Below are positions 1-64,000 of a stretch of DNA of 64,000 bases, piece by piece. The notes below the pieces were generated by a model. It did not search any database and was not told the DNA's origin. It saw only the letters and a program-made list of their open reading frames with translations. Numbering within the stretch: position 1 is the stretch's first letter; every line of letters starts with the position of its first letter. The stretch comes from Mycobacterium sp. E787. GTDB taxonomy: Bacteria; Actinomycetota; Actinomycetes; Mycobacteriales; Mycobacteriaceae. The translations under genes were made by a program, and so were the position numbers. The stretch lies in NCBI RefSeq assembly GCF_001668725.1, contig NZ_LZKL01000029.1, positions 16,824 to 80,823 on the forward strand. Reading direction: 5' to 3'.

Positions 1-2
1 CG

Positions 3-293
3 GTGATGGCGCCGTTCCCGCACATGCGTTTCCCCAGCGACTGGATCGCCTACGACGACGAGAACGACGCCGTCGTCGTCATGATCAGGAATCTGCTCGA
101 CCACCCGACCGACCCGAACGGCGAGCCGTTCTGGTTCCCCAACTGGACCCGGCTGGTCTACGCCGGCGACGGCCTGTTCTCCAGCGAGGAGGACATCTAC
201 AACCCCAACCGCGACGCGCCGCGTGTCGTCACCGCCTGGCTGCAGGCAGGCGGCCAGTTCGCCTCCGACAAGTTCTTGCAACCCCAGGCGTAG
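3..293 (+). CDS. SnoaL/NTF2-like protein, C-terminal part (cut by window edge)
   Basis: Ninety-six residues are readable and the frame is open to the window edge, so the true start probably lies upstream. The sequence is rich in Trp, Tyr and Asp (PFPHMRFPSDW, then FWFPNWTRLVYAGDG) and ends in a short helix. This resembles the C-terminal half of mycobacterial SnoaL/nuclear-transport-factor-2-like proteins, which are small cone-shaped folds used as isomerases, cyclases or ligand binders. Such proteins usually have about 140-160 residues, so roughly a third is missing here. The family assignment rests on sequence feel only. No substrate can be inferred. Confidence 0.55.
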   Translation: MMAPFPHMRFPSDWIAYDDENDAVVVMIRNLLDHPTDPNGEPFWFPNWTRLVYAGDGLFSSEEDIYNPNRDAPRVVTAWLQAGGQFASDKFLQPQA

Positions 294-335
294 CAGGCTC
301 CCTGGGCGGCCGCCGGGCGTGCAACCTGCGACGAT

Positions 336-1091
336 TCAGCGGCGTGTCGCGTCGTGAAATTCACTGTCGGCGCTGACGCGCCTCCGCGACCGGACGGCCC
401 TGAGCGCCTGGTCCCAGGCCAGCAGCGCGGTGGCCTTCAGGTGGGCCGGCTTGACGCTGTCCCTGGACAGCAGCGCCGTGGCGGCGGCTTTGGTGGTCGC
501 CGACGCTTTCGACATGTGGCCGGAGTCGAACGGCGGCTGCGGGTCGTATTCGATCGCCAGCTGGATCGCCTTGGCGCGGCCCTCGCCGCCGATCTGCCCG
601 GCCAGCCACAGCGCCAGGTCGAGCCCGGCGGACACGCCCGCACAGGTGACGATGTCGCCCTCGCGCACGATCCGCTCGTCGGCGACCGGGGTGGTGCCGA
701 ACGCCTTCAGCGCGGCAAGCGCGAGCCAGTGCGACGTGGCGCGGCGGTCCTTGAGCAGACCGGCGGCCGCCAGGATCACCGAACCCGTGCACACCGACGT
801 CGTCCAGCTCGCGGTTCGGTGCGCGCGACGCAGCCACTCGAGCAGCGCGTCGTCCCGCGCGTGCACCGGGGTCGACGGGCCTCCGGGCACCAGAATCACG
901 TCGGGGGAAGGGGTTTCGGCCAGCGAGTGGGTGGCGCCGATGACCAGCACGCCGGAGTCGGCGGTGATCGGCCCGGGTTCGTGCCACACGAATCGCACGT
1001 CGGCGCCGGGCAGGTTGCGCAGCACCTCGTACGGGCCGATCATGTCCAGCGCGGTGAAGTCCGGGTAGGTCACGATTGCGATCTGCGTCAT
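336..1091 (-). CDS. DJ-1/PfpI family protein (isocyanide-hydratase-like)
   Basis: A 251-residue cytoplasmic protein of the DJ-1/PfpI superfamily. The start is the ATG at 1091, giving [16 protein letters not shown]; the frame stays open further upstream but lacks family similarity there. Visible family features are the N-terminal [13 protein letters not shown] segment, an early conserved acidic residue, VPGGPS, and the nucleophile elbow [15 protein letters not shown] followed by ATSHW. This cysteine context is typical of isocyanide hydratase / ThiJ-like members rather than of proteases. The gene lies 19 bp downstream of a GlxA-type regulator on the same strand. The order DJ-1, GlxA regulator, tpx matches Rv1930c-Rv1931c-Rv1932 of M. 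tuberculosis, so it is an ancestral mycobacterial block. The substrate is unknown. Confidence 0.85.
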
Positions 1092-1110
1092 GGTTGGTGT
1101 CCTTTCTCGA

Positions 1111-2061
1111 TCAGGCGAAGGCCTTGCGGTATTGATCCGGCGAAATGCCGACGCGACGAATGAAGTTGCGCCGCATCGTTTCCGCGGTGCCGAAGCCGCA
1201 CCGGGCGGCGATGGCGACGACGGTGTCGTCGGTCTCCTCCAACTGCCGGCGCGCGGCTTCGGTCCGGATGCGTTCGACGTAGTGGCCCGGCGCCTCACCC
1301 ACCTCGTCTGTGAAGACACGCGTGAAATGGCGCGGGCTCATCGCCGCGCGGCGGGCCAGGTCCCCGATGCTGTGCTGCCCGCCCGGTTCGGCCTCGATGG
1401 CCTCCTGCACCTCGCGGATGGAGCTGCGTTTGGCGCGCGGCATCCACACCGGCGCCGCGAACTGGGTCTGCCCACCGGGGCGGCGCAGGTACAGCACCAG
1501 CCAGCGGGCCACCGTCTGCGCGACCTCGGTGCCGTGGTCGTCCTCGACCAGGGACAGCGCCAGATCGATTCCGGCGGTGACGCCCGCGGCCGTCCACACG
1601 GTGTCCGAGCTGCGGACGAAGATCGGGTCCGGATCGACCTCGACCGCCGGAAACTCGCGGGCCAACCGGCCGGCGAACGCCCAGTGCGTGGTGACCCGCC
1701 GGCCGTCCAGCAGCCCCGCCTCGGCGGCCAGGAACGCGCCCGTGCAGACGCTGACGACGCGGCGGGCGTTCCCGGTGACCCGTTTGATCCAGCCCAGCAG
1801 CTCGGGATCGGACCGCGCCGCGTCGACGCCGCCGCCGCCGGGCAGCACGACGGTGTCGAGGGCGTCGCTCGGGTCGGGCAGCGGCTCGGTCAAAAAGGCC
1901 AGGCCGGTGGCGGTGGTCACCGGCCGGCCGTCGACCGACGCCAGGACGACCTCGTACCCGCCGCCGGTCAGCAGCGACGCACCGGAGAACACCTCGTGGG
2001 GTCCGACCACGTCGAGCGCCTGAACGCCGGGGAAGCCGGCGATCACAACCCTGCGAGCCAT
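1111..2061 (-). CDS. GlxA-type transcriptional regulator (DJ-1/PfpI plus AraC HTH)
   Basis: A 316-residue regulator. Residues about 1-180 form a DJ-1/PfpI-like sensor domain ([40 protein letters not shown]). Residues about 215-315 form a double AraC/XylS helix-turn-helix ([34 protein letters not shown]). The family couples an inactive DJ-1 fold to DNA binding and responds to small metabolites. It starts at ATG 2061, 111 bp from the divergent tpx start, and is followed by the DJ-1 gene, so it may control both. It corresponds in position to Rv1931c. The inducer is not predictable. Confidence 0.9.
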
Positions 2062-2172
2062 GCACTCAGTCTCGGCCAGACACCGTTATGGCGTCTACGC
2101 CCGGTACCCCACGAATTAGGACATGGCGACCTGGCCCCGGGCCGCCCCACCGGGCTTGGCAGACTGTGCCCC

Positions 2173-2667
2173 ATGGCACAGATAACCTTGCGTGGAAACC
2201 CGATCAACACCGTCGGCGAGCTTCCTGCCGTCGGATCCCCGGCCCCGGCCTTCACCTTGGTCGGCACGGACCTGGGCGCGGTCAGCAACGACCAGTTCAG
2301 CGGTAAGCCCGTGGTGCTGAACATCTTTCCGTCCATCGACACACCGGTGTGCGCGACGAGCGTGCGGACCTTCAACCAGCGTGCGGCCGCCAGCGGCGCG
2401 ACGGTTTTGTGCGTGTCGAACGACCTGCCGTTCGCGCAGGCGCGGTTCTGCGGCGCCGAGGGCATCGAGAACGTCAAGACCGGCTCGGCGTTCCGGGACA
2501 GCTTCGGCCAGGACTACGGGGTCAGCATCGTCGACGGCCCGATGGCCGGGCTGCTGGCGCGCGCGGTGGTCGTAGTCGGCGCCGACGGCAACGTGGCGTA
2601 CACCGAGCTGGTGCCCGAGATCGCCCAGGAGCCCGACTACGACGCGGCGCTGGCGGCGGTCGGCTGA
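2173..2667 (+). CDS. tpx: Thiol peroxidase Tpx
   Basis: A 164-residue atypical 2-Cys peroxiredoxin that reduces hydrogen peroxide and organic hydroperoxides with thioredoxin as electron donor. The peroxidatic Cys lies in [16 protein letters not shown] and the resolving Cys in [13 protein letters not shown], the usual Tpx arrangement. The start is ATG 2173 ([13 protein letters not shown]), matching the family N-terminus and usual length. It diverges from the GlxA-type regulator, as in M. tuberculosis (Rv1932), where Tpx is an antioxidant linked to survival in the host. No oddities are seen. Confidence 0.97.
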
Positions 2668-2692
2668 CGCCAGCCATTCGCACCGTCGGCGG

Positions 2693-3091
2693 TCATCGGC
2701 CGCGCGGGTCGATCAGGTCGCGGAAGCCCGCCGCGGGATAGACGGAGGCGCCCAGCGTCGCGACCCGATCGGTCAGGCCTTTGTCCGATGTCACCACCCG
2801 GATGTCGTGCGGGCGCGCGTCGGCCCGCACCAGCCGGACGATCTGGTCGTCGGCCGAGTCCGCGGCCGGCCTGGGCGCGTAGGCGACCTCGATCACCGAC
2901 GATTCGATGGCGGTCGCCGGCGGGCGCTCGAACACCACGGTCACGCGCTCTCCTTGCCTCGCCGCCCACTGGTCGAGTTTGTCGACCAGCGCCACCATGG
3001 CGCGGCCGCGGTCCTTCCACCACCCGTCGGGGCGGCTGCCGATCACGTTCATGCCGTCGACGATCCAGCGCACAGACACACGGTAGGCCAC
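2693..3091 (-). CDS. NYN-domain (PIN-like) RNase-type protein
   Basis: A 132-residue protein with an NYN fold. It begins with the hallmark strand WIVDGMNVIGSRPDGWW carrying the first acidic residue, then VTVVFERPP, an acidic helix (SADDQIVRLV) and VVTSDKGLTDRV with the later acidic residues. The family contains metal-dependent nucleases acting on RNA. The start is ambiguous: GTG codons at 3091, 3079 and 3073 are all in frame, and 3073 (VRWIVDGMN) would be closest to the domain edge. It converges with tpx, whose stop is 26 bp away. The target RNA is unknown. Confidence 0.85.
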   Translation of the reverse strand: MAYRVSVRWIVDGMNVIGSRPDGWWKDRGRAMVALVDKLDQWAARQGERVTVVFERPPATAIESSVIEVAYAPRPAADSADDQIVRLVRADARPHDIRVVTSDKGLTDRVATLGASVYPAAGFRDLIDPRGR

Positions 3092-3107
3092 ACCGCTTGC
3101 GGGGCAA

Positions 3108-3548
3108 TCATTTCCACACCAACTGCGCGAGGCTGAACAGGACGAGAACCGTGAGCGTCAGCAACTGGGGCCACGGTCGCCACGGCGCATCCTGGATGGC
3201 GTAGGACATCTCCTTCAGCGGTGACGTCGGCGGCGGGGCGGCGCGCTCGGGGCCCACCGGCCGGTGGAACCGGTGGAAGTACAGCTGGATCAGCGTCGCG
3301 CCGACCCACAGCCCACCCAGAAAGCTCACGGACTCGACACCGCGCCACAGCAACAGGGCGGCGATCCCCAGGGTGAAGGCCATCAGCACCACGTCGGACG
3401 TGTCGGTGGCCGAGGCCTTGCCACCGTACTGTTTGTCCAGCAAGGCGCGCCGTCTGCGGTAGGGCAGCGCGAAGAAAGCGAACTTAGTGATGATGTGCAG
3501 GCCAAGCACTATGGCGACGACGGTCGCGATGGTATTAAGAACGGTCAC
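3108..3548 (-). CDS. Small multi-span membrane protein
   Basis: A 146-residue protein starting at GTG 3548 (VTVLNTIATVV). Four hydrophobic stretches are visible: residues about 4-24, 50-68, 73-90 and the C-terminal LLTLTVLVLFSLAQLVW. A basic loop (YRRRRALLDKQYGG) follows the first. No catalytic motif was recognised, so the function is unknown. The gene is divergent from the flavoprotein at 3582 with only 33 bp between the starts, so the two probably share a promoter region. The NYN gene lies 16 bp downstream on the same strand, suggesting an operon. Confidence 0.75.
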   Translation of the reverse strand: MTVLNTIATVVAIVLGLHIITKFAFFALPYRRRRALLDKQYGGKASATDTSDVVLMAFTLGIAALLLWRGVESVSFLGGLWVGATLIQLYFHRFHRPVGPERAAPPPTSPLKEMSYAIQDAPWRPWPQLLTLTVLVLFSLAQLVWK

Positions 3549-3581
3549 GGGTATCAGTTTTCTCCACGATAGGAACCGACA

Positions 3582-4766
3582 ATGACGTCGATTGCGGACA
3601 CGGACGATCGGGTGGTCGCACTGGCCCGCGGCATGCGCGACCTGGTGCGGGCCGAAGCCGTCGAGTCCGAGCGGGCGCGCACGCTCACCCCGGCGATCGT
3701 CGACGAGATGTGGGCCAGCGGGCTGATGTCCTCCTTCAATCCCGTCGCGGCCGGCGGCGTGGAGCCGTCGTTCACCGAGATGATCGAGACCTGGATCGAA
3801 ATGGCTTGGCAGGACGGATCGTTCGGGTGGATCGGCATCGCCAATCTGCCGTCCTCGTTCGCCGCCGCGGCATACCTGCCCGACGAGGGGTTCGCGGAGG
3901 TGTTCACCGCGCACGACAACCGCGTCACGCTGGGCGGGCAGTTCTTTCCCAACGGCCAGGGCAACGCGGTCGACGGCGGCTACCGGGTGACCGGGGCGTG
4001 GAACTTCGGCTCCGGCATCGGCCACTCCGAATACGTCGCGGCCGGGTTCCTACCGATGGACGACGGCGAAATGCGGTGGATCAGCGAGGGCTTTCCCGAG
4101 ATGCGCGTCGCGGTGATCCCGCGGGAGCAGATCAGCTTCGACGACGGCTGGCACGTGCAGGGCCTCAAGGGAACCGGCTCCTACGACTACAGCGCCCAGG
4201 ACGTGTTCGTGCCGTCCAGCCGCACCTTCGAGCTGTTCGTCCGCAAGCCCTACCGCGGCGCGTCGCCGGCCACCCGGATGGGGCTGATGCCGGTGACCGC
4301 CGCCGGTCATGCGTCATGGGCGCTCGGTGTCGCCAAGAGCATGCTCGACGACGTCCAGGAACTTGCCGCGACGAAGTTCCGGATGAGCGACATGGCCTCG
4401 CTGGCCAGCCGCCCCACCTTCCAGAAAGGGCTGGCGCACCACCGCGCGGCCTGGCGCGCCGCACGCCTGCTGGTGCTCGACGCGTTCACCACCGCCGAGG
4501 CCGCCGTGGCGGCCGGCGACGACCTGACCCCGGCCCTGCGCGCCGACATGCGGGTGGCCGCCGTCTATGCGACCGACACGGCCCGGGCCTGCGCCGAGTG
4601 GGCGCACCTGGTGGCGGGCACCAGCTCGATCCGCGAGGGCAGCCGCCTGGAGCGCGCCTTCCGAGACATGTACACGGGAACCCAGCACGCCTTCATCAGC
4701 GAGAAGGTGGCCATCGACGCGGCCCAGATCTGGCTGGGCATCATCGACGATCAGCCGGGGCTATAG
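3582..4766 (+). CDS. Acyl-CoA dehydrogenase-fold flavoprotein (HsaA-like monooxygenase group)
   Basis: A 394-residue flavoprotein of acyl-CoA dehydrogenase fold. It has an N-terminal helical domain, a central beta domain (VTGAWNFGSGIGHSEYVAAG; GLKGTGSYDYSAQDVFVP) and a C-terminal helical domain ending TQHAFISEKVAIDAAQIWLG. The length and the WNFGSGI and TGSYDY segments are typical of the group D flavin-dependent monooxygenases such as HsaA, rather than of true acyl-CoA dehydrogenases; the catalytic Glu of the latter is not evident. Such enzymes need a separate flavin reductase, and none lies nearby. Substrate unknown; a real dehydrogenase role cannot be excluded. Confidence 0.8.
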   Translation: MTSIADTDDRVVALARGMRDLVRAEAVESERARTLTPAIVDEMWASGLMSSFNPVAAGGVEPSFTEMIETWIEMAWQDGSFGWIGIANLPSSFAAAAYLPDEGFAEVFTAHDNRVTLGGQFFPNGQGNAVDGGYRVTGAWNFGSGIGHSEYVAAGFLPMDDGEMRWISEGFPEMRVAVIPREQISFDDGWHVQGLKGTGSYDYSAQDVFVPSSRTFELFVRKPYRGASPATRMGLMPVTAAGHASWALGVAKSMLDDVQELAATKFRMSDMASLASRPTFQKGLAHHRAAWRAARLLVLDAFTTAEAAVAAGDDLTPALRADMRVAAVYATDTARACAEWAHLVAGTSSIREGSRLERAFRDMYTGTQHAFISEKVAIDAAQIWLGIIDDQPGL

Positions 4767-5081
4767 CAGGCGCTCGCCGGATTCCGGCTCGCCCGGATTC
4801 TCGCCCTCGGTGCCGTCGCGCTCCTCGTCGACTTTCGACGCGAGCCCCGGCGCGATCTGAGCACAATGCGCAAAACCGGGTAATCGTCGCTTAATTCGAC
4901 TATCGCCCACAAGCGAGACACCCATGGTGCCGCGCCGTAACTTCGGTTCCAGCAGATAACCGAATTGACCGCACGATCGCCGCGCGAAGCCCGAAATGCA
5001 GTTCCTGCGAACAACTTTCGTCCAGTTGCTGGCGCGCCACGGCACGACATTGCGGCATGACACAGAACGGGGTCGGGGAAG
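4767..5081. other. Intergenic region upstream of the acyltransferase operon
   Basis: This 315-bp stretch lacks a convincing gene. Its main content is the first copy of the long repeat at 4858-4922. The remainder up to the ATG at 5082 contains a purine-rich ribosome-binding sequence (TCGGGGAAG) directly before the start codon. Small open frames here have no family similarity and look like chance openings in GC-rich DNA. Confidence 0.6.
4858..4922 (+). repeat. Promoter repeat, copy 1 (long form)
   Basis: Starts TGAGCACAATGCGCAAAACC and continues through AATCGTCGCT, AATTC, GACTATCGC and ACAAGCG to about 4922. It is nearly identical to 9297-9360, differing by a one-base gap and a handful of substitutions. 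It lies about 160-224 bp before the PapA-like start. A regulatory role is inferred from the matching position of copy 2 before mmpL. Confidence 0.75.
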
Positions 5082-6533
5082 ATGGTCGCACTGGGAAGCA
5101 TCAACGGGTGGCAGCCGGGCGAGGGGCCGGTCGTCACGTGGCGGGCCTCGGCCGCGGCGCGCGCGGCGGCACTCAACGCGCCGCGCAGCGACCTGGCGCC
5201 GAGTTACCAGCGGGCCCGCCACCTTCGGGCCGCCCACGACGCCGCGGGGCGGGGCGCGCAGCTGCCCCGGCTGATGGTCGTGGCGTGGGACATTCCGGGC
5301 GAATGTGACATCCCGGCGATGACGGCGACGATCAACGCGCACGTGCGCCGTCACGACGCCTACCACGACTGGTTCCAGCTCGAGGACGGCGTCATCGTCC
5401 GCCGCACGATCGCGGACCCCATGGCCATCGACCTGGTGCCCACCGAGTACGGCTACCTGGACGCCGAACAGATTCGCACGCACGCCCTGACGACAACGCC
5501 GGGGACGCTCGAGTGGGGCTGCTTCACGTTCGGCATCGTTCAGCACGCCGAGTACTTCACCTTCTACGCCAGCGTCGACCATCTGCACATCGACGGGATG
5601 TCGGCCGGCCTCATCTTCTTCGACGTCCACATGACCTACCAGCACCTGTCACAGACCGGGGCCGAGGCCGTCGCGCTCCCGCAGGTCGCGAGCTACCGCA
5701 GCTACGCCACGCGCCAGCGCGACGGACTCGCGGACCTGACGCTGTCCTCGCCGGAGGTCAAGGCCTGGATCGACTTCGCGCGCGACACCGGAGGCGAGTG
5801 GCCGACCTTCCCGCTCCCGGTCGGTGACGGGGCCGGCAACAAGGGCACCTTCGTGACGGTCGACCTGCTGGACGCCGCGGACACCGAGTCGTTCGAGATC
5901 GCCTGCCACGCGGCCGGCGCCCGGTTCAGCGGGGGAGTGCTGGCCTGCGCTGCCTTCGCGGAGCACGAGTTCACCGGCGCCGCAACGTATCACGGGTTCA
6001 CGCCGTACGACACGCGCACGCCGGGCGTCGACTCGATGACCGTGGGGTGGTTCGCCAACCTCGTCCCGGTCAGCGTGCCGATCTGCACCGCCACCTTCGC
6101 CGAGGCCGCCCGGGCGGCGCAGGACTCGTTCAACGCCGCCAAGGCCCTCGCCGACGTGCCCGTCGAGCGCGCGCTCGAGCTGGCAGCTCCGCTCGAATTG
6201 GGCATCGAACCACCCGACCACCGCGCAATGATGGTGTCCTTCATGGACTTTCGGAAGATCCCCGCCTTCAGCCTCTTCGAGGAGACCAACTGGGGCACCT
6301 ACGCCGACAACCTGTCCCACGGCGGAATCAACCTGTGGATCAACCGTCAGACCGACAAAACCACCGCCACGATCTCGTTCCCGGACAACGCGGAGGCCCG
6401 CAAGTCGGTGCACCGCTACCTGGCGGCGCTGACCCAGGCGTTCTCCTACGCCGTCAACTCCACCTCGGAGTGGACGGATGTCGTTGCGCACCACGCCAAC
6501 ACGGGCCAAGGCGTGCCCGTCATCAGCCTCTGA
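5082..6533 (+). CDS. PapA-type condensation-superfamily acyltransferase
   Basis: A 483-residue acyltransferase resembling the PapA1/PapA2/PapA3 group, which transfers polyketide or fatty acyl chains to trehalose-type glycolipids. The active-site motif is DHLHIDG (His167, Asp171, Gly172; HxxxDG). Near residue 400 the structural motif is replaced by FEETNWGTYADN, as in PapA proteins that carry NWG-like rather than DFGWG. ATG 5082 is preceded by GGGGAAG. It is the first gene of an apparent operon with two WS/DGAT-like acyltransferases (24 and 18 bp gaps), followed by an MmpL transporter. This suggests assembly and export of an acylated lipid, but no polyketide synthase or FadD is in the window, so the acyl source must be elsewhere. 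Confidence 0.85.
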   Translation: MVALGSINGWQPGEGPVVTWRASAAARAAALNAPRSDLAPSYQRARHLRAAHDAAGRGAQLPRLMVVAWDIPGECDIPAMTATINAHVRRHDAYHDWFQLEDGVIVRRTIADPMAIDLVPTEYGYLDAEQIRTHALTTTPGTLEWGCFTFGIVQHAEYFTFYASVDHLHIDGMSAGLIFFDVHMTYQHLSQTGAEAVALPQVASYRSYATRQRDGLADLTLSSPEVKAWIDFARDTGGEWPTFPLPVGDGAGNKGTFVTVDLLDAADTESFEIACHAAGARFSGGVLACAAFAEHEFTGAATYHGFTPYDTRTPGVDSMTVGWFANLVPVSVPICTATFAEAARAAQDSFNAAKALADVPVERALELAAPLELGIEPPDHRAMMVSFMDFRKIPAFSLFEETNWGTYADNLSHGGINLWINRQTDKTTATISFPDNAEARKSVHRYLAALTQAFSYAVNSTSEWTDVVAHHANTGQGVPVISL

Positions 6534-6557
6534 CAAACCCCTGAAAGGACCAAGAAA

Positions 6558-7913
6558 ATGACCAACGTACTCGACCTGTTCGACCAGACCCTCTTCCGCT
6601 TCGAGGAGGCGACCGGTGTCACCAGCGTGGGCCAGTGCGTCTGGGTGTACAACCGCGCCGTCGACCTCGACGGCCTGCGCCGGTTCCACCGGCACCTGCA
6701 GCGGGGCCGGCTGGCGCGCCGCATCGAACGCTCGCCCCTGCCGTTCGGCCGCCACCGCTGGGTCGCACCCGCCGACGAGCCCGAGCTCGAGATCGTCGCG
6801 ACGCCGCGGCCGCGCGAAGAATTCGACGCCTGGCTGCGCGAGCAGGCGGCGACCCCGCTGGATGCCGAGCGCGGACCGGGGTTCCACCTCGCGGTGCTCC
6901 CGTTCACCGACGGCGGCGCGGGCGTGAGCCTGGTCGCCCTGCACAGCCTGGCCGACGGCATGGCCGGCTGCCTGGCGGTGGTGGAAGCGGCCTGCGGCTA
7001 CGACAGCGCCATCGACTGGCCCGCGGCCGGCTCGCGCCGGCGGTGGCAGGCCCTGCGCGAGGACGCCCGCCAAACCGCGCGTGACCTGCCGGGCATCCGG
7101 CGCGCGGTGAAAGCCGCGGCGAGCGCGGCCCGACGCGCCCGGCGCGAGGGCGGCGCCGAACAGGCCGGCCCCACCGCCGCGCCGCCCACCGGCGTGGACG
7201 AGCCCATCACCATCCCCACGGCGACGGTCTTCCTCGACGCCGACGAGTGGGACGCCCGCGCCGAGGCGCTCGGGGGGACCAGCAACGCGCTGCTCGCGGG
7301 GCTGGCGGCCCGGCTCGCCCAGCGAGTGGGACGGGTTGGCGCCGACGGCTCGGTCACCCTGGCGATCCCAGTCAGCGAGCGCACCGCCGACGACACCCGC
7401 GCAAACGCCGTCGCGAACGTGGACGTCACGGTCGACCCCGCGGCCGCGGCGACCGACCTGCGGGAGATCCGCGCCGCGATCAAGCGGGCGCTGATGCACC
7501 GCCGGGAGGCGTCGGACGAGCGGGAGGCGCTGCTGCCCCTCGTTCCGCTGCTGCCCAAGCGGATCGCCAAGCGGTGCGTGGGCGTCGCCACCGGAACTGC
7601 GACCGGCGTCGTCTCCTCCAACCTCGGCGCGGCGCCCGCGGAGGTCAACCGGCCGGACGGAACCGACGCGGACTACGTCTCGGTGACCTCGCTGTACCCG
7701 GGCATGACCAAGGCGACGATGGAGCGCATCGGCGGAGTGCTGGCCCTGCTGTCGGCGCGCGTGCACGGGCAGGTCTTCATCTCCGTCCAGGCCTACCAGC
7801 CGGGACGGCAGAACTCCAAGAACGCTCTGCGGCAAGCCCTTTCGAGCGCACTGGACGACTTCTCACTCAACGCAACCAGCGGCTGGCCGGCCCCCGTAGC
7901 CGCGGCCCGATAG
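6558..7913 (+). CDS. WS/DGAT-like acyltransferase, tandem copy 1
   Basis: A 451-residue member of the condensation/WS-DGAT superfamily. The HxxxDG motif is present as LHSLADGMAG (residues about 134-143). Later come TADDTRANAVANVDVTVD and VVSSNLGAAP, which correspond to the C-terminal WS/DGAT-like subdomain with its SN-G motif. Starts ATNVLDLFDQT-type at ATG 6558, 24 bp after the PapA-like stop, preceded by GAAAGGA. It is a close paralogue of the next gene over its whole length. Likely an acyl-CoA-dependent O-acyltransferase at the membrane face; whether it makes neutral lipid or a trehalose/glycan ester cannot be told. Confidence 0.8.
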   Translation: MTNVLDLFDQTLFRFEEATGVTSVGQCVWVYNRAVDLDGLRRFHRHLQRGRLARRIERSPLPFGRHRWVAPADEPELEIVATPRPREEFDAWLREQAATPLDAERGPGFHLAVLPFTDGGAGVSLVALHSLADGMAGCLAVVEAACGYDSAIDWPAAGSRRRWQALREDARQTARDLPGIRRAVKAAASAARRARREGGAEQAGPTAAPPTGVDEPITIPTATVFLDADEWDARAEALGGTSNALLAGLAARLAQRVGRVGADGSVTLAIPVSERTADDTRANAVANVDVTVDPAAAATDLREIRAAIKRALMHRREASDEREALLPLVPLLPKRIAKRCVGVATGTATGVVSSNLGAAPAEVNRPDGTDADYVSVTSLYPGMTKATMERIGGVLALLSARVHGQVFISVQAYQPGRQNSKNALRQALSSALDDFSLNATSGWPAPVAAAR

Positions 7914-7931
7914 ACAAAGGAACTCAAGCGC

Positions 7932-9299
7932 ATGAACACCACACTCGACCTCTTCGACCAGACCTTCGCCACCCTGGAGCGAGCGACGAAAGTCCTCGGC
8001 CAGCTGCAGTGCGTCTGGGTCTACGACCGCGCGATCGACCTCGACGGCCTGCGCCGGTTCCACCGCAACCTGCGGCGGGGACGGCTGTCCCGGCGGATCG
8101 AGCGCTCGGCCCTGCCGTTCGGCCGGCATCGCTGGGTCTCCGCCGGCGGCCAGTGCGACCTCGAGATCGTCGCGACCCCGCGGCCGCGCGAGGAATTCGA
8201 CGAGTGGTTGCGCGAGCAGGCCGCGACGCCCCTGGACGTCGAGCGCGGACCCGGCTGGCACCTGGCGGTGCTGCCGTTCACCGACGGCGGCGCCGGGGTG
8301 AGCCTGGTCGTCCCGCACGCCCTCACCGACGGCATCGGGCTGTGCGACGCCCTGGCCGACGCCGCCCTGGGCCGCCACGACCCGATCAACTGGCCCGCCG
8401 CGGGCTCCCGCCGGCGGTGGCGGGCGCTGCGCGAGGACGCCCGCCAGGCCGCGCGCGACCTCCCGGACATCGGCCGCGCCTTGAAAGCCGCCGCACGACT
8501 CGCGCGGCCCGAGGACGACGGCCCGGTCCAGGCCGCCCCGCAACCGGCGTTGTCCGCCGGCCCCGACGAATCCATCACGCTGCCGACGGAAACCATCTTC
8601 GTCGGCGCCGACGAGTGGGACGCCCGCGCCGAGGCGCTCGGGGGAACAAGCAACAGCCTGCTCGCGGGCCTCGCGGCCCGGCTCGCGCGGCGCGTGGGTC
8701 GGGTGACCCCCGACGGCTCGGTCACCCTGGCGATCCCCGTCAACGAGCGCACCGCGGACGACACCCGCGCCAACGCCGTCGCCAATGTCGACATCACCGT
8801 CGACCCCGCCCGCGCCGCGACCGACCTGCGCGAGATCCGCGCCGCGACGAAGCGGGCCCTGACCCGGCGCGCAGAGGTCACCGACAACCGGCGCGAATTG
8901 CTGTCCCTCGTTCCGCTGATGCCGCAGCGGCTGGTCAGGCGGATCGTCGGGGTGGCCGCCGGCAGCCCCACCGCGGTCGTCTCCTCCAACATCGGCGTGG
9001 TCGACCCGGACGCCTATCGGCCCGACGGCACGCGGGCCGACCAGTTCGCCATCAAGGCTCCGCACCCGGACGTCAGCACGGCGATCATGGACCGGTTCGG
9101 TGGAATGTTGTCGCTGGCCTCGGGGCGGGTGAACGGCGAGGTTTTCGTCTCCGTCGTCGCGTATCAGCCGGGCCGTTCGCACTCGAATGCGGCGCTGCGG
9201 CAGGCGCTTTCGGGGGCGCTGAGCGACCTCGCGCTGACCGCCACGATCGGCTGGCCGTGCCGCGAGCCAGCGGGCGCGGCGGGGTGGTCGCGCGGGTGA
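7932..9299 (+). CDS. WS/DGAT-like acyltransferase, tandem copy 2
   Basis: A 455-residue paralogue of the preceding protein. Long shared blocks include LDGLRRFHR, ALPFGRHRWV, ATPRPREEFD, DEWDARAEALGGTSN and ERTADDTRANAVANVD. Its HxxxDG motif is intact as PHALTDGIGL, and VVSSNIGVVDP matches the C-terminal SN-G motif. The start ATG 7932 (MNTTLDLFDQTF) lies 18 bp after copy 1. Two intact active sites suggest two successive acylations or two substrate specificities rather than a decayed duplicate. The second copy of the promoter repeat overlaps its final codon and stop, so the downstream mmpL gene has its own control region. Confidence 0.8.
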   Translation: MNTTLDLFDQTFATLERATKVLGQLQCVWVYDRAIDLDGLRRFHRNLRRGRLSRRIERSALPFGRHRWVSAGGQCDLEIVATPRPREEFDEWLREQAATPLDVERGPGWHLAVLPFTDGGAGVSLVVPHALTDGIGLCDALADAALGRHDPINWPAAGSRRRWRALREDARQAARDLPDIGRALKAAARLARPEDDGPVQAAPQPALSAGPDESITLPTETIFVGADEWDARAEALGGTSNSLLAGLAARLARRVGRVTPDGSVTLAIPVNERTADDTRANAVANVDITVDPARAATDLREIRAATKRALTRRAEVTDNRRELLSLVPLMPQRLVRRIVGVAAGSPTAVVSSNIGVVDPDAYRPDGTRADQFAIKAPHPDVSTAIMDRFGGMLSLASGRVNGEVFVSVVAYQPGRSHSNAALRQALSGALSDLALTATIGWPCREPAGAAGWSRG

Positions 9300-9360
9300 G
9301 CACAATGCGCAAAACCGGGCAATCGTCGCTAATTCCGACTATCGCTGACAAGCGCGACAC
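9297..9360 (+). repeat. Promoter repeat, copy 2 (long form)
   Basis: Starts TGAGCACAATGCGCAAAACC and aligns with 4858-4922 over about 64 positions. Its first bases are the stop codon of the second WS/DGAT-like gene. It lies about 70-132 bp before the mmpL start codon at 9429. Retention of such similarity outside coding sequence implies recent duplication or selection for a binding site. Confidence 0.75.
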
Positions 9361-9428
9361 CACGCGGGCGGCGCCATAGGTTCGCGGTAACCGATAGTCA
9401 TACGCAGCCAGATGCGAAGGGTCACAAC

Positions 9429-12400
9429 ATGTTGAAGTCCGCCGTGCGAAACACCTCAGCCGCCCCCGCGACGCGCATGGGCGCGTTCCCCATGCTGGGC
9501 CGGCTCGTCGTGCGCGCGCCCTGGCTGGTCATCGCCGCCTGGGCCGCGCTGGTCGCCGTGCTGGCCGTGGCGGTCCCCCCGCTGACAAAGGTGGTCGAGG
9601 GACGGCCCCTGCAACCGCTGCCACCCGAGGCGACGGCCGCCGCCGAGCAGATGGCGAAGGATTTCGGTGAATCCGCACAGAACGTCCTGGTTGTCGTCCT
9701 GACCGACAATCGCGGCCTGCAACCCGGCGACAACGAGGTCTACAGCAAGCTGGCCGCCACCCTGCGCGGCGACACCGAGGATGTCACCGCCGTGCAGGAC
9801 GTCGTCGCCACGCCGGCGTTGCGTCCCCTGCTCGTCAGCGCGGACAACAAGGCGTTCTACCTGGCGGTGAACCTCCGCGCGCCCGCCGGGTCGCCCGAGT
9901 CGTTGCGGGCCTACCAGCGGATCACCGAGATCGCCAAGCGCTCCACCGCGGGCTCGCCGCTCACCGCCGAGATCACGGGGGAGGGCGCCCTGGCCGGCGA
10001 CCTGACGATCGTGAGCACCCGCGACGCGCACGTGATCGAGATGGTCACCATCGTGCTGGTGCTGCTCATCCTGCTGGTGATCTACCGGCGGCCGGTGACG
10101 GTGTTGGTCCCGTTGATCACGCTCGGGATTTCGGTGCTGTCGGCGCAGGGTGTGGTGTCCGGGCTGGTTGAGGTCGGTCTCGGGGTGTCGTCGCTGACGA
10201 TCGTGTTGATGACGGCCATGATCATGGGCGCCGGCACCGACTATGCCGTCTTCCTGATCAGCCGCTACCACGAGTACCTCCGCGCCGGCATCGACTCGGA
10301 CCTGGCCGTGCAAGAAGCGCTGAGCTCCATCGGCGAGGTCATCGCGGCCTCGGCCGCCACGGTCGCCGTCACCTTCCTCGGCATGGTCTTCACCCGCCTG
10401 CCCGCGTTCACGAGTATCGGTCCCGCGCTGGCGATTTCGATCGGGATCGCGTTCCTCGCCGCCGTCACGCTGTTGCCGGCCACCCTCGTGCTCGCCGGCC
10501 GGCGCGGATGGGTGGCGCCGCGAGCGGCGCTGACCGGCCGCATGTGGCAGCGGTCCGCCGTTCAGCTGGTCCGCCGACCCAAAACGCACCTGTTGGTCAG
10601 CCTTTCGCTGCTGGTCGCGCTGGCGGGCTGCGCGTTCTTCCTGCAGCCGAGCTTCGACGACCGCCTGCAGCTGCCGCAGTCGGCGCCGAGCAACGTCGGC
10701 TTTTCGACGATGGCCGCTCACTTCTCGACGAGCGCGCTACTGCCGCAATACATCTACGTCCACTCGCCGCAAGACCTGCGGAGCTCGCGGGCCCTCGCCG
10801 ACCTCGACCAGATGGCGCAACGGGTCTCGCAGCTGCCCAACATCGCTGCGGTGCGCGGCATCACGCGGCCCACCGGCCAGCCGCTCGACCAGGCCAAGCT
10901 CAGCTTCCAGGCGGGGGAGGTCGGCTCCAAGCTGCAGGACGCTTCGACGCAGATCAGCGACAAGAGCGGCGACCTCGACGCGCTGACCAACGGCGCCGAC
11001 CGACTCGCGGCCAGCCTCGCCCAGGTGCGCGACCAGATCCGCGGCGCCGGCGGACCCGTCACCCAACTCGCCGCAACCATCAACCAGGTGCAGCAGCCGC
11101 TGGCCGCGGCGGCCAACACGCTGGACAACCTGCGCGGGCTCGCGGACGGGTCGGTGTCGACACTGGTCGACGGCGTCGCCGCGGCCGCCGGCCCGATGTT
11201 CGGCGGTGTGGCCACACGCCCCTCGGTGGACGGCATTCAGGCACAGGTGCAGAACCTGACCGCACTGTTGGCGACGGCGAGCAACGGTCTGCGGACCGCC
11301 GGCAACAGCACCGCCGGCGTGCAGCAGAAGGTCGCGCAAATGCAGGCGGCCGCCGATCAGTTGGCCGACGGCAGCCGGCGGCTGGCCGACGGCGTGCGGA
11401 CGCTCGTCGACCAGACCAAGAAGATGGGGCTCGGAATGAACCAGGCCGCCGGGTATCTGCTGTCGATGAAGCGCGACGCCACGGGACCCGCCATGGCGGG
11501 CATGTACATCCCGCCCCAGGTGCTCACCTCGGCCGACTTCAAGAACGTCGCGAAGATGTTCATCTCGCCCGACGGCCATTCGGCGCGCTACCTGGTCGAG
11601 ACGAAATTCGACCCGTTCAGCGCCGCCGCGATGGATCAGGTGGCGTCGATCCTCGCCACGGCACACGGCGCGCAGCCCAACACCTCGCTTGCCGACGCCT
11701 CGATCTCGATGGTGGGCATGACGCCGATGTACAGCACGCTTCGCAGCTACTACGACGACGACTTCCGGCTGATCGTCATCATGACGCTGCTCGTTGTCTT
11801 CGCCATCCTGGTCATCCTGCTCCGGGCTCTCGTCGCGCCGCTGTATCTGATTGCCTCCGTGGCCATCTCGTATCTGTCCGCGCTCGGGCTGGGGGTCGTC
11901 TTCTTCCAGTTCGTGCTCCACCAGGCGATCTGCTGGAACGTGCAGGCGACCGCCTTCATCGTGCTGGTCGCCGTGGGCGCCGACTACAACCTGCTGTTGA
12001 TCACCCGAATTCGTGAGGAGTCGCGGTTGGGCATCCGCTCCGGCATCATCCGCGCGGTCCGTTCGACGGGTGGTGTCATCACCTCGGCCGGCATCATCTT
12101 CGCCGCCTCGATGTTCGGCCTGCTGTTCGGCAGCCTCTCGACCATGGTGCAGACCGGGTTCATCATCGGCATGGGCCTGTTGATCGACACCTTCGTGGTC
12201 CGCACGATCACGGTGCCCGCCCTGGCGGCACTGGTCGGGAAGGCGAACTGGTGGCCCGCCAAGGGGATTCGCGCCACTCGCACCCGCACCCATGCCGTGG
12301 CGCAGGCAGTGCCGGCGACCGGCGAATGCGTCCACGGTGAGCTGCCGCATGGCTTGGTCACCAGCAACATTCGCCGCTCCGCGGCGAGCCGGCGGCGGAA

Positions 12401-12500
12401 ACTGGCCCCACCCAACGCGCCGGGCGGCCGCCGCCGCGCCTGCGCCGGGGGCATCGAGCCGGCTTACCGGTCGCGACTGGCCGGCAAGGGCGCGCGCTGA
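9429..12500 (+). CDS. MmpL-family RND lipid transporter
   Basis: A 1023-residue inner-membrane exporter. The first transmembrane helix (about residues 30-50) is followed by a large periplasmic loop, five helices with GAGTDYAVFLISRYHEY (Asp271-Tyr272), a second large periplasmic loop rich in coiled-coil-like repeats (about 430-740), then the second helix bundle with VAVGADYNLLLITRIREES (Asp852-Tyr853). The two Asp-Tyr pairs are the proton-relay positions of MmpL proteins. A basic cytoplasmic tail of about 100 residues ends the protein. ATG 9429 has AAGGG upstream. No MmpS partner is present. Downstream of PapA and WS/DGAT-like genes, it most likely exports their acylated product. Confidence 0.93.
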   Translation: MLKSAVRNTSAAPATRMGAFPMLGRLVVRAPWLVIAAWAALVAVLAVAVPPLTKVVEGRPLQPLPPEATAAAEQMAKDFGESAQNVLVVVLTDNRGLQPGDNEVYSKLAATLRGDTEDVTAVQDVVATPALRPLLVSADNKAFYLAVNLRAPAGSPESLRAYQRITEIAKRSTAGSPLTAEITGEGALAGDLTIVSTRDAHVIEMVTIVLVLLILLVIYRRPVTVLVPLITLGISVLSAQGVVSGLVEVGLGVSSLTIVLMTAMIMGAGTDYAVFLISRYHEYLRAGIDSDLAVQEALSSIGEVIAASAATVAVTFLGMVFTRLPAFTSIGPALAISIGIAFLAAVTLLPATLVLAGRRGWVAPRAALTGRMWQRSAVQLVRRPKTHLLVSLSLLVALAGCAFFLQPSFDDRLQLPQSAPSNVGFSTMAAHFSTSALLPQYIYVHSPQDLRSSRALADLDQMAQRVSQLPNIAAVRGITRPTGQPLDQAKLSFQAGEVGSKLQDASTQISDKSGDLDALTNGADRLAASLAQVRDQIRGAGGPVTQLAATINQVQQPLAAAANTLDNLRGLADGSVSTLVDGVAAAAGPMFGGVATRPSVDGIQAQVQNLTALLATASNGLRTAGNSTAGVQQKVAQMQAAADQLADGSRRLADGVRTLVDQTKKMGLGMNQAAGYLLSMKRDATGPAMAGMYIPPQVLTSADFKNVAKMFISPDGHSARYLVETKFDPFSAAAMDQVASILATAHGAQPNTSLADASISMVGMTPMYSTLRSYYDDDFRLIVIMTLLVVFAILVILLRALVAPLYLIASVAISYLSALGLGVVFFQFVLHQAICWNVQATAFIVLVAVGADYNLLLITRIREESRLGIRSGIIRAVRSTGGVITSAGIIFAASMFGLLFGSLSTMVQTGFIIGMGLLIDTFVVRTITVPALAALVGKANWWPAKGIRATRTRTHAVAQAVPATGECVHGELPHGLVTSNIRRSAASRRRKLAPPNAPGGRRRACAGGIEPAYRSRLAGKGAR

Positions 12501-12519
12501 CCGCGGTCCCGGCGCGCCC

Positions 12520-12546
12520 GCGCCCACCCGTCAGCGGGGTGGGCGC
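12520..12546. terminator. Hairpin between convergent mmpL and response-regulator genes
   Basis: Perfect 10-bp inverted repeat GCGCCCACCC / GGGTGGGCGC (12520-12529 and 12537-12546) with a 7-nt loop, between the mmpL stop (12500) and extending into the end of the response-regulator gene. No T-run follows. It probably ends transcription from the mmpL side, possibly both. Confidence 0.5.
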
Positions 12547-13226
12547 GGCCGTCGCTTGTCGGCCGCGGCGAACTCCTGTTCGGGCCGGCCGGTGGTGCCG
12601 TAACGCAAGCCGACGCTGACGTCGCCCGTGGTGGCCAGGCCCGCCAAATACCGTTGGGCGGTTGCCCGCGAGATCCCGATCGCGGCGGACACCTCCGCCG
12701 CCGACATCGGCGTGTCCGAGGCGCGCAACGCCTGCAGCACAAGCTGTTTGGTGGAGGAGGCGGCAATGGTGGCGGGCGCCGGGGGAGCGACCCTGGGACG
12801 CAGCGCGTCCAGCGCCGCGTCCACGTCGCCGGAGCTCAGCTCCGGACCGGCCAGGATCTTGCGGTAGCGGGCGTAGCCGGCGAGCCGCGCGGCCAGCTCG
12901 GTGGTCGCGAACGGCTTGACGAGGTAGCTCAGCGCCCCTGCCGACATGGCCGCGCGAATGGTGGCCGCCTCGGTCGCGGCCGTCAATACCATGCTGTCGC
13001 CGGGCAATTCGCGGACCAGGTCGACCCCGGAGCCGTCGGGCAGATACACGTCGACCAGGGCGAGGTCGATGTCGGGCGCCTCGGCGAGCGCCTTGCGAGC
13101 GCCCTCGAGCGTGTTGACCGTGGCGGTCACGGTGAAGCCGGGAAGCGTGTTGACGACCTCGGCGTGCAAATTGGCGACCCGGAAGTCGTCGTCGACCACC
13201 AGCACCGTCAGGTCTGCGTCGCCCAT
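12531..13226 (-). CDS. CitB/DcuR-type response regulator
   Basis: A 231-residue response regulator. The receiver domain (about 5-125) has the acidic pocket VVDDDF, phosphoacceptor Asp59 in LALVDVYLPDGSG, the conserved Thr region VLTAATE and Lys in LVKPF. The C-terminal part (about 165-205) holds a helix-turn-helix (SAAEVSAAIGISRATAQRYL), typical of the CitB/DcuR/DpiA branch. Its start overlaps the kinase gene by 19 bp, so translation is coupled. It ends 30 bp from the mmpL stop, on the opposite strand. It is the best candidate for binding the repeats at 4858, 9297 and 14916; that link is inference. Confidence 0.92.
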   Translation of the reverse strand: MGDADLTVLVVDDDFRVANLHAEVVNTLPGFTVTATVNTLEGARKALAEAPDIDLALVDVYLPDGSGVDLVRELPGDSMVLTAATEAATIRAAMSAGALSYLVKPFATTELAARLAGYARYRKILAGPELSSGDVDAALDALRPRVAPPAPATIAASSTKQLVLQALRASDTPMSAAEVSAAIGISRATAQRYLAGLATTGDVSVGLRYGTTGRPEQEFAAADKRRPRPPR

Positions 13227-14893
13227 TGCGCCTCCTCAACCATCACGCCCGGCAGCCGGGCGATGAACTCCGCGCCCCGCAGGCGCAACTCCGCGTTGCC
13301 GGCGCTGGCCAGCGAGAGGTCGCCGCCGAGCGCGCGGGTGATCTGCCGCGACAGCGCGAGCCCGATGCCCCGCCCGCCCGGTATGCCCGAGTCGGGCTTG
13401 GTCGTGGTTCCCTCGGTGAAGAGTTGGTCGACGAAGCCGGGCGCGACGCCGTCGCCGCTGTCGGCCACCGTGATGTGCAGCGTCGTACCCTCTTGCAGCA
13501 GTTCGACTTCGACTTCTCTGACGGCGTTGCCGCTCATCCGGACCGCGTCGATGGCGTTGTCGAGCAAGTTACCGAGGACCGTGGTCACGTCGACCGGCAG
13601 GATGAGCCGGCCGGGCACCCAGGTGTTCTCACCGATGGACAGCGTCACGCCGGCCTCGCGGGCGGCCGCGCCCTTGGCCGCCAGGAACGCCTGCAGGTAC
13701 GCGTCGCGGATGGCATCGATACCGGGCAGCGCGGATCCCAGCGGCCCCGACCCCAGCAGCTCCTCCAGATATTGCAGACCCTCGTCGACGTGACCGCCGT
13801 GCAACAGGCCGGTCAGCAGGTGCAGGCGGTTGGCGAATTCGTGGCGCTGGGCGCGCAACACCGTGCTCATCACCTGCACCGCGTCGAGCTGGCGGGTCAG
13901 CGACTCCACATCGGTGCGGTCCCGGACCACCAAAACCGTTCCCAGCTGGCGTCCTTCGCGTGCTACCGACCGCGCCGAGACCACGACGATGCGCTCGCCC
14001 ACCGTCGCCAGACTCGGCGTCGCGTCCGCGGCCCGGAACACGTCGAGCACCCGCGGTGTCAGGCCGATCTCGTCGATGGGCCGGCCCGGTTCGGCGCCGA
14101 TCTCGAGCAGCCGGCACGCCTCGTCGTTGACGAAGGTGGTCTTCCCGGCCGTGTCGGTCGCCAGCACACCCTCCCCGATGCCCTCCAGCACCGCCGCCTG
14201 ACTGCGCACGAGTTCGGTGATCTCGGCGGGCCGCAACCCGAGCGTCAGGCCTCGCCAGCGGCGGGCCAGCGCGGCCGAGCCGGCGCCGCCGATCAGGAGC
14301 GCCACGCCTCCCAGGGCGGCCAGCACTCGCAGGTTCTTCGAGAACTGATCATCGAAAGACTTCGTGGAGATTCCGACGATGACCACGCCCAGAACGCGGT
14401 TCGAAACGGGTTCCAGCACCGGGACTTTGGCGACGATCGCGCGCCCGAAAACCGTCGAGTCGTGCGACACCATCTCGTGCCCGGCGACCGGCTGGGCGAT
14501 GTCCGCTTGAATATGGGCTCCCAACCTCTTGCGGTCGGGATCCGCGAGCCTGACGCCGTGCGTGCTACCGATCACCACGAACTGCACATGCGTGCGCTGC
14601 TCGACACGCGACGCGACGCTCTGGATCGGACCGGTCGCCAGCTCGGCGGTCAGTGCGGGGCTTGCCGTCAGGGCGGGATCGTCGTAGCGGGCGATGTTGT
14701 TGATGACGGTCGGCGACGAGGCCACCACACGAGCGATATCCAGCGCGTGGACGTGGTATTGGCTGTCCAGGCGCTGCCGGTTGAACCATGCGAACATCCC
14801 GAAGGCGACGATCAGCGTGAGCGTCACGATGACGAGCTGCAGCAGCATCACCTGGGTGGCGAGCCGCAAGTCGATGCGACCCCGGGCGGCCAT
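13208..14893 (-). CDS. CitA/DcuS-type sensor histidine kinase
   Basis: A 561-residue membrane kinase. Transmembrane helix 1 (about 13-33) is followed by an extracytoplasmic PAS-like sensor (about 40-185, with QFVVIGSTHGVRLADPDR), transmembrane helix 2 (about 190-210), a cytoplasmic PAS (about 230-330) and the dimerisation box LRAQRHEFANRLHLLTGLL carrying the phospho-His. The HATPase part has GNLLDNAIDAVR and GGRGIGLALSR. These are hallmarks of carboxylate or metabolite sensors of the CitA/DcuS family. ATG 14893 was chosen because the upstream extension runs through repeat copy 3. It forms an operon with the regulator. Confidence 0.92.
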   Translation of the reverse strand: MAARGRIDLRLATQVMLLQLVIVTLTLIVAFGMFAWFNRQRLDSQYHVHALDIARVVASSPTVINNIARYDDPALTASPALTAELATGPIQSVASRVEQRTHVQFVVIGSTHGVRLADPDRKRLGAHIQADIAQPVAGHEMVSHDSTVFGRAIVAKVPVLEPVSNRVLGVVIVGISTKSFDDQFSKNLRVLAALGGVALLIGGAGSAALARRWRGLTLGLRPAEITELVRSQAAVLEGIGEGVLATDTAGKTTFVNDEACRLLEIGAEPGRPIDEIGLTPRVLDVFRAADATPSLATVGERIVVVSARSVAREGRQLGTVLVVRDRTDVESLTRQLDAVQVMSTVLRAQRHEFANRLHLLTGLLHGGHVDEGLQYLEELLGSGPLGSALPGIDAIRDAYLQAFLAAKGAAAREAGVTLSIGENTWVPGRLILPVDVTTVLGNLLDNAIDAVRMSGNAVREVEVELLQEGTTLHITVADSGDGVAPGFVDQLFTEGTTTKPDSGIPGGRGIGLALSRQITRALGGDLSLASAGNAELRLRGAEFIARLPGVMVEEAQWATQT

Positions 14894-14915
14894 GCGAAAG
14901 ACAGTACCGCGCGAG

Positions 14916-14944
14916 TGAGCACAATGCGCGAAAGTCGGGGATCG
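14916..14944 (+). repeat. Promoter repeat, copy 3 (short form)
   Basis: TGAGCACAATGCGCGAAAGT followed by CGGGGATCG. The first 14 bases are identical to copies 1 and 2 and the next 15 are similar. It lies in the 108-bp divergent region between the kinase (start 14893, minus) and the epimerase (start 15002, plus), so it may serve either gene. Confidence 0.65.
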
Positions 14945-15001
14945 CGCCAGCCGCACGGGGATCCGGCGGTGCGGGCGGGTGGCAGCGCCTACTATCAGCG
15001 C

Positions 15002-15901
15002 ATGCGCGGCTCAAAGATCCTGATCACCGGTCCGACCGGTCAACTTGCCACCCCCATCGCCCTGGCGCTGGCGGCCGACAACGAGGTGTGGGGCATCGCG
15101 CGTTTCAGCGATCCCGCCGCACGAGAAGGCCTCGAGCAGGCCGGGATCCGGTGCCAGGCGGTCGACCTGGCGGCCGGCGACTTCACCGGTGTGCCGGATG
15201 ACTTCGACTACGTCCTCAACCTGGCGGTGGCCAAGAGTGGGAATTGGGACAAAGACCTCGCCGCCAACGCGGAGTCGGTCGGCCTGCTGATGGCCCACTG
15301 CCGCGCCGCGAAGGCCTTCCTGCACTGCTCCTCGGCGGCGGTGTACGACCCGCCCGGCGACGAGGCCCGGGCCGAGGGGGCCGCCCTGGGCGACAACCAC
15401 AAGTTCCTGTTCCCCACGTATTCGATCTCCAAGATCGCCGGGGAGGTCGTCGCCCGGGCGATGGCGCGCATCCTCGACGTCCCGACCACCATCGCCCGCC
15501 TCAACGTGCCCTATGGCAACAACGGCGGCTGGCCCTACTACCACATGGAGATGATGCTGGCCGGCATCCCGATCCCGGTCCCGCCCGGCGGACCCGCGCT
15601 GTACAACCCGATCCACGAGGACGACATCATCGCCACCGTGCCCAAGCTGCTCGAGGCCGCGGCGGTTCCGGCGACGACGGTCAACTGGTGCGGCGACCAG
15701 GCGGTCAGCCTCCAGGACTGGTGCGGCTACCTCGGCTCGCTGGTCGGCAAGGAGCCGATCTTCGAGGAGAACGCCCACGCGCTGCGGGGCAACCCCACCG
15801 ACGGGGCGCGGATGCACGAGCTCATCGGCGGCACGACGGTCGACTGGCAGGACGGGTTGCGCCGCATGGCGGCGAAGTTCCACCCGGAGCTGGTCGGCTA
15901 A
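15002..15901 (+). CDS. NAD(P)-dependent epimerase/dehydratase (extended SDR)
   Basis: A 299-residue extended short-chain dehydrogenase/reductase. The cofactor loop is ITGPTGQLATP (GxxGxxA), followed by CSSAAVY and the catalytic pair YSISK. The C-terminal half carries substrate-binding segments including ARLNVPYGNNGGWPYYHMEM and a WCGD motif. The family reduces, epimerises or dehydrates nucleotide sugars or related carbonyl compounds. ATG 15002 is the natural family start. Position beside the kinase and repeat copy 3 suggests it may belong to the lipid-locus regulon, for example modifying the carrier sugar, but this is inference. Confidence 0.85.
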   Translation: MRGSKILITGPTGQLATPIALALAADNEVWGIARFSDPAAREGLEQAGIRCQAVDLAAGDFTGVPDDFDYVLNLAVAKSGNWDKDLAANAESVGLLMAHCRAAKAFLHCSSAAVYDPPGDEARAEGAALGDNHKFLFPTYSISKIAGEVVARAMARILDVPTTIARLNVPYGNNGGWPYYHMEMMLAGIPIPVPPGGPALYNPIHEDDIIATVPKLLEAAAVPATTVNWCGDQAVSLQDWCGYLGSLVGKEPIFEENAHALRGNPTDGARMHELIGGTTVDWQDGLRRMAAKFHPELVG

Positions 15902-15905
15902 CTCC

Positions 15906-16478
15906 TTACCGCGCAACGGGTTTGACGATGCGCGCCGCCGCTTCGACGGCGGCGGCGCGGCGGGCGGCGACAACCTTGGCGTCCGTGGTCAAGGCGGCGG
16001 GGTCGGGCCAATGCGCCCAACCCAGGCCGATCGCGAACAGCAGCACCAGCAGCTGCTCCGGTTCCCATACGGGATCGACGTGGCCGTCGGCCTGCGCCTG
16101 CCGCAGCGCGGCGATGGCCGCCTCGGGTGGGTGTTCGCCGTCGAACTCGGGCTTGTCGAGCGGAAACCCTTCCAACTGCGCCCACGTGATCATCCGGATG
16201 TGTTCGGGTCGGCTCTGCGCCAAATCGAAGATGCCGCCGACGAACTCGGGCACCTCATCGGGGCGCAGCTCGACGGCGCGGAAGAACTCCGCGCCATCGG
16301 CGGCGACCACGTCGCGGAAGAGGGTCTCCTTGTCGCCGAAATGCGCGTACAACCTTTCCTTGCTCGCGTTGGCGCTGCGCGCGATGCGGTCGATGCGCGC
16401 CCCGGCCAGGCCGTATTGAGCGAACTCCGCGCGGGCGGAGGCGAGTATCTCGCCGCGGAGCTCGGTCTTCGTTCTCAT
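15906..16478 (-). CDS. TetR-family regulator
   Basis: A 190-residue TetR regulator. The N-terminal DNA-binding domain reads RGEILASARAEFAQYG, then ARIDRIARSANASKERLYAHFGDKETLF, the classical TetR helix-turn-helix. The ligand domain has a TetR_C-type helical pattern (FDLAQSRPEHIRMITWAQLE). ATG 16478 was preferred, with ATG 16490 possible. A perfect 14-bp palindrome lies at 16497-16510, just upstream, and is probably its own operator. The gene diverges from a methyltransferase-acyltransferase pair it may repress. Confidence 0.9.
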   Translation of the reverse strand: MRTKTELRGEILASARAEFAQYGLAGARIDRIARSANASKERLYAHFGDKETLFRDVVAADGAEFFRAVELRPDEVPEFVGGIFDLAQSRPEHIRMITWAQLEGFPLDKPEFDGEHPPEAAIAALRQAQADGHVDPVWEPEQLLVLLFAIGLGWAHWPDPAALTTDAKVVAARRAAAVEAAARIVKPVAR

Positions 16479-16496
16479 GAGGAACATCATAGTCAG

Positions 16497-16510
16497 ACGA
16501 ACTAGTTCGT
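16497..16510. promoter_or_regulatory. Palindromic operator, probably for the adjacent TetR
   Basis: ACGAACTAGTTCGT is a perfect 14-bp palindrome, and the symmetry continues for two of the next three base pairs on each side. It lies between the TetR start (16478/16490) and the divergent methyltransferase (16567), the standard position for an autoregulatory TetR operator. Confidence 0.75.
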
Positions 16511-16566
16511 TTGTTATAGTGGTCTCACGCGGCAGGCGCCGTGGCGGATGAAAAGGAGACGACCTG

Positions 16567-17379
16567 ATGGCTATAACCGGCGCTCTCGACCGGGCCATTG
16601 CGACGATGCCCAGGGGCGGTCCCGACGCGTCGTGGTTGGACCGTCGATTCGAGACGGATGCGCTGGAGTACCTCGACCGCGACGACGTTGCGGACGAGGT
16701 CAAACAGAAGGTCATCGGCATGCTGGATCGGCTCGGCACCCTGACCGGTCAGCATGAGAGGTACGCCCGGACGGCGCTCGACGTCGTCGCCGACATCCCC
16801 AATCCGCGCATCCTGGAGCTCGGCGCCGGGCACGGAAAGCTCTCGGCGCAAATCCTCGGGCTTCATCCGACCGCGACGGTCACCGTCAGCGACGTGAACC
16901 CGAACTCGGTCGCCAACATCGCGGCGGGGGAGTTAGGCAACCACCCGCGGGCTCGCACCCAGGTGGTCGACGCCACGGCGATCGACGCCGCCGACGACAG
17001 CTACGACCTCGTCGTGTTCGCACTCGCGTTCCATCACCTCCCGCCGGTGGTGGCCTGTCGCGCCATCGCCGAGGCCACCCGCGTCGGCAAGCGGTTTCTG
17101 GTGATCGACCTCAAACGGCGGCACCCGTTGGCGACGATGCTGTTTCCGGTCTTCGCCCTGCCGGTGCACCTGGCGCTGGTGCCGTGGTCGTGGATTCAGC
17201 CGGGCCTGCACGACGGGTTCATCAGCGCGCTGCGCGCCTACAGCCCGTCGGCACTGAAAGCCCTTGGGCGCGCCGCCGATCCGGACATGATGGTCGAGAC
17301 GCTGTCCAGCCCGACCCGGCTCGGCCCGCCCGTGCTCACCGTGGTGTTCTCCCGCCCGCAAGGGCGCGACCGTGGCTGA
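16567..17379 (+). CDS. Class I SAM-dependent methyltransferase
   Basis: A 270-residue methyltransferase. Motif I is ILELGAGHGKLS (about 80-91), followed by acidic VTVSDVNPNSV, VVDATAIDAADDSYDLVVFALAFHHLPP and a later VIDLKRRHP. A hydrophobic segment near residues 180-200 (MLFPVFALPVHLALVPW) suggests membrane association. ATG 16567 has AGGAGA upstream. It overlaps the acyltransferase gene by 8 bp, so the two form an operon. Substrate probably a lipid, from the partner and hydrophobic segment; not proven. Confidence 0.88.
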   Translation: MAITGALDRAIATMPRGGPDASWLDRRFETDALEYLDRDDVADEVKQKVIGMLDRLGTLTGQHERYARTALDVVADIPNPRILELGAGHGKLSAQILGLHPTATVTVSDVNPNSVANIAAGELGNHPRARTQVVDATAIDAADDSYDLVVFALAFHHLPPVVACRAIAEATRVGKRFLVIDLKRRHPLATMLFPVFALPVHLALVPWSWIQPGLHDGFISALRAYSPSALKALGRAADPDMMVETLSSPTRLGPPVLTVVFSRPQGRDRG

Positions 17380-18217
17380 TCTCGCGGCGATCACCGAACC
17401 GAGCCCGCGGGTGCAGGCCTTGAGTCGCGTTCTGGACACCGTGACCGACCGGCTGCGACCCGTGCTGAACCTCGGCCGACCCTATGTCGACGGCATCGAA
17501 AACCTCCCCGACGACGGGCGATTCCTGTTGGTGGGCAACCACACTCAGTTCGGCTCTGAGGTCTTCCTGATCTCCGACACCGTGCGGCGCGCGATCGGAA
17601 CCCGGGTGCGCCCGCTGGCCGAACGGGGCTTCGGACGGATGCGAGGGCTACCCGCCGACCTGATCGCCGCGTACGGCGCGGTGGTCGGCGCACCGGAGAC
17701 CGCGCGGGAGCTCATGCGTAACGACGAAACCATCCTGGTTTTCCCCGGGGGCGGGCGCGAGATCGCGAAGTTCAAGGGCGAGGAGTACCGGTTGCGTTGG
17801 CAGGGACGCAGGGGCTTCGCGCGCCTGTCGGTGGAAAACGGCTACCCGATCGTGCCGGCCGGCCTCGTCGGCGGCGACGACGTCTACCGCAGCTGGACCA
17901 CCCGCGACGGCGCGTACGGAAGGCTCAGCGAGGCCTTGGGCCGCAGGCTGAACCTGCGCCCGGACATGGGGATGCCGTTGCTGCGGGGGATCGGGCCGAC
18001 GCTGATTCCGCGACCGCAGCGCATGTATCTGCGCTTCGGTTCGCCGATCGACACGAGCAGGCCGCCGGGATTGGGCGTGCAGCACTGGGTGGACGTCGTC
18101 AAGGAAAAAACCAAACGGGCGCTCGAGCAAATCCTGACGGACCTGCGCGCGCTGCGCGCCACCGACCCTTATCGCAACCTCAACCCGCTGGCCTGGCGCG
18201 ACGCGAGGATCCCGTAG
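17372..18217 (+). CDS. Lysophospholipid/glycerolipid acyltransferase-like protein
   Basis: A 281-residue PlsC/LPLAT-superfamily protein. The first catalytic block is VGNHTQFGSE (about 52-61), the substrate-anchoring block ETILVFPGGGREIAKFKGEEY (about 127-147), and the last is PIVPAGLVGGDD. FPGGGRE replaces the usual FPEGTR, as in the diacylglycerol acyltransferase/monoacylglycerol-type subgroup. GTG 17372 overlaps the methyltransferase stop. It probably transfers an acyl group to a glycerolipid at the membrane. Confidence 0.85.
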   Translation: MADLAAITEPSPRVQALSRVLDTVTDRLRPVLNLGRPYVDGIENLPDDGRFLLVGNHTQFGSEVFLISDTVRRAIGTRVRPLAERGFGRMRGLPADLIAAYGAVVGAPETARELMRNDETILVFPGGGREIAKFKGEEYRLRWQGRRGFARLSVENGYPIVPAGLVGGDDVYRSWTTRDGAYGRLSEALGRRLNLRPDMGMPLLRGIGPTLIPRPQRMYLRFGSPIDTSRPPGLGVQHWVDVVKEKTKRALEQILTDLRALRATDPYRNLNPLAWRDARIP

Positions 18218-18306
18218 GCGCTTTCGCGACACATAACCAGTTGCGAAGAAACGCCGACGCGCTTCGCAATGGCTTACGTTTCGGCGCCGCCGGTCCTGGT
18301 GGCAGC

Positions 18307-18762
18307 ATGGCAAACGTGACCGCAAGCTCCGCCGAGCAGCGCCTGCGCGACCTGGCGCTGCTGCGCCGGGTCCGCGACCACATCGACCGGGATTACGCGC
18401 AGCCGCTGGACGTCGAGGCGCTCGCCCGCGGGGTGCACATGTCCGCCGGGCACCTCAGCCGTGAATTCCGCCGCGCGTACGGCGAATCGCCGTACTCCTA
18501 CCTGATGACGAGGCGCATCGAGCGCGCGATGGCGCTGCTGCGTCGCGGCGACATGAGCGTCACCGAGGTCTGCTTCGCGGTCGGCTGCTCATCCCTTGGC
18601 ACCTTCAGCACGCGGTTCACCGAGCTGGTCGGCATGCCGCCCAGCCTGTTTCGCAGGCATGCGGCCGACGCGACGGCGGGCATACCGCCGTGCGTCGCCA
18701 AGCAGGTGACCCGACCGATCAGGAATCGAGAAGCGTCCGCCACCGGGCCGCACCTAGCCTGA
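18307..18762 (+). CDS. AraC-family regulator (HTH domain only)
   Basis: A 151-residue protein consisting almost wholly of the AraC/XylS double helix-turn-helix (VEALARGVHMSAGHLSREFR; VTEVCFAVGCSSLGTFSTRF). It has no obvious ligand-binding domain. ATG 18307 has no strong ribosome-binding sequence. Its stop is 4 bp before the start of the VOC gene, so the two are translationally coupled, a common pairing in mycobacteria in which the regulator and a glyoxalase-like protein are co-transcribed. Function not known. Confidence 0.9.
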   Translation: MANVTASSAEQRLRDLALLRRVRDHIDRDYAQPLDVEALARGVHMSAGHLSREFRRAYGESPYSYLMTRRIERAMALLRRGDMSVTEVCFAVGCSSLGTFSTRFTELVGMPPSLFRRHAADATAGIPPCVAKQVTRPIRNREASATGPHLA

Positions 18763-18766
18763 GGCC

Positions 18767-19177
18767 ATGGACATCACGATTCACTCGAGCTTCCTCCCGC
18801 ACGACGACCCGGACGCGTCGCTCGCTTTCTACCGCGACACGCTCGGCTTCGAGGTCCGCCTCGACGTCGGACAGGGCAAGATGCGCTGGATCACCGTCGG
18901 CCCGCCAAGCCAGCCCGGTACGTCCATCGTGCTGAACCCGCCGGCGGCCAATCCCGGCATCACCGACGACGAGCGCCGCACCATCGCCGAGATGATGGCC
19001 AAGGGCACCTACGCGATGCTGCTGCTGGCCACCAAGGACCTCGACGGCGCCTTCGAGCGCCTGCAAGCGGCCGACGCCGACATCGTCCAGGAACCGACCG
19101 AGCAGCCGTACGGCCTTCGCGACTGCGCCGTGCGCGACCCGGCGGGCAATCTCATCCGCATCCAGCAGCTGCGCTGA
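18767..19177 (+). CDS. VOC (glyoxalase/dioxygenase superfamily) protein
   Basis: A 136-residue vicinal-oxygen-chelate protein. It has two beta-alpha-beta-beta-beta modules: IHSSFLPHDDPDASLAFYRDTLGFEVRLD and, after about residue 75, TYAMLLLATKDLDGAFERL ending DCAVRDPAGNLIRIQQ. The C-terminal acidic/His position reads DPAGNLI, typical of family members. These proteins include isomerases, dioxygenases and antibiotic-binding resistance proteins. Adjacent to an AraC regulator. The substrate cannot be inferred. Confidence 0.85.
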   Translation: MDITIHSSFLPHDDPDASLAFYRDTLGFEVRLDVGQGKMRWITVGPPSQPGTSIVLNPPAANPGITDDERRTIAEMMAKGTYAMLLLATKDLDGAFERLQAADADIVQEPTEQPYGLRDCAVRDPAGNLIRIQQLR

Positions 19178-19190
19178 CCCGCCGAACGGG

Positions 19191-19224
19191 AAAAGTCCCG
19201 AACCCCAAGGGGATTCGGGACTTT
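19191..19224. terminator. Bidirectional hairpin terminator
   Basis: AAAAGTCCCGAACCCC pairs with GGGGATTCGGGACTTT (one bulged base, 2-nt loop) across 19191-19224, between the VOC gene and the small membrane protein gene, which converge. Being flanked by A on one side and T on the other, the hairpin can serve both strands. Confidence 0.8.
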
Positions 19225-19236
19225 CCAGTGCAGCGT

Positions 19237-19491
19237 TCACGACCCCTTGAAGTAGCGGGTCAGGAACCCGAAGGCCACGACCCCCGTGATGACGCCGATC
19301 ACGCCCCACAGCAGCACCTGGGGAATCATGGCGCCGGTGACCCAGCTGAACGTCATTGCGAGGTAAAACCCCCAGATCACGCGGTAGAGGCTCCAGACGG
19401 CGACCAACGCGTTGGCGATCCCGATGTACAGGGCGCGCTGACGGTCGACGCGGTTGATCTGCTCTTCGAGGCTGGCGGGTACGAGCTTCAT
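19237..19491 (-). CDS. Small membrane protein (two helices)
   Basis: An 84-residue protein starting at ATG 19491 (MKLVPASLEEQINRVDRQRA). It has two clear membrane segments, IGIANALVAVWSLYRVIWGFY and WGVIGVITGVVAFGFLTRYF, and a basic C-terminal end. No motif is recognised. It lies 107 bp downstream of the permease on the same strand and may be an accessory of it. Function unknown. Confidence 0.6.
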   Translation of the reverse strand: MKLVPASLEEQINRVDRQRALYIGIANALVAVWSLYRVIWGFYLAMTFSWVTGAMIPQVLLWGVIGVITGVVAFGFLTRYFKGS

Positions 19492-19598
19492 CTGTCTGAC
19501 TTCCTTTCGGGTGGCGCCGCCTGGTTGGCGTCGTCGTTGCGGTAAGTACAGAACGCCGGATCGGCTACCGATCCCAACAACGCCGGGCCGCGAGCGGG

Positions 19599-21038
19599 TC
19601 AGGCGGCCTGGTTGAGCTCGTCCCGGAATTGGCGATACCGCTCGGCGCGGCCGGGCCGGCGCCGCACGACGAGCCAACCGGCTGCCAGGACCACGAACCA
19701 CAACGGAAACCACGCCAGGGCGATTGCGGTCTCGGGTTCGGTGCACAGCGTCCAGACGACGAACGCGAAGAATCCGAGGATGGCCCAGCACATCACCGGG
19801 CCGGCGGGCATCTTGTAGGACGAGTCGGCGTGGCGTTGCGCGTGGCGGCGCCGGTAGACGAGGTAGCTGACGACGATCATCGCCCACACGAACATGAACA
19901 GCAGGGAGGCAACGGTCGTCACCAGCGTGAAGGCATCCATGACGGAACCGCCGACGTAGAGCAGGGGAATGGATGTCAGCAGCAGCGTCGCAGTGACAAA
20001 GAGCGCGACCGCCGGCACGCCGCCGCGGTTGAGCCGACGAAACGGGGCCGGGGCGCTTCCCTTGTCGGCAAGACCGAAAAGCATGCGGCCGGTGGAGAAG
20101 ACGCCGGAGTTGGCCGAGGAGGCGGCCGCGGTGGTCACCACGAAGTTGACGATCGACGCCGCGGCGGCAAGGCCCGCCAGGGAGAACATCGTGACGAACG
20201 GCGACTCGCCGCCGGCGATGTGCCGCCAGGGGACGACGGTCAGGATCGCCAGCAGCGCACCGATATAGAAGATCGCGACCCGTAGCGGGACGGCGTTGAT
20301 CGCCCGGGGCAGGGTGTGGCGCGGGTTCGTCGTCTCGGCCGCCGCGGTGCCGACGAGTTCCACGCCCACGAACGCGAAGAACGCGATCTGGAACCCGCCG
20401 ACCAGGCCCATGAACCCCGTCGCGAAGAAGCCGCCGTCGTTCCAGAGGTTCTCCACCCCCGCCCGATGCCCTTGCGGCGAAACGAAATCCGTCGCCACCA
20501 GCACGGCGCCCACCACGATGAGGCACCCGATCGCGGTGACCTTGATCAGGGCGAACCAGAATTCCATCTCCCCGAAGTTGCGGACGTTGAAGAGGTTGAA
20601 CGCAAGGATCAGGCAGCCCGTCACCAGCGCCGGCAGCCACAGCGGCACGTCGGGCCACCAGAACCTGGAATAGCCGGCGATCGCGACGATTTCCGCGATC
20701 CCCGTGACGATCCAGGCGAACCAGTACGACCAGCCGACGAAAAAGCCCGCGGCGGGGCCCAGCAGGTCGGCCGCGAAGTCGACGAACGACTTGTACTTGA
20801 GGTTCGACAACAGCAACTCGCCCATCGCGCGCAGCACGAAGAACACGAAGAAGCCGATGATGCCGTACACCAGCAACACCGCCGGACCGGCGTGGGAGAT
20901 GGTCCGCCCGGATCCCATGAACAGACCGGTGCCGATCGCGCCGCCGATCGCGATCAGCTGGAGGTGCCGATTCGCCAGGCCCCGCCGCAGTTGTCCGACG
21001 TCGTCGGCGGCCTGGGGACCGCTGACTTCATTCAACAC
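19599..21038 (-). CDS. Amino acid permease (APC family, CycA-like)
   Basis: A 479-residue APC-superfamily symporter with about 12 transmembrane helices. The unwound helix 1 motif GGAIGTGLFMGSG is intact, followed by ILRAMGELL-type helix 3 (VFFVLRAMGELLLSNL) and EMEFWFALIKV in helix 5. Similar to D-serine/D-alanine/glycine transporter CycA and aromatic amino acid permeases. GTG 21038 lies 14 bp after the reductase stop, so it may be co-transcribed. Substrate range cannot be fixed. Confidence 0.88.
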   Translation of the reverse strand: MLNEVSGPQAADDVGQLRRGLANRHLQLIAIGGAIGTGLFMGSGRTISHAGPAVLLVYGIIGFFVFFVLRAMGELLLSNLKYKSFVDFAADLLGPAAGFFVGWSYWFAWIVTGIAEIVAIAGYSRFWWPDVPLWLPALVTGCLILAFNLFNVRNFGEMEFWFALIKVTAIGCLIVVGAVLVATDFVSPQGHRAGVENLWNDGGFFATGFMGLVGGFQIAFFAFVGVELVGTAAAETTNPRHTLPRAINAVPLRVAIFYIGALLAILTVVPWRHIAGGESPFVTMFSLAGLAAAASIVNFVVTTAAASSANSGVFSTGRMLFGLADKGSAPAPFRRLNRGGVPAVALFVTATLLLTSIPLLYVGGSVMDAFTLVTTVASLLFMFVWAMIVVSYLVYRRRHAQRHADSSYKMPAGPVMCWAILGFFAFVVWTLCTEPETAIALAWFPLWFVVLAAGWLVVRRRPGRAERYRQFRDELNQAA

Positions 21039-21052
21039 GTGCGGCGCCCCCG

Positions 21053-22069
21053 TCAGCGGGGATCCGTTTTGACCACGAGTTTGCCGACGTTCTTGCCGTC
21101 GAACAGCATGTTGATGGCCGTGGGCAACTGCTCGAAGCCCTCGACGACCGTCTCGAGCGGCGTGAGCTTGCCCGCGGCGATCAGGCCGGCGATCTCGTTG
21201 GCCGCCTCCGGCGCGCGACCGAGGTGGTCCAGCACGATGAAGCCCTGCACCGTCGCGCGCTGGATGAGCAGGTTGCCGAACGCGCGCGGCCCCGGCGGCG
21301 GATCGGCCGCGTTGTAGCCGGAGATCAGACCGCAAAGCGCAACGCGCGCACCAATATTCAGCCGCGCGAACACCGCGTCCATGATGTCACCGCCGACGTT
21401 CTCGAAGTCGACGTCGATGCCGTTGGGGGTGGCTGCGGCGAGCTGGGCCGCCCAGTCGCCGGCGCGGTGGTCGACGGCGGCGTCGAGGCCGAGCTGGTCG
21501 GTGAGCAGGGCGCACTTCTCGGGTCCGCCGGCGATCCCGACGACACGCGCGCCGGCGGCCTTGGCGAGCTGCCCGGCGACCGACCCGACGGCGCCCGCCG
21601 CGGCCGAGACCACGACCGCCTCGCCCGGCTTCGGCTTCCCGATGTCGCGGATGCCGACCCACGCGGTCAGCCCGGTCGATCCCAGCGCACCCAGGTAGGC
21701 GCTCGGCGAAATGCCCTCGGCGACGTCGACGGGCATCACGAACGCGGTGGGGGAGACGACTGCGTACTCCTGCCAGCCGAGCAGGCCCTGCACGGTCTGA
21801 CCGACCGCATAGTTCGGACTCTTCGACGCGACGACTTCGCCCAGGCCGGCCGCGCGCATGACCTCGCCGATGCCAACCGGCGGCAGATACGTCGGGGTGT
21901 CGTTGATCCACATCCGGTTCGTCGGGTCGAGCGAGATCCAGTCGACGCGAACGAGCGCCTCCCCGTCGCCGAGCTCGGGTATGGCCTCCTCGCTCAACTC
22001 GAAGGTCTGCGGGCCGATGCGCCCGGTGGGGCGTTCGCGGAGCAGGAAGCGGCGGTTTCGATCGGGCAT
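21053..22069 (-). CDS. MDR-family NADP-dependent oxidoreductase (CurA/LTB4DH-like)
   Basis: A 338-residue zinc-free medium-chain reductase. N-terminal substrate domain has WISLDPTNRMWINDTPTYLPPV; the Rossmann domain carries VVSAAAGAVGSVAGQLAKAAGARVVGIAG (about 150-178) and FENVGGDIMDAVFARL. These are the marks of the leukotriene B4 12-hydroxydehydrogenase/curcumin reductase group, which reduces enone or aldehyde double bonds with NADPH. It starts at ATG 22069 and diverges from the secreted protein at 22148 with 78 bp between. Confidence 0.9.
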   Translation of the reverse strand: MPDRNRRFLLRERPTGRIGPQTFELSEEAIPELGDGEALVRVDWISLDPTNRMWINDTPTYLPPVGIGEVMRAAGLGEVVASKSPNYAVGQTVQGLLGWQEYAVVSPTAFVMPVDVAEGISPSAYLGALGSTGLTAWVGIRDIGKPKPGEAVVVSAAAGAVGSVAGQLAKAAGARVVGIAGGPEKCALLTDQLGLDAAVDHRAGDWAAQLAAATPNGIDVDFENVGGDIMDAVFARLNIGARVALCGLISGYNAADPPPGPRAFGNLLIQRATVQGFIVLDHLGRAPEAANEIAGLIAAGKLTPLETVVEGFEQLPTAINMLFDGKNVGKLVVKTDPR

Positions 22070-22147
22070 AAGCGCACCGTACTGGACCCGCGTCGAATTG
22101 ACGCTCTGCCCTTCAAAAACGCGTTCGCCGGACGCAAAATTGGCTCG

Positions 22148-22831
22148 ATGAACGTGGTGTCGCGAATCTTGGTCCCCGTCGCCGTGCCGGCAGTGCTGAC
22201 AGCGGCGGCGTTGGCGCCGGCCGGGTCGGCCGCCGCGGACCCGCCACCCACCCGGCAGATCACCGTCGTGGCGGTCGGACCCGGTGGCGAACCGATCAAC
22301 GGTTACAAAGTGGCGTCCGGACCCGGCAACGTCGGCCAGGCCAGCGACTGCACGACTCCGTCCCCGTCGGCGGTGGCCGACAACGTGTACTACTGCTCGC
22401 CGACGGCGGCCGGCGCCGGCACCTGTTGGCCGTCGACGCCCGGATCGCTTCTGTGCGTGGACAATCCTTGGGACAAGAGCATGCATCGCGTCACATACAG
22501 CGGTCCGCTCCCGCCCGTGACGGCGACCGCCACCCCGGACCCGTTCGCGCTGGCGCTCGACGACGGCACGCACTGCCTGTTCCGCAACGGCGGCGCCTGG
22601 GGTGGCCGCGCCGACGGGTATGTCGCGGTTTACGGGTGCGGTCCCGGGGGCGGCGGCAATACCGCGGTGCTGTGGCTGCCCAGCCAGGGCGCCGGCAGTT
22701 GCATCGACCGCTCGTCTCCTGCCTGGACGGTCAAGGTCGGCCAGATCGGCGCGCCCGACGCCGTCCTGCCGCCGCCGCAGACCCGGACCGTGACGGAGGC
22801 GTGGTTCGCCGGACCCAAGGCCGGTCAATAG
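22148..22831 (+). CDS. Secreted cysteine-containing protein of unknown function
   Basis: A 227-residue protein with a Sec signal peptide (residues about 1-32, VPAVLTAAALAPAGSAAA). The mature part has seven Cys in short motifs (DCTTPSP, YYCSP, TCWPS, LLCVDNPW, HCLFRNG, VYGCGPG, SCIDRSS), suggesting disulfide bonds, and ends with a Pro-rich/Thr stretch. Homologous mycobacterial proteins are usually annotated hypothetical. Location extracytoplasmic. No catalytic motif is recognised. Confidence 0.75.
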   Translation: MNVVSRILVPVAVPAVLTAAALAPAGSAAADPPPTRQITVVAVGPGGEPINGYKVASGPGNVGQASDCTTPSPSAVADNVYYCSPTAAGAGTCWPSTPGSLLCVDNPWDKSMHRVTYSGPLPPVTATATPDPFALALDDGTHCLFRNGGAWGGRADGYVAVYGCGPGGGGNTAVLWLPSQGAGSCIDRSSPAWTVKVGQIGAPDAVLPPPQTRTVTEAWFAGPKAGQ

Positions 22832-22970
22832 GCCGGGGTTGAGTTCGAAGTGCCTCGGCGCGCCAACTTCCTGTAGGTGTTCGTCGGCCCCGAGCGACTC
22901 GCGCAGCACCTCGCGGGCAGCGGGGCAGCTTCCCCTGTGTCGCCAATTCGCAACTACTAATGTCAGGCCC

Positions 22971-23804
22971 ATGACCTCGATCACTCACGTCTCGGACACG
23001 GCCCGGTGGACGGCGCTGCACCGGGCGACCGAATCTGCCCGCCCCGACGCGCTTTTCGCCGACCCACTCGCCGAGCGTCTCGCGGGTGAACACGGCCGGG
23101 AGATCGTCGCCAAGGCGCCGCGATCGACGCGCAGCGGTTGGTGGCTCGTCGCACGCACAAAGATCATCGACGACACCATCGCCGCAGCGATCGCGGACGG
23201 GTGTGACCGCGTCCTGAACCTGGCCGCCGGTTTGGACACCCGGCCCTACCGTTTGGCCCTACCGGCCGAACTGACGTGGGTGGAGGCGGATCTGCCGACG
23301 TTGCTCGAGGAGAAGACGCAGCTGCTGGCCGACCAAGCGCCGCGATGCCGGTTGACGCGGACGGCCGTCGACCTCGCCGACGGCGCGGCCCGGGCCGCTT
23401 TCCTCGACGAGGCGCTGGCCGGCGCACGCAAAGCGCTGGTGCTGACCGAAGGCCTGCTGATGTACCTGGACGACAGCGACGTCGTCGGGCTGTCGGCGGC
23501 ATTCACCCGACCCGAGATCGCTTGGTGGATGCTCGACTTCGCCGGTCCCGGCCTGAAGGACAAGATGAACAAGACAATGGCCGGCATGCTGCAGAACGCG
23601 CCGTTCAAGTTCGCGCCCCGGAACGGAGTGGCCTTCTTCGAAGCCCTCGGCTGGCGCGCGGTGGACGTGCAAGCGCTCTATCTCGCCGCCCACCGGTTCC
23701 GCCGCCTGCCGCTGTGGATGCGCCCGATGCTCTGGCTGCCCGAGCCGGACCCGCGTCACCCGGGCGGCAGGGTCTGGAGCGCGACGGCGCTGCTTACCCA
23801 CTGA
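22971..23804 (+). CDS. Tcmp/LCM-type SAM-dependent methyltransferase A
   Basis: A 277-residue mycobacterial S-adenosylmethionine-dependent methyltransferase of the TIGR00027/LCM-like family. Visible: SDTARWTALHRATESARPDALFADPLAERLA, the SAM motif VLNLAAGLDTRPYRLALP (about 82-99), EADLPTLLEEK and TEGLLMYLDDSDV. Start ATG 22971. Families of such enzymes are expanded in mycobacteria and methylate carboxylates or hydroxyl groups of small molecules. A related gene lies 42 bp downstream. Confidence 0.9.
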   Translation: MTSITHVSDTARWTALHRATESARPDALFADPLAERLAGEHGREIVAKAPRSTRSGWWLVARTKIIDDTIAAAIADGCDRVLNLAAGLDTRPYRLALPAELTWVEADLPTLLEEKTQLLADQAPRCRLTRTAVDLADGAARAAFLDEALAGARKALVLTEGLLMYLDDSDVVGLSAAFTRPEIAWWMLDFAGPGLKDKMNKTMAGMLQNAPFKFAPRNGVAFFEALGWRAVDVQALYLAAHRFRRLPLWMRPMLWLPEPDPRHPGGRVWSATALLTH

Positions 23805-23846
23805 CCCGCCCGCCGGCCACCCGGACCGGACAGTTCAGGAGGTGCG

Positions 23847-24713
23847 ATGGAACGACCTGTTTTCGGCGATGACGCCGGAATGAGTCGAGCCGACGACAAG
23901 CTCGACGCCAGGATGCTGACGGGCGTCTCGGAAACCGCGCTGTTGACGCTCCACGGCAGGGCCCACCAGGCGGCCCGCCCGGACCCGATCATCGACGACC
24001 CGATGGCGATCGAGCTCGTCGAGGCGATCGACTTCGATTTCGAGAAATTCGGACGCAAAGGCCAGGAGATGGCGTTGCGCTCGTTGGCCGTCGACGGGTG
24101 CGCAATCCGCTATCTCCGCAAGCGCCCCCAGGCAACGGTCGTCGCACTCGCCGAAGGTCTCCAAACCAGCTTCTGGCGCCTGGACAACGCGCTGCCGCAC
24201 GCCCAGTTCCGTTGGGTGTCAATAGATTTGCCGCCCGTTATCCAACTTCGACAGCGCTTGCTGCCGCGTTCCCCGCGGATCACCGAACTGGCGCAGTCGG
24301 CGCTCGACTACAGCTGGATACCCAGGATCGACAGCAGCGAGGGCGTGTTCATCACCGCGGAGGGTCTGCTGATGTACCTGCAACCGCACGAGGCCATGGG
24401 ACTGATCGCCCAATGCGCCGAACGGTTTCCCGGTGGCCAGATGTTCTTCGACCTGCCGCCGACCTTCGTCAAGAGGCTTGCACCGCGAGGTTTGCTGTCG
24501 TCCCGGCGCTACCGGGTGCCGCCGATGCCCTTCAGCCTCTCGGTGCGTCAACTGGCCGACCTGGCGAACACCATGCCGGGAGTGCGGGCAGTGCACGACA
24601 TCCCGATGCCGAAAGGCCGGGGAGTGTTCTTCGGGACCTTGTTCCCCGCGTTCTGGCGGTTCGGCCCTACGAAGCCATTCCGCGGGGCCTACACCCTGCT
24701 CGACTTCGGCTGA
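23847..24713 (+). CDS. Tcmp/LCM-type SAM-dependent methyltransferase B
   Basis: A 288-residue methyltransferase related to the preceding one. It has LTGVSETALLTLHGRAHQAARPDPIIDDPMAIELV, VVALAEGLQTSFWRLDN (SAM site) and TAEGLLMYLQPHEAM. ATG 23847 is backed by CAGGAGGTGCG, a near-perfect ribosome-binding site. The two differ in sequence, so this is an old duplication. It converges with the GH16 gene, stop to stop 11 bp apart. Confidence 0.88.
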   Translation: MERPVFGDDAGMSRADDKLDARMLTGVSETALLTLHGRAHQAARPDPIIDDPMAIELVEAIDFDFEKFGRKGQEMALRSLAVDGCAIRYLRKRPQATVVALAEGLQTSFWRLDNALPHAQFRWVSIDLPPVIQLRQRLLPRSPRITELAQSALDYSWIPRIDSSEGVFITAEGLLMYLQPHEAMGLIAQCAERFPGGQMFFDLPPTFVKRLAPRGLLSSRRYRVPPMPFSLSVRQLADLANTMPGVRAVHDIPMPKGRGVFFGTLFPAFWRFGPTKPFRGAYTLLDFG

Positions 24714-24724
24714 GTGCCGACCGG

Positions 24725-25564
24725 CTACCAGACCCGGATCCAGTCGACGAGCATGTCGGCGGGGTACGTGCCCGGCCCCGGATCCGCTCCGCCCGACCCG
24801 GCGACCGCGAGATTGAAGACCGGGAAAACGGTGTAGCCGGGGCCGTTGAAGGGCCAATCCGGAAGCGAGCTCGCCGGCACGTCGAAGTACGGCTGGGCCC
24901 CGTCGGTGTAGTCCTTCCAGAACCGGATGCCTGCGGCGTCCCACTGGGTGCGCCAGGTGTGCCAGGCGCTGTCCACCGCGATGTTGTGGGTCTTCCACTC
25001 GCCGCCGTTGGCTTTGGCGTGCACGGTGGTGGCCGAGGGCCAGTTGCCGTTGCCGTACCACTCCATGACGTCGATCTCGCCCTGGTCGTCGTTGCCGAGC
25101 CAATACGCGGGCCAGGCGCCGGCGGTCAGGCAATTGAGCTTGATCCGGGCCTCCCAGGTGTGGCCCACACCGCCACGCCACAGGCTTTGCACCTTGCCGC
25201 TGTAGTAGGTGGGACCATCTTTCGCCGCACGCAGCACCAGGTTGGAGTTGCCGTCGAGAAAGACATTGCGGCGATCGTCGCGGTACTGCCCGATGTGGTC
25301 GGGCTGCTCCCAATATGTCGGGTCCTTGATCGTCTCCCGGGCCTTGGCCACCGCCCACTTCGACGCATCGGGGGCCGAGCCGGCCGGGCCGTCGAATTCG
25401 TCGGAGAAGATGTAGCTTGCGGGCTGGCCGCTGGGCGCGGCGGGCGGCGGAACCTCGGGCTCTCGTCGGCGTGGGTAGGCGCGGGCCTCGGCGACCGGCA
25501 GCGTGGCTGCCAGCACCCCGATCCCGACAGTCAGCATCATGCGGCGGCGGTCGATCTCCGGCAT
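24725..25564 (-). CDS. Secreted GH16 beta-glucanase-like protein (Rv0315-like)
   Basis: A 279-residue glycoside hydrolase family 16 protein. The N-terminus has DRRRMMLTVGIGVLAATLPVAEARA, a Tat-like signal. Catalytic EIDVME is intact (Glu163, Asp165, Glu168), preceded by AYWLGNDDQG. GH16 enzymes cleave beta-1,3 or beta-1,4 glucans. It resembles M. tuberculosis Rv0315, reported as an immunostimulatory cell-surface protein. ATG 25564 was chosen because it directly precedes the signal. Ends at an alpha-fold C-terminal strand (DMLVDWIRVW). Confidence 0.92.
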   Translation of the reverse strand: MPEIDRRRMMLTVGIGVLAATLPVAEARAYPRRREPEVPPPAAPSGQPASYIFSDEFDGPAGSAPDASKWAVAKARETIKDPTYWEQPDHIGQYRDDRRNVFLDGNSNLVLRAAKDGPTYYSGKVQSLWRGGVGHTWEARIKLNCLTAGAWPAYWLGNDDQGEIDVMEWYGNGNWPSATTVHAKANGGEWKTHNIAVDSAWHTWRTQWDAAGIRFWKDYTDGAQPYFDVPASSLPDWPFNGPGYTVFPVFNLAVAGSGGADPGPGTYPADMLVDWIRVW

Positions 25565-25809
25565 AAGCAAGGCACGATAGCAGCCGGCGCCCTCCGGGCG
25601 CGAAACGGGAAACCTGTCGGTGGCCGTCGTCAGGGTGTGGATCGCGGCCGGCGGAAAGTGGACGGCGGCGGGTAGTGGTTTTGGATTGCGCCAAAATTCA
25701 TGGCCAATTCTCACGTTGGCGCGTGGTTTGGTCTCAGGATCCCCAGGGCATTCTGGAATCACGAACCGATAACCACTGTTGGTAGGTTTTGCAGGTCGCT
25801 CGGGAGGAG

Positions 25810-26019
25810 ATGGAAATCGTGACGGATGCACCGGGGGCGACGGTTATTTTCCTTCAATCCCATCCGGCGTGGATCGCGGCTCGGCGGCAAGAACGAGAGC
25901 GCCGGGCGGCAATGCGTCGCCATCCGTCGTCCCTGGCCCGACGCGCCGCCGCCGGCGGCAGGGCCGTGCCGGGCGTCCGCGACTTCAAGCTCTACTCGAA
26001 CGGCGATACCCCGGCCTGA
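25810..26019 (+). CDS. Possible small Arg-rich protein
   Basis: A 69-residue open frame (MEIVTDAPGATVIFLQS, then an Arg/Ala-rich middle and GDTPA end) with a ribosome-binding sequence GGGAGGAG just before ATG 25810. Not recognised in any family. The opposite strand is also open here, so it could be spurious. It is divergent from the GH16 gene; an inverted repeat GCGCCAA/TTGGCGC (25688-25694, 25716-25722) lies between the two. Confidence 0.35.
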   Translation: MEIVTDAPGATVIFLQSHPAWIAARRQERERRAAMRRHPSSLARRAAAGGRAVPGVRDFKLYSNGDTPA

Positions 26020-26179
26020 AGCCGCCGACGCCACATCGCGATAAACAACGCCGCCGCACCTTTTGCGGTATCCGGCATTTCGCCGCCGAGCGTCCCCGAT
26101 CACCAATAACGGAATCGCGTCCCAGACGGGCAATTAACGAACGCTGCGAGAACGCCGATGCCGGGGGATAATCCTGCGC

Positions 26180-26380
26180 GTGGCAGAAACACGCAGGACG
26201 AAGGCGCTCGCCAACCCGGCCCAACCGCACAGTGCACTTCTGCGCGAACTGGAGCGCTACATCGAGGCGCACAATCCCGGCGTGACGGATGTCAACGTGG
26301 TGAGCGCGACGGACACCGGTCAGGCCGACGCCGGCCACAAGCCGGTGCGCCACTGGTATCAGGTCACGTACGAATCCTGA
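26180..26380 (+). CDS. Small conserved protein, unknown function
   Basis: Sixty-six residues from GTG 26180: RRTKALANPAQPHSALL then ELERYIEAHNPGVTDVNVV and a C-terminal GHKPVRHWYQVTYES. No membrane segment or signal. The ending resembles small mycobacterial hypothetical proteins, but no function is known. It stands alone between the GH16/small frame and the GAF-ANTAR gene. Confidence 0.5.
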   Translation: MAETRRTKALANPAQPHSALLRELERYIEAHNPGVTDVNVVSATDTGQADAGHKPVRHWYQVTYES

Positions 26381-26527
26381 GATCGCCGCAGGCCCGACGG
26401 CCGGGAACCGGAAAAACCACCAACGACACGGTGACCATGGTGTATGGTCCAGCCAGTTCTGGGTTGATCAAGCAGTCGGTCCCCCGGGTGTTCATTGACA
26501 CGCTCCGTGCGGGGCGAGGGGGACCCG

Positions 26528-27487
26528 ATGGCTCTCACAACCGGCGACGCACCCAAGACAGCCATCCTGCCGCTGGGGGCCAGGCTGTCGCGCACGACTA
26601 TCCGTCTCGCCATCGCGGCACTTCAGCACCGCTATGGGCTGGATGAGCAGGCGGCCTTCGAGGTATTGCGGGACGTCTCGCAGCGTCGCAACGCGAAGCT
26701 GCGCGCCGTCGCCTCCGAGTTGCTGTCGCCCGGAGGCGACGGGCGAACGCGGCCCACGGGCCCGCCCCCGCCGTTGCCATTCACGATCGGGGGCCGCGCG
26801 TGCTCGAACCGCAGCGAGGTGCTCGCGGAGTTGATGCACGCCGCGCTCACCCGCTGCGGCGCCGAGCGGGCGACCGTTCAGCTGCGCGATCCCCTGCACG
26901 GTGGGCTGCAGATCGAAGGCAAGCGGGGTTTCGGTCAGGAGTTCGTCGACGCCTTCAGCTACCTCGACGAACATGGAACGCCGTGTGGGCGCGCGTTCGT
27001 CGATGCCCGGCAAGTGGTGGTCGCCGACGTGGACAGCTCGCCGTTGTTCAGCGAATCCGCCCGGGAGATATTGCAGGCGAACGACGTCCGCTCATGCGTG
27101 TCCACCCCTATCGTCGACGGCGACGGGAAGGTCCTGGGCATCGTGTCGACCCATCAACGGCGCCGCGATGCCGTCCCGGACGAGGCCGACCTGCGGCATG
27201 TCCGGATGCTGGCCGGCCAGTGCGGTCGCTGGCTGCGGTGGTACGACGAGGCGGTGCTGCCTTTGATAGCGGACGAGGTCCATCGGGCCGCGGCCGCCAA
27301 AGCCAAGCGCGCCAGCGCCCGGCGGACCCCGGACCGGGTCGACCCGTCGGCCACCGTCGCCGCCGCGGCCCGACTGCTTTCGGACCGCTATGGCGTCGAA
27401 CCGAGTCACGCCGGCGACGTGCTCGCCTCGCTCGCGGCCCAGCGCGGCATCGCGCTCGAGGAGCTGGCCGCCCAATTGGTCGGTTAG
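26528..27487 (+). CDS. ANTAR-GAF-ANTAR-like signalling protein
   Basis: A 319-residue protein. Residues about 20-60 (TIRLAIAALQHRYGLDEQAAFEVLRDVSQRRNAKLRAVASELL) resemble an ANTAR RNA-binding domain. Residues about 85-245 form a GAF domain (LAELMHAALTRCGAERATVQL ... SCVSTPIVDGDGKVLGIVSTHQ). Residues about 270-318 (VAAAARLLSDRYGVEPSHAGDVLASLAAQRGIALEELAAQL) resemble a second ANTAR. ANTAR proteins usually carry one such domain and bind RNA hairpins to prevent termination. ATG 26528 has GGGGGA upstream. Ends 4 bp inside the convergent cutinase gene. Confidence 0.75.
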   Translation: MALTTGDAPKTAILPLGARLSRTTIRLAIAALQHRYGLDEQAAFEVLRDVSQRRNAKLRAVASELLSPGGDGRTRPTGPPPPLPFTIGGRACSNRSEVLAELMHAALTRCGAERATVQLRDPLHGGLQIEGKRGFGQEFVDAFSYLDEHGTPCGRAFVDARQVVVADVDSSPLFSESAREILQANDVRSCVSTPIVDGDGKVLGIVSTHQRRRDAVPDEADLRHVRMLAGQCGRWLRWYDEAVLPLIADEVHRAAAAKAKRASARRTPDRVDPSATVAAAARLLSDRYGVEPSHAGDVLASLAAQRGIALEELAAQLVG

Positions 27488-28149
27488 AGCTTGCCGGCGA
27501 CGAAGTCGGCGGCCTGGTTGGCCATGCCAGCATCGATGTAGGCGCCGGCGAGGTGCTGCGGCCAGTTCTCTTTCCAGGTGTTCGGGTCGGCCGGGTTGCA
27601 GATGGGATCCGCACCGTGGCACAACTCGATCGTCCGGTCGTTGTAGATCGGGTTGAAGTTGGTGATCGGACCCACCCACTGGCTTCCGTTGCCGAACAGC
27701 GCGACGGCGGCGATGTGCTGATCGATCCCCGGCGGCAGGGGGCTGTCGAATCCGAACGCGCTGATGGGCGCCGCGAGCACCACGTCGGTGACCGCCGCGC
27801 CGAGCGAGTACCCGCCCAGCACCAGGCGGGTGTTGGGACAGTCGTTGGCCATGCTCTGGATGTGGCGGCTCATGTCGTTGGCGCCGATGTCGATCTGCGT
27901 GTCGGCGGGGTAATTGACGGCGTAGACGCCGATGTTCTTCGACACCTTGGAGCGCAGCGAGCTGATGAACGCGTTGCCGAGCGCCCCTACACCCGGCGAT
28001 TCGTATCGGCCGCGGGCGAAGACGACCTGCACCGGGGGACAGCTCGCCGCGGCGGCGCGCGGCATCGTGGACGGCAGCGTTGTCAGCCCGGCTGCGATCA
28101 CTACCACCGCCAAGCCGGCATCAACCCATTTGCGGGCGGACACGCGCAC
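27484..28149 (-). CDS. Secreted cutinase-family esterase 1
   Basis: A 221-residue cutinase (alpha/beta hydrolase). Sec-type signal (WVDAGLAVVVIAAGLTTLPSTMPRAAAA), mature start SCPPVQVVFARG. Nucleophile Ser in VLGGYSLGAAV, catalytic Asp region CHGADPICNPADP and His in WPQHLAGAY. Cysteine pairs typical of cutinases are present. Mycobacterial cutinase-like proteins hydrolyse lipids or esters and some act as thioesterases or phospholipases. GTG 28149 is the first start of the signal. A second cutinase lies at 51554-52234. Confidence 0.93.
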   Translation of the reverse strand: MRVSARKWVDAGLAVVVIAAGLTTLPSTMPRAAAASCPPVQVVFARGRYESPGVGALGNAFISSLRSKVSKNIGVYAVNYPADTQIDIGANDMSRHIQSMANDCPNTRLVLGGYSLGAAVTDVVLAAPISAFGFDSPLPPGIDQHIAAVALFGNGSQWVGPITNFNPIYNDRTIELCHGADPICNPADPNTWKENWPQHLAGAYIDAGMANQAADFVAGKL

Positions 28150-28225
28150 AGCACGATGGTAAAGCGATCGCGACCGGGCCGCTCGCCATTGACCACCCCG
28201 AATGGCCGCTGAGGCCGACCGATAG

Positions 28226-29993
<1,768 letters not shown>

Positions 29994-30707
29994 TTTCCGT
30001 CGCAGGCTTTTTGGTGAAATACATGACGACGCTCTTTCCGACGAGCGGATTGAGCAGCGCCTCCGCCAGCTGGGTTACCTTGGGTCGCCGCATCAGATCC
30101 CACACCAGCAGCTTGTGGTACGCGGCCACCGCGGGATGCTCGGGATTCGACACGCCCACAGCACATTTCAGCCACCAGAACGGGGAGTGCAGCGCGTGCG
30201 CGTGATGGGCGTGCATCAGTTCCATTCCGCCGCCGGCGATCCTGTCGCGCAGCTCGCTCGCCCGGTAGATCCGCACGTGGCCGCCCTCGTTGGCATGGTA
30301 TTCGTCGGACAGCAGCCAGCACACCCGCTCGGGAAGCCAGCGCGGGACGCTGACCGCGAGCGTGCCACCGACTTTGAGCACCCTGACCAGTTCGGCGACG
30401 GCGACGCGGTCCTGCGGGATGTGTTCGAGGATTTCGGAGGCGATGACGCAGTCGAACGTCTCGTCGGGGTAGGGCAGGCTCAGCGCATCGCCGAGGACGA
30501 CCTTCGCCGACGCCGTCGCGGGCGCCTCTCCGGCCTCGGCCATCGCGCGCAGAATGGTGTCGACGGAACGCAATTCGGACGCGTCGCGGTCGAAGGCGAC
30601 CACGTCGGCGCCGCGCCGGTAGGCCTCGAAGGCGTGCCGGCCCGCCCCGCAGCCGACGTCGATCATCGTGGTGCCCGGCCCGATGCCGAGCCGGTCGAAG
30701 TTGACCG

Positions 30708-31937
30708 TCAGCATCGCCCGATCGCCCGCTCGTAGACCCGCACGGTCTGGGCGGCCACCGCCTCCCAGCTGAACACGCTGACCGCGCGGTCGCGGCCCGC
30801 CCTGCCCATGGTGCGGCGCTTTTCCGGCGAGTCGAGCAGCTCGCCCAGCGCGCTGGTCAGCGCGTCGACGTCGGCCGGCGGCACCAGCTCGGCGCAGGCG
30901 CCGTCGGTGCCCAGCACCTCGGGCAGGGCGCCGACCCGGCTGGCCACGATCGGTGTCCCGCTCGCCATGGCTTCCACCGCCGGCAGCGAAAACCCTTCGT
31001 AGAGAGAGGGAATGCAGGCGACCTCGGCCGAGGCGAACAGGGCGGCGAGCGCCTCGTCGGAGAGTCCGCTGGTGATGTGGACGATATCCGAGATGCCGAG
31101 TTCGGCGATGAGTTTGTGGGTGGGGCCGTTGGGTTCGACCTTGGCCACCAGCCGAAGCTCGAGGTCTCGGCGCGTGCGAAGCTTGGCCACCGCGTGCAGC
31201 AGCGTGCGGACGCCCTTGAGCGGGGTGTCGGCGCTGGCGATCGCGATGACCCGGCCGGGTTGGCGGGGCTGCGAACCCGGTTGGAAAAGTTCGGTGTTCA
31301 CCCCCAACGGCACCACGTGGAGTTGCTCGGGGGAGACGCCGAAGTCCGCGACGATGTCGGCGGCCGACGACGACGAGACCGTCAACAGGTCCGGGATCCG
31401 GCGCGCCACCTGCTCCTGCATCTTGGAAAACCCATACCAGCGGTGCACCAAGGGTTTACGCCACCACCGCGCGGCCGCCACGTCGAGCACCCGGTCCCGG
31501 GTGATGGGATGGTGCACGGTGGCCACCACCGGAAGGCCCGCGTCGGCGATCGCCAGCAGACCGGTTCCCAGGCTCTGGTTGTCGTGCACCAGGTCGAAAT
31601 CGCTTGCCCGTTCGGCCAGCAGCCGGGCGACGCGCATGGTGAAGGTGCGCGGTTCGGGGAAGCCCGCTGTCCACACCGTCAGGAGTTCCAGCAGGTCGAT
31701 CGAGTCGCGGATCTCGCTGGGGCGCGGCACCCGGAACGGGTCGGGCTCGCGGTAGAGATCCAGGCTGGGCACCTTGGTCAACCGCACCCGCGGATCGAGC
31801 AGCTCCGGATAGGGCTGGCCGGAGAAGACCTCGACGTCGTGGCCGAGCTCGACCAGGCCACGGCTGAGATGGCGCACGTAGACGCCCTGTCCGCCGCAAT
31901 GGTCCTTACTGCGATAGGACAGCAGGGCAATTCGCAT
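30708..31937 (-). CDS. GT4-family glycosyltransferase
   Basis: A 409-residue GT-B glycosyltransferase. The N-terminal Rossmann domain starts MRIALLSYRSKDHCGGQGVYV, the acceptor side, with VRHLSRGLVELGHDVEVFSG. The C-terminal donor domain has VVPLGVNTELF, KGVRTLLHA, IPSLYEGFSLPAVEAMASGTPIVAS (E-x7-E motif) and the FSW(E)AVAAQT end. It is the first gene of a three-gene operon, with promoter and operator-like palindrome at 32027-32071. ATG 31937 was preferred to TTG 31943. Sugar and acceptor unknown. Confidence 0.9.
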   Translation of the reverse strand: MRIALLSYRSKDHCGGQGVYVRHLSRGLVELGHDVEVFSGQPYPELLDPRVRLTKVPSLDLYREPDPFRVPRPSEIRDSIDLLELLTVWTAGFPEPRTFTMRVARLLAERASDFDLVHDNQSLGTGLLAIADAGLPVVATVHHPITRDRVLDVAAARWWRKPLVHRWYGFSKMQEQVARRIPDLLTVSSSSAADIVADFGVSPEQLHVVPLGVNTELFQPGSQPRQPGRVIAIASADTPLKGVRTLLHAVAKLRTRRDLELRLVAKVEPNGPTHKLIAELGISDIVHITSGLSDEALAALFASAEVACIPSLYEGFSLPAVEAMASGTPIVASRVGALPEVLGTDGACAELVPPADVDALTSALGELLDSPEKRRTMGRAGRDRAVSVFSWEAVAAQTVRVYERAIGRC

Positions 31938-32026
31938 ACTCAACTCTTATCCGCCGACGAAAGAACGCGGGCGACCGCCCCCCAATCCATCGCTCTCAAC
32001 GGACTCCCGAACCCCGCGACAGCAAA

Positions 32027-32071
32027 CTGGACATGTGTCCAGACTATAGTTCGCCGACCTAAATGACGCAA
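32027..32071 (-). promoter_or_regulatory. Promoter and palindrome for the glycosyltransferase operon
   Basis: On the minus strand, TTGCGT (32066-32071) and TATAGT (32043-32048) are separated by 17 bp, a good SigA-type pair. The palindrome CTGGACATGTGTCCAG (32027-32042, arms of 7 bp, 2-bp centre) begins immediately downstream of the -10 and would cover the transcription start, the position of a repressor operator. The 5' leader to ATG 31937 would be about 100 bases. Confidence 0.6.
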
Positions 32072-32092
32072 CGAGCCCGGACGGCCCCACAA

Positions 32093-33727
32093 CTAGCCCT
32101 GATGTGGGGCGACGGCGGACGCATCGCTGTCCCGATGGGCAGCTCTTCGACGGCCCCGCTCCACGGACCGCAGCAGGTTGTCGATGTCGGCGGCGAGGTC
32201 GTCGCCGGTGATCGCGACAGCGTGTCGAGTCGCCAGGCCCTTGATCGGTTCGGGCAACAGCGCCGCGGCCGGGACGTCGGCGCCGTCGAGGAGCACCGGG
32301 ATCACCACGGCTTCCCGGCGTTGCAGGCCCGCCTCGACCTCCCGGCGCACCCAGTCGTTCGGATCGTCGACGCGCCGGGCGCCGGCGCCGGGCTCGAGCC
32401 AGTGCGGTCCGATCAGCACGAGCATGACGCTGCAGCCCCTGATCGCACTGGCGATCTGGTCGGGGAAGGTTTCGCCGTATTCGATCGACGACGTGTCCAT
32501 GAACACGCTGGTGTCTCCATAGCGTCGCGCGAGCTCTCGCCGGATGTCCCGCGCCTGCCAGGTGTTCTGGCCGCGCCGGTAGCTGATGAAGAAGGCGGGG
32601 GGGTTCTGCGGCGGCAGGAGGTCCCCGAGCGCCAGTTCGAGTGCCTTCCGCTGCCGCCGCTCCATATATGCGTCGGCGGCGACCATGCCCGCCGTGGCGG
32701 CCAGCAGACCGACGATGGGGTAGACGACCGTGACGATCCAGCCCGCGTTGAACGCGAGCTGCGCCCCGAACACGAAGGCGACCAGCAGGACAACCGATCC
32801 CGCCAGCGTGTACAGGCTCGGTTTGCGAGCGCCGAGCGCCGCGGGGATCAGGATGAGGGCGAGGACGAGCGCGACGTCCGCCGGCGTCCCCGCCGACTTG
32901 AGCGGGAAGCCGGCGAGGACGGTCCACAGCGCGTTGGCGTGGACCTCGACCCCCGGCATCGGAATCGGAGAGACCGAAGTGACGAACACATCCTCGCCGA
33001 CCGGAAGGGTGACACCGATCAGCACCGCCTTGCCGGTGAACGCGGTCCGCGGGATCGTGCCTGCCAAGACGTCGGAGAACGAGTAGTGCGGGAACGTGCC
33101 CGGGGGCCCGCGAAAGTCGATCCAGGCCTCGCCGCCGGGGAAGTCGCCCGGGTTCACCGCCTGTCGGCGATACATCTCGGCGGTGCGCACGGCGAACGTT
33201 TGCAGCCGCTCCTGCGCGTACCCCATCCGGCGCAGCACACCGCCGGGGTCCTTGTCGATCGCCACGCTCGCGGCCACCGCTCCCGGCGCGTCGGCCACAT
33301 CTGCCGGCACCTTGATCGGCCCCTGGGACCCCACGAGGGTGCCCAGGACGACGGGTCCGTCGCGGGAGATGGCGTCCAGCAGGGTCTTATCGTCCGAGGG
33401 ATCGGACCGCCCGAAGAACTGCGTGTCGATGCCGATGACGCGTGGCGACGCCGCGCGCACACGATCGAGCACCTCGGCATAAGCCGAACGTGGCAGCGGT
33501 GGCCGGGTGCCCATCGCCTGCAGCGTGGTCTGATCGATGCCCACGATCACGATGTCGTTACCGGGCGATCTTGTTCCCCGCCATGCGAATCGCTCGTCGA
33601 CGCTCTGCCGCTCGACATTGTCCAAAACCCCCGCCGCATAGAGAACCAGCACCAGGACCGCGTCGACGGTCGCGACCGCTCCGACGAGCATGCCGCGGCG
33701 GGTGGGGCGGAACCTGGACTGCTTCAC
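32093..33727 (-). CDS. CHASE2-TIR membrane receptor
   Basis: A 544-residue fusion. TM helix 1 (about 12-32) is followed by an extracytoplasmic CHASE2 sensor domain (about 40-270; DERFAWRG, VGIDQTTLQAMGTRP, RVIGIDTQFFG, KAVLIGVTLPVGEDVFVTSVSP, MPGVEVHANALWTV), three TM helices (about 283-350), a short linker, and a cytoplasmic TIR domain (about 378-520; FFISYRRGQNTWQARDI, VFMDTSSIEYGETF, CSVMLVLIGPHWL, DWVRREVEAGL, VVIPVLL). CHASE2 normally feeds kinases or cyclases; here the output is TIR, which in bacteria often hydrolyses NAD or acts in protein binding. GTG 33727 lies 4 bp from the lipoprotein gene stop, so they are one operon. The ligand is unknown. Confidence 0.88.
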   Translation of the reverse strand: MKQSRFRPTRRGMLVGAVATVDAVLVLVLYAAGVLDNVERQSVDERFAWRGTRSPGNDIVIVGIDQTTLQAMGTRPPLPRSAYAEVLDRVRAASPRVIGIDTQFFGRSDPSDDKTLLDAISRDGPVVLGTLVGSQGPIKVPADVADAPGAVAASVAIDKDPGGVLRRMGYAQERLQTFAVRTAEMYRRQAVNPGDFPGGEAWIDFRGPPGTFPHYSFSDVLAGTIPRTAFTGKAVLIGVTLPVGEDVFVTSVSPIPMPGVEVHANALWTVLAGFPLKSAGTPADVALVLALILIPAALGARKPSLYTLAGSVVLLVAFVFGAQLAFNAGWIVTVVYPIVGLLAATAGMVAADAYMERRQRKALELALGDLLPPQNPPAFFISYRRGQNTWQARDIRRELARRYGDTSVFMDTSSIEYGETFPDQIASAIRGCSVMLVLIGPHWLEPGAGARRVDDPNDWVRREVEAGLQRREAVVIPVLLDGADVPAAALLPEPIKGLATRHAVAITGDDLAADIDNLLRSVERGRRRAAHRDSDASAVAPHQG

Positions 33728-33731
33728 GTCG

Positions 33732-34328
33732 TCACGCGGCGACCACCGTCAGACCCCTGACGTCGACCGGCGTGATTCCGCCGACCCACGGCCCACCCGC
33801 AGCGGAGGGATCCCAGTGGGCGGTCCCCGGCGATTGGCCGCTGTCGGCGGTCACTTCGAGTGTGGTCGGGCCATGGGAGCGGAGATAGGCGACCGACGGT
33901 GCCGGCAGCAATACACCGAGCGTCGACGTCGCGCCCGCGTTCACCAGAAGGTCCGATCGGCCGCGACTGCCGTCGTTGATCGAGTTCAGGTCAACGATAA
34001 GCGCACCCCTGCACTGCACCGGCAGATTGCATGTCAAGGTCACGGGTACGTGGCCATCCGCGTCGAGGGTGACGGTTCCGCGGGCCACAATCGTGACTGC
34101 CGGCCGACTGGTGCCCCCGGTGCCACCGATTCCGCCGGCGCTCTGGCAATACGTTCCGCACGCGAGGCGAACCTCCGCGCCGGCACTCGCCGGCTGAGCC
34201 GGGCTCGAGGAAGCGGGCCCCTGGCCCGCACTGTTAACACCACACGACGCCAGACATCCGGCGGTCACCAGACCAACCGACGCCGCCGTGATCCATCCAA
34301 TGGCCGGCCGGCGCGAACTCAGGGCCAT
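33732..34328 (-). CDS. Secreted lipoprotein, partner of the CHASE2-TIR receptor
   Basis: A 198-residue putative lipoprotein. The signal has a lipobox ending LVTAGC, followed by LASCGVNSAGQG and a Ser/Pro/Ala-rich linker. The mature part is a beta-rich domain (RPAVTIVARGTVTLD, PVTLTCNLPVQCRGALIVDLNSIND, STLGVLLPAPSVAYLRS). Cys pairs in ACGTYCQS and LTCNLPVQCRG may form disulfides. It lies 4 bp upstream of the CHASE2-TIR gene, strongly suggesting functional coupling, for example ligand presentation to CHASE2. That role is inference. Confidence 0.75.
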   Translation of the reverse strand: MALSSRRPAIGWITAASVGLVTAGCLASCGVNSAGQGPASSSPAQPASAGAEVRLACGTYCQSAGGIGGTGGTSRPAVTIVARGTVTLDADGHVPVTLTCNLPVQCRGALIVDLNSINDGSRGRSDLLVNAGATSTLGVLLPAPSVAYLRSHGPTTLEVTADSGQSPGTAHWDPSAAGGPWVGGITPVDVRGLTVVAA

Positions 34329-34576
34329 GAATCACCCTCCACTGGGGGAGCTACCCAACGCGATCGTACCGAGTAAACCCACAGGTGAGTGTGTCCGATT
34401 CTCGGTCAGCTCCGGCCTAGGCGAGCCGGCTGGTTGCACCCTTCGCCTCGCCCTCGCGTGCCGCCAGATCTTGGTGTGGGGGCGCGGGCACCGCGGCGAC
34501 CGGGACCACTTCGACGCCGAAAGCCGCGCAATTCATCCAGGCCGAGCACCGAATCTGACTTTGTTACCATCGCGCC

Positions 34577-35338
34577 GTGCGATCGGTCTCACGGCGCGAC
34601 GTCCTCAAATTCGCCGCACCGGTTCTCCTGGGCCTGGGCGCGGCGGCCGCGCCGGACGACGTGGCGCGGGCCGCCGACGTGCGGCTGATCGATTTCGCCG
34701 AGAAAAGGATCGCGCCGGACGAGATCAAGGCGGCGGGCTACGGCGGCGTGGTCAACTACGTGTCCGAGTCGCGGCCCGGCGCGAACTTCGAGGCCAAGCC
34801 CATCACCCGCCAGTACGCGGACGCGCTGCGGGCGGCGGGCCTTCAGATCGTCAGCAACTTCCAGTACGGCAAACCGGGCTGGCCCGACCCGTCGGATTTC
34901 ACCCGCGGGTACGACGGCGGCGTGGCCGATGCGCACACCGCCCTGCAATTGCACAACGCGGCAGGGGGGACGGCCTCGGCCCCGATCTTCTTCAGCGTCG
35001 ACGACAACATCGACGAGAACACGTGGAACGGCCCTGCGGTGCAGTGGTTTCGGGGCATCAACTCGGTGCTGGGCGTGGGCCGCACCGGCGTCTATGGGCA
35101 TGCCCGCGCCTGCGGGTGGGCGATCCGCGACGGTGTGATAGGGAACTCCAGCACGCCGGGGCACCGGTGGGCGTGGCAAACCAGGTCGTGGTCGAACGGG
35201 GAGCGCGAACCGGCGGCGGTGCTCTATCAGGCCGTGGTCAACAGCCCGTCCAACCCGAGTCCGCTGCTGGGCGGGATCAACGTGGACATCGACGACGTGC
35301 TCGCGCCCGACTACGGCCAGTGGGACTTCCCGCGCTGA
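34577..35338 (+). CDS. Tat-exported DUF1906 (glycoside-hydrolase-like) protein
   Basis: A 253-residue DUF1906 protein with a twin-arginine signal (VSRRDVLKFAAPVLLG), similar to M. tuberculosis Rv2525c, which is Tat-exported. The domain shows LIDFAEKRI, GGVVNYVSESRPG, QIVSNFQYG, FFSVDDNIDENTW and NVDIDDVLAPDYGQWDF. Such TIM-barrel-like domains resemble glycoside hydrolases, with acidic residues in FSVDDN and VDIDD at the putative active site. GTG 34577 is the start of the Tat signal. A role in peptidoglycan or wall remodelling is inferred from Rv2525c literature. Confidence 0.9.
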   Translation: MRSVSRRDVLKFAAPVLLGLGAAAAPDDVARAADVRLIDFAEKRIAPDEIKAAGYGGVVNYVSESRPGANFEAKPITRQYADALRAAGLQIVSNFQYGKPGWPDPSDFTRGYDGGVADAHTALQLHNAAGGTASAPIFFSVDDNIDENTWNGPAVQWFRGINSVLGVGRTGVYGHARACGWAIRDGVIGNSSTPGHRWAWQTRSWSNGEREPAAVLYQAVVNSPSNPSPLLGGINVDIDDVLAPDYGQWDFPR

Positions 35339-35418
35339 ACCCAGACATAAGCGTCTGCGACCGCCGGCGGCGCGTCGTGTGCGTCGTTTACGTGTCGCGG
35401 GAACGACCTCTTGACGCA

Positions 35419-35453
35419 CGACGCCCCGCGAACCAGCGGCCCGCGGGGCGTCG
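35419..35453. terminator. Hairpin between DUF1906 and katG genes
   Basis: Perfect 12-bp stem CGACGCCCCGCG / CGCGGGGCGTCG with an 11-nt loop, between the convergent DUF1906 and katG genes. It is placed just downstream of both stops and could block read-through of the two strands. Confidence 0.7.
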
Positions 35454-35467
35454 CGTCTATCCGGGCG

Positions 35468-37687
<2,220 letters not shown>

Positions 37688-37699
37688 TCACCGGAGTGA

Positions 37700-38140
37700 T
37701 CAAGAATCTGCTGTCGAGCAAGCGGGGCACATGCCCCAGTAGATGACTTCGGCCTCGTCGAGGACGAAACCCTCCAAAGCGTGGTTGTCGTCCGAGGGTG
37801 TCAGGCACGGCGCCTCACCGACCGCACAGTCCACGTCGGCGATGACCCCGCAGGAGCGGCACACGACGTGGTGGTGGTTGTCGCCGACTCGCGCCTCGTA
37901 GCGGGCGACCATCCCCAGCGGCTGGATCCGGCGAACCAGGCCCGCGGCCGTCAGGGCGCTGAGCACGTCGTAGACCGCCTGGCGCGACACGTCGGGCAGA
38001 TCGTCGCGCACCGCGGTGAAGATCGTGTCGGTGTCGGCATGCGGGTTGGCGTGCACGACCTCGAGCACGGCGAGCCTCGGCCGGGTCACCCGCAGGTCGG
38101 CCATCCGCAGCCGGTCCGCGTTACTCGCCGATGAGGACAC
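37700..38140 (-). CDS. furA: FurA, redox/metal-sensing repressor of katG
   Basis: A 146-residue Fur-family repressor. DNA-binding part has ADLRVTRPRLAVLEVVH and DVSRQAVYDVLSALTAAGLV; metal sites are GDNHHHVVCRSCG and the C-terminal MCPACS. Like M. tuberculosis FurA it is immediately upstream of katG and represses it. GTG 38140 (VSSSASNADRL) was preferred to ATG 38149, because a promoter with TTGACT (38171-38176) and TGATAT (38148-38153) places the transcription start at 38140, giving a leaderless mRNA as known for M. tuberculosis furA. Confidence 0.95.
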   Translation of the reverse strand: MSSSASNADRLRMADLRVTRPRLAVLEVVHANPHADTDTIFTAVRDDLPDVSRQAVYDVLSALTAAGLVRRIQPLGMVARYEARVGDNHHHVVCRSCGVIADVDCAVGEAPCLTPSDDNHALEGFVLDEAEVIYWGMCPACSTADS

Positions 38141-38176
38141 GTGGTCCATATCACTCTCTAATTTTGAATCAGTCAA
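38141..38176 (-). promoter_or_regulatory. furA-katG promoter with AT-rich FurA site
   Basis: On the minus strand TTGACT and TGATAT are separated by 17 bp, with 7 bp from the -10 to the GTG start. The spacer is AT-rich (GATTCAAAATTAGAGAG), in the place of the FurA-binding sequence of M. tuberculosis. Regulator binding is by analogy. Confidence 0.75.
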
Positions 38177-38281
38177 GACTTTACAAAAGGAGTGTCGCCG
38201 AATAGCCGGTGAACGTTGGCCGCCAACACGCCCAGCGGTGGGCGACGGGCGTTGTGCCCGAGCGCAATTCGACAGCCGGGT

Positions 38282-39541
38282 CTAGGAGGCCGGCTGCAGG
38301 GCGCTGCCCTTGCGCCACTGGTCCCAGTTCAGCGTCCAGTCGCCATTTTGCGCAAGCGTCAACGGCGGTCCGCCGCTGTTGCGGACCTCGACCACGTCAC
38401 CCGGCACCGAGAAGTCGTAGAACCACTTCGCGTTGTCGGCGTTGAGGTTCAGGCACCCGTGGGAGGTGTCCCGATGGCCCTGCGCCCACACCGTCGCATC
38501 GAGCTCGTGCAGGTAGATGCCGTCGGTGCTGATCTTGGTGGCCCAGTTGATGGTCTCGCGATACCCGAGGCGCGAATTCTTGGGCAACCCGAACGTCGAG
38601 GAGTCCATCACCACCGGGTTGCCCTTGTCGAGCACGGTGTAGACGCCCGGCGGGGTCCACAACGAGATGGTGTGGCCGGCGACGTCTTCGGTGCCGCCCA
38701 TCCCCATCGAGGTCGGCATGGTGCGCACCAGCGCCCCGTTGTTGAAGACGCTGACCTGGTGGGTGGCGTCGTCGGCGATCGATACGTGCGCGTCGCCGAT
38801 CCGGAACGACACCCGCGTGTCGTCCTGCCCGAACAGGCCGTCGCCCAACGCGATTCCGTAGATCTTGGCCTCGGCGGTGACGGTGGTTCCCGGGGCGTAG
38901 TAGTGCTCGGGGCGCCAGTGCGCGTTCTGGCCGTCGACCCAGAACCACGAGCCGGACACCGGCGGGTTGGTCGTCACCTTCAGCTGACGCTCCGCGGCGG
39001 CCCGGTCGGCGATCTGCTCGTCGAAGTGCGCGACGACCACGGTTCCGACGCCGTAGGTGCCGCCGTCGTGCAGCGAAGCCTCGGACGTGGTGGTGAACGA
39101 GACCTTCGTCTGGTTGGACGGCTTCAGCGTGGAGAACGTCGAAACCTGCGTGGCCGCAGCGCCGTTGGGTCCGCGGCCGTTGACCGTCAGCGTGTAGGTG
39201 CGCCCGTACCCGAGCGGAACGGTCGGCTTCCAGACGGTGTTGTCGGGCGTCATCACGCCCTGGACCGATTTGCCGCTCTCGTTGACCATGCTGACGTCGG
39301 TCAGCGTCCCGCCGTCGACTTTCACCATGACCGGTGCGAGCGGGTCGACGTCGTGTGCGCCGGTGCCCGGCGTGATCGTTATCTGGGCGGCGGCAGGCGC
39401 TTTCGATGCGGCACCGTGGCGCGAGCACGATGCCACCAGGGTCGGGCCGACCACGCCGAGGACCACAAGCAACGCCGACAAGAACCGGCGGGGCCATGGA
39501 GCCCAACCCCTGTTTGCGTCGCTTGCGGGCATGAGCATCAT
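38282..39541 (-). CDS. L,D-transpeptidase lipoprotein
   Basis: A 419-residue lipoprotein with a lipobox (GPTLVASC). Two Ig-like N-terminal domains (about 50-250) precede a YkuD catalytic domain (about 265-395) with the active-site Cys in GHRDTSHGCLNLN. The family makes 3-3 peptidoglycan cross-links. Its architecture and length match the LdtB/LdtMt2 type (Rv2518c), although the Ig domains are divergent, so the specific paralogue is not fixed. ATG 39541 was preferred; ATG 39532 and 39538 are possible. It ends with a Trp/Gln-rich tail (WTLNWDQWRKG). Confidence 0.9.
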   Translation of the reverse strand: MMLMPASDANRGWAPWPRRFLSALLVVLGVVGPTLVASCSRHGAASKAPAAAQITITPGTGAHDVDPLAPVMVKVDGGTLTDVSMVNESGKSVQGVMTPDNTVWKPTVPLGYGRTYTLTVNGRGPNGAAATQVSTFSTLKPSNQTKVSFTTTSEASLHDGGTYGVGTVVVAHFDEQIADRAAAERQLKVTTNPPVSGSWFWVDGQNAHWRPEHYYAPGTTVTAEAKIYGIALGDGLFGQDDTRVSFRIGDAHVSIADDATHQVSVFNNGALVRTMPTSMGMGGTEDVAGHTISLWTPPGVYTVLDKGNPVVMDSSTFGLPKNSRLGYRETINWATKISTDGIYLHELDATVWAQGHRDTSHGCLNLNADNAKWFYDFSVPGDVVEVRNSGGPPLTLAQNGDWTLNWDQWRKGSALQPAS

Positions 39542-39597
39542 GTAGCCCACGGCGTTCGCGGCGAAACGTCAGGCCGCCCGCGGGGGATCATGGCGTC

Positions 39598-40359
39598 ATG
39601 GCCGACGACGCACTCGACAGTCTGTACTGGGCGGAGCCCGACGCGTTCACCGCGCTGCGCGCCGAGTTGGTCGCCGAGGCGAAGCGGCAAGGCGACGCGG
39701 CGGCCGCCAAACACATCGGGGCGGCGCGCAAACCCACGACGGCGGCCTGGATCGTCAACCGGCTCGCGCTCGACCGGAAGGACACCAAGGAGCGCCTGGC
39801 CGACCTGGGTGATCGCCTGCGGGCCGCGCACGCCGAGATGGACGGCGAACGCATCCGCGCCCTGTCGGCCGAGCAGCACAAACTGATCGACGAACTCACC
39901 CGGGCCGCGCTGGCAGCGGCCGAGGTGAACCGGCCGTCGGCGGCGGTGCGCGAGGACGTCGCCGGCACGTTGCAGGCCGCGATCGCCGACCCCGACATCA
40001 CCGAGCGGCTCGGTCGGCTGGCCAAGCCCGAGAGCTGGTCGGGTTTCGGCGTCGGCGAGGCGGCACCCGCGGCCGCGCCCCCCGAGCGATCCGGCACCGC
40101 CGCGGAGCGGCGTCAGGAGAAACTGAAGAAAGGTCTGGCCGACGCCGAGCGGGCCAAGGCAGAGGCCGACGGCACCCTGTCGGAGCGGAAGGCAGACCGC
40201 GACGCGGCCCGGCAGCGCCGCGACGAAGCGCGCGCGGTCCTGCGCGACGCCGAACGCCGACTCGACAAAGCCGAAGCCGCCTGTGACGAGGCGCAGCGGG
40301 CCGGCCGGGCCGCCGCCGAATCGGTCAAAGAGGCAAAAGCGCAGCTAAAACGGGCGTGA
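39598..40359 (+). CDS. Conserved mycobacterial coiled-coil protein
   Basis: A 253-residue Ala/Arg/Glu-rich protein. Residues 1-140 are helical and begin ADDALDSLYWAEPDAFTALR, with ARKPTTAAWIVNRLAL, a motif shared by mycobacterial hypothetical proteins. Residues about 165-253 form a long coiled coil (ERRQEKLKKGLADAERAKAEAD... ending AKAQLKRA). No enzyme motif, signal or membrane segment. Divergent from the transpeptidase, 57 bp apart. Function unknown. Confidence 0.75.
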   Translation: MADDALDSLYWAEPDAFTALRAELVAEAKRQGDAAAAKHIGAARKPTTAAWIVNRLALDRKDTKERLADLGDRLRAAHAEMDGERIRALSAEQHKLIDELTRAALAAAEVNRPSAAVREDVAGTLQAAIADPDITERLGRLAKPESWSGFGVGEAAPAAAPPERSGTAAERRQEKLKKGLADAERAKAEADGTLSERKADRDAARQRRDEARAVLRDAERRLDKAEAACDEAQRAGRAAAESVKEAKAQLKRA

Positions 40360-40419
40360 TCGCGACCACGCGGGCGGCGGCCAGGTTTTCGCCGGTGATC
40401 CGCGGGTATCAGCCCAGCC

Positions 40420-41925
40420 GTGACTTCTTTATGGTTGGCCGACCGAGCCGAACAGCCTTGGGCTGCAAGCCAGCTTGATGACGGTCCCCGAACCGCCGAC
40501 GTCATCGTCGTCGGCGCCGGGATCACCGGACTGACGACCGCCGTCCTGCTGGCCCGCGCCGGCATGGACGTGCTGGTGCTGGAGGCGCGCACCGTCGGTG
40601 CCTGCGCCACCGGCAACACCACCGCCAAGATCAGCCTGCTGCAGGGCACCCAGCTGTCGCGGCTCCTGCCCCGGCACGGCCGGGACGTGGCTCGGGCCTA
40701 CGTCGACGGCAACCGGGAGGGCCAGGAGTGGGTGCTGCAGCACTGCGAGGCGCACGGCATCGCGGTGCAGCGCGAGGACGCCTACACCTATGCCCAGTCC
40801 GCGAAGGGCGTCTTGTCCGCCCGCGCCGAGCTGAAGGCCTGCCAGGCGGTCGGCCTGCCCGCGGTGTGGGACGACGACGCGGACGTGCCGTTCCCGTACC
40901 ACGGCGGCGTGCGGCTGCCCGACCAGGCCCAGTTCGATCCCATGCCGTTCCTCGACTCGCTGGCCACCGAGCTACTCGCTCGCGGTGGACGGCTGGTCGA
41001 GCACACCCGGGTCCGGCGGGTGTCCTGGCGCGGCGGGGGCGTGCGCGTGCACGTCGACGACGCCGCGCAGCGCGATGTCGAGCTCGAGGCCGGACAGCTG
41101 GTGCTGGCCACCGGAATCCCGATCCTGGACCGCGGCGGCTATTTCGCGCGGGTGAAGCCCAGCCGGTCCTACTGCCTGGCGTTCAAGGTTCCCGGCAACA
41201 TCACCCGGCCGATGATGATCTCCACCGACTCGCCGACGCGCTCGGTGCGCTACGCGCCCACCGCCGACGGCGAGCGGCTGATCGTGGGCGGGGCCGGCCA
41301 CACGGTGGGCCGTAAGAAGAGCCCCTCGAAATCCCTGGCGGAACTCTCGGACTGGGCGCGCAAGCATTATCCCGGCGCCGTGCAGACCCACTTCTGGTCG
41401 GCGCAGGACTACACGCCCATCGACCACCTGCCGTATGTGGGGCCCATCCTGCCGAACACCGAAACCATCTTCGTCGCAACGGGTTTCAACAAGTGGGGCA
41501 TGACCAACGGCGTCGCCGCGGCGTTGGCCCTGTCCAGCCGCATCCTGGGCGGACGGATGGACTGGTCCAGGGCGTTCGCCAGTTGGAGCCCCCACGAGCT
41601 GTCGGGTCTGCTGACGGCCATGCAGTTCAACGCCGAGGTGGGGTTCGACCTGGCGAAGGGCTGGATCACGCCGGTACTGCGCACCGGGAGTCGCAGCCCC
41701 GTCAACGGCGAGGGCGGCGTGGTGAGCGGGCCGCCGTGGCACCTCGAGGCGCGCTGCCGCGTGGACGGCACCGAGCACCGCGTGTCGCCGGTGTGCCCGC
41801 ACCTGGGCGGGATCGTGAATTGGAACGACGCCGACGAGGCGTGGGAGTGCCCGCTGCACGGCTCGCGGTTCGCGCCGGACGGAACGCTGCTGGAAGGGCC
41901 GGCCACCCGCGACCTGACCGCCTAG
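40420..41925 (+). CDS. FAD-dependent oxidoreductase with C-terminal Rieske domain
   Basis: A 501-residue fusion. Residues about 25-390 form a DAO-type FAD domain (VIVVGAGITGLTTAVLLARAG, HWPT-like VKPSRSY, FVATGFNKWGMTNGVAAA). Residues about 415-500 form a Rieske [2Fe-2S] domain with CPHLGG and CPLHGSRF. DAO-Rieske fusions occur widely and may be a self-contained electron-transfer oxidase; specific substrate unknown. GTG 40420 (TSLWLADRAEQPW) was selected as the first start with family N-terminus. Convergent with the cupin gene, 3 bp apart. Confidence 0.9.
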   Translation: MTSLWLADRAEQPWAASQLDDGPRTADVIVVGAGITGLTTAVLLARAGMDVLVLEARTVGACATGNTTAKISLLQGTQLSRLLPRHGRDVARAYVDGNREGQEWVLQHCEAHGIAVQREDAYTYAQSAKGVLSARAELKACQAVGLPAVWDDDADVPFPYHGGVRLPDQAQFDPMPFLDSLATELLARGGRLVEHTRVRRVSWRGGGVRVHVDDAAQRDVELEAGQLVLATGIPILDRGGYFARVKPSRSYCLAFKVPGNITRPMMISTDSPTRSVRYAPTADGERLIVGGAGHTVGRKKSPSKSLAELSDWARKHYPGAVQTHFWSAQDYTPIDHLPYVGPILPNTETIFVATGFNKWGMTNGVAAALALSSRILGGRMDWSRAFASWSPHELSGLLTAMQFNAEVGFDLAKGWITPVLRTGSRSPVNGEGGVVSGPPWHLEARCRVDGTEHRVSPVCPHLGGIVNWNDADEAWECPLHGSRFAPDGTLLEGPATRDLTA

Positions 41926-41928
41926 GTG

Positions 41929-42486
41929 TCAGACCTGACGCCACGACGGCTGGGCGGGGTCGACCAGCTGCATGTCGACCGGGCCGACCCCGAAAACGGC
42001 GATCACGGCCGGGTTGGGCTGATTCGCCGGGACGCCGTCGTAGTGGGGGGTGCGGGCGGTCCGCTTGACGTAACCGCCCGGGCCGACGGGCACCGCGTCC
42101 TGAGGCCGAAAGTCATTGCCGCTGTTGACGAACCACGTGCCGAATACGACGACCTGTATCCGGTCTGTGGCATAGGTGTGGGGCGCGCTGAACCATCCCG
42201 GATTCCATCTCATCATGACCAGGTAGGGTCCAGGCTGGTTGAAATCCCCGTACAGCATCGCCATCTCGCCGCTGCGGGGCGGCAGGTTGCCCCACGCCTG
42301 GAAACCGATCTTGTCGTACGGCAGGACGAAAGTTTCGGCCGGGTCCGGGCCGGTGCCGGGCGGCGGCGACAAATCGATATCCGTCAGGTGCCCCGTGCTG
42401 CGCGACTTGTCGCCGGCGGCGACCGCCGCAAGCAGCAATGGCGCCGCCATCAGCAACGAACGCCTGCTCGATTCCAGATACCCCAT
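41929..42486 (-). CDS. Tat-exported cupin-like protein
   Basis: A 185-residue protein with a Tat-type signal (SSRRSLLMAAPLLLAAVAA) and a cupin-type beta barrel (AMLYGDFNQPGPYLVMMRWNPGWFSAPHTYATDRIQVVVFGTWFVN then GPGGYVKRTARTPHYDG). His residues in APHTYA and TPHYDG are placed as metal ligands in ChrR-like cupins. Located outside the cytoplasm. ATG 42486 was preferred to GTG 42489. The reaction is unknown. Confidence 0.75.
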   Translation of the reverse strand: MGYLESSRRSLLMAAPLLLAAVAAGDKSRSTGHLTDIDLSPPPGTGPDPAETFVLPYDKIGFQAWGNLPPRSGEMAMLYGDFNQPGPYLVMMRWNPGWFSAPHTYATDRIQVVVFGTWFVNSGNDFRPQDAVPVGPGGYVKRTARTPHYDGVPANQPNPAVIAVFGVGPVDMQLVDPAQPSWRQV

Positions 42487-42529
42487 CACGCACCCCCAAT
42501 ACCGTGTGCGTCAATGATATTCGAACGAT

Positions 42530-43573
42530 TCAGCCCGATTTCTGGTAGACCAGCCAGCGCAACTCGATCGGTGATTCGTCCCGCTTGACGTCGAAGACGT
42601 CGAGGCCGCTGGCCCAGCCCTCGAACCAGCCCGTCGGGGGCCAGGCGCCCTCGGGCAGGTTGGCTTTCTCGTACTCGTAGGCCGAATCGTCGGCGACGAG
42701 CGCCAGCGGCAGCTCCGCCCCGGCGCCGGCCACCTCGTCCCGGGTGAAGATCATGGTGTTGCACTGCTGCCCGAGCTCGCGGGCGGTGCTGTCGGGCGTG
42801 TAGCCCGGTCGCGCCAGAAAGGCGTTGAAGATCAGGCGTCCGCCGGGGGCCAGGCAGTCGGCGGCCAGTTCGAACAGGCCGCGCAACTCGTGCGTCGTCC
42901 GGAAGTCGGGCACCACCTCGGCGAGCACCATCAACTGATACTCGTCATGGACGCCCTCCACGGCCGTGAAGACGTCGCTCTGGATGACGCGCACGCCCAG
43001 CGATTCACGTTCGGCCTCCGCGCGCATGAGATCGGCGAACTTCGGCGCCATCTCGACCGCGTCCACGGGGTGGCCGAGCCGGGCCAGGGCCAGCGCGTTG
43101 CGGCCCGTTCCGGCGCCGACGTCCAGCACCCGGAACGTCGCGGGGTCGGCCGCCTCACGGGCAAGCGCCACCACGCGTGCGTCGGGCTCGGTGCCGAACA
43201 GCGGCGGCGGCCGGGTGGCCACCCAGTTGTCGTAGTCCGCCTCGACCGTCCGCCATTCGGCCTTGACCTGGTAGTTCAGGCCGGTCCCGAAAGGCAGCTG
43301 AAACGAGATCGCGATGTCGGAACGCTGGGAGGCCTTGAACGCCTTGGCCAGCTCGCCTTCCAGCACCTTCCTGAGCTGAATCGACTGTTCCGGTGTGTAC
43401 GGAACGCCCAGGGTGGCACAGAGGTTGGCGCACAACTCGACGTACTCGTCGAGCATGCCCGGGACGGCCGGCACGGTAATCTGGCCCTCGGCCAATGATC
43501 GGCGATACATCCGCCTGACCATCGCGTCGCGCAACATCGAGCGATCGAACGATTTGGGGGGTGGCTCGTCCAC
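42530..43573 (-). CDS. Class I SAM-dependent methyltransferase with N-terminal extension
   Basis: A 347-residue protein. Residues 1-120 are a helical extension (MLRDAMVRRMYRRSLAEG; LRKVLEGELAKAFKASQRS), and residues about 145-275 the methyltransferase fold (FRVLDVGAGTGRNALALARLG; VIQSDVFTA; LAPGGRLIFNAFLARPGYT). The C-terminal part after that resembles no known substrate domain. GTG 43573. It diverges from the PPE gene at 43767. Substrate unknown. Confidence 0.85.
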   Translation of the reverse strand: MDEPPPKSFDRSMLRDAMVRRMYRRSLAEGQITVPAVPGMLDEYVELCANLCATLGVPYTPEQSIQLRKVLEGELAKAFKASQRSDIAISFQLPFGTGLNYQVKAEWRTVEADYDNWVATRPPPLFGTEPDARVVALAREAADPATFRVLDVGAGTGRNALALARLGHPVDAVEMAPKFADLMRAEAERESLGVRVIQSDVFTAVEGVHDEYQLMVLAEVVPDFRTTHELRGLFELAADCLAPGGRLIFNAFLARPGYTPDSTARELGQQCNTMIFTRDEVAGAGAELPLALVADDSAYEYEKANLPEGAWPPTGWFEGWASGLDVFDVKRDESPIELRWLVYQKSG

Positions 43574-43657
43574 CAGACTCTTCTACACGACCCGCTCCCC
43601 GGGCGCACAGGGACGGGCTCCGACGCCGATCATTCACACGTTTGTTTACCGTGTTAA

Positions 43658-43676
43658 CGGCAACATTCATTTGCCG
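43658..43676. repeat. Inverted repeat upstream of the PPE gene
   Basis: CGGCAA (43658-43663) and TTGCCG (43671-43676) with a 7-nt spacer lie in the 193-bp divergent region, 90 bp before the PPE start. Possible regulator site. A similar GCCATTTG/CAAATGGC element follows the gene. Confidence 0.4.
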
Positions 43677-43766
43677 GACATGTACTAGTGACGGAAAGTA
43701 CTGCGCCGCCCAGCCGCCGAGGCCGTCGATGCGCCGGCGACGTTTGCATCGATCGAAGGGACCGAC

Positions 43767-45119
43767 ATGGACTACGCAGCGCTGCCCCCGGAGATCAACT
43801 CCGCCCGCATCTACGCCGGCCCCGGGTCCGGGCCGATGCTGGCCGCCGCGACGGCTTGGGACGGGTTGGCCGCCGCGCTGCATTCGGCGGCGAGTTCCTA
43901 TCAATCGGAGCTCGCGGCGTTGACCGCCGGGCCGTGGCTCGGCCCTTCGGCGGCATCGATGGCCGCCGCGGCTGCCCCCTACGTGGCGTGGACGAGCGTC
44001 TCGGCCGCGCAGGCCGAGCAGACCGCCAACCAGGCCAAGGCCGCGGCCGCGGCCTACGAGACGGCGTTCGCCGAGACGGTGCCGCCTCCCGTGGTCGCGG
44101 CAAACCGCAGCCTGCTGCTGGCCCTGGTCGCGACGAACATCTTCGGCCAGAACACCCCGGCGATCGCGACGACCGAGGCGCAGTACGCCGAGATGTGGGC
44201 CCAGGACGCGGTCGCCATGTACGGCTACGCCGCGGCCTCGGCGCTGGCGACGGCGCTGACGCCGTTCTCGCCGCCGCCGCGGAACACCAACTCGGCCGGG
44301 CCGGCCACCCAAGCGGCGGCCGTCGCGGAGGCCACCGGCACCTCGGCGGGCAACGCGCAGGCCGCGGTGTCGAGTGTCCCGCAGGCGATGTCCGCGGTGC
44401 CCGGCGCCCTGACCAGCCTCGCGGCGACTCCGGCCCAGGCGACGCCGCTGGACGCGCTCGGCCTGATAAGCGATCTGATTGCGATTTTCCTCGACGCGCC
44501 GGCCAGCGTCGCGGGACTTGGTATCGACGCGCCAGGGACGCTCGTGGCTCTTCCCTTCGACGTTGTCGGCGCCCTGACCGGTTTCCACACCGACGACATC
44601 GTCAGCGGCTGGGCGGGGATTCAGGCCTGGCCCGGCACGGCGCCGGTGCCGCCCACGCCGTTCCCGGTGATCACCAACCTGGCCGGCGGTTCGGCCGCGA
44701 CGGCGGGTCTTGCCGAAGCGAAAACGATTGGGGCGCTGTCGGTTCCACCGGCCTGGACCTACGAGACGACGATGATCCGGCCGCTGGCGGTCGCCTTGCC
44801 GGCGGCGACCGCGGCCGCCGCGGACGCCTCCGCCGGCAGCGCGGGGAGCCTGTTCAGCCAGATGGCGCTGGCGGGCATGGCCGGGCGTGCGATGGCGGGC
44901 ACCGGCGGTGCCGGCGGCGGCCCCGGCCGCCGGGAGCGGATCGGGCTGCCCACGACGAGCGGCAAGGCCGACGAGAAGGAGGCGCCGCCGGAGGCTCCGG
45001 CCGGGGGCCCGGTCACCAGCATCGCCGCCGAGCTGCGCGAGCTGGCGTCCCTGCGCGATGCGGGAGTGCTCACCGACGAGGAATTCACCGCGCAGAAAAA
45101 GCGCCTGCTGGCCCATTGA
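43767..45119 (+). CDS. PPE-SVP protein with C-terminal SHOCT-like domain
   Basis: A 450-residue PPE protein of the SVP group. The PPE domain (about 1-180) begins [21 protein letters not shown] with [19 protein letters not shown] helices and the [22 protein letters not shown] helix tip. The central linker carries [10 protein letters not shown] (SVP motif). The C-terminal 35 residues ([31 protein letters not shown]) match the SHOCT pattern, a short oligomerisation domain. This combination is unusual among PPE proteins. Probably secreted through an ESX system with a PE partner, but no PE gene is adjacent. Confidence 0.9.
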
Positions 45120-45495
45120 GCCCGTAGCAAATTGTCGATCAGGGCAATAGTTGCCATTTGACGGCAAATGGCGGCGGGTGGCCGGCCGGTAACCGCGCGT
45201 ATTCGCTAACGTCGCATTGCCGCCACCGGGTTAACCCGTTGTTGCCACTTCTCCGGCGGCCACGCCGAATATGAGAACCGGCTGTGCGATTTCCGCCCAG
45301 GGCGCTTCCGGCGGGGCGCCCCGACGACCGATCCCGACCACCACCTTCACGAACGGGTGGCACACGGGCTGGGCGCCGATCGTCGTAACCCCGCAAATCG
45401 GCTGCCCCAGGTTTCTTATATTTTTAATATTCGCCCGGCGTGAACACCCATATACTGACGACACCCAGGACGTCGAAGAAAAGAAGGGGCACGAA
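45120..45495. other. Intergenic region between PPE-SHOCT and DUF732 genes
   Basis: This 376-bp region contains no supported gene. It holds a perfect inverted repeat GCCATTTG-ACGG-CAAATGGC at 45153-45172 that can form a hairpin downstream of the PPE gene, and an AT-rich segment (TTATATTTTTAATATT) at about 45416-45431 followed by TATACT at 45451-45456, a likely -10 for the DUF732 gene. Confidence 0.6.
45153..45172. repeat. Hairpin downstream of the PPE-SHOCT gene
   Basis: GCCATTTG and CAAATGGC, separated by ACGG, are a perfect 8-bp inverted repeat 33 bp after the stop codon at 45119. No T-run follows. Either a weak terminator or an operator. Confidence 0.45.
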
Positions 45496-45819
45496 ATGTC
45501 TGCACCTCGCTGGCTGACCAAACTGACTATCCCCGTGATGGTTGGCGCCGCGCTGACCGCAAGCACCGCCATTGCGTCGGCCGACGCCACGGACGACGCA
45601 TACTTCGCCAAACTGAAGAACCTGGGATTCTCGTGGCCCTCGTCGAATGACTCCGACATGATCGCGATGGGGCACGCGGTCTGCGCCGACCGGATGGCCG
45701 GCAAGACGCCCGATGCGATCGCCGCCGACTTGCACTCCAGCATGAGTTCGAAGGGCTTCTCGTTCGCGGACATGACCGGCTGGGTCAGCGCGGCGGAGTC
45801 GACCTACTGCCCGGGCTAG
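45496..45819 (+). CDS. Secreted DUF732 protein
   Basis: A 107-residue secreted DUF732 protein. The signal peptide (KLTIPVMVGAALTASTAIASA) is followed by DATDDAYFAKLKNLGFSW, AVCADRMAGKTPDAIAADL and AESTYCPG. The two Cys of the mature part are conserved in the family. Function unknown; mycobacteria have many copies. ATG 45496 has AAGGGG upstream. Confidence 0.92.
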   Translation: MSAPRWLTKLTIPVMVGAALTASTAIASADATDDAYFAKLKNLGFSWPSSNDSDMIAMGHAVCADRMAGKTPDAIAADLHSSMSSKGFSFADMTGWVSAAESTYCPG

Positions 45820-45895
45820 TCACTTCGCTCCACCCGGCGAACACATACTGTTTCCATCACGGTGTGTGCGATGTGCGCGGGGTGGGGAGGTGCCG

Positions 45896-46705
45896 ATGCG
45901 GGTGGAGAGTTTGCGCCGGTACCCGGTGAAGTCCATGCTCGGCGAGAGCGTCGACAGCCTGTTCGTCGACGAGGGCGGCGCCGAGGGCGACCGGCGGCTG
46001 GCCCTCATCGACACCGAGACCGGGCACGTGGCGAGCGCCAAACAGGCACGGCTGTGGCGCGGCCTGCTGAAGTGCACCGCCGCAGGCGCCGGGCGGGTGA
46101 GCATCCGGCTGCCCGACGGGACGAACGTCGCGTCCGACGACCCCGACATCGACGACGCGCTGTCGAGGTTGCTGGGACGGAAGGTCCGGCTGGTCAGGCA
46201 GCGACCGGACGGCGCAACGCTGGAACGCCCGGATCCGGAGAAGCTGCTGGAGTTCGGCTTGGACGCGTCGGACGCCGAGGTCGGCGGCCGGATCCTCGAG
46301 ATCGCTCAGTCGACCCCGGGTGACTCGTTCACCGACGAGGCCCCGCTGCACGCGATCACGACGGCCACCCTCGACCACATCGGCGTCGAGGCGCTGCGCT
46401 ACCGGCCGAACCTGGTTATCGCGACGCCACCGGGCTACCCGCCGTATGGCGAAAGCGACTGGATCGGAAAAGAAATCGCGGTCGGGGAGGCGCGGCTGCG
46501 CGCCCTGACGTCCACCTCACGGTGCGTGGTGCCGACGCTCGAGCACGGCCCGCTGCCGCGTGCCCCGCAGGCGCTTCGCATCCCCGCGACCGAGAACCGT
46601 TGGAACACCGGCGGTCACGGACCGCAGCCGTGCGCGGGCGCCTACCTGCAGGTGCTGGCGCAGGGCGTCATCCGCGTCGGCGACCCCGTCACCGTTGGGA
46701 CATAG
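45896..46705 (+). CDS. MOSC-domain molybdenum-cofactor sulfurase-like protein
   Basis: A 269-residue protein with an N-terminal beta-barrel (VESLRRYPVKSMLGESVD) and a C-terminal MOSC domain (LHAITTATLDHIGVEALRYRPNLVIATPPGYPPYGESDWIGKEIAVGEARL then RCVVPTLEHG). MOSC proteins transfer sulfur to, or bind, molybdenum cofactor, as in mARC-type N-hydroxylamine reductases. The conserved Cys is in TSRCVVPT. ATG 45896, with GGGGAGG upstream. Converges with the P450 gene. Confidence 0.9.
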   Translation: MRVESLRRYPVKSMLGESVDSLFVDEGGAEGDRRLALIDTETGHVASAKQARLWRGLLKCTAAGAGRVSIRLPDGTNVASDDPDIDDALSRLLGRKVRLVRQRPDGATLERPDPEKLLEFGLDASDAEVGGRILEIAQSTPGDSFTDEAPLHAITTATLDHIGVEALRYRPNLVIATPPGYPPYGESDWIGKEIAVGEARLRALTSTSRCVVPTLEHGPLPRAPQALRIPATENRWNTGGHGPQPCAGAYLQVLAQGVIRVGDPVTVGT

Positions 46706-46711
46706 CCGCTT

Positions 46712-47974
46712 TCAGTCGGTGATCGCGGCGAAGTCCACCCACAGGTGTCGCGGCCCGCGGAACACCTGATTGTGCCGATACGGCGGCGGGTCGACGACCA
46801 GCTTCGGAGATTCGACGCGCCGCAGGAAGGCTTCCAGCGCCAGGTTGACCTCCAGACGCGCCAGCGGGCCGCCCATGCAGGTGTGAATGCCGCTGCCCCA
46901 ACCGAAATGCTCGTTGTCCTCCCGCAGCGGGTCGAAACGATCCGGGTCGTCGAACCGCCGCGGATCCCGATTCGCCGCCGCGTAGACGAGGTGCACCGCC
47001 GAGCCGGCCGGGATCACCGTGCCGCCGATCTCGATGTCGGCGGTGGCGCTGCGGCTGGGGAAGAACTGCACCGCCGACTGCAGCCGCTGCACCTCCTCGA
47101 TGGCGCGCGGGATCAGCTCCGGACGCTGCCGCAGCAGATCCCACGAGCCGGGGTTGCGCAGCAGCGTCATCACGCAGTTGGTGATGGTGTTGACCGTGGA
47201 GTCGTGGCCCGCGACCAAGAGCAGCATGGCGTTGGACGTCGTCTCCTGCACCGACATCGGGCCGTCGGGCCCGTCGTCGTGCAGCAGCTTGGACAGCAGG
47301 CCCTCGCCGGGCGTCTGGGCGTACCTGCCCACCAGGCCACCCAGGTAGTCCTGCAATGCGGCGGTGCCGGCACGGCCCTTTTCGGCCAGCGCCCGGCCCT
47401 CTTCGGTGGCGCCCTCCGGGCCGAGGTCGCTGCCCATCATGAAGTCGAAGATCCAGGCGTGAAACATCGGCTCGTCTTCGACGGGCACGCCGAGAATTTT
47501 GCAGATGACCGCGACGGGTATCGGGTAGGCGAATTCCTCCACCACGTCCAGGCGGGTCTTGCCGCGGGCCTTGACCTTGTCCAGCATCTCATCGGCGAGC
47601 CGGGCGACGAACGGCTCCATGCCCGGGATCAGGTCGGGTGAGTGCGGCGGGCCGAAATGACGCATCACCTGCCGGCGGGCCCGGTCGTGATCGGGCGGAT
47701 CGGAAACGATGATGCTGGGGGCGCGGCCGTAGGCCTGCATGTGTTCGCTTCCGGCGGCGGGCTTTTCGCCGCCCAGCCGCGCCGGGCTTCGGCTGATGTC
47801 GGAGCTGATCCGCGGGTCGTGGGCGAGCGCGAGCAGCTCGCGATAACCGGTGACGACGTACGTGTCGTCGGCGACCTTGGCCACGGGCGTCCCGCGCAGC
47901 TCGCGGAAGTAGGGATAGGGGTTGGGGCGGTTCTCGAATTTCATCGCCTCGTCCCAGGCGGTTTCGGCATCCAT
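46712..47974 (-). CDS. Cytochrome P450
   Basis: A 420-residue class I P450 monooxygenase. I-helix oxygen-binding AGHDSTVNTI (about 235-244), K-helix EVQR (ExxR), and heme-ligand FGWGSGIHTCMGGPLARLE (Cys ligand in HTCMGG). It is the third gene of an operon with its own [3Fe-4S]-type ferredoxin and ferredoxin reductase, so electrons go NAD(P)H to reductase to ferredoxin to P450. CYP family and substrate cannot be assigned. ATG 47974. Confidence 0.95.
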   Translation of the reverse strand: MDAETAWDEAMKFENRPNPYPYFRELRGTPVAKVADDTYVVTGYRELLALAHDPRISSDISRSPARLGGEKPAAGSEHMQAYGRAPSIIVSDPPDHDRARRQVMRHFGPPHSPDLIPGMEPFVARLADEMLDKVKARGKTRLDVVEEFAYPIPVAVICKILGVPVEDEPMFHAWIFDFMMGSDLGPEGATEEGRALAEKGRAGTAALQDYLGGLVGRYAQTPGEGLLSKLLHDDGPDGPMSVQETTSNAMLLLVAGHDSTVNTITNCVMTLLRNPGSWDLLRQRPELIPRAIEEVQRLQSAVQFFPSRSATADIEIGGTVIPAGSAVHLVYAAANRDPRRFDDPDRFDPLREDNEHFGWGSGIHTCMGGPLARLEVNLALEAFLRRVESPKLVVDPPPYRHNQVFRGPRHLWVDFAAITD

Positions 47975-47989
47975 CGTCGGCTCCTCGAG

Positions 47990-49393
47990 TCAGCGGCCTC
48001 TGGGCCGGAACTCGGCGCCGCGGGAGGTGGGATCGTGGCCGGTGAGCACCACGTCGGGCAGGGCGGTCGGCTCGCGGGGGTCGGGGAACCGGGCCGGCAT
48101 GGGCTCGAAGATGACGGGGCGGTCGTAGCCCGGCGGGGGCGGCGGGAACGGCGCGGACCGCTCGATCAGCGACGCGTAGTACGGCAGCCACTTGCCGTGG
48201 TTGAACGTCACCGCCCCGACGATGCGGCCGCGGTGACCGTAGGCGGCCGCGAACCGGCGTTGCGCGGGCGAGCCCTGGGTGAACACGATCTCGTCGCCGA
48301 ACGAGCACACCCCCACGCTCTTGATGTTGACGCCGAACTGGCCGGACCAGAACGACGGCAGCGGCAGGTGCGGTCGGCGTCCCAGCTCCAGGCTGATCAT
48401 GTTGTTGGCCGCCACCGCGGCCCCGAAAACCGCGTTGTCCCAATGCTCTTGAGACATGAACTGGTACTCGTACAACACGTGTGGGGCGCGGGCCACGTCG
48501 CCGGCGACGAAGATGTTGTCGGTCACCACACCGTTGATGTCGAAGGCGCGGCACCCGGCGTCGCACGCCACCCCCCAGAACCCGCTCGCCAACTGCGCGC
48601 CCTCGAGCCATTCCACGTTGCGGATCGAACCCAGGCAGGCCACCACCACATCGACGTCCAGCACGGTGCCGTCGGAGAGCCGGGCCTGGCGGACGTGGCC
48701 GTCCGCGTCGCCGTCGAGGCCCTCGACCGCAACCCCGGTCCGCAGGTCGACGCCCGCGTCGATCTGCAGCTGGGCGGCGATGTCCCCGATGACGCCGCCG
48801 AGCGCGCCGGACAGGGGCGCCTTGCCGCGCTCGGCCACCGTCACCGGGAGATCGAGATCGCGGCACACGGAGGCGATTTCGGAGCCGACGAACCCCGACC
48901 CGACGATGAGCACGCGGCGCGGCCGCTCCCGCAGCGCGGCGGCCAGCTTCGCGGCGTCGTCACACGTGCGCACCGTGAACAGCCCCCGCAGGGCGGCCTC
49001 ATGCGGGTTGAACCACGGGCGCGCCCTGGTCCCGGTGGCGATCAGCAGGCGGTCGTAGTCCACCGTCTCGCCGTCGGCCAGCAGCACCTGACGATTCGAC
49101 CGGTCCAGGCCCACCGCCGCCACGCCGAGCCGCCACTGCGCGTCGACGGGACGCAGGCGGGGCAGCTTGGTGTGGTCGGCGGGCACCCAGCCTTTGAGGA
49201 CCTGCTTGGACAGCGGCGGGCGGTCGTATGGCTCGTGCGGCTCGTCGCCGACGATCGTGAGTGGCCCGCGAAAGCCCTTCTCCCGCAGGGCTTCCGCTGC
49301 TCGCAGGCCGGCCAGCGACGCGCCCACGATGACTATGCGGCCCTCGGCCTTGAACGCGTCGACGAGCCGGCCGACGAGCGAAGCGGCCGTCAC
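47990..49393 (-). CDS. FAD-dependent ferredoxin reductase
   Basis: A 467-residue NAD(P)H-ferredoxin reductase of the rubredoxin/ferredoxin-reductase type. FAD motif IVIVGASLAGLRAAEAL (about 18-34), NAD motif RVLIVGSGFVGSEIASV (about 145-161), ATGTRARPW and DNIFVAGDVARAPH. The C-terminal extension (about 400-467) is longer than in plain members and Pro-rich. GTG 49393 overlaps the ferredoxin stop by 4 bp, so the two are coupled. It supplies electrons to the P450 downstream. Confidence 0.93.
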   Translation of the reverse strand: MTAASLVGRLVDAFKAEGRIVIVGASLAGLRAAEALREKGFRGPLTIVGDEPHEPYDRPPLSKQVLKGWVPADHTKLPRLRPVDAQWRLGVAAVGLDRSNRQVLLADGETVDYDRLLIATGTRARPWFNPHEAALRGLFTVRTCDDAAKLAAALRERPRRVLIVGSGFVGSEIASVCRDLDLPVTVAERGKAPLSGALGGVIGDIAAQLQIDAGVDLRTGVAVEGLDGDADGHVRQARLSDGTVLDVDVVVACLGSIRNVEWLEGAQLASGFWGVACDAGCRAFDINGVVTDNIFVAGDVARAPHVLYEYQFMSQEHWDNAVFGAAVAANNMISLELGRRPHLPLPSFWSGQFGVNIKSVGVCSFGDEIVFTQGSPAQRRFAAAYGHRGRIVGAVTFNHGKWLPYYASLIERSAPFPPPPPGYDRPVIFEPMPARFPDPREPTALPDVVLTGHDPTSRGAEFRPRGR

Positions 49394-49605
49394 GCGGTGT
49401 CCCGGTCGGCCGGCGGATCGACTTCCAGGATGATGGCCTGCACGGGGCACGACGCCGCCGCACGCAGCACGCGCTGGCGCTGGGAGTCGTCGGGGTTGGG
49501 GTCGTAGGCCAGCGCCTCCTCGCCGACCATCTTCAGCACCTCGGGCGCAAGCGGGACGCACTGCGCGTAACCCTGGCACTTGTTGAGATCGACTACCAAC
49601 CGCAT
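49390..49605 (-). CDS. Ferredoxin of the P450 operon
   Basis: A 71-residue ferredoxin starting MRLVVDLNKCQGYAQCVPLAP. The cluster motif is CQGYAQC and SCPVQAI; the second Cys of a classical four-Cys set is replaced by the Tyr-Ala segment, as in mycobacterial 3Fe-4S ferredoxins that serve P450s. First gene of the three-gene operon. ATG 49605. Confidence 0.94.
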   Translation of the reverse strand: MRLVVDLNKCQGYAQCVPLAPEVLKMVGEEALAYDPNPDDSQRQRVLRAAASCPVQAIILEVDPPADRDTA

Positions 49606-49708
49606 ATCCGAGCCTTCCGCCCGCGGGCTACCTGACCCCTCGCGCGCAGATTACTTGGCCGGGGCGGGCCGCGACAGCGATCGCCGGAATTCGGCCGGCC
49701 CGGTGTCC

Positions 49709-49960
49709 TCAGCCGCCCAGGTTGCGCAGCGCGGTGTCGAGATCCTCGGCCTGCTCGGCCAGCTCACGATCCGACAGCCGCGCGCCGCCCGCCCGCTGCA
49801 CCACGTCCTGGCGGGTCGCGATCTGCAGGGCGCCGCGGTAACCCGCCGAACTCAGATCCGCCCGGGTGGCGACCTCGATGCGGCCCTCCAGCGCCACGAG
49901 CGCCGCGTCCTCGTCGTGGCAGACCAGCAGCCGCCGGACGTCGTCAGCGGTGATCGTCAT
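49709..49960 (-). CDS. Small conserved acidic protein
   Basis: An 83-residue soluble protein, MTITADDVRRLLVCHDEDAALVALEGRIEVATRADL, then DLDTALRNLGG. It resembles short mycobacterial/actinobacterial hypothetical proteins. No motif is recognised. It lies 10 bp downstream of a small membrane protein gene, with which it may be co-transcribed. ATG 49960 was preferred to 49984, which overlaps that gene. Confidence 0.6.
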   Translation of the reverse strand: MTITADDVRRLLVCHDEDAALVALEGRIEVATRADLSSAGYRGALQIATRQDVVQRAGGARLSDRELAEQAEDLDTALRNLGG

Positions 49961-49970
49961 GCCCGGCATC

Positions 49971-50210
49971 TCAGTGCACCCCAACGATTTTCATCACCAG
50001 CAGCACCGCCACCGCGATGAACACCACTGCGAAGACGCACACGCCGATGATGGTCAGCACGCCGCTGGGCGGCATCCGCCGGGGCGGTTGAGGCTCGGCC
50101 ACACCGGAGGTCTGCGGCGCCGCCGGCGGGGTGGTTCCCGGTGCGACGCCACCGCCGGGCTCGAGGCCCGGGGTATGCGTGGGATCGGGGTCGGGGGGTT
50201 GCGCGGTCAT
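49971..50210 (-). CDS. DUF6480-like small membrane protein
   Basis: A 79-residue protein. A Pro/Gly-rich N-terminal part (PPDPDPTHTPGLEPGGGVAPGTTPP) matches the DUF6480 pattern and is followed by one C-terminal TM segment (LTIIGVCVFAVVFIAVAVLLVM). Function unknown. ATG 50210. Confidence 0.75.
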   Translation of the reverse strand: MTAQPPDPDPTHTPGLEPGGGVAPGTTPPAAPQTSGVAEPQPPRRMPPSGVLTIIGVCVFAVVFIAVAVLLVMKIVGVH

Positions 50211-50292
50211 AGATCCCTTGGCGATACCCGCCGACGCGGTAACCAAACCGACCGAGTCGCGACCTACCTCGCGCCGGCCGCGCGCGCCGGGC

Positions 50293-50841
50293 TCAACGCC
50301 ACTTGATGCCGCACCCGATCGACGGCCGCTGGTCGGGGTCGACCGGCCGCCCTGCCAGCACGGCGTCGACGGCCGCCCGCACATCGGCGGCGGTCACCGG
50401 CTTGCCGTTACCCGGGCGGGAGTCGTCGAGCTGACCGCGGTAGACGAGCCGGCGCTCGCCGTCGAAGACGAACGTGTCGGGCGTGCACGCCGCCGAGAAG
50501 GCGCGCGCGACATCCTGCGTCTCGTCGTACAGGTACGGGAACGTCCAGCCGTGGCCGCGGGCCTCGGCGACCATCTGTTCGGGCCCGTCCTGTGGATAGG
50601 TGGCGACGTCGTTGCTCGAGATGCCGACCATCGCGACGCCCCGGTCCGCGAGGTCGCGCCCCAGCGCCGCGAGCCCGGCGGCGACGTGCTTGACGTACGG
50701 GCAGTGGTTGCAGATGAAGGTGACGACCAGCGCCGGGCCGGTGAGGTCGTCGAGGCTGACGGCAGCGCCGGTGGCCGGGTCGGGCAGCGTGAACGACGGC
50801 GCCGGGGTGCCGAGGGCGAGCATGGTGGACTCGATGGCCAT
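50293..50841 (-). CDS. Thioredoxin-fold redoxin (AhpC/TSA-like)
   Basis: A 182-residue redoxin. Residues about 10-45 (TPAPSFTLPDPATGAAVSLDDLTGPALVVTFICNHCPYVKHV) show the thioredoxin-fold start and the CNHCPYVK dithiol. The pattern (CxxC preceded by FICNHC) is typical of a widespread group of thiol-disulfide proteins or peroxidases in actinobacteria. Likely cytoplasmic. ATG 50841 follows DUF1345. Confidence 0.88.
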   Translation of the reverse strand: MAIESTMLALGTPAPSFTLPDPATGAAVSLDDLTGPALVVTFICNHCPYVKHVAAGLAALGRDLADRGVAMVGISSNDVATYPQDGPEQMVAEARGHGWTFPYLYDETQDVARAFSAACTPDTFVFDGERRLVYRGQLDDSRPGNGKPVTAADVRAAVDAVLAGRPVDPDQRPSIGCGIKWR

Positions 50842-50862
50842 ACCGGCCAGATTAGCCCGGCG

Positions 50863-51513
50863 CTACAGCTTGGAGCCCAGCCCCGCGACCAAATTGATGG
50901 TGACGGCCAGGACAACCGCGCCCAGCAGGTAGGACAGCAGCGCCTGGCGCAACACCGTCGCGCGGATGGACGTCTGCCCGATCTCGGTGTCCGACACCTG
51001 ATAGGTCATTCCGACGGTGAAGGCCAGATAGGCGAAGTCCCGGAATCGGGGCAGCTCCGGGTCGTGAAAGTTGATCCCGCCCGGTTCGTCGACGTAGTAG
51101 AGCCGCGCGTAGTGCACGGTGAACAGCGTGTGCACCGAGAACCACGACGCCGCGACGGCCGCGATGCCCAGCAGGGCGGCCACGACGGCCTTGCCGCCGG
51201 AGTGCGTCCCCGCGGCCACCACGTAGCCGACCCCGGCTAGGCTGGCAACGCTGGCGGACACGATGACCGCGTCGGCGACCCAGCGGGTCGGGTCCTCGCG
51301 GGTCACGTACGCGCGGGTTTGATCGGCGTCCATTCCGGCGAGGAGCAGCCACGTCCACCCGACGTAGACGCCGGCGGTGACGACCCAGCCGACCAGCGCG
51401 AACCGCCAGCCGACCGTGTTGCCCACCACCAGCGCGACCGCGACGCCGAGGAGCACGGCGATGAAAATCCGGACGGCGACGGTGTCGCGGGACAACGCGA
51501 CGAGGGATCTCAC
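50863..51513 (-). CDS. DUF1345 membrane protein
   Basis: A 216-residue membrane protein with about five TM segments ([96 protein letters not shown]). The motif [30 protein letters not shown] is the DUF1345 hallmark. Function unknown. ATG 51513. Confidence 0.9.
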
Positions 51514-51553
51514 CGTTCCGGCCTAAGCGTCATCGGAAGCCGCCCGGGCGGAA

Positions 51554-52234
51554 CTAGCCGTTCTGGGCCCGTTGCGGCGCCTGCCCGATTTTGTTGACCG
51601 CGAAGGTGGCGGCCTGGTTGACCATCCCGTTGTCGATGTACGACATGTGCGACATGATGTTGCCGCCCGGGGAGCAGATCGGGTCGTCGGGGGCGCACAG
51701 GCTGATGGTCCTGCCGACGAGCGCCGGGCTGATCGTCGGCAGCGGCTGGCCGCCCCACAACATGCTGGAGAACCCGCTGGTGGGCTCGCCGAACAGGGCG
51801 ACGGCGGCGACGTGATCGGTCACCGGACCCGGGAGCGCCTGACTGGCGAGGTCGATCACCGTCGAGCCCTGGGAGTACCCGCCGAGCACCATCTTCGTGT
51901 TGGGGCAGCTGGCGGCGACGTCCTGGATGTGCGCGCTGGCGTCGTTGGCGCCGGCCGTCGCGCTGTTGTGGTAGTCGTCGTTGGCCGGGTAGTTGACCGC
52001 GTAGGCGCTGATGGACCGGCCCCCGAGCTGTGCGGTGAGCGAGTCGACGAATGCCTGTCCGACGTTGGCGAGGCCGGGCTCCTGGTGGGTGCCGCGCGCG
52101 AAGACCACCGCGACGTCGGTGCAGGGGTCGGCGGACGCGGCCGGAGCGACGGAAGTGAAGGCGGGCCCGGCCAGCGCCGCGCATGCCGTCACGGCCGAAA
52201 CACCGACGAGGCGGGCGAGGCTGCGTGAATTCAT
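51554..52234 (-). CDS. Secreted cutinase-family esterase 2
   Basis: A 226-residue cutinase-like protein. Sec signal (ARLVGVSAVTACAALAGPAFTSVAPAASA), mature start DPCTDVAVVFARGTHQEPG, nucleophile in MVLGGYSQGSTV, Asp in CAPDDPICSPGG and His in IMSHMSYIDNG. Similar in organisation to the esterase at 27484-28149, showing retained catalytic residues in both. ATG 52234. It diverges from the TetR gene. Confidence 0.93.
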   Translation of the reverse strand: MNSRSLARLVGVSAVTACAALAGPAFTSVAPAASADPCTDVAVVFARGTHQEPGLANVGQAFVDSLTAQLGGRSISAYAVNYPANDDYHNSATAGANDASAHIQDVAASCPNTKMVLGGYSQGSTVIDLASQALPGPVTDHVAAVALFGEPTSGFSSMLWGGQPLPTISPALVGRTISLCAPDDPICSPGGNIMSHMSYIDNGMVNQAATFAVNKIGQAPQRAQNG

Positions 52235-52315
52235 GCCCAAATCCTGACATACCGCGGGCAGCGCGACCGCCATGGCCGGCTCGAAGCATTTGCTGTCCGC
52301 GATCAAGCAGGATAC

Positions 52316-52326
52316 GTACACTGTAC
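52316..52326. promoter_or_regulatory. Operator O1 of the GTACRGYGTAC family
   Basis: GTACACTGTAC, whose complement reads GTACAGTGTAC: a perfect 11-bp palindrome around one central base, followed by GTATC on the same strand. It is between the cutinase and TetR genes, 44 bp before the TetR start. Three matching sites lie at 54667-54677, 54692-54702 and 54749-54759. Confidence 0.75.
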
Positions 52327-52369
52327 TAAACGCGGCGGGGCCCGACCCGCGCGTTACCTGCGGTTCGCG

Positions 52370-53077
52370 TTGGCTGAGCGGATTATTCGAGAGGGGAACG
52401 GTGAGGTGCGGGCCCGTTTCACGGCCGACGAGATCGCCAAGTGCGCGCTGGAGATCGTGGAGCGCGACGGGGTAGCCGGGCTCAGCATGCGGGTGGTCGC
52501 GTCGCGGCTGGGAACCGGGCCGATGACGCTGTACAACTACGTGAACGGCCGCGACGGCTTGGAAGAACTGGTCGTCGATGCGGTCATGAGCTCTGTGCGT
52601 TTACCGGCGCCGACGAAGGATTGGCGCGCTGATCTGATGGCGACTGCGACGGCGCTGTGGGAGACCCTGCGGGCGCATCCCAACACCGTTCCGTTGATCG
52701 TCACTCGAAGACCCGTGACAGCACGGAGTTATGCCCCGGCGGAGCGGATGATCGAGGCCCTGTCACGATCGCATCTGGACCAAGTTCAGATTCTTGCGGC
52801 GTTCCGGGCGACGCTGGCCCTCGTCACGGGGTCGGCGCAGGCCGAGTTCGCCGGCATCTTCGCCGGGACGCCCCTTCACGAGGAGGCGAATCGCGCTGGT
52901 GCGGCGCGAATCAAAGAGCTTGCTCGCAAGGAATTCCCGCACATAGCCTCGTTGGCCGATGTGGCCCGACGGTCGACTGCCGCACAGGATTTTCGGCGCG
53001 GCCTGGAAATGTTCGTCACCGGACTGGAAGGGACACCGGGCGGGTCGCGGCGGCGCCTGCAACCGAGAAAGCGCTGA
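52370..53077 (+). CDS. TetR-family regulator of a small catabolic regulon
   Basis: A 235-residue TetR regulator. HTH: RARFTADEIAKCALEIVERDGVAGLSMRVVASRLGTGPMTLYNYVNGRDGL, then a TetR_C-type helical ligand domain. The start is uncertain: TTG 52370 is the longest, but GTG 52406 (VRARFTAD) has a good GAGAGGGG ribosome-binding sequence. Operator O1 lies just upstream, and three more operators of the same family sit in the promoters of the hydrolase and TPP-enzyme genes, so the protein probably represses both transcripts and itself. Effector unknown, perhaps an aromatic alpha-keto acid. Confidence 0.85.
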   Translation: MAERIIREGNGEVRARFTADEIAKCALEIVERDGVAGLSMRVVASRLGTGPMTLYNYVNGRDGLEELVVDAVMSSVRLPAPTKDWRADLMATATALWETLRAHPNTVPLIVTRRPVTARSYAPAERMIEALSRSHLDQVQILAAFRATLALVTGSAQAEFAGIFAGTPLHEEANRAGAARIKELARKEFPHIASLADVARRSTAAQDFRRGLEMFVTGLEGTPGGSRRRLQPRKR

Positions 53078-53107
53078 AAGTCGTTTCCGCGAATCCGATC
53101 TCGTGGG

Positions 53108-53755
53108 CTAGATAAGCCTGTCCTTCAACCGGGCCACCCCCGCACCCCCGAGTAAGGGCAACGCGAAGCGACGTCCGCCGAGCGCCGCGGCGACATGGAT
53201 GCCGTGCCCCTCGACGAGGGAATCGGCGCCGGCCCTGCCATCGGTGAAGCTCCATCCGGTGTCGGTTGTCCGCAGCGACAGCCCAGCCGCGTTGCTTTTA
53301 GCGGGCACAAAGGGATTGGGAACCCGCACCTCGGTGTCGAGAACGGCATCGACGATGCGGCCGGGAATCAGGACTTCGCGGCCGAGCGGCAACGCGATGT
53401 CCAGGTGATGCAACACGTGGTCGCCCAGGAGAAGACCGGCGGGGAACCGCTTCCCGATGCCCTTCGGATGCTCGATGAGCCCGGCAAACGTATCGATCAG
53501 CTCCGCCGGCGTCTGCCGGCCGGCCAGCCGCCGGGCCACTGCCGTGTTGGCGCGGTCGAAGCTTCCCCGGTTTGCGAATAGCGCCGACCCCAACGAAGGC
53601 AGGGAGATGCTGTACCCCTTGACAAGGTGCGCGAGCACGTCGTGGTTGCTCCATTCACTGCAAAGACTCTGTCGCTTCCAGTCCGATGGTGCGAGCGTCC
53701 GCGCGAACTCGACGAACATCCGGTCGTGTTCGGCCAGCATCTCACGAGCCGACAT
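53108..53755 (-). CDS. DinB/maleylpyruvate-isomerase-like protein
   Basis: A 215-residue protein of the mycothiol-dependent maleylpyruvate isomerase/DinB superfamily (TIGR03083-type). N-terminal helical domain: EHDRMFVEFARTLAPSDWKRQSLCSEWSNHDVLAHLVKGY, with HDVLAHL (metal His) and GDHVLHHLDIAL (second metal site). The C-terminal half has SCP2-like strands. Overlaps the hydrolase stop by 14 bp and is therefore co-regulated. Role probably in thiol-dependent isomerisation or conjugation; not certain. Confidence 0.85.
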   Translation of the reverse strand: MSAREMLAEHDRMFVEFARTLAPSDWKRQSLCSEWSNHDVLAHLVKGYSISLPSLGSALFANRGSFDRANTAVARRLAGRQTPAELIDTFAGLIEHPKGIGKRFPAGLLLGDHVLHHLDIALPLGREVLIPGRIVDAVLDTEVRVPNPFVPAKSNAAGLSLRTTDTGWSFTDGRAGADSLVEGHGIHVAAALGGRRFALPLLGGAGVARLKDRLI

Positions 53756-54647
53756 GGAGTTCCCTTCGCAGGAAAGCGATTTGGTCCGTCAGGAGCTCCG
53801 CCACCAGTGGTGGGTGGTAGATCTCGAAGTGATCGCCGTCGTAGGCGCGGATGACGGCGTTGGGTATTTTGCGCGCGACGTCGTACACATGCTTGACATC
53901 CATCAGCGTCTCATGCCTCGAAACACATACCAGCACAGGAGCTTTGATTCGCGCGGCCTTCGTTGTGGCGCTGATCATCGCGAGCCCGAGGACGTTGGCC
54001 GCCGCAATTCGGTTGTCGAACGTCGCTCCCTCGGTGGCGGTCGAATTCCATCCCTCTTCGGCACCGGGTACCGTCACAACGGCCGACGAGCCGGGCGGGC
54101 CCACGATGGGCACGTATCGTCGCGGCAGGCCGAAGGCGGCTCGACACAAATCCTGCACGACGGGCATCGTCATGCGAAGCAGGGGAGCGATGCCGGAGCG
54201 CAGTGCGGCGCCCGGGCCATGCACGATCGGGCATTGAACGACAACCGCCGCGACGTCGGGACGTTCGGCCGCCGTCCGCAGCGCATGCATGGCGCCGAGG
54301 CTGGTGCCCCACAGGCCGACGCTGTTGGCGTCGATGCGGCTGTCGGCCTGAAGAAACTCGAGCGCTGCCGCGACGTCCTGGTGCTGGCGCCGCATCACGA
54401 TCCGCTGGCGCGGGTTTCCCTCCGACTCGCCGGTATTCCGGTAGTCGAAAGCCAAGGTGGCGATCCCCGCTCCGGCGAGCGCTTGCTCATACTGGCGCAG
54501 CATCATCTGGTGGTTGGCGCCCAAGCCATGAATGAGAACCACTGCGGGGTGCGCTCTTTCGCCATCCGGATAGGTCACCCAGGCCGCGCAGCGCGTGCCG
54601 TGCGAGTCGAAGCCGACGCGGTTCGTCCGCGCGATCTTGCCATGCAT
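53742..54647 (-). CDS. Alpha/beta hydrolase
   Basis: A 301-residue serine hydrolase with HGLGANHQM (oxyanion region), FDYRNTGES and nucleophile GLWGTSLGAM, plus late Asp/His positions (VSRHETLMD; GDHFEIYHPP). ATG 54647 is preferred because GAGGAG lies 9 bp upstream and because a longer start at GTG 54686 would place operator O2 inside the coding region. Operators O2 and O3 lie directly upstream. First gene of a two-gene unit with the DinB-like gene. Substrate unknown, but likely an ester or C-C bond in an aromatic pathway. Confidence 0.88.
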   Translation of the reverse strand: MHGKIARTNRVGFDSHGTRCAAWVTYPDGERAHPAVVLIHGLGANHQMMLRQYEQALAGAGIATLAFDYRNTGESEGNPRQRIVMRRQHQDVAAALEFLQADSRIDANSVGLWGTSLGAMHALRTAAERPDVAAVVVQCPIVHGPGAALRSGIAPLLRMTMPVVQDLCRAAFGLPRRYVPIVGPPGSSAVVTVPGAEEGWNSTATEGATFDNRIAAANVLGLAMISATTKAARIKAPVLVCVSRHETLMDVKHVYDVARKIPNAVIRAYDGDHFEIYHPPLVAELLTDQIAFLRRELHVGS

Positions 54648-54666
54648 CCAGCACCACTCCTCATAA

Positions 54667-54677
54667 GTACGGTGTAC
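54667..54677. promoter_or_regulatory. Operator O2
   Basis: GTACGGTGTAC followed by GTGAG, a near-perfect 11-bp palindrome matching O1, O3 and O4. It lies 20 bp before the hydrolase ATG (54647, minus strand). Confidence 0.7.
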
Positions 54678-54691
54678 GTGAGCCACTATAC

Positions 54692-54702
54692 GTACGCCGT
54701 AC
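54692..54702. promoter_or_regulatory. Operator O3
   Basis: GTACGCCGTAC, whose reverse strand GGTACGGCGTACGTATAG is almost identical to O4 over 16 bases. Located in the divergent promoter region between the hydrolase and the TPP-enzyme gene. Confidence 0.8.
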
Positions 54703-54748
54703 CTATAGGCGTCAAGCGGCGCGGGCGAAGCCAGCTGTTGCGGGTCAG

Positions 54749-54759
54749 GTACGGCGTAC
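54749..54759. promoter_or_regulatory. Operator O4
   Basis: GTACGGCGTAC with flanks GTCAG and GTATGG. It shares a 16-base identical block with the reverse strand of O3. It is 87 bp before the TPP-enzyme start (54846). Confidence 0.8.
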
Positions 54760-54845
54760 GTATGGTGGGACGCGGCCTACGTAGGAGTAGTGCCATCCGG
54801 ACGGCGGATCGCCGCCCGTCGCCCACTCGACGATTTGGAGGCGGT

Positions 54846-56447
54846 ATGACCACTGTCCGTGAGGCCATCCTGGACCTGCTCCGCAAACACGGGCTGACGA
54901 CCTGCTTCGGCAACCCGGGATCGTCGGAATTGGCTCTGCTGCAAGACTTCCCAGACGATTTCCGCTATCTGCTCGGGCTGCAGGAAATGGTTCCGATGGG
55001 GATGGCCGACGCATACGCGCAAATCACCCGTCGGCCCGCACTGGTCAACCTGCACACCGCCCCGGGGATGGGCAACGCTCAAGGGCAGCTCTACAACGCA
55101 TTCGTCAACAAGACCCCACTCATCGTCACGGCGGGAAACCAGCGGCGAACGATGCAGAACCAATACTGCCTACTCACCAATATCGAGCCCACCATCGTGC
55201 CCCGGCCCTTCGTGAAATGGGCGGCCGAGCCGGCCATTGCGAGCGAGGCCCCTGCTGTGCTCGCTCGCGCGATCCACCTGGCGACGACGCCACCGATGGG
55301 GCCCGTATTCGTCTCGCTGCCGATGGACGACATGCCGGTCGAGCTCGACGACACCCAGGCGGCCGATATCGCGGCGGTGCGCGAGCGCTCGGTGACTACC
55401 GCCGCGGGCTTCCCCACGGAATTGGCCGAACAGATCTGCGCCCGACTGGAATCCGCGGCATCGCCGGCGCTGATCGTGGGCGGCGACGTCGAACGCTATG
55501 GCGCATGGGACGCGGTCATCGGGTTGGCCGAACGCACGCAGTCGGTCGTGTGGACCGCCCCCCTGACGGGCTGGAGCGGATTCCCCGAGGACCACGCCCT
55601 GTATCAAGGCGCATTGCCGCCGGGCGCCGGCTGGATCTCGCAGATACTGGCCGGACACGATCTGCTGCTCGCGATCGGCGCCCCGGTTTTCCGGTATTAC
55701 CCGCAGGTGGCCGGCCCCTACCTGCCCGAAGGCGCGAGCCTGATCCACATCACCAACGATCCCGACGAGGCCGCCCGCGCCCCCGTCGGCGACGCGATCG
55801 TCGCCGACCTGGCCAGCGCGGCCGCGGCGCTGTGCGCCGCCGCGAAACCAAGCCAGCGGTCCGCCCCCGCGCCGCGCGCCCCGATCCCGACTTTCGAAAG
55901 CGCGCAAGCACCGCTCAAACCGGAAGCCCTGTGGACGGCCGTCGGGCGAGCCGCGCCCCCGGAGACGCTGTGGGTCAGCGAAGCGGGCAGCAACGAACTC
56001 GCCATCACCAACAGCATTCGGCCCGGCAATCCCTTGTCGCACCTGTCGGCCGCCGGCGGTGGGCTCGGCTTTGGACTGCCCGCTGCCGTCGGCGCTCAAC
56101 TGGCGGTTCCGGATCGTCCCGTCGTGGCCCTGATGGGCGACGGTTCGATGCATTACGCCATCACCGCGCTGTGGACCGCAGCGCACTACAAGATCCCGTT
56201 GACCATCGTGGTCGCGTCCAATGCCGAATACGGTGTGGTGAAAGAGTTCGGCATGTGGGAGAAGACGCCGGGGGTCCCGGGACTCGACTTACCGGGTCTC
56301 AACGTCGTGGCAACGGCCGCCAGCTACGGCGTCGACGCCTACGAAGCGGACACCACCGATGACGTCATCCAGTTGGTGAAGGCCGGCATCGCCGACCGCG
56401 AGAGGCCCACCCTCATCAACGCGCGCACCACGCCGGTCAACGTCTGA
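54846..56447 (+). CDS. Benzoylformate-decarboxylase-like ThDP enzyme
   Basis: A 533-residue thiamin-diphosphate decarboxylase with the length and motifs of benzoylformate decarboxylase. Residues at the positions of the P. putida enzyme: Ser26 in FGNPGSSE, Glu47 in GLQEMVPM, His70 in NLHTAPG, all conserved; but where the P. putida sequence has VFRYH (His281), this has VFRYY (Tyr285), and the metal-site run NNGTYG is SNAEYG. GDGSMHY is the ThDP metal motif. These changes suggest altered substrate or reaction. ATG 54846, with GGAGG upstream, and operator O4 in the promoter. It probably acts on an alpha-keto acid; the exact substrate is unknown. Confidence 0.9.
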   Translation: MTTVREAILDLLRKHGLTTCFGNPGSSELALLQDFPDDFRYLLGLQEMVPMGMADAYAQITRRPALVNLHTAPGMGNAQGQLYNAFVNKTPLIVTAGNQRRTMQNQYCLLTNIEPTIVPRPFVKWAAEPAIASEAPAVLARAIHLATTPPMGPVFVSLPMDDMPVELDDTQAADIAAVRERSVTTAAGFPTELAEQICARLESAASPALIVGGDVERYGAWDAVIGLAERTQSVVWTAPLTGWSGFPEDHALYQGALPPGAGWISQILAGHDLLLAIGAPVFRYYPQVAGPYLPEGASLIHITNDPDEAARAPVGDAIVADLASAAAALCAAAKPSQRSAPAPRAPIPTFESAQAPLKPEALWTAVGRAAPPETLWVSEAGSNELAITNSIRPGNPLSHLSAAGGGLGFGLPAAVGAQLAVPDRPVVALMGDGSMHYAITALWTAAHYKIPLTIVVASNAEYGVVKEFGMWEKTPGVPGLDLPGLNVVATAASYGVDAYEADTTDDVIQLVKAGIADRERPTLINARTTPVNV

Positions 56448-57195
56448 TTCGGTCGGCCCGCCAACACCGCGCGTGCATCGGGACGTCGATCACGTCGGCG
56501 CCGGGGAACCGCGCCTCCAACGTGGCGCGCGCTTCGGCCAGCCTGCGGGCGCGGTCATCCGGTGACGCGACGATGACCCGGCTGTAGGTGCCCAGCATCG
56601 CGACCGCGTCGTCGACCGTCATGGTCCGCGCGAACCGGAACGTCTCGCGGGCGACGTTGCGGAAGATCGCCGGCTCCGGGAGGACGACCTCCAGGCGCCG
56701 GCGAGCCCGCGCTGCCGACTCGGCGGCCGCGGCCTCGTCCCCCGGCAAGCGGTCCAGGTTGCGCACCCAGTCGAGCTCGCGGTCGCGGCTCGTCCAGATC
56801 AGCCCGAGCCGACCGCCGTCGCGCAGCACCCGGCCGATCTCCGGGACGGCCCGTTCGTGATCCATCCAGTGCCACGCCGACGATACGAACACCGCGTCCG
56901 CGGAAGCGTCGGGAAGCGGGATCGACTCGCCACTGCCCTCGACGACGCGCACGCCGGGGGATCGCTCCGCAAGCACCCTGCGCATCCGCGCGTCGGGTTC
57001 GACGGCGAAGACCTCAGCGGCCCTGCCGACCAGCGTGCGGGTGAACAGCCCGGTGCCCGCACCCACGTCGACGGCCACGCCACAATCGGAGGGGACCAGC
57101 CAGTCCACCGCCTGCTGCGGGGGTTGGGGCCGCAGCCCGTCGTAGTCCTCGGCGATCGACCCGAAGGACATCGCGCGTTCTCGGCGATCGGTCAC
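56437..57195 (-). CDS. Class I SAM-dependent methyltransferase
   Basis: A 252-residue methyltransferase (Methyltransf_11 type). SAM motif VAVDVGAGTGLFTRTLVGRA (about 40-59), VEPDARMRRVL, GSGESIPLPDASADAVFVSSAWHWMDHERA and LRDGGRLGLIWTSRD. GTG 57195 chosen as the first plausible start. Overlaps the stop of the TPP-enzyme gene by 11 bp (convergent). Likely acts on a small molecule. Confidence 0.88.
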   Translation of the reverse strand: MTDRRERAMSFGSIAEDYDGLRPQPPQQAVDWLVPSDCGVAVDVGAGTGLFTRTLVGRAAEVFAVEPDARMRRVLAERSPGVRVVEGSGESIPLPDASADAVFVSSAWHWMDHERAVPEIGRVLRDGGRLGLIWTSRDRELDWVRNLDRLPGDEAAAAESAARARRRLEVVLPEPAIFRNVARETFRFARTMTVDDAVAMLGTYSRVIVASPDDRARRLAEARATLEARFPGADVIDVPMHARCWRADRIRR

Positions 57196-57369
57196 AGCGC
57201 CACCGTAGTCGCGTGGGCGGCCACGGCCGTCGCCGCGCAAACGTTTGGTGAATACCGAGAATTTTGGCCGGGATTTTTCTAGAGTCGGGCGTACCGGCCT
57301 GCGGCGTGACGTGCCCGTCCCCGGTACAGAACGTGGTTGTGGGGGTTAGAGGGGAAGGACATCCGGGGC

Positions 57370-59013
57370 ATGAGTTTTCTGACGTCGCCGCCAGAGATTA
57401 TCTCGGCATTGCTCCACTCGGGCGCCGGTCCGGCTCCGATGCTGGCCGCGTCGGCGGCGTGGGACGGGCTGGCCACCGAATTGGGTTCGGCGGCGCAGTC
57501 GTTTTCTTCGATCACCTCCGCGTTGGCCGGTGACGCCTGGCAGGGGGCCGCCTCCACGGCGATGCTGTCCACCGCGGCGCAGTACACGAGCGTGTTGAGC
57601 ACGGCGGCGGCGCACGCGCAGACGGCCGCCGCGCAGGCCCAGGTGGTGGCCGGTGAGTTCGAGTCCGCGCTGGCCGCCACGGTGCACCCCGCGTTGGTCT
57701 CCGCCAACCGGAGCCAGTTACTTCAGCTGGTGTTCTCGAACCTGTTCGGGCAGAACGCCCCAGCGATCGCCGCCACCGAGGCCGAATACGAGCAGATGTG
57801 GGCCGCCGACGTGTCCGCGATGGTGGGCTACCACGGCGGGGTTTCGGCGGCCGCGGCACAGCTGTCGTCCTGGTCGGCGGCCCTGCAGAGTCTGCCGGCC
57901 CAGGCCGCCGCCGCGATCGCCGGCAGCCCGGTGGGCCCGCTGACCTCCGCGGCCAGCAGCCCCTTGGGCGCGGCGGTCACCTCCCTGAATCCCGCCGCGT
58001 CCCTCAGCAGCCCCTTCGGCGGCGCGCTCACGGGCCTCGAGCACTACGCCATCGACGTCATCAACGCGCCCACCGACCTGTTGTTCGGGCGTCAGCTGAT
58101 CCCCTACGGCCCCCAGTCGACCGGCGGCAGCGCGACCATAAGCGGCGGTACGGCCACCGCTCCGCTGACGATGGTCGGCGGCACCGAGCCGATCGTGAAC
58201 GCCTCCGTGGGCCCCGGATCGGCCATCCCGCTGCTGGTCGACACCGGATCCACGGGCCTCGTCGTCCCCTTCACCAGGGCCGGCGGGCTGTTGGGCATGC
58301 TCGAGATGGGCATCCCCAGGGGAGGCGGTATCGGCGGGTACAGCGGGGGACTGGACTACCTCTACCTCACCTACAACGCGCCGGTGAACTTCGGCGGCGG
58401 GCTCGTCACCGGGTCGACACCCGTCAACGTCGAACTGTTCGCCTGGCCGGTGTCCATCCAGTCCGCGATGACCAACGGCCTGACGTTCCAGTCCTTCTTC
58501 GCCTCCGATGGTGCGGCAGGCGTTCTCGGCGTCGGGCCGAACGCCGGCGGCCCCGGCCCGAGCATCCCGCTGCAGGCGCTGCCGGGCACGTTCAATCAGG
58601 GCCTGCTGATCAACCAAGTTGACCCCGCCCACGCTTACCTGCAATTTGGCGGCACGTCGACGATCGCGAATCCCGTGCTGACGACACTCACCGGATCGCC
58701 TATTCCCGCTGGCGGCTTGGACGTAAAGGTCGGTAACGGGCCACTGCAAACCGGCATCGGCTCGATTGTCGATTCCGGTGGTGTGGACGGAACACTCCCA
58801 TCAATCCTGGGGGCGTCACCGGGGGACTTAATTCAGGTCTACGACACCAGTGGTACGCACCTCCTGTACCAGTTCACCTACAACGGGACGGGTGCGGACG
58901 GTTACTTCCCGACGCCGATCTCGAGCGGGTTGATGAACACCGGGAACCTGATCTTCGAGCAGCACCCGATATACATCGATTACACCACTGGCAACTCGAC
59001 CGTTTACCAGTGA
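57370..59013 (+). CDS. PPE-type protein fused to a PecA-like aspartic protease
   Basis: A 547-residue fusion. The PPE-like N-terminal domain (about 1-175) begins [35 protein letters not shown] and has [26 protein letters not shown], matching the PPE helix tip. The C-terminal domain (about 250-547) is a pepsin-like aspartic protease with catalytic Asp291 in [13 protein letters not shown] and Asp468 in [13 protein letters not shown]. The architecture is that of PecA (PE_PGRS35-type), which cleaves PE/PPE domains at the mycobacterial surface, but here the N-terminal is PPE-like rather than PE. ATG 57370. A related short PPE gene follows. Confidence 0.9.
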
Positions 59014-59179
59014 TCTGAGGCCCAACCCGTCGCCTCGATGCCGGCGGTTCGCTGAAATTCGAGAATTTCGGTTCCGACTTTTTTAAAGTGCTACTGGTTG
59101 TGCCGCGGCCGGTCCGTTGACCTGCGGCGTCACGTGCCAGCGCGGGGGAGAAGCGTGAGCTGAGAGGACACCCCGCGGG

Positions 59180-59695
59180 TTGAGTTTCCTGACGTCGCCC
59201 CCCGAGGCCATCGCGTCGTGGCTGCATTCCGGGCCCGGCTCGGCGCCGATGCTCGCCGCCGCGGCGGCGTGGGACGGGCTGTCGACCGAGCTGGGCTCCG
59301 CGGCCCACTCGTTCTCGTCGATCACCTCGGGGTTGGCCGGCCAGGCCTGGCAAGGCCCGGCGTCGGCGGCGATGATGCGGACCGCCGCCCGATACGGGGC
59401 GTACCTGACCGAAGCGGCGACCCAGGCCCACACGGCGGCCACACAGGCCCGGGCGGCGGCCGACGCGTTCGAATCCGCGATCACCGCCGTCGTGCACCCC
59501 GCGTTTGTCGCCGCCAACCGCAATCGGCTTGCGCAGCTTGCGGCTTCAAATGTGTTCGGGCAGAACGCCCCCGCGATCGCCGCCGCCGAATTCGACTACG
59601 AGCGGATGTGGGCCCAGGATGTGGCCGCGATGATCGGCTACCACGCGGCGGCATCGGCCGCGGTGGCGCAATTGGGGACTGCATACCTCCCTTAG
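59180..59695 (+). CDS. Short PPE protein, tandem relative
   Basis: A 171-residue PPE domain without C-terminal part, beginning [33 protein letters not shown] and containing [29 protein letters not shown]. Strongly similar to residues 1-175 of the preceding protein and preceded by a similar upstream sequence (GAGAATTT ... TTTTTT). Starts TTG 59180 unless a weaker upstream codon is used. Ends with a Leu-Pro tail, so it is a natural short PPE or a truncated duplicate that lost the protease. Possibly a partner. Confidence 0.8.
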
Positions 59696-59825
59696 CGCCG
59701 GCTTCGCGCCCGCCGTCCCGAATGTCGTTGGCGGGCAGCCACAGCGTGTGGCGTGGGGACGACCACCTTCTACCACCGAGCCCGTAGCGTTTCGCCCCCC
59801 GGAGACACCGGGTACCTGCAGGGTC

Positions 59826-60767
59826 ATGGGGTGGGTGACGCAGCATGCGGTGGCGATCGTGGCGGCGTTGCTCGCCGCGTTCTGGGCCGCGGTGGGGATC
59901 GTGGTCCGGCAACGCGTCGCCCAGGGCGTTTCCGCCGACAAGGCCATGTCGACGGCGGTGACGACGACCGTGGTCCGCGATCCGCTGTGGTGGGCCGGCA
60001 CCCTCGCCGCCGCCGCCGGCTACGTCTTCCAGGCGCTGGCGCTGGCCCACGGATCCCTGCTGTTGGTTCAACCGCTGCTGGTGTCGTCGCTGCTGTTCGC
60101 GTTGCCGATGAGCGCGAGGCTCTGCCACCAACGCATCACGTGGGCCGAGTGGGGCTGGGCGGCGCTGCTCACCGCCGCGCTGGCGATGTTCGTGCTCGTC
60201 GGGCAGCCGCGCGAGGGCCATAACCGGCCGCCGGTCCCGGCGTGGACGCTCGCGTTGGTGCTGACCGTGCCGCTGGTGACGGCGTGCGTGCTCGCCGCCC
60301 GCCGCGCGCTCGGGCGCCCCCGCGCCATGCTGCTGGCGGTGCCGGTGGCGGTGATGCTGGGGATGATCGCCGTGTTGACCAAGATCTGCACGCACCGTCT
60401 GGCCGTCGGTGGGTGGCACGGGCTGCTGACCGTGCCGGCCCCTTACCTGCTGGTCGCGCTGGCGGCCGCGTTGACGGTGTTGCAGCAGTTGGCCTTTCAT
60501 GCCGGCGCCCTGCAGGCGTCGGTGCCGATCATGCTGGTGGGCGAACCGGTCGTCGCGGTGGCACTGGGCGTTGTGGTGCTCGGTGAGCATGTGGCGGTAC
60601 GCGGACCGGCCGCGGTGGTCCTGGCGATCGCTGTCCTGGCGATGGCGGTGTCCGCCGTCGCGCTGGGCCGCGGTCAGGCAGCCGAAGCGGAGGCGTCGGC
60701 ACGGCCGCCGTTGTCCCCGGTGTCGCCGATGGCCGCCGCAGGGGCGGGAAGGGCGAATAGGGCATAG
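59826..60767 (+). CDS. EamA/DMT-family transporter-like membrane protein
   Basis: A 313-residue protein with about ten TM segments in two EamA-like repeats. Examples are VAIVAALLAAFWAAVGIVV, LWWAGTLAAAAGYVFQALAL, GSLLLVQPLLVSSLLFALPM, LALVLTVPLVTACVLAA and LVGEPVVAVALGVVVLG with AVVLAIAVLAMAVSAVAL. Mycobacterial DMT proteins transport amino acids, drugs or nucleotide sugars. ATG 59826. The C-terminal tail is Ala/Ser/Pro-rich. Substrate unknown. Confidence 0.85.
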   Translation: MGWVTQHAVAIVAALLAAFWAAVGIVVRQRVAQGVSADKAMSTAVTTTVVRDPLWWAGTLAAAAGYVFQALALAHGSLLLVQPLLVSSLLFALPMSARLCHQRITWAEWGWAALLTAALAMFVLVGQPREGHNRPPVPAWTLALVLTVPLVTACVLAARRALGRPRAMLLAVPVAVMLGMIAVLTKICTHRLAVGGWHGLLTVPAPYLLVALAAALTVLQQLAFHAGALQASVPIMLVGEPVVAVALGVVVLGEHVAVRGPAAVVLAIAVLAMAVSAVALGRGQAAEAEASARPPLSPVSPMAAAGAGRANRA

Positions 60768-60778
60768 AGTCCGGCGTG

Positions 60779-62896
60779 ATGAACGCGCGAATCCCGCGCG
60801 AGCAGTCGCAAAAGCCCCCGACACGCCGGGCGAAAAGGGGCTTTACTGTCTGCTCGCGAAGCAAGAGTGGGCCGGTTCGGGCGTGCTGCGCGGTGTTCGC
60901 CTCGCTGCTGTCGGGGCTTGCCGCGCTCGCCTTCGCACCCGCGGCGTCCGCCGAGCCGGTCGTCGCGGCACCCGGCGAACGGCTGATCGGCTGGGACATC
61001 TACCGGCGACTGGATCGCCTGCCGTATCTCAGCACCGACACCCAGAGCCTGGAGGTGTCCAGCTTCGACCGCAGCGGCGGGGATTTCGACATCTCCACCG
61101 GCAACAAGAACGGCAGCGGCGGCTGCTTGGCTTCCGGCGGTGCCGGCTGTGTGGTCGCCGAGGATCACGGTGCCGGAGAGGTGGATTCGATCTGGTTCAC
61201 CCGCGACGGCGGCAACGTGCGCGCGATGGGAACGATCCGCATCGAGTTGGACGGTCGGACGGTGCTCGACGCGCCGCTGCAGTCGGTGGTCGACGGCGCG
61301 TTGGGTGCGCCGTTCGCGTGGCCGCTGGTGGCCAACGCCGCACAATCGCCGGGCGGGGTGTACATCAAGGTGCCGATGCCGTACCGGCAGTCGATGCGGA
61401 TCAGCGTCGCATCGCATTTGGAGTACTACCACGTCGACTATCGGCGGTTCTCCACCGCCGACGGCGTCCGCACGTTCTCGCCGTCGGATCGGGCGCAAGA
61501 CGTCCTGGCCACGCTGCGCGCCGCGGGCAGCGTCGACCCCAAGCCGGTGGAACCCGAAGCGGCGCATGCCAATCGGGTCGTCGACCTGCCCGCCGGCGCC
61601 GCGGTGACGCTCGCGGAACCGGTTGGCCCGGGCACGATCTCGGCGTTGCGCCTGCGTTTGCCGGAGCCGGCGGACCAACTGCTCTCCGGGTTACGGCTGC
61701 AGATCGAGTTCGACGGCCGGACCATGGTCGACTCGCCGGTGGGGGAATTCTTCGGCGCCGGGCTGGGCGCCAACGACGTCCGGTCGCTGATGTTCGCGAC
61801 GAGCCCACAACCCGACGGGTCGGTGTCGTTATCTGCTTGGTGGCCAATGCCTTTCGCCCGCAACGCCAGCATCACCCTGGTCAACACGACCACGGATCCG
61901 GCGCCGCGGATCGACAGCGACGTCGTGTCGACCGCCGACCCGCAGTGGGCGCCCGCGCTGGCCACCGGCCGCGCCGGGTACTTCACCGCGCGCTCACACG
62001 CCGGACCGACCGTTCCGGGTCAGGACTGGGTGTTCGCCGACGAGCGCGGTCACGGCAAGTTCGTCGGCGTCAGCCACACCATCCGCGGTTCCCGGATCAG
62101 GACGTCGTTCAGCGACGACGCCCCATACTTTCTCGAAGGGGCCGAGCGGGTGTACACCGACGGTGCCCTGTCGCCGCAGTGGTACGGCACCGGCACCGAG
62201 GACTTCTACGAGGGCGGCTGGTATTTCAAGAACGGCAAGCACTTCAGCGCCCCGCTGACCGGGCAACCCGACCAACGCACGACCACCGGCGGATGCGCGG
62301 ACTACTGCGTCGCCGCGTACCGGCTGACGCTCGCCGAAGCCGTCGACTACCACTCCGCGCTGCGCTTCGGCATCGAGCACGGCAAACGCGACATGGTCCA
62401 ACCCGACTACAGCTCGACCGCGTTCCTGTACACGCAGCCCGGCGACACCGTCGCACCCGGTGACGACGTCTACCCGAGCGATCCCGTGAGTCGGCTGTTG
62501 CACGGCTACCGCGACGACGCCGCCACCGATCAGCTGCTGGTCAGCCAATACGAGGGCAACGACGACGCCCGCCCCATCGCCGGGTTGGTCCGCGCCACCG
62601 GCGCCGCGATCGCCTTCGACGTCGCCGTCGCCCCGGACAACCGCGGGTTGCTGCTGCGCCGCACGTCGGACCAGGCGAACGGCTACCAGGCGGCGGCGGT
62701 GGCCGTCGACGGCGTTCCCGCCGGACTGTGGCTGCAGGCCCGCAGCAACGCCGTTCACCGCTGGCTCGACGACACCTACCTGGTGCCCGAATCGCTCACC
62801 GCGGGCAAAGATCGCGTCACCGTCACGCTGGCGCCGCTCCAAGGCACCCTGCCCTGGACCGCCAGCCGCTATCACGTGGACGCTCTGACCGGGTAG
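60779..62896 (+). CDS. Secreted GH172 (DUF2961) glycosidase
   Basis: A 705-residue secreted protein. Residues 1-57 form a basic N-terminus plus signal (ACCAVFASLLSGLAALAFAPAASA). The DUF2961 core contains the family mark GTGTEDFYEGGWYF with a conserved Glu474 and YHVDYRRF. GH172 contains difructose-dianhydride and D-arabinofuranoside-cleaving enzymes. In a Mycobacterium, the obvious polymer target is arabinogalactan or lipoarabinomannan arabinan. ATG 60779. It precedes a lytic transglycosylase gene by 46 bp, forming a wall-remodelling pair. Confidence 0.9.
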   Translation: MNARIPREQSQKPPTRRAKRGFTVCSRSKSGPVRACCAVFASLLSGLAALAFAPAASAEPVVAAPGERLIGWDIYRRLDRLPYLSTDTQSLEVSSFDRSGGDFDISTGNKNGSGGCLASGGAGCVVAEDHGAGEVDSIWFTRDGGNVRAMGTIRIELDGRTVLDAPLQSVVDGALGAPFAWPLVANAAQSPGGVYIKVPMPYRQSMRISVASHLEYYHVDYRRFSTADGVRTFSPSDRAQDVLATLRAAGSVDPKPVEPEAAHANRVVDLPAGAAVTLAEPVGPGTISALRLRLPEPADQLLSGLRLQIEFDGRTMVDSPVGEFFGAGLGANDVRSLMFATSPQPDGSVSLSAWWPMPFARNASITLVNTTTDPAPRIDSDVVSTADPQWAPALATGRAGYFTARSHAGPTVPGQDWVFADERGHGKFVGVSHTIRGSRIRTSFSDDAPYFLEGAERVYTDGALSPQWYGTGTEDFYEGGWYFKNGKHFSAPLTGQPDQRTTTGGCADYCVAAYRLTLAEAVDYHSALRFGIEHGKRDMVQPDYSSTAFLYTQPGDTVAPGDDVYPSDPVSRLLHGYRDDAATDQLLVSQYEGNDDARPIAGLVRATGAAIAFDVAVAPDNRGLLLRRTSDQANGYQAAAVAVDGVPAGLWLQARSNAVHRWLDDTYLVPESLTAGKDRVTVTLAPLQGTLPWTASRYHVDALTG

Positions 62897-62942
62897 TAGA
62901 GCCCGCTTCGCATCGCCCGCCGATGTCGTTACGGTTGACACC

Positions 62943-63851
62943 ATGAGCCGCAACCGTGCGGGCGCCGCGCCGCTTGTCGTGGGAGCGATCGTCGTCGCGC
63001 TCGCCGGCTCCGCAGGGCCGACGCCGGCGGTGGCCGCCCCGACGACCGTGCTGGCCGAGGCGCCGAGCATCGCCACCGGCGCGCAGCCCCAGCTGGCGTC
63101 CGACCCCGCGCAGCTGGCCGACGACCTCGTCGCCGACGAGCACGCGCTGCACGACCCGTCGACGGCCGAGCCGGCGCGGACGGCGGCGGCCAAGCGCCAG
63201 CAGGCGGCCTATCGCGCCATCGGCCAGCACCCCGAATGGGACGCGACCACCCGACCGCGCATCCCGTCGGCGCTGCTAGACGTATACGACCGCAACGTCG
63301 ACGCCCGCCGGCAGCTCACCGCGATGACGCCGGTGCGGGACACCCTGCCCGCCTGGAGCATCGAGCCACCCGCCCCGGCCGACGAGCTGCTGGGCTACTA
63401 CCACCAGGCGGAGGCGGAATCCGGCGTCGGCTGGAACTACCTCGCCGCGATCAACCTCATCGAGACCCGCCTCGGCAGCATCCACGGCGTCAGCACCGCC
63501 GGCGCGCACGGGCCCATGCAGTTCCTGCCCGCGACGTTCGCCAGCTACGGGCAGGGCGGCGACATCGACTCGCCCCGCGACAGTATCGCGGCGGCCGGGC
63601 GCTTCCTCGCGGCCAACGGCTTCGCCACCGACCGCGATCACGCGATCTATCAGTACAACCACGCCAACCAATACGTTCGCGCAGTGGACCAATACGCTTC
63701 GCTGATGGCCAGCGATCCATCCGCCTTCGGCGCGTATTACCGGTGGGACGTCTATTGCCGCACGACCGCGGGCGACGTGTTACTTCCGATCGGCTACGCC
63801 GCGACATCGCCGATCCCGGCCGCGGAGTACGTGGCGAACCATCCGCAGTAG
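62943..63851 (+). CDS. Secreted lytic transglycosylase
   Basis: A 302-residue lytic murein transglycosylase. Signal peptide (AAPLVVGAIVVALAGSAGPTPAVA), linker, then SLT-like domain with the catalytic Glu174 in AAINLIETRLGSIHGVSTAGAHGPMQFLPATFASYGQGG (ES-like start and GPMQF). Active on the glycan strands of peptidoglycan. ATG 62943, 46 bp after the GH172 gene on the same strand. Likely outer-wall side. Confidence 0.93.
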   Translation: MSRNRAGAAPLVVGAIVVALAGSAGPTPAVAAPTTVLAEAPSIATGAQPQLASDPAQLADDLVADEHALHDPSTAEPARTAAAKRQQAAYRAIGQHPEWDATTRPRIPSALLDVYDRNVDARRQLTAMTPVRDTLPAWSIEPPAPADELLGYYHQAEAESGVGWNYLAAINLIETRLGSIHGVSTAGAHGPMQFLPATFASYGQGGDIDSPRDSIAAAGRFLAANGFATDRDHAIYQYNHANQYVRAVDQYASLMASDPSAFGAYYRWDVYCRTTAGDVLLPIGYAATSPIPAAEYVANHPQ

Positions 63852-63864
63852 CCCGCCGCTCGCT

Positions 63865-63881
63865 CCCGCGCGCGGGTTTTT
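63865..63881 (+). terminator. Rho-independent-like terminator after the transglycosylase
   Basis: CCCGCGCGCGGG followed by TTTTT, 13 bp downstream of the stop at 63851. Short G/C stem with a T-run, one of the few T-tailed hairpins in the window. Confidence 0.7.
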
Positions 63882-63908
63882 GTCGTACCGCCCTGTGATG
63901 ATGGGGTC

Positions 63909-64000
63909 ATGTTGTCGACGGCACCGCCTCGGTTGGGGGTGAACCATAAAGAGCGGTTGGCGGTGTTGTTTGAGGAGTTGGCGGAGTTGGCCGGGCAGCG
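63909..64000 (+). CDS. 13E12-repeat/DUF222 protein, N-terminal fragment (window edge)
   Basis: Thirty residues are visible: MLSTAPPRLGVNHKERL then AVLFEELAELAGQR, the typical beginning of mycobacterial REP13E12-family (DUF222, HNH-endonuclease-like) proteins. The gene runs off the right edge. Such repeats occur several times per genome and serve as prophage attachment sites in M. tuberculosis; whether this copy does is unknown. Confidence 0.75.
   Translation, partial: MLSTAPPRLGVNHKERLAVLFEELAELAGQ

Follow-up and report, generated by a model that had tools for sequence, protein, structure and literature searches.

Genes at the locus

The window, that is, the whole stretch of 64,000 nucleotides analysed here from Mycobacterium sp. 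E787, contains a group of genes whose sequences predict proteins that make and export a surface lipid, followed by the genes of a two-component system:

5082..6533, + strand: PapA-type acyltransferase gene (papA; PF00668)
6558..7913, + strand: wes1, acyltransferase-like (a label taken from an HxxxDG motif read by eye)
7932..9299, + strand: wes2, paralogue of wes1, without a family match
9429..12500, + strand: MmpL transporter gene (mmpL; PF03176, E 2.6e-159)
12531..13226, - strand: CitB/DcuR-type response regulator (PF00072 and an IclR-type HTH)
13208..14893, - strand: CitA/DcuS-type sensor histidine kinase (sCache_3_2, SPOB_a, HATPase_c)
15002..15901, + strand: NAD-dependent epimerase-like gene, divergent from the kinase (PF01370)

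The closest solved protein to the papA product is PapA2 (6aef; E 8.5e-120, 404 bits), and the protein belongs with the PapA enzymes by both its condensation-type fold and this similarity. The mmpL product has the MMPL domains of an RND-type transporter, which place it in the MmpL family; it scores 833.7 bits against TIGR00833, below the cut-off of 874.7. Searches of wes1 and wes2 against Pfam and NCBIfam returned no match, and no polyketide synthase is encoded among the ten genes searched between 3582 and 17379. The locus thus resembles the PapA2-type lipid loci (sulfolipid and relatives) in having a PapA nearest to PapA2 together with an MmpL gene, and departs from them in lacking a polyketide synthase within those ten genes, in having two neighbouring proteins of no family (wes1 and wes2) and in carrying its own two-component system.

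The kinase has the layout of the CitA/CitB (DcuS/DcuR) family, with a periplasmic sCache domain, PAS, SPOB_a and HATPase, and the regulator has the corresponding receiver and CitB-type HTH. The kinase reaches 274.8 bits with the DcuS/MalK model (cut-off 520), its PAS_8 match is below the cut-off of that model, and it matches the solved CitA sensor and DcuS PAS domains. Likewise, the DcuR and DpiA models cover most of the regulator with scores below their curated cut-offs, the best NCBIfam model with an HTH being DcuR (109 bits, cut-off 262). Arg115 of the kinase, present in 51 of 52 kinases, aligns with an Arg that is Ala in 8biy and that we take to be a ligand residue. In 58 regulator sequences the end of the HTH helix and the GRPEQEF that comes after it hardly vary.

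A proposed two-box operator

The preliminary description of this DNA reported a repeat at 4858, 9297 and 14916 on the + strand, and exact copies of TGAGCACAATGCGC are indeed present at all three positions. Counting TGAGCACAATGCGC in the window with up to three mismatches is uninformative (4 seen for 7.6 expected from shuffling), so that the reality of the repeat rests on the exact copies. The near identity of the first two copies over about 65 bp was also borne out (58 of 66 positions equal without gaps; 89% over 65 bases by BLAST), as was their location outside or at the edge of genes: site 1 is intergenic, 5' of papA, the start of site 2 overlaps the stop codon of wes2 (TGA 9297-9299), and site 3 starts 23 bases ahead of the kinase ATG (14893, minus strand).

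The whole 5.72-Mb genome contains four exact copies of TGAGCACAATGCGC and none of the reversed control sequence. Searched with GAGCACAATGCGCAAAA, a 17-base form of the repeat that we call box A, it gives three exact matches, two with one mismatch, none with two and five with three, for three control matches at up to three mismatches. Three copies is therefore correct for the window, but the genome has five sites (at most one mismatch), a number far from a random scatter of many copies. The two additional ones, on another contig (C84), precede an alpha/beta-hydrolase gene (abh) and a gene for a Ser/Thr kinase, and the C84:17558 copy can be aligned over 57 bases at 75%. The stretch following site 5 (C84:18943) has the look of a tRNA, and a tRNA search gave none.

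The repeat is real, yet as judged by coordinates and conservation across species it is only half of a larger element, box A of a putative two-box operator joined to a promoter at sites 1 and 2 and not at site 3:

4858..4943, + strand: papA composite operator and promoter, with box A 4859-4875, box B ACAAGCG 4909-4915, -35-like GAGACA 4915-4920, -10-like TAACTT 4938-4943 and predicted transcript start at about 4950
9297..9382, + strand: mmpL composite operator and promoter, with box A 9298-9314, box B 9348-9354, -35-like GCGACA 9354-9359, -10-like TAGGTT 9377-9382 and predicted transcript start at about 9389
14917..14933: box A alone, reading GAGCACAATGCGCGAAA on the + strand and covering the -35 region of the kinase promoter on the minus strand
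14901..14906, - strand: -10-like TACTGT of the kinase promoter, 7 bases before the ATG; the transcript is predicted to be leaderless

At target genes, box B (ACAAGCG) lies 49-51 bases after box A and is followed by a promoter-like -10. In a strict test (6 of 7 bases at offset 49-51), box B was found in 104 of 122 distinct non-kinase sites and box B with the -10 in 98 of them. Eight control windows gave 0, 0, 1, 0, 0, 10, 0 and 0. By eye, the ten control hits look like an ACAAGCAC in the PE-gene promoters of one clade. This test replaced a looser one (5 of 7 bases, offsets 42-57) that accepted 136 of 160 sites but was dropped because its control reached 63 of 160. The kinase sites were separated from the others by tblastn placement of the kinase gene (46 and 122 of 168); an earlier split by regular expression over fewer loci (42 and 118 of 160) also yields 104 sites with box B. 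Sites 3 and 5 have no box B in the strict test. We also considered GACTAT (4898-4903), 5' of box B, as the -10 and rejected it, because in 101 of 136 sites, loosely aligned, TANNTT occurs 29-30 bases past the point where box B starts and because box B would then overlap the transcript start.

Box A at the kinase promoter

Site 3 does lie between the divergent kinase and epimerase-like genes, as initially described, but its spacing indicates that it is placed for the minus-strand kinase and not for the epimerase. Of 54 testable loci, 47 retain box A at the kinase promoter; in 42 of the 47 it lies 22-24 nt from the start codon, and 46 of the 47 have TANNNT in a comparable position. Four kinase loci (66-95% identity) have no recognisable box A (L025, L040, L051, L052). 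The distance of box A to the epimerase-like gene varies among relatives, which makes this gene an improbable main target; for the same reason we rejected its class I activation from site 3, the distance to the kinase hardly varying.

Distribution across genomes

Dozens of relatives carry the operator at corresponding positions, and the sites next to the papA, mmpL and kinase orthologues are conserved. Among 248 genomes, 45 have both the motif and the regulator, 18 the regulator only, 10 the motif only and 175 neither, and the reversed motif is found in none. Because the sites share descent, these counts and those for box B are not independent, and the Fisher p is too small. In 14 of the 18 genomes with the regulator only, sites that deviate from the motif at two or three positions lie close to the kinase, the regulator or papA. 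When the motif alone was searched outside the genus, five of seven hit loci adjoined a CitA-type kinase (34-47% identical), and four of the loci had a CitB-type regulator nearby on the same contig. The suggestion that a single regulator, most probably the neighbouring CitB-type protein, uses the repeat as a common operator is thus well supported; the motif tracks the CitA/CitB-type system across the 248 genomes.

The idea of a self-contained regulon is not supported, given the unlinked alpha/beta hydrolase on C84 and the fact that the operator stands, in relatives, ahead of PE proteins and of transporters of dicarboxylate, metabolite/H+ and aromatic-acid type, with DctA-type, metabolite/H+ symporter and tautomerase-like genes 3' of it. 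In a Pfam search, carboxylate transport or metabolism genes were not among the targets of the window sites.

Proposed mechanism and alternatives

We think it probable that the adjacent CitB-type regulator binds the two-box operator, activates papA-wes1-wes2, mmpL and the unlinked hydrolase, and controls the kinase promoter. The regulator (12531..13226) is the likely binder, and the operator is likely the landing site through which the neighbouring two-component system would switch on the lipid genes. An extracellular ligand of carboxylate type would be sensed by the sCache domain of the kinase, which would then phosphorylate the regulator. Relative to the predicted papA start, box A spans about -91 to -75 and box B about -41 to -35; regulator dimers would occupy both, and the one at box B would contact RNA polymerase in the manner of a class II activator. 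At the kinase promoter, regulator bound to box A would exert autoregulation, more likely repression than activation because box A covers the -35 region.

That overlap is also what one would expect if the same regulator, through the same operator, repressed papA, wes, mmpL and abh until the signal lifted the repression, and sequence cannot tell the direction of control. We nevertheless regard general repression as unlikely, since the targets have an activator-like arrangement, with box B ending at -35 and box A far upstream, and since the relative CitB of C. glutamicum activates its targets, the citrate transport genes, according to a 2012 review (PMC3353115). That something else binds the operator, be it one of the TetR and AraC proteins nearby or a factor that is not linked to the locus, with the two-component genes as only one of its targets, seems to us very improbable. 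Indeed, 10 of 55 motif-bearing genomes have no orthologous regulator, and full composite operators were found in three of six such genomes whose loci were examined (L076, L080, L081); against this, the gene maps of many operator-keeping loci show no TetR or AraC neighbour, and both the co-occurrence over 248 genomes and the CitA-type kinases at the motif-only matches outside the genus point to the two-component system.

Finally, sites 1 and 2 are near-identical over 65 bases, as would be copies of a dispersed repeat or mobile element, an RNA element or a recent duplication without regulatory meaning. We give this hardly any credence: the genome carries only five copies, conservation across species with fixed distances to start codons and promoters contradicts it, an Rfam search of 4700-15100 matched no RNA family, and box A lies 5' of the predicted transcript start.

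Relation to known systems and implications

Activation by the CitB-type regulator thus remains our preferred reading, and the nearest known system is CitAB of C. glutamicum (DcuS/DcuR family). The window shares with it an sCache sensor kinase and a CitB-type regulator, and in relatives the operator precedes transporters of dicarboxylate or organic-acid type; the window differs in its targets (papA, wes and mmpL) and in the box A at the kinase promoter. In the excerpt used, the 2012 review states that the exact motif of C. glutamicum CitB was still unidentified, and does not list autoregulation for CitAB (PMC3353115). A search of titles and beginnings of abstracts of open-licence PMC papers, which is weak evidence of absence, found no description of the operator and no CitAB-type control of a mycobacterial PapA/MmpL locus, and the motif string was not found in these papers. 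As far as such comparisons go, the regulator family is known, the operator is new and the regulon is rewired.

More tentatively, and with somewhat more doubt than confidence, we propose that one 62-base composite operator, by spreading, has rewired a CitA/CitB system that senses a carboxylate or aromatic acid, away from nutrient uptake and towards the acylation and export of a cell-surface lipid. An organic acid outside the cell would then lead slow-growing mycobacteria to remodel their envelope, and the operator may be the recognition code that has been missing for the CitB-type regulators of this bacterial order. It would provide a recognition sequence, open to testing, for an actinobacterial regulator of the CitB family, and a likely class of signal could be assigned to a PapA/MmpL lipid locus of which we found no description. 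The occurrence of one operator before very different targets within one genus would make this a clear case for the study of regulon turnover.

Repeat sites in the E787 genome

The preliminary description reported three copies of a repeat, and a sequence search of the window found each where it had been placed, at 4858 (site 1), 9297 (site 2) and 14916 (site 3), among the following genes.

Genes of the locus
3582-4766: acyl-CoA dehydrogenase-like gene, the first and leftmost of the locus
5082-6533: PapA-like gene (papA), closest solved protein PapA2
6558-7913: acyltransferase-like protein of 451 aa, first of two paralogues
7932-9299: acyltransferase-like protein of 455 aa, second of two paralogues
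9429-12500: MmpL
12531-13226, minus strand: CitB-type response regulator
13208-14893, minus strand: CitA/DcuS-type kinase
15002-15901: NAD-dependent epimerase-like gene

The two paralogous proteins have no Pfam or NCBIfam match (in Pfam none even at E 10) and are a putative, undescribed acyltransferase-like family; an HxxxDG-like motif can be read by eye in both. Three PapA paralogues, 40-43% identical, are encoded elsewhere in the genome.

The whole-genome search that the preliminary description had proposed, made with GAGCACAATGCGCAAAA over 5,724,741 bases in 133 contigs, gave five sites at up to one mismatch (three of them those already described), none at two and five at three, and the reversed GAGCACAATGCGCAAAA gave three matches at up to three mismatches. 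Two sites lie on another contig, C84.

C84:17558: upstream of an alpha/beta-hydrolase gene (abh)
C84:18943 (L013:10944-10960): upstream of a Ser/Thr-kinase gene, one mismatch, without the downstream box B

The first matches site 1 at 75% over 57 bases (E 0.0027); the second is possibly a decayed or false site.

A composite operator at target promoters

In aligned sites the 17-base repeat, which we call box A, is followed after 49-51 bases by box B (ACAAGCG), then by a conserved GCGACA and by TANNTT 29-30 bases from the start of box B. A strict test of all collected DNA at up to two mismatches yielded 168 distinct sites, of which 46 lie in kinase promoters; of the other 122, 104 have box B and 98 have both box B and TANNNT. 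These counts are not independent, the sites being related by descent. Eight control windows gave 0, 0, 1, 0, 0, 10, 0 and 0 occurrences of box B.

The kinase promoter

A scan with the kinase as query returned 41 loci, from M. paraense, M. colombiense, M. gordonae, M. asiaticum, M. szulgai, Mycolicibacterium stellerae, Antrihabitans and actinomycete assemblies, among others; among these loci, the kinases of Mycobacterium sp. E3198 and M. paraense are nearest to that of the window (93-95%). The motif occurs at up to three mismatches in 39 of the 41, and was not found in L054 and L060, both shorter than 5 kb. With the window and 20 further stretches these loci make 62 sequences, of which 54 have a usable kinase start (left out were L049, L059, L060 and L108, with an unaligned kinase N-terminus, L054, without upstream DNA, and L112, L123 and L124, where no kinase was found). 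Box A is present at up to three mismatches in 47 of the 54; at that threshold it was not found in the kinase promoters of L025, L040, L051 and L052 (kinases 66-95% identical) or of L120-L122 (43-44%). It lies 22-24 bases from the kinase start codon in 42 of the 47, with TANNNT in between in 46, and because this distance is nearly constant, site 3 is part of the promoter of the kinase, on the minus strand. Nine of the 46 kinase sites of the strict test also have box B, all with a -10 element. Behind box B an oppositely running gene is found in L064 (papA) and L114 (an ABC-transporter gene), so that in these two loci a single box A seems to act in both directions.

Genes behind the operator in relatives

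Gene maps of the kinase loci place operator copies before papA, mmpL and further acyltransferase-like genes of the unmatched type (wes), and before abh in L048. In the M. colombiense-like relatives L026, L029, L030, L032 and L033 three or four wes-type genes stand in tandem, some with extra operator copies upstream. L048 has two divergent, back-to-back operator pairs, at 3037-3107 and 8784-8879; papA and mmpL flank one of them, abh and an MFS-type gene the other.

Forty of the 143 sites of the genus survey described below were fetched as longer stretches; abh lies downstream in eight, and the downstream genes also include papA and mmpL as well as genes for MFS-type transporters and for PrpF-like and PE-like proteins. 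Individual assignments follow, with NCBIfam scores below the curated cut-offs.

L153: DctA-type dicarboxylate symporter (PF00375); box B degenerate, failing the strict test
L129, L137: metabolite/H+ symporter (family search)
L130: 4-oxalomesaconate-tautomerase-like (family search)
L046: aromatic-acid-symporter-like (family search)
L128: PE protein (PF00934)
L114: ABC transporter (family search)

A small PE-type gene was also seen by eye behind the composite operator in L165, L063 and L081, as in L128.

First recognised gene downstream of 113 distinct composite sites (a census biased towards kinase-linked loci)
papA 23; PE 18; mmpL 17; abh 11; wes 8
aromatic-acid-type MFS 7; ABC 7; metabolite/H+ symporter 5; tautomerase 2; other MFS 1
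one further unnamed group 3; other or none 11

Co-occurrence with the regulator

Among 248 genomes of the genus, the motif (up to one mismatch) is present in 55, with 143 sites in all, and its reversed control in none; the response regulator is present in 63, at an identity of about 50% or more (hits of at least 195 bits, picked by hand). Both occur in 45 genomes, the regulator only in 18, the motif only in 10 and neither in 175 (Fisher p 4.5e-25, with no correction for kinship). Sites with two or three mismatches lie close to the kinase, regulator or papA gene in 14 of the 18 regulator-only genomes (in one of them, L112, no kinase was detected), and in L108 the locus is cut by a contig end. 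L120-L122, whose regulators are 50-51% identical, have no site at the kinase; in L121 and L122 three-mismatch matches occur at a distance of about 1.5 kb. An additional regulator, 67-69% identical, is present in genomes G112 and G215 (L123 and L124); no matching kinase was found next to it.

Three of the ten motif-only genomes are 70-90% complete, and a regulator search of all ten (E 1e-12) returned only regulators 38-40% identical, in two. Six, all but G003, G008, G166 and G239, were inspected by locus. The composite operators of L076, L080 and L081 are complete, and no orthologous regulator was found in the genomes concerned; these operators may be relics, may reflect assembly gaps, or may be read by a paralogous CitB-type regulator. 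In L094 box A adjoins an epimerase fragment. The match in L086 lacks box B, and a three-mismatch match 174 bases off is followed by a degenerate one. The second site of the L086 genome (L144) has no box B in the strict test, and locus inspection of L087 found no operator.

In an independent test, GAGCASAATGCGCAAAA was searched at one mismatch in 200 genomes of the order, of which 22 belong to the same genus. Among the 178 from other genera 7 had a match, against 1 for the reversed control. A kinase homologue of 34-47% identity adjoins the motif in five of the seven loci (L169, L170, L173, L174, L175), so the motif alone finds CitA/CitB systems; in four of these five genomes the contig also carries, no more than about 2.5 kb away, a CitB-type regulator (42-48% identity). 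Neither was found in L168 and L172. CitA/CitB systems at motif matches are not expected if a regulator of another kind read the motif. The result also means that similar sites may be recognised by paralogous regulators of the CitB type.

A CitA/CitB-family system and its proposed action

The two-component system of the locus belongs to the CitA/CitB family. Its nearest studied counterpart is CitAB of C. glutamicum, which activates citrate transport and whose exact DNA motif, according to PMC3353115, had not been identified by 2012; a literature search confined to open-licence papers found none on the present operator or regulon. An arginine, R115, is kept in 51 of 52 kinases and aligns with the one replaced in the solved structure 8biy, a residue with a probable role in ligand binding. 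The signal would be a carboxylate or related organic acid, because of the sensor family, the transporter targets in relatives and the conservation of R115.

Sequence comparison establishes the anatomy of the operator, its conservation and its co-occurrence with the regulator. The response regulator would bind both box A and box B and, from box B beside the -35 element, would activate the target promoter; this direction of control and the transcript starts are predictions. Box A covers the -35 region of the kinase gene, which suggests negative autoregulation.
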